10,642 bases of DNA from an uncultured delta proteobacterium (GTDB lineage: Bacteria; RBG-13-61-14; DRUE01). Position numbers and translations under genes: made by a program. The DNA is taken from NCBI GenBank assembly GCA_903930515.1, contig CAIYYW010000236.1, positions 1 to 10,642 on the forward strand, in the 5' to 3' direction. Numbering within the stretch: the first letter of the stretch is position 1; each line of letters opens with the position of its first letter. Positions 1 to 10,642 of this stretch are shown here, in pieces. Below the pieces are notes generated by a model. It did not search any database, was not told where the DNA came from, and worked only from the letters and a program-made list of their open reading frames with translations.

Positions 1-60
1 CGCCGGGCAACTCACCGCGAAACCTTCTTCGCTCTCGATAATCACAATCCTATAATCCAT
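1..60 (-). CDS. HicB-like antitoxin, N-terminal fragment (runs off left edge)
   Basis: Only the first 20 codons are in the window. They read MDYRIVIIESEEGFAVSCPA, which matches the usual start of HicB-family antitoxins: a first beta strand, then an EEGF turn, then a V.CP segment that normally continues into LPG. HicB proteins neutralise the HicA mRNA interferase and usually repress their own operon. The ATG is preceded by GGAGG three bases upstream, which is close but usable. No hicA lies between this gene and its promoter, so hicA would have to be downstream, outside the window (hicB-hicA order), or this is a solitary HicB. The family call rests on the N-terminus alone. Confidence 0.6.
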   Translation of the reverse strand, partial: MDYRIVIIESEEGFAVSCPA

Positions 61-80
61 CAGCCTCCATCCTTAATCTG

Positions 81-109
81 ATGATGACCAATTTAGAAAT
101 TGTTGTCAA
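81..109 (-). promoter_or_regulatory. Promoter of the HicB-like gene with an internal palindrome
   Basis: On the minus strand a perfect -35 box TTGACA (109-104) is followed after 17 bases by CATCAT (86-81), a 4/6 match to the -10 consensus. Transcription would start about 14 bases before the ATG. The spacer contains the perfect inverted repeat CAATTT-CT-AAATTG (102-89). A repressor bound there would cover both promoter boxes, as expected for autoregulation by an antitoxin. The boxes and palindrome are visible; the regulator is inferred. Confidence 0.5.
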
Positions 110-150
110 GAACCAAGGAACCCCTGCAGTCGCACTAAAGCGATAATGGC

Positions 151-180
151 AATTGGGGGTCAGGTCTTCAATCATCAATT
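151..180. repeat. Possible REP-like intergenic motif
   Basis: This spacer segment begins with AATTGGGGGTCAGGTCTT and ends with ATCAATT, so AATTG and CAATT form a short terminal inverted repeat. The GGGGTCAGGTCTT core resembles motifs I recall as dispersed intergenic repeats near REP-associated transposases in various bacteria. No transposase is present and there is no second copy in this window, so the call depends on recall. Confidence 0.25.
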
Positions 181-187
181 AACCGAA

Positions 188-1018
188 CTATTGATGAACC
201 GCGATCCAGCCTTCAAATTCCGAAAACACTTTTGGAGCCTGCAAAACCAAATACCCCTCCGTGACCGCCATTGCCGCAAATGCACAAATCACTGCGTCCA
301 GGGCATCTGCGCTTTCTAGTACACATCTTTTCCGCGAATCCGAAAGCTCAACTTTTTGCCTCAGAAAATTGATTATTTCAGCTCTCGCCTTTTTCGCTTG
401 AGAGCCAGAGCCGTTATAGCCCTGATATGGAAGATCCCAATATTTGAGCTGTGCTGCGGGAAAGGCTTCAACCAAAATTCTCCTTCCCGTTTTGCACCAA
501 GGCCAGATTGCTCCCCTTCTTTGAGCAAGCAAGGTTAAACAGGCCGCAGTCATAGGAGCGGCTGGCCTGAATCCGGTCCAAAGCGGAGGACGAACATTGA
601 CCGACCAGATTCAATCGGTTATTCGGAAATCTTCGGGAGGTTTATTTTTCTCAATTTGGCCGGCTATCTTATTTACAAAAGTTTTCCCTTCTGGAAAGGG
701 TGATCTTTCTTTATCAGCAATTCCCGCAACCTTGAGCAAAAGATCATTATGGCTCATTTTCTTCATAAACTTTTTTGGAATAGAGAAGGGCGCGTCAATT
801 CCCGCGGCGGCAAAATCCTTTTGTCTAAGAAAATTTACCAACCGCTCAAATGGTTTTTCTTTTGGCTCGCCGTCTAATTCTTGAACGGGAATCAAATTCT
901 TGAGTTCCCTTTGTCCTTCCCCTTCTACCAAAGTTGCAATCCATACATTGCTCCCTTCGCAGTCAGGTTCCCATTTTTTGTAATTTCCGCTGAAATCTAT
1001 TCCCAGCCATTTCTTCAT
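188..1018 (-). pseudogene. DUF429 family protein (predicted RNase H-like fold), interrupted by one in-frame TGA
   Basis: Two open segments in the same frame (1018-614 and 610-191) read as one DUF429 protein of about 276 codons, the normal family size. The N-terminal half has the family start WLGIDFSG (strand 1 of the RNase H-like fold, with the acidic residue) and later AAGIDAPFSIP. The C-terminal half has VNVRPPLW, APMTAACL, the VEAFPAAQL segment, SADALDAVICAFAA and the final EGWIAVH. A single TGA at 613-611, just after RITD, separates them; nothing is shifted or missing on either side, and the reading resumes at IWSVNVRPP. One C-to-T change in a CGA arginine codon would produce it. I chose the ATG at 1018, directly before KKWLGIDFSG, over a TTG at 1054. 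The function of the family is unknown. The lesion looks recent because the downstream frame is still well conserved. Sequencing error or readthrough cannot be excluded. Confidence 0.8.
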
Positions 1019-1043
1019 CTTTCTTATTGTCCACTTTGGCTTC

Positions 1044-1071
1044 TTGCAAATCAAGCGATAAAAATTATAAT
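1044..1071 (+). promoter_or_regulatory. Promoter for tRNA-Ala
   Basis: TTGCAA (1044-1049, 4/6 match) and a perfect TATAAT (1066-1071) are separated by 16 bases. The expected start near 1078 leaves a leader of about 11 bases before the mature tRNA at 1089. ATTATAAT also reads TATAAT on the minus strand (1069-1064), so the same bases could serve the divergent DUF429 gene, although no good minus-strand -35 box is visible. Confidence 0.55.
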
Positions 1072-1088
1072 AGGGAAGGACATCGGGC

Positions 1089-1164
1089 GGGGGATTAGCT
1101 CAGTTGGGAGAGCGATGCGTTCGCAACGCATAGGTCGGGGGTTCGAATCCCCTATCCTCCACCA
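1089..1164 (+). tRNA. tRNA-Ala (anticodon CGC)
   Basis: The 76-base gene folds into a complete cloverleaf. The acceptor stem GGGGGAT (1089-1095) pairs with ATCCTCC (1154-1160), and A73 (1161) and an encoded CCA (1162-1164) follow. The D stem is GCTC/GAGC, the anticodon stem ATGCG/CGCAT, and the T arm GGGGG-TTCGAAT-CCCCT. The seven-base loop TTCGCAA has CGC at positions 34-36 (1122-1124), which reads the alanine codon GCG. The acceptor stem carries the G3:U70 wobble pair (1091 and 1158), the main identity element for alanyl-tRNA synthetase, and this independently supports alanine. Confidence 0.96.
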
Positions 1165-1218
1165 AATTACGCTGGGGACTTCTTTGATTCATCGCCCCGT
1201 GGGACAGGATGGAATTTC

Positions 1219-2577
1219 CTAGAGATGAATATCAATAGCCTGGCCGTCTTTTTGACCGCATTCGATTGAAAATGGCACCGAAGTGATTGCATCTGTAAGA
1301 TGAAGCAAATAATCTCCGCAGTAACCGCGAAACGACAATCCGCCCTGGCTGTCAGTATCGCCTTCAAAGTTGGTCCACCATTCTTCCCGGATCAGATGGA
1401 GCAGCCTGTCATACGCGGGTTTGGGGGATAAATCTTTCCGGACCAGACCAGCGGGAGCGCCCATCCATGAGCCCCTGTCGGTGAAGTCCCACCAGGTGAT
1501 CGCCTCCACCGCGGGATGGCTGAACAGGAGCGTATAAAAATTTTCAACATACTCCGCCTGCTCAGCCTCGCCTTCTTCCGTACTCGGCCACCAGAGACGA
1601 TTGAATTCCAGGGGATCCGGCCGCGTGATTTTCCTCCCGCTGAGCACCGTCACCTCGGTGAAATGGATCGGCAAACCTAACTTTGAATAACGCTCGCACG
1701 CCCGCCACAAAACTTCCATGGTCGCTTTGCCCCACTGCATGTGGCTCTGAATCCCGATAGCGTGATACTTACCGCCCTGGCTCATCAGATCAGACAAAAA
1801 CTGGTAATAAGAATTTTCATAATGATTGATGGGGTCGTTGATATTGTTCAAGCGCCGAATCGGGTTTTCGTTCAAATTATAATCGTTGATCAGAAGCTTG
1901 GCCTCGGGATTCGCTTGCGCGGCCCATTCAAGCCCCTTTTTAGCGACGGCGAGCGGCCCGATCCGGTTTTCCCAATTCGCCACCGGGCTGTCAAACATCC
2001 AGGCGGCGGTTGGCTCGTTTAAGACATCCCAATATTGGATTTCCGGTTTAAATTTCTCAACCAGGTCTTTTATGCGGGCCTGATAAATCTCTTCCAGAGT
2101 TTCCATATCTTCGGGAAGCCACTTCGGATTATCCCACGGATAATGCCAGATCAGGGGATGCCCTTTGACTCGGATTCCTTTGCTGGCGCACCAATTCGCC
2201 ATCTCTTTGAGCTTAGCCTCCCTGGTTTTATCGGGCCTCGGCTGGTATTGCGATAAATAAAAGGGGACCGTGGCATAATTGAATAACACGCTCCAGCGTT
2301 CAAGGTAGCGCTCGTTCTCCTCAGCGGTCGGCATCTTCCCGAACATAAAGATATTGCAGCCGAAAAGAAACTGGTGCCGTATCATCTCGGCCCGGAACCT
2401 CCCGATAACAGGATTCCCATCCTTATCCAGAACCCTGACCGTCACCTCCCGGGTGCGGATTCTTGCTATTCTGGCCGGAGCCGAATCCAGCGGAGCGACA
2501 TCGACATCGCCCGCCCATACCGAGCGACAAATGCCTGCGCTCAACAATATCGCTGACACCATCAGGACTTTTTTCAT
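1219..2577 (-). CDS. Secreted GH10 endo-1,4-beta-xylanase-like glycoside hydrolase
   Basis: This 452-residue protein belongs to glycoside hydrolase family 10, retaining enzymes that cut internal beta-1,4 bonds of xylan. The start has a signal peptide (MKK, hydrophobic stretch to about residue 18, likely cut after A22), so it is exported. A beta-rich module (about 43-80, VTVRVLDKDGNPV then HQFLFGCN) precedes the barrel. GH10 landmarks are VKGHPLIWH (137-145), WDVLNEP (183-189) with acid/base E188, IHFTEV (304-309) with nucleophile E308, and ITWWDFTDRGSW (360-371). Both catalytic glutamates are present. After the barrel, EEWWT, FRGYCGDY and a short beta tail (398-452) form a small C-terminal module. 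SD GGGAGG lies about 11 bases before the ATG. The gene is monocistronic, with no transporter or other glycan gene beside it. The family is secure; exact substrate preference is not. Confidence 0.92.
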   Translation of the reverse strand: MKKVLMVSAILLSAGICRSVWAGDVDVAPLDSAPARIARIRTREVTVRVLDKDGNPVIGRFRAEMIRHQFLFGCNIFMFGKMPTAEENERYLERWSVLFNYATVPFYLSQYQPRPDKTREAKLKEMANWCASKGIRVKGHPLIWHYPWDNPKWLPEDMETLEEIYQARIKDLVEKFKPEIQYWDVLNEPTAAWMFDSPVANWENRIGPLAVAKKGLEWAAQANPEAKLLINDYNLNENPIRRLNNINDPINHYENSYYQFLSDLMSQGGKYHAIGIQSHMQWGKATMEVLWRACERYSKLGLPIHFTEVTVLSGRKITRPDPLEFNRLWWPSTEEGEAEQAEYVENFYTLLFSHPAVEAITWWDFTDRGSWMGAPAGLVRKDLSPKPAYDRLLHLIREEWWTNFEGDTDSQGGLSFRGYCGDYLLHLTDAITSVPFSIECGQKDGQAIDIHL

Positions 2578-2891
2578 GGTTATAAAATCCTCCCGAAATC
2601 ATGCTGGAATGCCGCAACCGAATTCATGATTAATTTATCATAGATCAAATAGCACAGAGGTGGCAAATCATCCAGATTAAGAAATAGAGCCGGGCCAAGA
2701 AAGAGGCTATCGTTAACGGTGATTCAGGAAAGCTTAAGGATTTAAGCAAAAGCCGCTTGATTTGAGCAAATAAAAAATACCGCCAAACCTTCCGTTGGTT
2801 CGATTGCCGGTTCGTTTACTCCACCATTTCTTTTGCGCTCAGATAGGCGCTCCGCAAGAATACGGAAAAATGATCTCAGGTTCCGCTTTGC
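2578..2891. other. Intergenic region between toxin gene and GH10 gene
   Basis: The 314 bases are A+T-rich and contain no credible gene on either strand. The left part holds the GH10 leader and promoter. The right part is the region just downstream of the toxin gene. There is a weak inverted repeat, TTGCG and CGCAA, around 2833-2857, but no T-run, so I do not call a terminator. At 2793-2826 there is a stretch resembling a tRNA 3' end (GGTTCGATT and a terminal CCACCA), but it does not pair into a T arm and acceptor stem. Confidence 0.6.
2637..2666 (-). promoter_or_regulatory. Promoter of the GH10 gene
   Basis: On the minus strand TTGCCA (2666-2661, 5/6) and TATGAT (2642-2637, 5/6) are separated by 18 bases. 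Transcription would begin near 2630, giving a leader of about 50 bases that contains the GGGAGG ribosome site. No sugar-regulator operator is obvious. Confidence 0.5.
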
Positions 2892-3209
2892 TCAATCATC
2901 CAGTCCCAGCGCGAACTTGATCGCCGCATCCAGTTCCGTCATTTTTTCCGGGGAGAGCTGGCTGATTCTTACAGCTAAAAGCCTTTTGGGAATTGTCGTG
3001 ATTATATCCAGGTTTGCAACGCACGGCTGAGGCAGTTTTTCCCGTTTGCCCAGCAAAACCTCAACCGGAATGCCGCGGATCCTGGTGGTCACCGGGGCCA
3101 CCGTGATCAATTCCCGGACCAGATATGCCTCATCGCGCGACAGCAAAACCACCGGCCTTTTCCCGGCCGGCTTGGGCAGATGCGCCCACCAGATTTCTCC
3201 CCGCATCAT
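2892..3209 (-). CDS. MazF/PemK-family mRNA interferase toxin
   Basis: The product is a small type II toxin of 105 residues. From the ATG the protein starts MMRGEIWWAHLPKPAGKRPV, then has VVLLSRD, the VAPVTTRIRGIPVEV segment typical of MazF/PemK, and the later CVANLDIITTIPKRLL region. The family cleaves single-stranded RNA at short sequence motifs and inhibits translation until its antitoxin binds. The antitoxin gene lies immediately upstream and its TGA overlaps this ATG as ATGA (3209-3206), indicating translational coupling. GAGGAG lies eight bases before this ATG. An upstream in-frame GTG at 3215 would add two residues and is less well placed. Length and motifs are intact, so the toxin is probably functional. 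The RNA target motif cannot be predicted. Confidence 0.9.
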   Translation of the reverse strand: MMRGEIWWAHLPKPAGKRPVVLLSRDEAYLVRELITVAPVTTRIRGIPVEVLLGKREKLPQPCVANLDIITTIPKRLLAVRISQLSPEKMTELDAAIKFALGLDD

Positions 3210-3469
3210 TTCCACGGCTCCTCTTGAAAAAGCTCCGCGGCTGCGCCCGCCGCCGCTTCTATTTCTTCTTCGCTCTCAGGATGCTCCCGATACCCTTGCT
3301 GATACCGCTCAATCAACTTTTTCCGCTCCAGCTCCTTGAGCGCCCGCTCCAGAGCCAGCCGGATAAAAGCGCTCCGCGACTTTTTGGCCTGTTTTCTCGC
3401 CAACTCAACCTTTGCCGCCAGCTCCACGGGAAGACTGATGGCGATTTTTTGCGCGGTCCTCATAGTCAT
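3206..3469 (-). CDS. Ribbon-helix-helix antitoxin (MazE/CopG-like)
   Basis: This 87-residue protein is encoded first in the toxin-antitoxin pair. Residues 8-14 (KIAISLP) form the DNA-contacting beta strand. They are followed by helix 1 (VELAAKVELARKQAKK), a SRSAFIR turn and helix 2 (LALERALKEL), the ribbon-helix-helix layout of dimeric repressors. The acidic C-terminus (HPESEEEIEAAAG, then AELFQEEPWK) is the part that normally wraps around and blocks a MazF toxin. The RHH dimer should repress its own promoter, where four direct repeats are visible. ATG at 3469 is chosen because G-rich bases (GGGGG, 3475-3471) lie just upstream. ATG at 3463 is a possible alternative start and would remove two residues. 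Confidence 0.85.
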   Translation of the reverse strand: MTMRTAQKIAISLPVELAAKVELARKQAKKSRSAFIRLALERALKELERKKLIERYQQGYREHPESEEEIEAAAGAAAELFQEEPWK

Positions 3470-3514
3470 ACCCCCATCATACCATGATTATACCAAGATC
3501 ATACCAGAATTCAA
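3463..3514 (-). promoter_or_regulatory. Autoregulated toxin-antitoxin promoter with four 11-bp-phased operator repeats
   Basis: On the minus strand the octamers GGTATGAT (3505-3498), GGTATAAT (3494-3487), GGTATGAT (3483-3476) and GGTATGAC (3472-3465) start at exact 11-base intervals. The last covers the ATG at 3469. The second contains a perfect -10 box TATAAT (3492-3487), with TTGAAT (3514-3509, 4/6) 16 bases before it. Transcription would start near 3480. Direct repeats one helical turn apart fit cooperative binding of RHH dimers along one DNA face, which would block polymerase and possibly the ribosome site. The repeats are seen directly; the binding protein is inferred. Confidence 0.75.
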
Positions 3515-3595
3515 CCGGGGTTCTCAAAACATCTTTGCGCGTTTTCAGGCTTTGGCGCCGGAGGTAAATCCCGGGGAAAATGGATCGGGAAAAAC

Positions 3596-3624
3596 TTGCC
3601 CGCGGGTTTGATTTGTGGCATGAT
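3596..3624 (+). promoter_or_regulatory. Tentative glpK promoter
   Basis: TTGCCC (3596-3601) and CATGAT (3619-3624) are spaced by 17 bases and each match four of six consensus positions. The start would be near 3631, giving a leader of about 100 bases that contains the REP-like palindrome. This is the best pair I see upstream of glpK, but it is weak. Confidence 0.3.
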
Positions 3625-3659
3625 AAAAATCCGATTTTATTTTCAGGGAGGATTTAAAG

Positions 3660-3686
3660 GTGCGCAGACAGGAGTGTCTGCGCCAC
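3660..3686. repeat. REP-like palindromic repeat, copy 1
   Basis: GCGCAGACA (3662-3670), a GGAG loop and TGTCTGCGC (3675-3683) form a perfect 9-bp hairpin. Two more pairs (GT/AC) are possible around one bulged C. The reverse complement matches 20 of 22 bases of a second site at 7946-7967. It lies in the glpK leader, about 45 bases before the start codon. A GGGAGGA ribosome-site-like sequence 11 bases upstream leads into it rather than into glpK. There is no U-run, so this is not a standard terminator. Confidence 0.7.
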
Positions 3687-3730
3687 GAATATAAAGCGAT
3701 CGCGCATTCCAGGGTATGGGGAGGCAAGAA

Positions 3731-5218
3731 ATGGCGGGAGATTATATTCTGTGCATTGACCAGGGAACCACCGGGTCTCGCGCGATCCTGATTGACCGGC
3801 GCGGGGAAATGGCCGCAAGCGCTTATTCTGAATTCTGGCAGATATTTCCCAAGCCCGGCTGGGTGGAACATAATGCCGAGGAGATCTGGAAAGTGACTTG
3901 CAAGGTGATCGTGGAGGCGATCAAGAAATCCGGGAAGGACCCGAACCGGATCGTTGCCATCGGCATCACCAACCAGCGCGAGACCACGGTGATCTGGGAC
4001 CGCAAGACCGGCAAGCCCATCCATAATGCGATTGTCTGGCAATGCCGGAGGACCGCGGAGATTTGCGACCAGCTTAAAGGGCAGGGCTGGTCCCATAAGT
4101 TCCGCAGGAAAACCGGCTTGGTGATTGACGCTTATTTTTCCGGCACCAAGATCAAATGGCTTTTGGATAATGTCAAAGGCGCGAAGGAACGCGCGAGAAG
4201 GGGAGAGTTGGCCTTCGGGACCATTGACTCCTGGCTGATCTGGAAGCTCTCGGGCGGCAAGGTTCATGCGACTGATTACACCAACGCCAGCCGGACCCTG
4301 ATCTTCAATATCGTGAAAAAGAAATGGGACGAGGAGCTTTTGGATGTCCTTGGAATACCGGCTTCGCTCTTGCCGGAAGTCAAGCCGAGCAGCGGCTTTT
4401 TCGGAGCCACGGACTGCGCCGGTCTTCCCAAAGGAATCCCGATTGCCGGAGTCGCCGGTGACCAGCAAGCCGCGTTGTTTGGACAGGGCTGTTTTAAAAA
4501 GGGCCTGGCCAAGAACACTTACGGCACCGGCTGTTTTATGCTTTCCTATCTCGGAGATAAATTCGTGGAGTCCAAATCCGGCCTGGTCACCACCCTCGCC
4601 TGCGACGCGCAAGGGCGGCCGGCTTATGCCCTGGAGGGTTCGGTGTTCATTGCGGGAGCGGCGGTGCAATGGCTCCGGGATCAGCTCAAGGTGATCGCGA
4701 AAGCAAGCGAGACCGAAATGATCGCGGAAAGCGTCTCGGATACCGCGGGGGTTTATTTTGTCCCGGCTTTTGTCGGCCTGGGCGCTCCCTATTGGGATAT
4801 GAGCGCGCGGGGAGCGATTGTCGGGATCACCAGGGGCGCGGGCCGGGATCAGATCATCCGGGCGGCCCTGGAAAGCATTGCATATCAGACCCGGGATTTG
4901 CTTTTGGCAATGGAAAAGGATTTGGGAACCGGGATCCAGGAACTGCGCGTGGACGGAGGTTCCTGCCAGAATAATTTCCTGATGCAGTTCCAGGCCGACA
5001 TAATAGGGATCCCGGTCAACCGGCCGGTGAAATTTGAAACCACCGGTCTGGGCGCAGGATACCTGGCCGGGCTTGCGGTCGGGCTTTGGAGGGATGCGCG
5101 AGTAATCAACAAACTCCGGAAAACTGATAAAATCTTCAAACCGAAAATGAAGACCGAGGAAAGAGAAAGACTTTACCGGGGATGGCAGGAAGCGGTGGGA
5201 AGGGTGAAAAGCAAATAA
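3731..5218 (+). CDS. glpK: Glycerol kinase
   Basis: The 495-residue enzyme phosphorylates glycerol to sn-glycerol 3-phosphate with ATP in the cytoplasm. The FGGY-family N-terminal ATPase domain opens with [10 protein letters not shown] (10-19). Glycerol-binding residues occur at the classic places: R83-E84 (NQRET), Y135 (DAYFSGTK) and D244 (GVAGDQQ). The C-terminal domain has [23 protein letters not shown] and the FGGY signature [14 protein letters not shown] (408-421), then [18 protein letters not shown] start at ATG 3731 because GGGGAGG ends six bases before it; the in-frame ATG at 3716 would place this ribosome site inside the gene. Two regulatory elements known elsewhere are missing: no GGKGGTR fructose-1,6-bisphosphate loop as in E. 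coli, and FFG replaces the HFYG histidine phosphorylated by HPr in Enterococcus. No glpF or glpD is adjacent. Confidence 0.96.
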
Positions 5219-5287
5219 CGAGGAATGAGGAACCTCCCTTCGCTCCGATCGGGGCTGCGGCGGGCAGGCGGGGAACGAGGAACGGGA
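5217..5287. repeat. Spacer with short repeated AACGAGGAA motifs
   Basis: The spacer after glpK begins with AACGAGGAATGAGGAAC (from 5217, overlapping the glpK stop) and ends with AACGAGGAACGGGA (5274-5287). The latter 14-mer recurs exactly, in reverse orientation, at 7938-7925, next to the second REP-like copy. Between the motifs is a G+C-rich stretch (CGATCGGGGC followed by TGCGGCGGGCAGG). I see no gene or terminator here. The segment is probably part of a dispersed intergenic repeat. Confidence 0.4.
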
Positions 5288-5346
5288 AGATCAATCCGCA
5301 CTGAAATCGCGCGCGCAACTGTAAAAGGGGATCGTTAAATTCGCGC

Positions 5347-5374
5347 TTGCTGGTCGGGAAAAGTTATCTAAAAT
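5347..5374 (+). promoter_or_regulatory. Tentative promoter of the TerC-family gene
   Basis: TAAAAT (5369-5374, 5/6 for -10) has TTGCTG (5347-5352, weak -35) 16 bases upstream. The start would be near 5381, leaving a leader of about 50 bases. That is too short for a yybP-ykoY manganese riboswitch, which controls some TerC relatives. I could not recognise that riboswitch in the whole 5219-5432 spacer. Confidence 0.35.
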
Positions 5375-5432
5375 ACTGATGAGCGGGTGAACGCCGGTTT
5401 TCGTTTCGCGCTGAAAAAAAGAGGAGAGATAA

Positions 5433-6389
5433 ATGTCCGCGCAGGCCTGGTTCTGGATCGGATTTATTGTTTTTATGATCGCGTTGCTCGCGCTGGACCT
5501 GTTCGTGCTCAACCGCAAGTCCCATATCATCAAGCCCCGGGAAGCATTGCTCCAGACCGCGATGTGGGTTTCGCTGGCGCTGATATTCTGCGTGGGGATT
5601 TATTTCATCCGCGGCTCCGGCCCGGCGGTGGAGTTCCTGACCGCGTACCTGGTGGAATACTCGCTGAGCGTGGACAACCTGTTCGTGTTCCTGATTATTT
5701 TTTCATATTTCCGGGTGCCGCCGCAACACGAGCATAAGGTTTTGTTCTGGGGCATCCTGGGCGCGCTGATTATGCGGATCAGTTTTATCCTGGCCGGGGT
5801 GACCCTGATCCAGAAGATTCACTGGGTGATTTATATTTTCGGCGCGTTCCTGGTCTTGATCGGGATCAAAATGATTTTTTCGCAGGACGAGGAGATCCAT
5901 CCGGAAAAAAACCCCGCGCTCCGGCTGTTCCGGAGATTTATTCCGGTGAGCAAGGATTACGAGGACGGCAAATTTTTGATCAAGCAAGCGGGAAAATGGT
6001 TCGCCACCCCGCTGTTGGTGGTGATCCTGGTGATTGAGACCACCGATGTGGTTTTCGCGGTTGATTCCATCCCCGCGGTCCTGTCGATCACCCTCAATTC
6101 CTTCATCGCCTACACTTCCAATGTCTTCGCCATCCTGGGACTGCGCTCGCTCTTCTTCGCCTTGAGCGGAATTATGCGGATGTTCCATTATTTGAAATAC
6201 GGTATTTCCATCATCCTGGTCTTTGTCGGAGCCAAGATGCTCCTGTCCAAAATCTATCCGATCCCGTCCTGGATCGCGCTTTGTGTGATCGTATCCATCC
6301 TGGGGATTTCAGTGATCGCTTCCATAATCAAGGCCCGGCGCGAACAAAACCGCGGCAAGGATCATCCCGCGGAGCCGCAAAAATCCTGA
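5433..6389 (+). CDS. TerC/Alx-family integral membrane protein
   Basis: This 318-residue polytopic inner-membrane protein belongs to the TerC family. The family includes E. coli Alx and Bacillus YceF/YkoY-type proteins associated with manganese export and metalation of exported proteins, and TerC of tellurite-resistance loci. Hydrophobic segments lie near 5-26, 42-59, 65-93, 105-125, 129-150, 190-220, 225-246, 256-272 and 278-299. The two acidic family motifs are intact: EYSLSVDNLFVF (75-86) and ETTDVVFAVDSIPA (202-215); these intramembrane acidic residues are thought to coordinate the metal. A charged cytoplasmic loop lies at about 151-187, and the C-terminus is hydrophilic. AGGAG sits seven bases before the ATG. 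No ter genes are adjacent, so metal homeostasis is more likely than a tellurite island. The substrate is not proven by sequence. It converges with the GMC gene, 21 bases away. Confidence 0.92.
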   Translation: MSAQAWFWIGFIVFMIALLALDLFVLNRKSHIIKPREALLQTAMWVSLALIFCVGIYFIRGSGPAVEFLTAYLVEYSLSVDNLFVFLIIFSYFRVPPQHEHKVLFWGILGALIMRISFILAGVTLIQKIHWVIYIFGAFLVLIGIKMIFSQDEEIHPEKNPALRLFRRFIPVSKDYEDGKFLIKQAGKWFATPLLVVILVIETTDVVFAVDSIPAVLSITLNSFIAYTSNVFAILGLRSLFFALSGIMRMFHYLKYGISIILVFVGAKMLLSKIYPIPSWIALCVIVSILGISVIASIIKARREQNRGKDHPAEPQKS

Positions 6390-6410
6390 ACCGTTGAGCA
6401 ACCCAATTCT

Positions 6411-7925
6411 TCAGAGCGCTTGTTTGATATGGTCGGAGATATAGGCCGCCAGCGCCATAATGGTTAGCTGCGGGTTCACGCCGGGGGAGTTCGGGAAGAT
6501 GGACGCGTCGGCGATGAAGAGGTTCTTGACCTCGTGACATTCTCCGTAGGAATTGACCACGCCTTTGAGCGGCACTTCGCTCATCCGGCAGGTTCCCATC
6601 GGGTGATTCCCGATCGGGCTGAAATCGGTCGGGCCGAGATCCGCTTCCGCGATCAGGCTGGTTTCTTTGGGACCATGCAGTTCGGAAGGGACCTTGTAGA
6701 TCCCGGGCGTGACCATTTTGGCTCCGGCCGCAAACAGCAAATCCGCGGTGGCCTTCATCGCCTTTTGCATCAGGCTCGCGTCCGGCCGGCTCATATTATA
6801 TTTGATGGTCGGGCTCCAGCCGTTCCTGGACGCGCTCACTCTTCCGGTGGATTTTGCCCGGATCATCGCGCCGAAGCCGGCGATATGAGCGAGTTCTGAC
6901 ATCATATTCTTGTGCTTGAGCCCGAAGCCGGGCAGCCGGATCCCGATCACATCCGGGGGCGCCCAGAACACTTCCACCATAAATCCCTCTTTCCGGAAAT
7001 GGTCGCAGCAATATCCCTGGTTCACCCCGTCCCAGGCGCAAACCTTTTCCTCGAAAAAACCCGTCATCCCGGTCGCGGTATGGTTGCAGAGGTTTCCGCC
7101 CACCAGTCCGGAGGAATTGGCCAGATGATTTTTCTGCAAGAGAACCGGCGTGCCCATGGTTCCGCAGGAAAGGATCACGGCTTTGGCGCGGACTTCCAAA
7201 CTCTTTTCCGCGGGCCGCAAATTTGTCGGATCAATAAAAGCTCCGGAAACGCCGACGGCTTTTCCGTTCTCCACCAAAATTTTTTCCACCCGGCAATCGG
7301 TGAAAAGCTCTCCGCCCAAATCCGCGAACGCCGGCACATAATTCCGGTCCATTGACATCTTCGCGCCTGCCACGCACCCGCTCATACAGGTCCCGCATCC
7401 CCGGCATCCTTTGGAATTCCGGTAAATCCGGTCCCCGCTCCATCCCAGGGCATCGCAGCCCTTGCGCATCAGCCGGTTGTTCATCCCCAGAACTTCTTCC
7501 GGCTCCTGGCTGATGTTGGTGAACTGTTCAATCTCGCCGAAAAGCGGGCCGAGAACAGCCGGCGAAAGCCCCTTCAATTTTTCCTGATCCACCCATTGGT
7601 CAAGGACATCGTCCGGGAGACGGAAGCAGATCGCGGAATTGATCAGGGTGGTCCCGCCCACGCAACGCGCCTGCATGGTCGGGATGATCATCCGGCCGGT
7701 CATCGCCCGCATCCCGTTGTCGCGGTAAAGCAAACGCATCGCGGCCCAGGAATCAGTGGTGAATTGTTCCGGCTTGACATAGCTGCCCTCCTCAATCAGG
7801 ACCACGGACCGGCCCGCTTTCTGAAGACGATGCGCCGCCACCGCGCCGCCCGCGCCCGAGCCGACCACCACCGCGTCCGCGTCAATTTTTATTCTGCCGG
7901 AAATATCTTTAAACTCGTGAATCAT
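6411..7925 (-). CDS. GMC-family FAD-dependent oxidoreductase with CX2CX2CX3C motif
   Basis: The 504-residue flavoprotein opens with the FAD-binding Rossmann motif VVVGSGAGG (19-27), ending in the ribose-binding acidic residue at E45/E46. The second GMC landmark is ARCVGGTTLINSAICFR (86-102). The C-terminal half has NHPMGTCRM (440-448) with the probable catalytic H441, then LFIADASIFP and GVNPQLTIMALA with N484. GMC enzymes oxidise alcohols or sugars. Residues 174-184 hold cysteines C174, C177, C180 and C184 followed by GAK. This CX2CX2CX3C pattern occurs in bacterial alcohol/sterol oxidase-like GMC proteins and could hold an iron-sulfur cluster. There is no Tat or Sec signal, so the protein is cytoplasmic unless carried by a partner. 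ATG 7925 follows GAGG by six bases and overlaps the upstream small-subunit gene by 17 bases. Closest functional analogy is a long-chain alcohol or sterol oxidase; the substrate is unknown. Confidence 0.92.
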   Translation of the reverse strand: MIHEFKDISGRIKIDADAVVVGSGAGGAVAAHRLQKAGRSVVLIEEGSYVKPEQFTTDSWAAMRLLYRDNGMRAMTGRMIIPTMQARCVGGTTLINSAICFRLPDDVLDQWVDQEKLKGLSPAVLGPLFGEIEQFTNISQEPEEVLGMNNRLMRKGCDALGWSGDRIYRNSKGCRGCGTCMSGCVAGAKMSMDRNYVPAFADLGGELFTDCRVEKILVENGKAVGVSGAFIDPTNLRPAEKSLEVRAKAVILSCGTMGTPVLLQKNHLANSSGLVGGNLCNHTATGMTGFFEEKVCAWDGVNQGYCCDHFRKEGFMVEVFWAPPDVIGIRLPGFGLKHKNMMSELAHIAGFGAMIRAKSTGRVSASRNGWSPTIKYNMSRPDASLMQKAMKATADLLFAAGAKMVTPGIYKVPSELHGPKETSLIAEADLGPTDFSPIGNHPMGTCRMSEVPLKGVVNSYGECHEVKNLFIADASIFPNSPGVNPQLTIMALAAYISDHIKQAL

Positions 7926-8415
7926 CCCGTTCCTCGTTGCTCCGGGGCGCAGACACTGCTGTCGGCGGTTTCGGCTGCTCGCAGTTGAGCTTGAACCCGA
8001 TCGCCGCGAGCACCTTGGGGTCGTTGTAAAATCCCATCCCGATGATGGTCTTGAAAAGAACCACCGCCATCCTCCGATAATAAATCCGGCTGTCCTGCCA
8101 GTTCCGCAGGTAGCGCTCCTTGTCCGCCGCGGACAAATTCACGAAGCGGGAGAAGCGGAAGATGAAGATCGCGGGTAAAAGATCAAAAGCGATAAGCAGC
8201 GCCTTGATCCCGAAGCGCGCGCCCGGTTCCAAATCGCGCAGGTATTTTGCCAGGAATAAATGCGAGCCGGTCTCATTCACCGCGATGGGTAATTCTCCCC
8301 CGGCCGGGATGATCGTTTCGGACAACGCCTCAATAATCCTTCCAACAGATCGTCCCACCGCCGGCTTGCCGGTGGCAAGGATAAAATCCTTTGCCGGGCC
8401 CCACGATCCGGCCAT
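7909..8415 (-). CDS. Gluconate 2-dehydrogenase subunit 3-like small subunit
   Basis: This 168-residue protein resembles the subunit-3 family that accompanies GMC oxidoreductases. An N-terminal helical segment, RIIEALSETIIPAGGELPIA (26-45), has the IIP motif typical of the family. FSRFVNLSAADKERYLRNW (88-106) and FKTIIGMGFYNDPKVLAAIG (121-140) follow. In plant long-chain alcohol oxidases a similar domain is fused in front of the GMC domain; here it is a separate gene directly upstream, so a two-subunit enzyme is likely. There is no Tat signal, unlike many subunit-3 proteins. The hydrophobic stretch LLIAFDLLPAIFIF (73-86) may contact the membrane or partner. The start follows the acylase stop by one base, with GGAG seven bases upstream. 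Residues after about C145 are not family-like; PTAVSAP (151-157) is encoded by the REP-like repeat. The family call is from pattern recognition. Confidence 0.7.
   Translation of the reverse strand: MAGSWGPAKDFILATGKPAVGRSVGRIIEALSETIIPAGGELPIAVNETGSHLFLAKYLRDLEPGARFGIKALLIAFDLLPAIFIFRFSRFVNLSAADKERYLRNWQDSRIYYRRMAVVLFKTIIGMGFYNDPKVLAAIGFKLNCEQPKPPTAVSAPRSNEERDDSRV
7925..7967. repeat. REP-like repeat, copy 2, plus shared 14-mer, at a gene junction
   Basis: Positions 7946-7967 read GGCGCAGACACT, then GCTGTCGGCG. They match the reverse complement of copy 1 at 20 of 22 bases, although the two mismatches weaken the hairpin. Immediately beside it, 7938-7925 on the minus strand reads AACGAGGAACGGGA, identical to 5274-5287. 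The segment lies inside the 3' end of the small-subunit gene and supplies the ribosome site and first base of the GMC gene. Confidence 0.55.
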
Positions 8416-8416
8416 T

Positions 8417-10642
8417 TTATTTCTCCGGCTCCAGGATCAGGACGGATTCGGCATGGGCCCTGACTTTTTCCGGATCCATCACCGCGGTCATATACCGGCT
8501 GTTATAGAACAGGGTATGCTGGTCGCGGTAATGGGGAGAGAGCCACTGGCCGGACTCGGAACCGTCAATCACCAGCAGGGCGTTGTCCGGATCGTTCATA
8601 TCCATAATATGTCGCATCACCGGCCCGCCGAAGGTCATGTATTTTTTAGTTCCAAAGCCCTCGGAGCTGGCGTTGCGGATGGTGTTGCCGGTGCCTGGAT
8701 GGGGGAATGGGCCGATGCTCAAATCGCGGAGCGCCATAAACCCCATGGGATGATACCACTTGATGGTGTGGAGCTTTCCCCATTGCCAGTCCTTCATTTC
8801 CCTGCCCGCGTTTTTGCTCAGCCACTTGACCGCGTCTTCCAGGCATCCCACCAGCGCATCGTTGACATCCTCAACCTTGCCCCGGGTGCTCTTATCATCG
8901 AAATATTCGGACTGCCCCTTGATCACCCACATTTGCACGGGCTGGCCCGCGTTATTCTTGATCAATTTGTCGTAGGTCTCTTTGTCAAAGTCATCCTTGA
9001 GCACCCGGTCGGTGAGGTGGCTCATGGTCTCCACGAAAATGGAAGTCCCGAGGGAATCAATGGTCGCCTCACGGTTCCATTCCCGCAAAATCCTGGCGGC
9101 TTCCAGCAATTTCTTGTCCGAAACTTTTTTGGCCTCCACCGCCTTGAGAATAAGCGGCACGAACACATCCGCCTGCTTGACATAAACATCGTTCTGGATC
9201 CGCTTCATATCGTTTATGTCAAGGGGCTTGAGCTGGGCGATCAACTCCTCTATCCGCCAGGCCCGCCAGCCCGGGTCATAATTGGTCCCGAAGACATAAG
9301 GGTACCATTCCATATCCACCACCTTATTATTGGCGGTGGCCATATATCCGCGCTCCGGGTCGATCGCGTGCGGGGTTTCCATCAGCGGGATGAAGCCGGT
9401 CCAGTCGTAATCGCCGTTCTCGCCCGGAACCGGCATAAGCCCGATGCCTTTTTTCCGGATCGGCACCAGGCCGCCCGGCAGATAAATGATATGACCGGCC
9501 GCGTCCGCGCCCACCCAGTTCATATTGATCACTTCGTTATTCTCCTGCGCCCTGATGAAATCCTGGATGCTCTCCCCCTTCATCAGGATGTTGTACATAA
9601 TCGCGATATTGATGATTTTGATTTTGGAAAAATCCATGGTTTCCATCATCGCCTTAAACTTGTCAACCGTGACCGAGCCGCTGAACCGCTCGGACACTTT
9701 CGGGTCGCGGGAAAAATCCCAGCCGGTCCAGCGCAGGGCCAAAGGCGGGGTGTCCTTGGGCAGGTTCGCGGCGAGGTCGTTGATGACCGGGCCGTGGATG
9801 GTGTGGCGGATAATTATTTCCTTTTCCTGGAACCGATGGTCCGGGCCGGTTTGAATCAGACCCGGCCGGACCTTGATGATCTCTTTCCGGACCTGGAAGT
9901 CGCGCCACTCTCCCTGATAAAAATATTGGCCCGGATGCTCTTTGTCGGTTTTCTCCACGAACAAATCCTGGACATCGGCGTTGGTCACGGTCGCTCCCCA
10001 GGAAAGTTTCCGGGTATGCCCCATCACGATGAAAGGCTGTCCCGGGAAAACCACGCCATAGGCGTCAAAGCCCGCGCCCTTCAAGTGCATGGCATAGCAG
10101 AGCGACGGCTCAATGTGCAAGAGGTGAGGGTCGTTCGCGAACATGGCGCTGCCGGTGGTGGTGATTTTGGGAGAGACCACCCAGTTGTTGCTGGCCTGGT
10201 TGCTCGGGTAGAAGGAGGCCGCCCGGATCGCTTTTTCAGTTTGGGCCAGGATCACGGCCGCGTCCGCGGAAAGGCCGGAGATGGACGGGTCCGGTCTTCC
10301 TCCCGGAGGCAGGGGCCTGGGAGCGGGCAGCCGGTTTAACAGCAGATCCTTGGGGACCACGGTTGGTCCGAGCGATTCATGCAGGGGCATCAGTTTCCAC
10401 ATCACATCATCCCCCACTTTTTTCGCCAGGGCGTAGCGGGCAAGCTCCGCGTCCAGGTTGGCGCAGAGCATGGACCCGTAAAAGCGGCTGAGTCCGATGA
10501 TGTCCGCGGGACGGAACGGCTCCGGCGTGAAATATAGCACCTGGAATTCAATCGGGAGATGGCCCCGGTTCTGCGCGACAAAGGCATTCAAGCCGTCGGT
10601 ATAAGCCTGGAGCTGGGCGAGGATTTCCGGGTTGGTTTTGGC
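8417..10642 (-). CDS. Penicillin acylase-family Ntn hydrolase, 5' end outside window
   Basis: The visible 741 codons encode most of a penicillin G acylase/acyl-homoserine-lactone acylase-type N-terminal nucleophile amidohydrolase. The frame stays open to the right edge; the first residues (LQAYTDGLNAFVAQ, then LPIEFQVL) are the family's alpha-chain pattern, so the signal peptide and roughly the first 100 residues are missing. In visible numbering, NQASNNWVVS holds the autocleavage site before S151 (codon 10192-10190), which becomes the nucleophile of the beta chain. ANDPHL, MGHTRKLSWGATVTNADVQDLFVE and NMNWVGADAAGHIIYLPGG (the latter with the likely oxyanion-hole Asn, N375) follow. These enzymes are normally exported to the periplasm and cut amide-linked acyl chains. 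The segment between VDKFKAMMETMD and SIQDFIRA looks longer than usual. The gene is first of three in an operon with the GMC oxidase pair. The amide substrate is unknown; antibiotic resistance is not implied. Confidence 0.9.
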   Translation of the reverse strand, partial: AKTNPEILAQLQAYTDGLNAFVAQNRGHLPIEFQVLYFTPEPFRPADIIGLSRFYGSMLCANLDAELARYALAKKVGDDVMWKLMPLHESLGPTVVPKDLLLNRLPAPRPLPPGGRPDPSISGLSADAAVILAQTEKAIRAASFYPSNQASNNWVVSPKITTTGSAMFANDPHLLHIEPSLCYAMHLKGAGFDAYGVVFPGQPFIVMGHTRKLSWGATVTNADVQDLFVEKTDKEHPGQYFYQGEWRDFQVRKEIIKVRPGLIQTGPDHRFQEKEIIIRHTIHGPVINDLAANLPKDTPPLALRWTGWDFSRDPKVSERFSGSVTVDKFKAMMETMDFSKIKIINIAIMYNILMKGESIQDFIRAQENNEVINMNWVGADAAGHIIYLPGGLVPIRKKGIGLMPVPGENGDYDWTGFIPLMETPHAIDPERGYMATANNKVVDMEWYPYVFGTNYDPGWRAWRIEELIAQLKPLDINDMKRIQNDVYVKQADVFVPLILKAVEAKKVSDKKLLEAARILREWNREATIDSLGTSIFVETMSHLTDRVLKDDFDKETYDKLIKNNAGQPVQMWVIKGQSEYFDDKSTRGKVEDVNDALVGCLEDAVKWLSKNAGREMKDWQWGKLHTIKWYHPMGFMALRDLSIGPFPHPGTGNTIRNASSEGFGTKKYMTFGGPVMRHIMDMNDPDNALLVIDGSESGQWLSPHYRDQHTLFYNSRYMTAVMDPEKVRAHAESVLILEPEK

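Follow-up and report, generated by a model that had tools for sequence, protein, structure and literature searches.

A phased array of four boxes as the probable operator of a ribbon-helix-helix antitoxin in a MazF-type toxin-antitoxin pair

The window, by which we mean the whole stretch of 10,642 nucleotides analysed, carries an antitoxin gene directly upstream of a toxin gene, with the two overlapping (Table 1). This pair arrangement is conserved, the antitoxin ORF abutting the toxin in nearly all homologous loci. Pfam profiles identified an RHH_1 antitoxin and a PemK/MazF toxin, in agreement with the mazEF-like identity given to the pair in an earlier note on this DNA, and by sequence it qualifies as a predicted type II toxin-antitoxin system with an RHH antitoxin and a MazF/PemK toxin. 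The antitoxin scored below the curated cut-off of the NCBIfam MazE equivalog NF050104 (16.3 versus 65 bits). Among solved structures M. tuberculosis MazE6 is its nearest relative, followed by EndoAI and CopG, and these PDB sequence matches, together with Pfam, place its predicted fold as ribbon-helix-helix (RHH). A search of the genome for RHH_1 gave a single match at E <= 0.001. For the toxin, homologues suggest a start at ATG 3209 or 3206. Elsewhere in the window, the C-terminal half of a DUF429 protein (PF04250, profile positions 123-205) and an upstream ORF in another frame, apparently the N-terminal half, were observed on the minus strand (188-553 and 611-1054); a frameshift or an assembly error has probably broken a single gene into these two parts.

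Table 1. Features of the toxin-antitoxin locus and its promoter in the window
Feature	Sequence	Positions	Strand	Remarks
-35-like hexamer	TTGAAT	3509..3514	minus	First base to box 2 dyad, 24 bp, the modal offset of the family
Box 1	GGTATGAT	3498..3505	minus	Pseudo-dyad 3501; within -35/-10 spacer; 12.0 bits
Box 2	GGTATAAT	3487..3494	minus	Pseudo-dyad 3490; holds -10 hexamer TATAAT 3492-3487; 10.5 bits
Box 3	GGTATGAT	3476..3483	minus	Pseudo-dyad 3479; covers expected transcription start, inferred from -10; 10.3 bits
G-run, likely ribosome-binding site	GGGGG	3471..3475	minus	AGGAG at the equivalent place in same-genus relative L016
Box 4	GGTATGAC	3465..3472	minus	Pseudo-dyad 3468; over ribosome-binding site/start-codon spacer and upstream ATG 3469; 12.2 bits
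RHH antitoxin gene		3206..3463	minus	PF01402 (RHH_1), 28.4 bits, cut-off 20.5; reading strand K-I-A-I-S-L
PemK/MazF-family toxin gene		2892..3215	minus	PF02452, 67.2 bits, cut-off 23.1; overlaps antitoxin stop

ORF finding put the antitoxin start at ATG 3469, and an in-frame ATG is also present at 3463; the former reading adds M-T to the protein. The G-run (3475-3471) ends 7 nt from ATG 3463 and only 1 nt from ATG 3469, and most homologues begin as the shorter reading does, with M and four further residues ahead of the conserved K. On the grounds of this spacing and alignment, ATG 3463 is probably the start codon, which would put box 4 between the ribosome-binding site and the start. The earlier proposal that the fourth repeat contains the start codon thus holds for ATG 3469, which the box overlaps, but not for the likelier start. 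The predicted start codon lies within a box in some relatives (L013, L026 and L123). The predicted promoter consists of TTGAAT (3514-3509), a 16-bp spacer and TATAAT (3492-3487), with TGn in front of the latter as in an extended -10; the -10 element does lie inside the second repeat, as had been claimed.

The four repeats described between 3463 and 3514 were recovered with the sequence and positions given for them. On the minus strand the 8-letter boxes start at 3505, 3494, 3483 and 3472, a step of exactly 11 bp or one helix turn, and nothing else on that strand between 3300 and 3700 matches GGTATGAT in 7 or more of its 8 letters. No pair of boxes of this quality at an 11-bp distance arose in any of 20,000 simulated 120-nt sequences of equal dinucleotide make-up. 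When the 3.65-Mb genome (401 contigs) was searched for a phased triple box with at most three mismatches, the array in the window was the sole match, and the reversed-pattern control gave none in the whole genome. A fifth box upstream of the array, GGTTGAAT at 3516, was considered and rejected with a weak score of -1.9 bits.

Homologous loci were gathered with a toxin alignment, which yielded 80 from genomes of many phyla and 3 viral contigs; a scan of genome contigs with the antitoxin alone found no relatives. The loci were picked by toxin similarity, without use of the operator in selection, and 71 non-redundant loci were left after near-identical antitoxins had been dropped. GTATGA was present on either strand upstream of 57 of the 71, compared with 5.0 in dinucleotide shuffles. 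The alignment of homologous promoters had been named in advance as a check on the array, and both the box and the 11-bp step proved to be conserved upstream of relatives. In the same-genus locus L016, where the antitoxin is 53% identical and the neighbouring genes differ, the subsites match the positions of boxes 2-4 relative to the start; L016 was scored as three right-facing subsites, the first of them weak. Another locus (L006, G033:C116) has an RHH antitoxin with one GGTATGA box and an adjoining apparent toxin remnant that is missing its first half.

The distances between boxes follow a simple rule. In the 71-locus set, exact boxes measured from base 4 to base 4 lie mainly 11, 22 or 33 bp apart when direct, 13 or 24 bp when convergent and 9 or 20 bp when divergent. 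Setting the pseudo-dyad of RGTATGA at base 5 turns all of these distances into 11, 22 or 33 bp. On this 11-bp lattice fall 50 of 53 exact box pairs up to 35 bp apart; when one mismatch is tolerated, it takes in 135 of 183 pairs (shuffle mean 0.7, maximum 4). The 71 loci served both to discover this rule and to measure it. Some sites have a 12-bp step instead. The -35 hexamer is the usual anchor of the lattice: in the family, dyads lie mainly 24, 35 and 46 bp from TTGACA, and the window fits this register with dyads 13, 24, 35 and 46 bp from TTGAAT (3514).

With the scoring used, most loci have three subsites, and left, right, right is the commonest order. Among scored loci the window is the only array of four right-facing boxes, and all four scores are strong; three right-facing boxes in a row also occur in L058, L046 and L123. 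The description of the four-fold direct array as distinctive is therefore correct with respect to its rare layout, but the all-direct order is not conserved, as relatives mix orientations on the lattice. For the same reason, the contrast drawn earlier between direct and palindromic operators is not a real one.

The box varied with the antitoxin strand expected to read it. Exact RGTATGA was found in 59 of 64 loci with a K-x-A-x-S-like strand (it was missing in the other 5) and in 0 of 7 loci with other strands (R-T-T, I-Q-P and L-A-T), and in a second set of 22 loci a box of at least 9 bits accompanied 10 of 11 K-A-S antitoxins versus 0 of 11 others; the p values (6e-7 and 3e-5, respectively) are inflated by relatedness of the loci, and the second set is only partly independent, with no redundancy reduction and with class labels and box threshold fixed after the data had been viewed. 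In the R-T-T class, RGTATAA stands in place of the box in 2 of 3 loci, and upstream regions of the I-Q-P class show, by eye, a TTGTG/ACACAA-like sequence. From these upstream sequences, antitoxins with other reading strands are predicted to use other operators.

Several individual loci are of interest in this respect. Antitoxins with an R-L-T-V-T-I strand (L058, L076 and L039) carry RGTATAA in tandem with an 11-bp step and come closest to the direct array of the window. For those with a K-I-I-Q-V-P strand (L070, L072, L073 and L088), the apparent operator differs and consists of TTGTG with TTACACAA. MazF-type pairs in which the antitoxin starts with V-Q-M-T (L105-L109, L111, L118, L119 and L125) are without RGTATGA, and several show, by eye, a TATAGCTAT-like sequence, which suggests a second operator class. 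In L010 (G043:C14) an RHH antitoxin lies next to an apparent PIN-type (VapC-like) toxin and a TCATACC box is present in the promoter; the code may therefore extend beyond MazF pairs.

A published relative provides a direct link between the box and an antitoxin. In the work of Kumari and Sarma (PMC9477884), the N-terminal domain of MazE6 binds CCGGTTATACTATCTGTA 1:1 with a Kd of 0.09-0.29 uM, binding is about 100-fold weaker when the centre of TATACT is changed, and a docking model places Lys5 and Ala7 on bases. In the MazE6 strand M-K-T-A-I-S-L these two residues are the K and A of K-x-A-x-S, and TTATACT is the complement of AGTATAA and thus the same box as found here. Taking RGTATRA, a K-x-A-x-S strand and overlap with the -10 as the marks of a MazE6-type operator, the window has one, binding itself being predicted.

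We propose that the four boxes are the autoregulatory operator of the downstream RHH antitoxin, with each box taking one dimer and the dimers stacked along one face of the DNA, and assign this reading a probability of roughly 0.88. It is favoured because homologous promoters preserve both the box and the 11-bp step and because MazE6, with the same reading residues, binds the same box (PMC9477884); the operator role given to the repeats in the earlier note is upheld on the same evidence. Box identity, lattice, conservation, promoter register and covariation with the reading strand were computed; binding of one dimer to one box comes from MazE6; we infer that all four boxes are occupied, that neighbouring dimers touch one another and that the toxin has a modulating effect.

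Promoter prediction found two sigma-70-like promoters in the array, each ending in a box, and box 2 is a perfect TGnTATAAT. The boxes might then be stacked promoter elements, each TGGTATGAT or TGGTATAAT being an extended -10-like sequence that gives one of several overlapping transcription starts rather than a protein site. We consider this improbable: relatives have, on the same 11-bp lattice, reversed boxes and boxes located downstream of the -10, the box follows the antitoxin reading strand, and an operator box that doubles as a -10 is expected.

MazF-family toxins are generally known to cleave RNA at short motifs, and box 4 overlaps the ribosome-binding region and the upstream ATG, so that the boxes could instead have a role at the level of the mRNA leader, either in the control of translation or as sites of cleavage by the toxin. 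Such a role is very unlikely, as the first two boxes precede the expected transcription start, and the presence of both orientations in the family suits double-stranded DNA and not RNA. That a regulator other than the antitoxin reads the boxes is equally hard to credit: no points in its favour were found, the boxes accompany the gene pair across phyla and vary with the antitoxin reading strand, and the genome has only the one RHH_1 match and one array.

As an antitoxin operator, the array would work as follows. Each box would be a pseudo-symmetric subsite with the core R-G-T-A-T-G-A, centred on a pseudo-dyad at the second T. One antitoxin dimer would read it with a two-stranded beta-sheet placed in the major groove. 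The 11-bp spacing would stack four dimers on one face, from the -35/-10 spacer through the -10 and the transcription start as far as the ribosome-binding region, and in that position they would block RNA polymerase and so repress the antitoxin-toxin operon. The two-fold symmetry of the RHH dimer should make it almost indifferent to whether a box is direct or inverted, which would explain the mixed orientations. Cooperativity and control by the toxin are plausible here, as known for RelB-RelE (PMC2812701), and tuning by the toxin:antitoxin ratio, suggested previously, is plausible as well. Direct repression of translation, also part of the earlier note, is unsupported, since an RHH protein on double-stranded DNA does not explain it.

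Judged from its sequence, the window thus appears to hold a genuine operator whose kind is known but whose layout, with four boxes all in direct order, is unusual, and which lies within a family-wide code. We give an even chance to a broader form of this proposal, in which K-x-A-x-S RHH antitoxins across many phyla share one code: RGTATRA on an 11-bp lattice, usually anchored on the -35, where subsites may face either way and their number, two to four, sets the strength of repression. The window would be the all-direct four-subsite version, on which dimers could line up in an open row that is graded by the amount of antitoxin and bridged by toxin. Neither 11-bp operator arrays of RHH antitoxins nor such a code was described in the literature searched, most subscription papers lying outside it. 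If the code is correct, the operator of a widespread toxin-antitoxin family would be predictable from the antitoxin sequence by a simple rule, and the lattice would explain why its promoters resemble palindromes in some cases and direct repeats in others. Natural operators exist with two, three and four subsites in many orders, which would also make it possible to test directly how subsite number and order affect repression and its relief by toxin.

Known systems resemble the window in different ways. E. coli mazEF (reviewed in PMC4803016) likewise has a toxin of the MazF family and an operon that regulates itself and contains alternating sites, but its antitoxin has an AbrB-type fold and its palindromic operator is unrelated in sequence; of the palindromic mazE-type operators invoked earlier, the E. 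coli one thus belongs to an antitoxin of a different fold. E. coli RelB on relO (PMC2812701) is an RHH antitoxin with adjacent dimers on one DNA face, for which spacing is essential and the toxin is a co-repressor; unlike here, relO has two 12-bp half-sites with the core [A/T]TGT[A/C]A, and the toxin is RelE-type. The omega repressor of plasmid pSM19035 (reviewed in PMC4803016), also RHH, places one dimer on each short repeat, uses direct and inverted repeats and aligns its dimers on arrays, but its repeats are 7 bp, it belongs to another protein branch and it is a separate regulator of a three-gene locus. M. tuberculosis MazE6 (PMC9477884; PDB 7wj0 and 7wnr) shares with the window an RHH antitoxin paired with a MazF toxin, a K-x-A-x-S strand and the same box over the -10, read by one dimer; it was studied with a single dimer bound to an 18-bp fragment, whereas the window offers four boxes at 11-bp steps.
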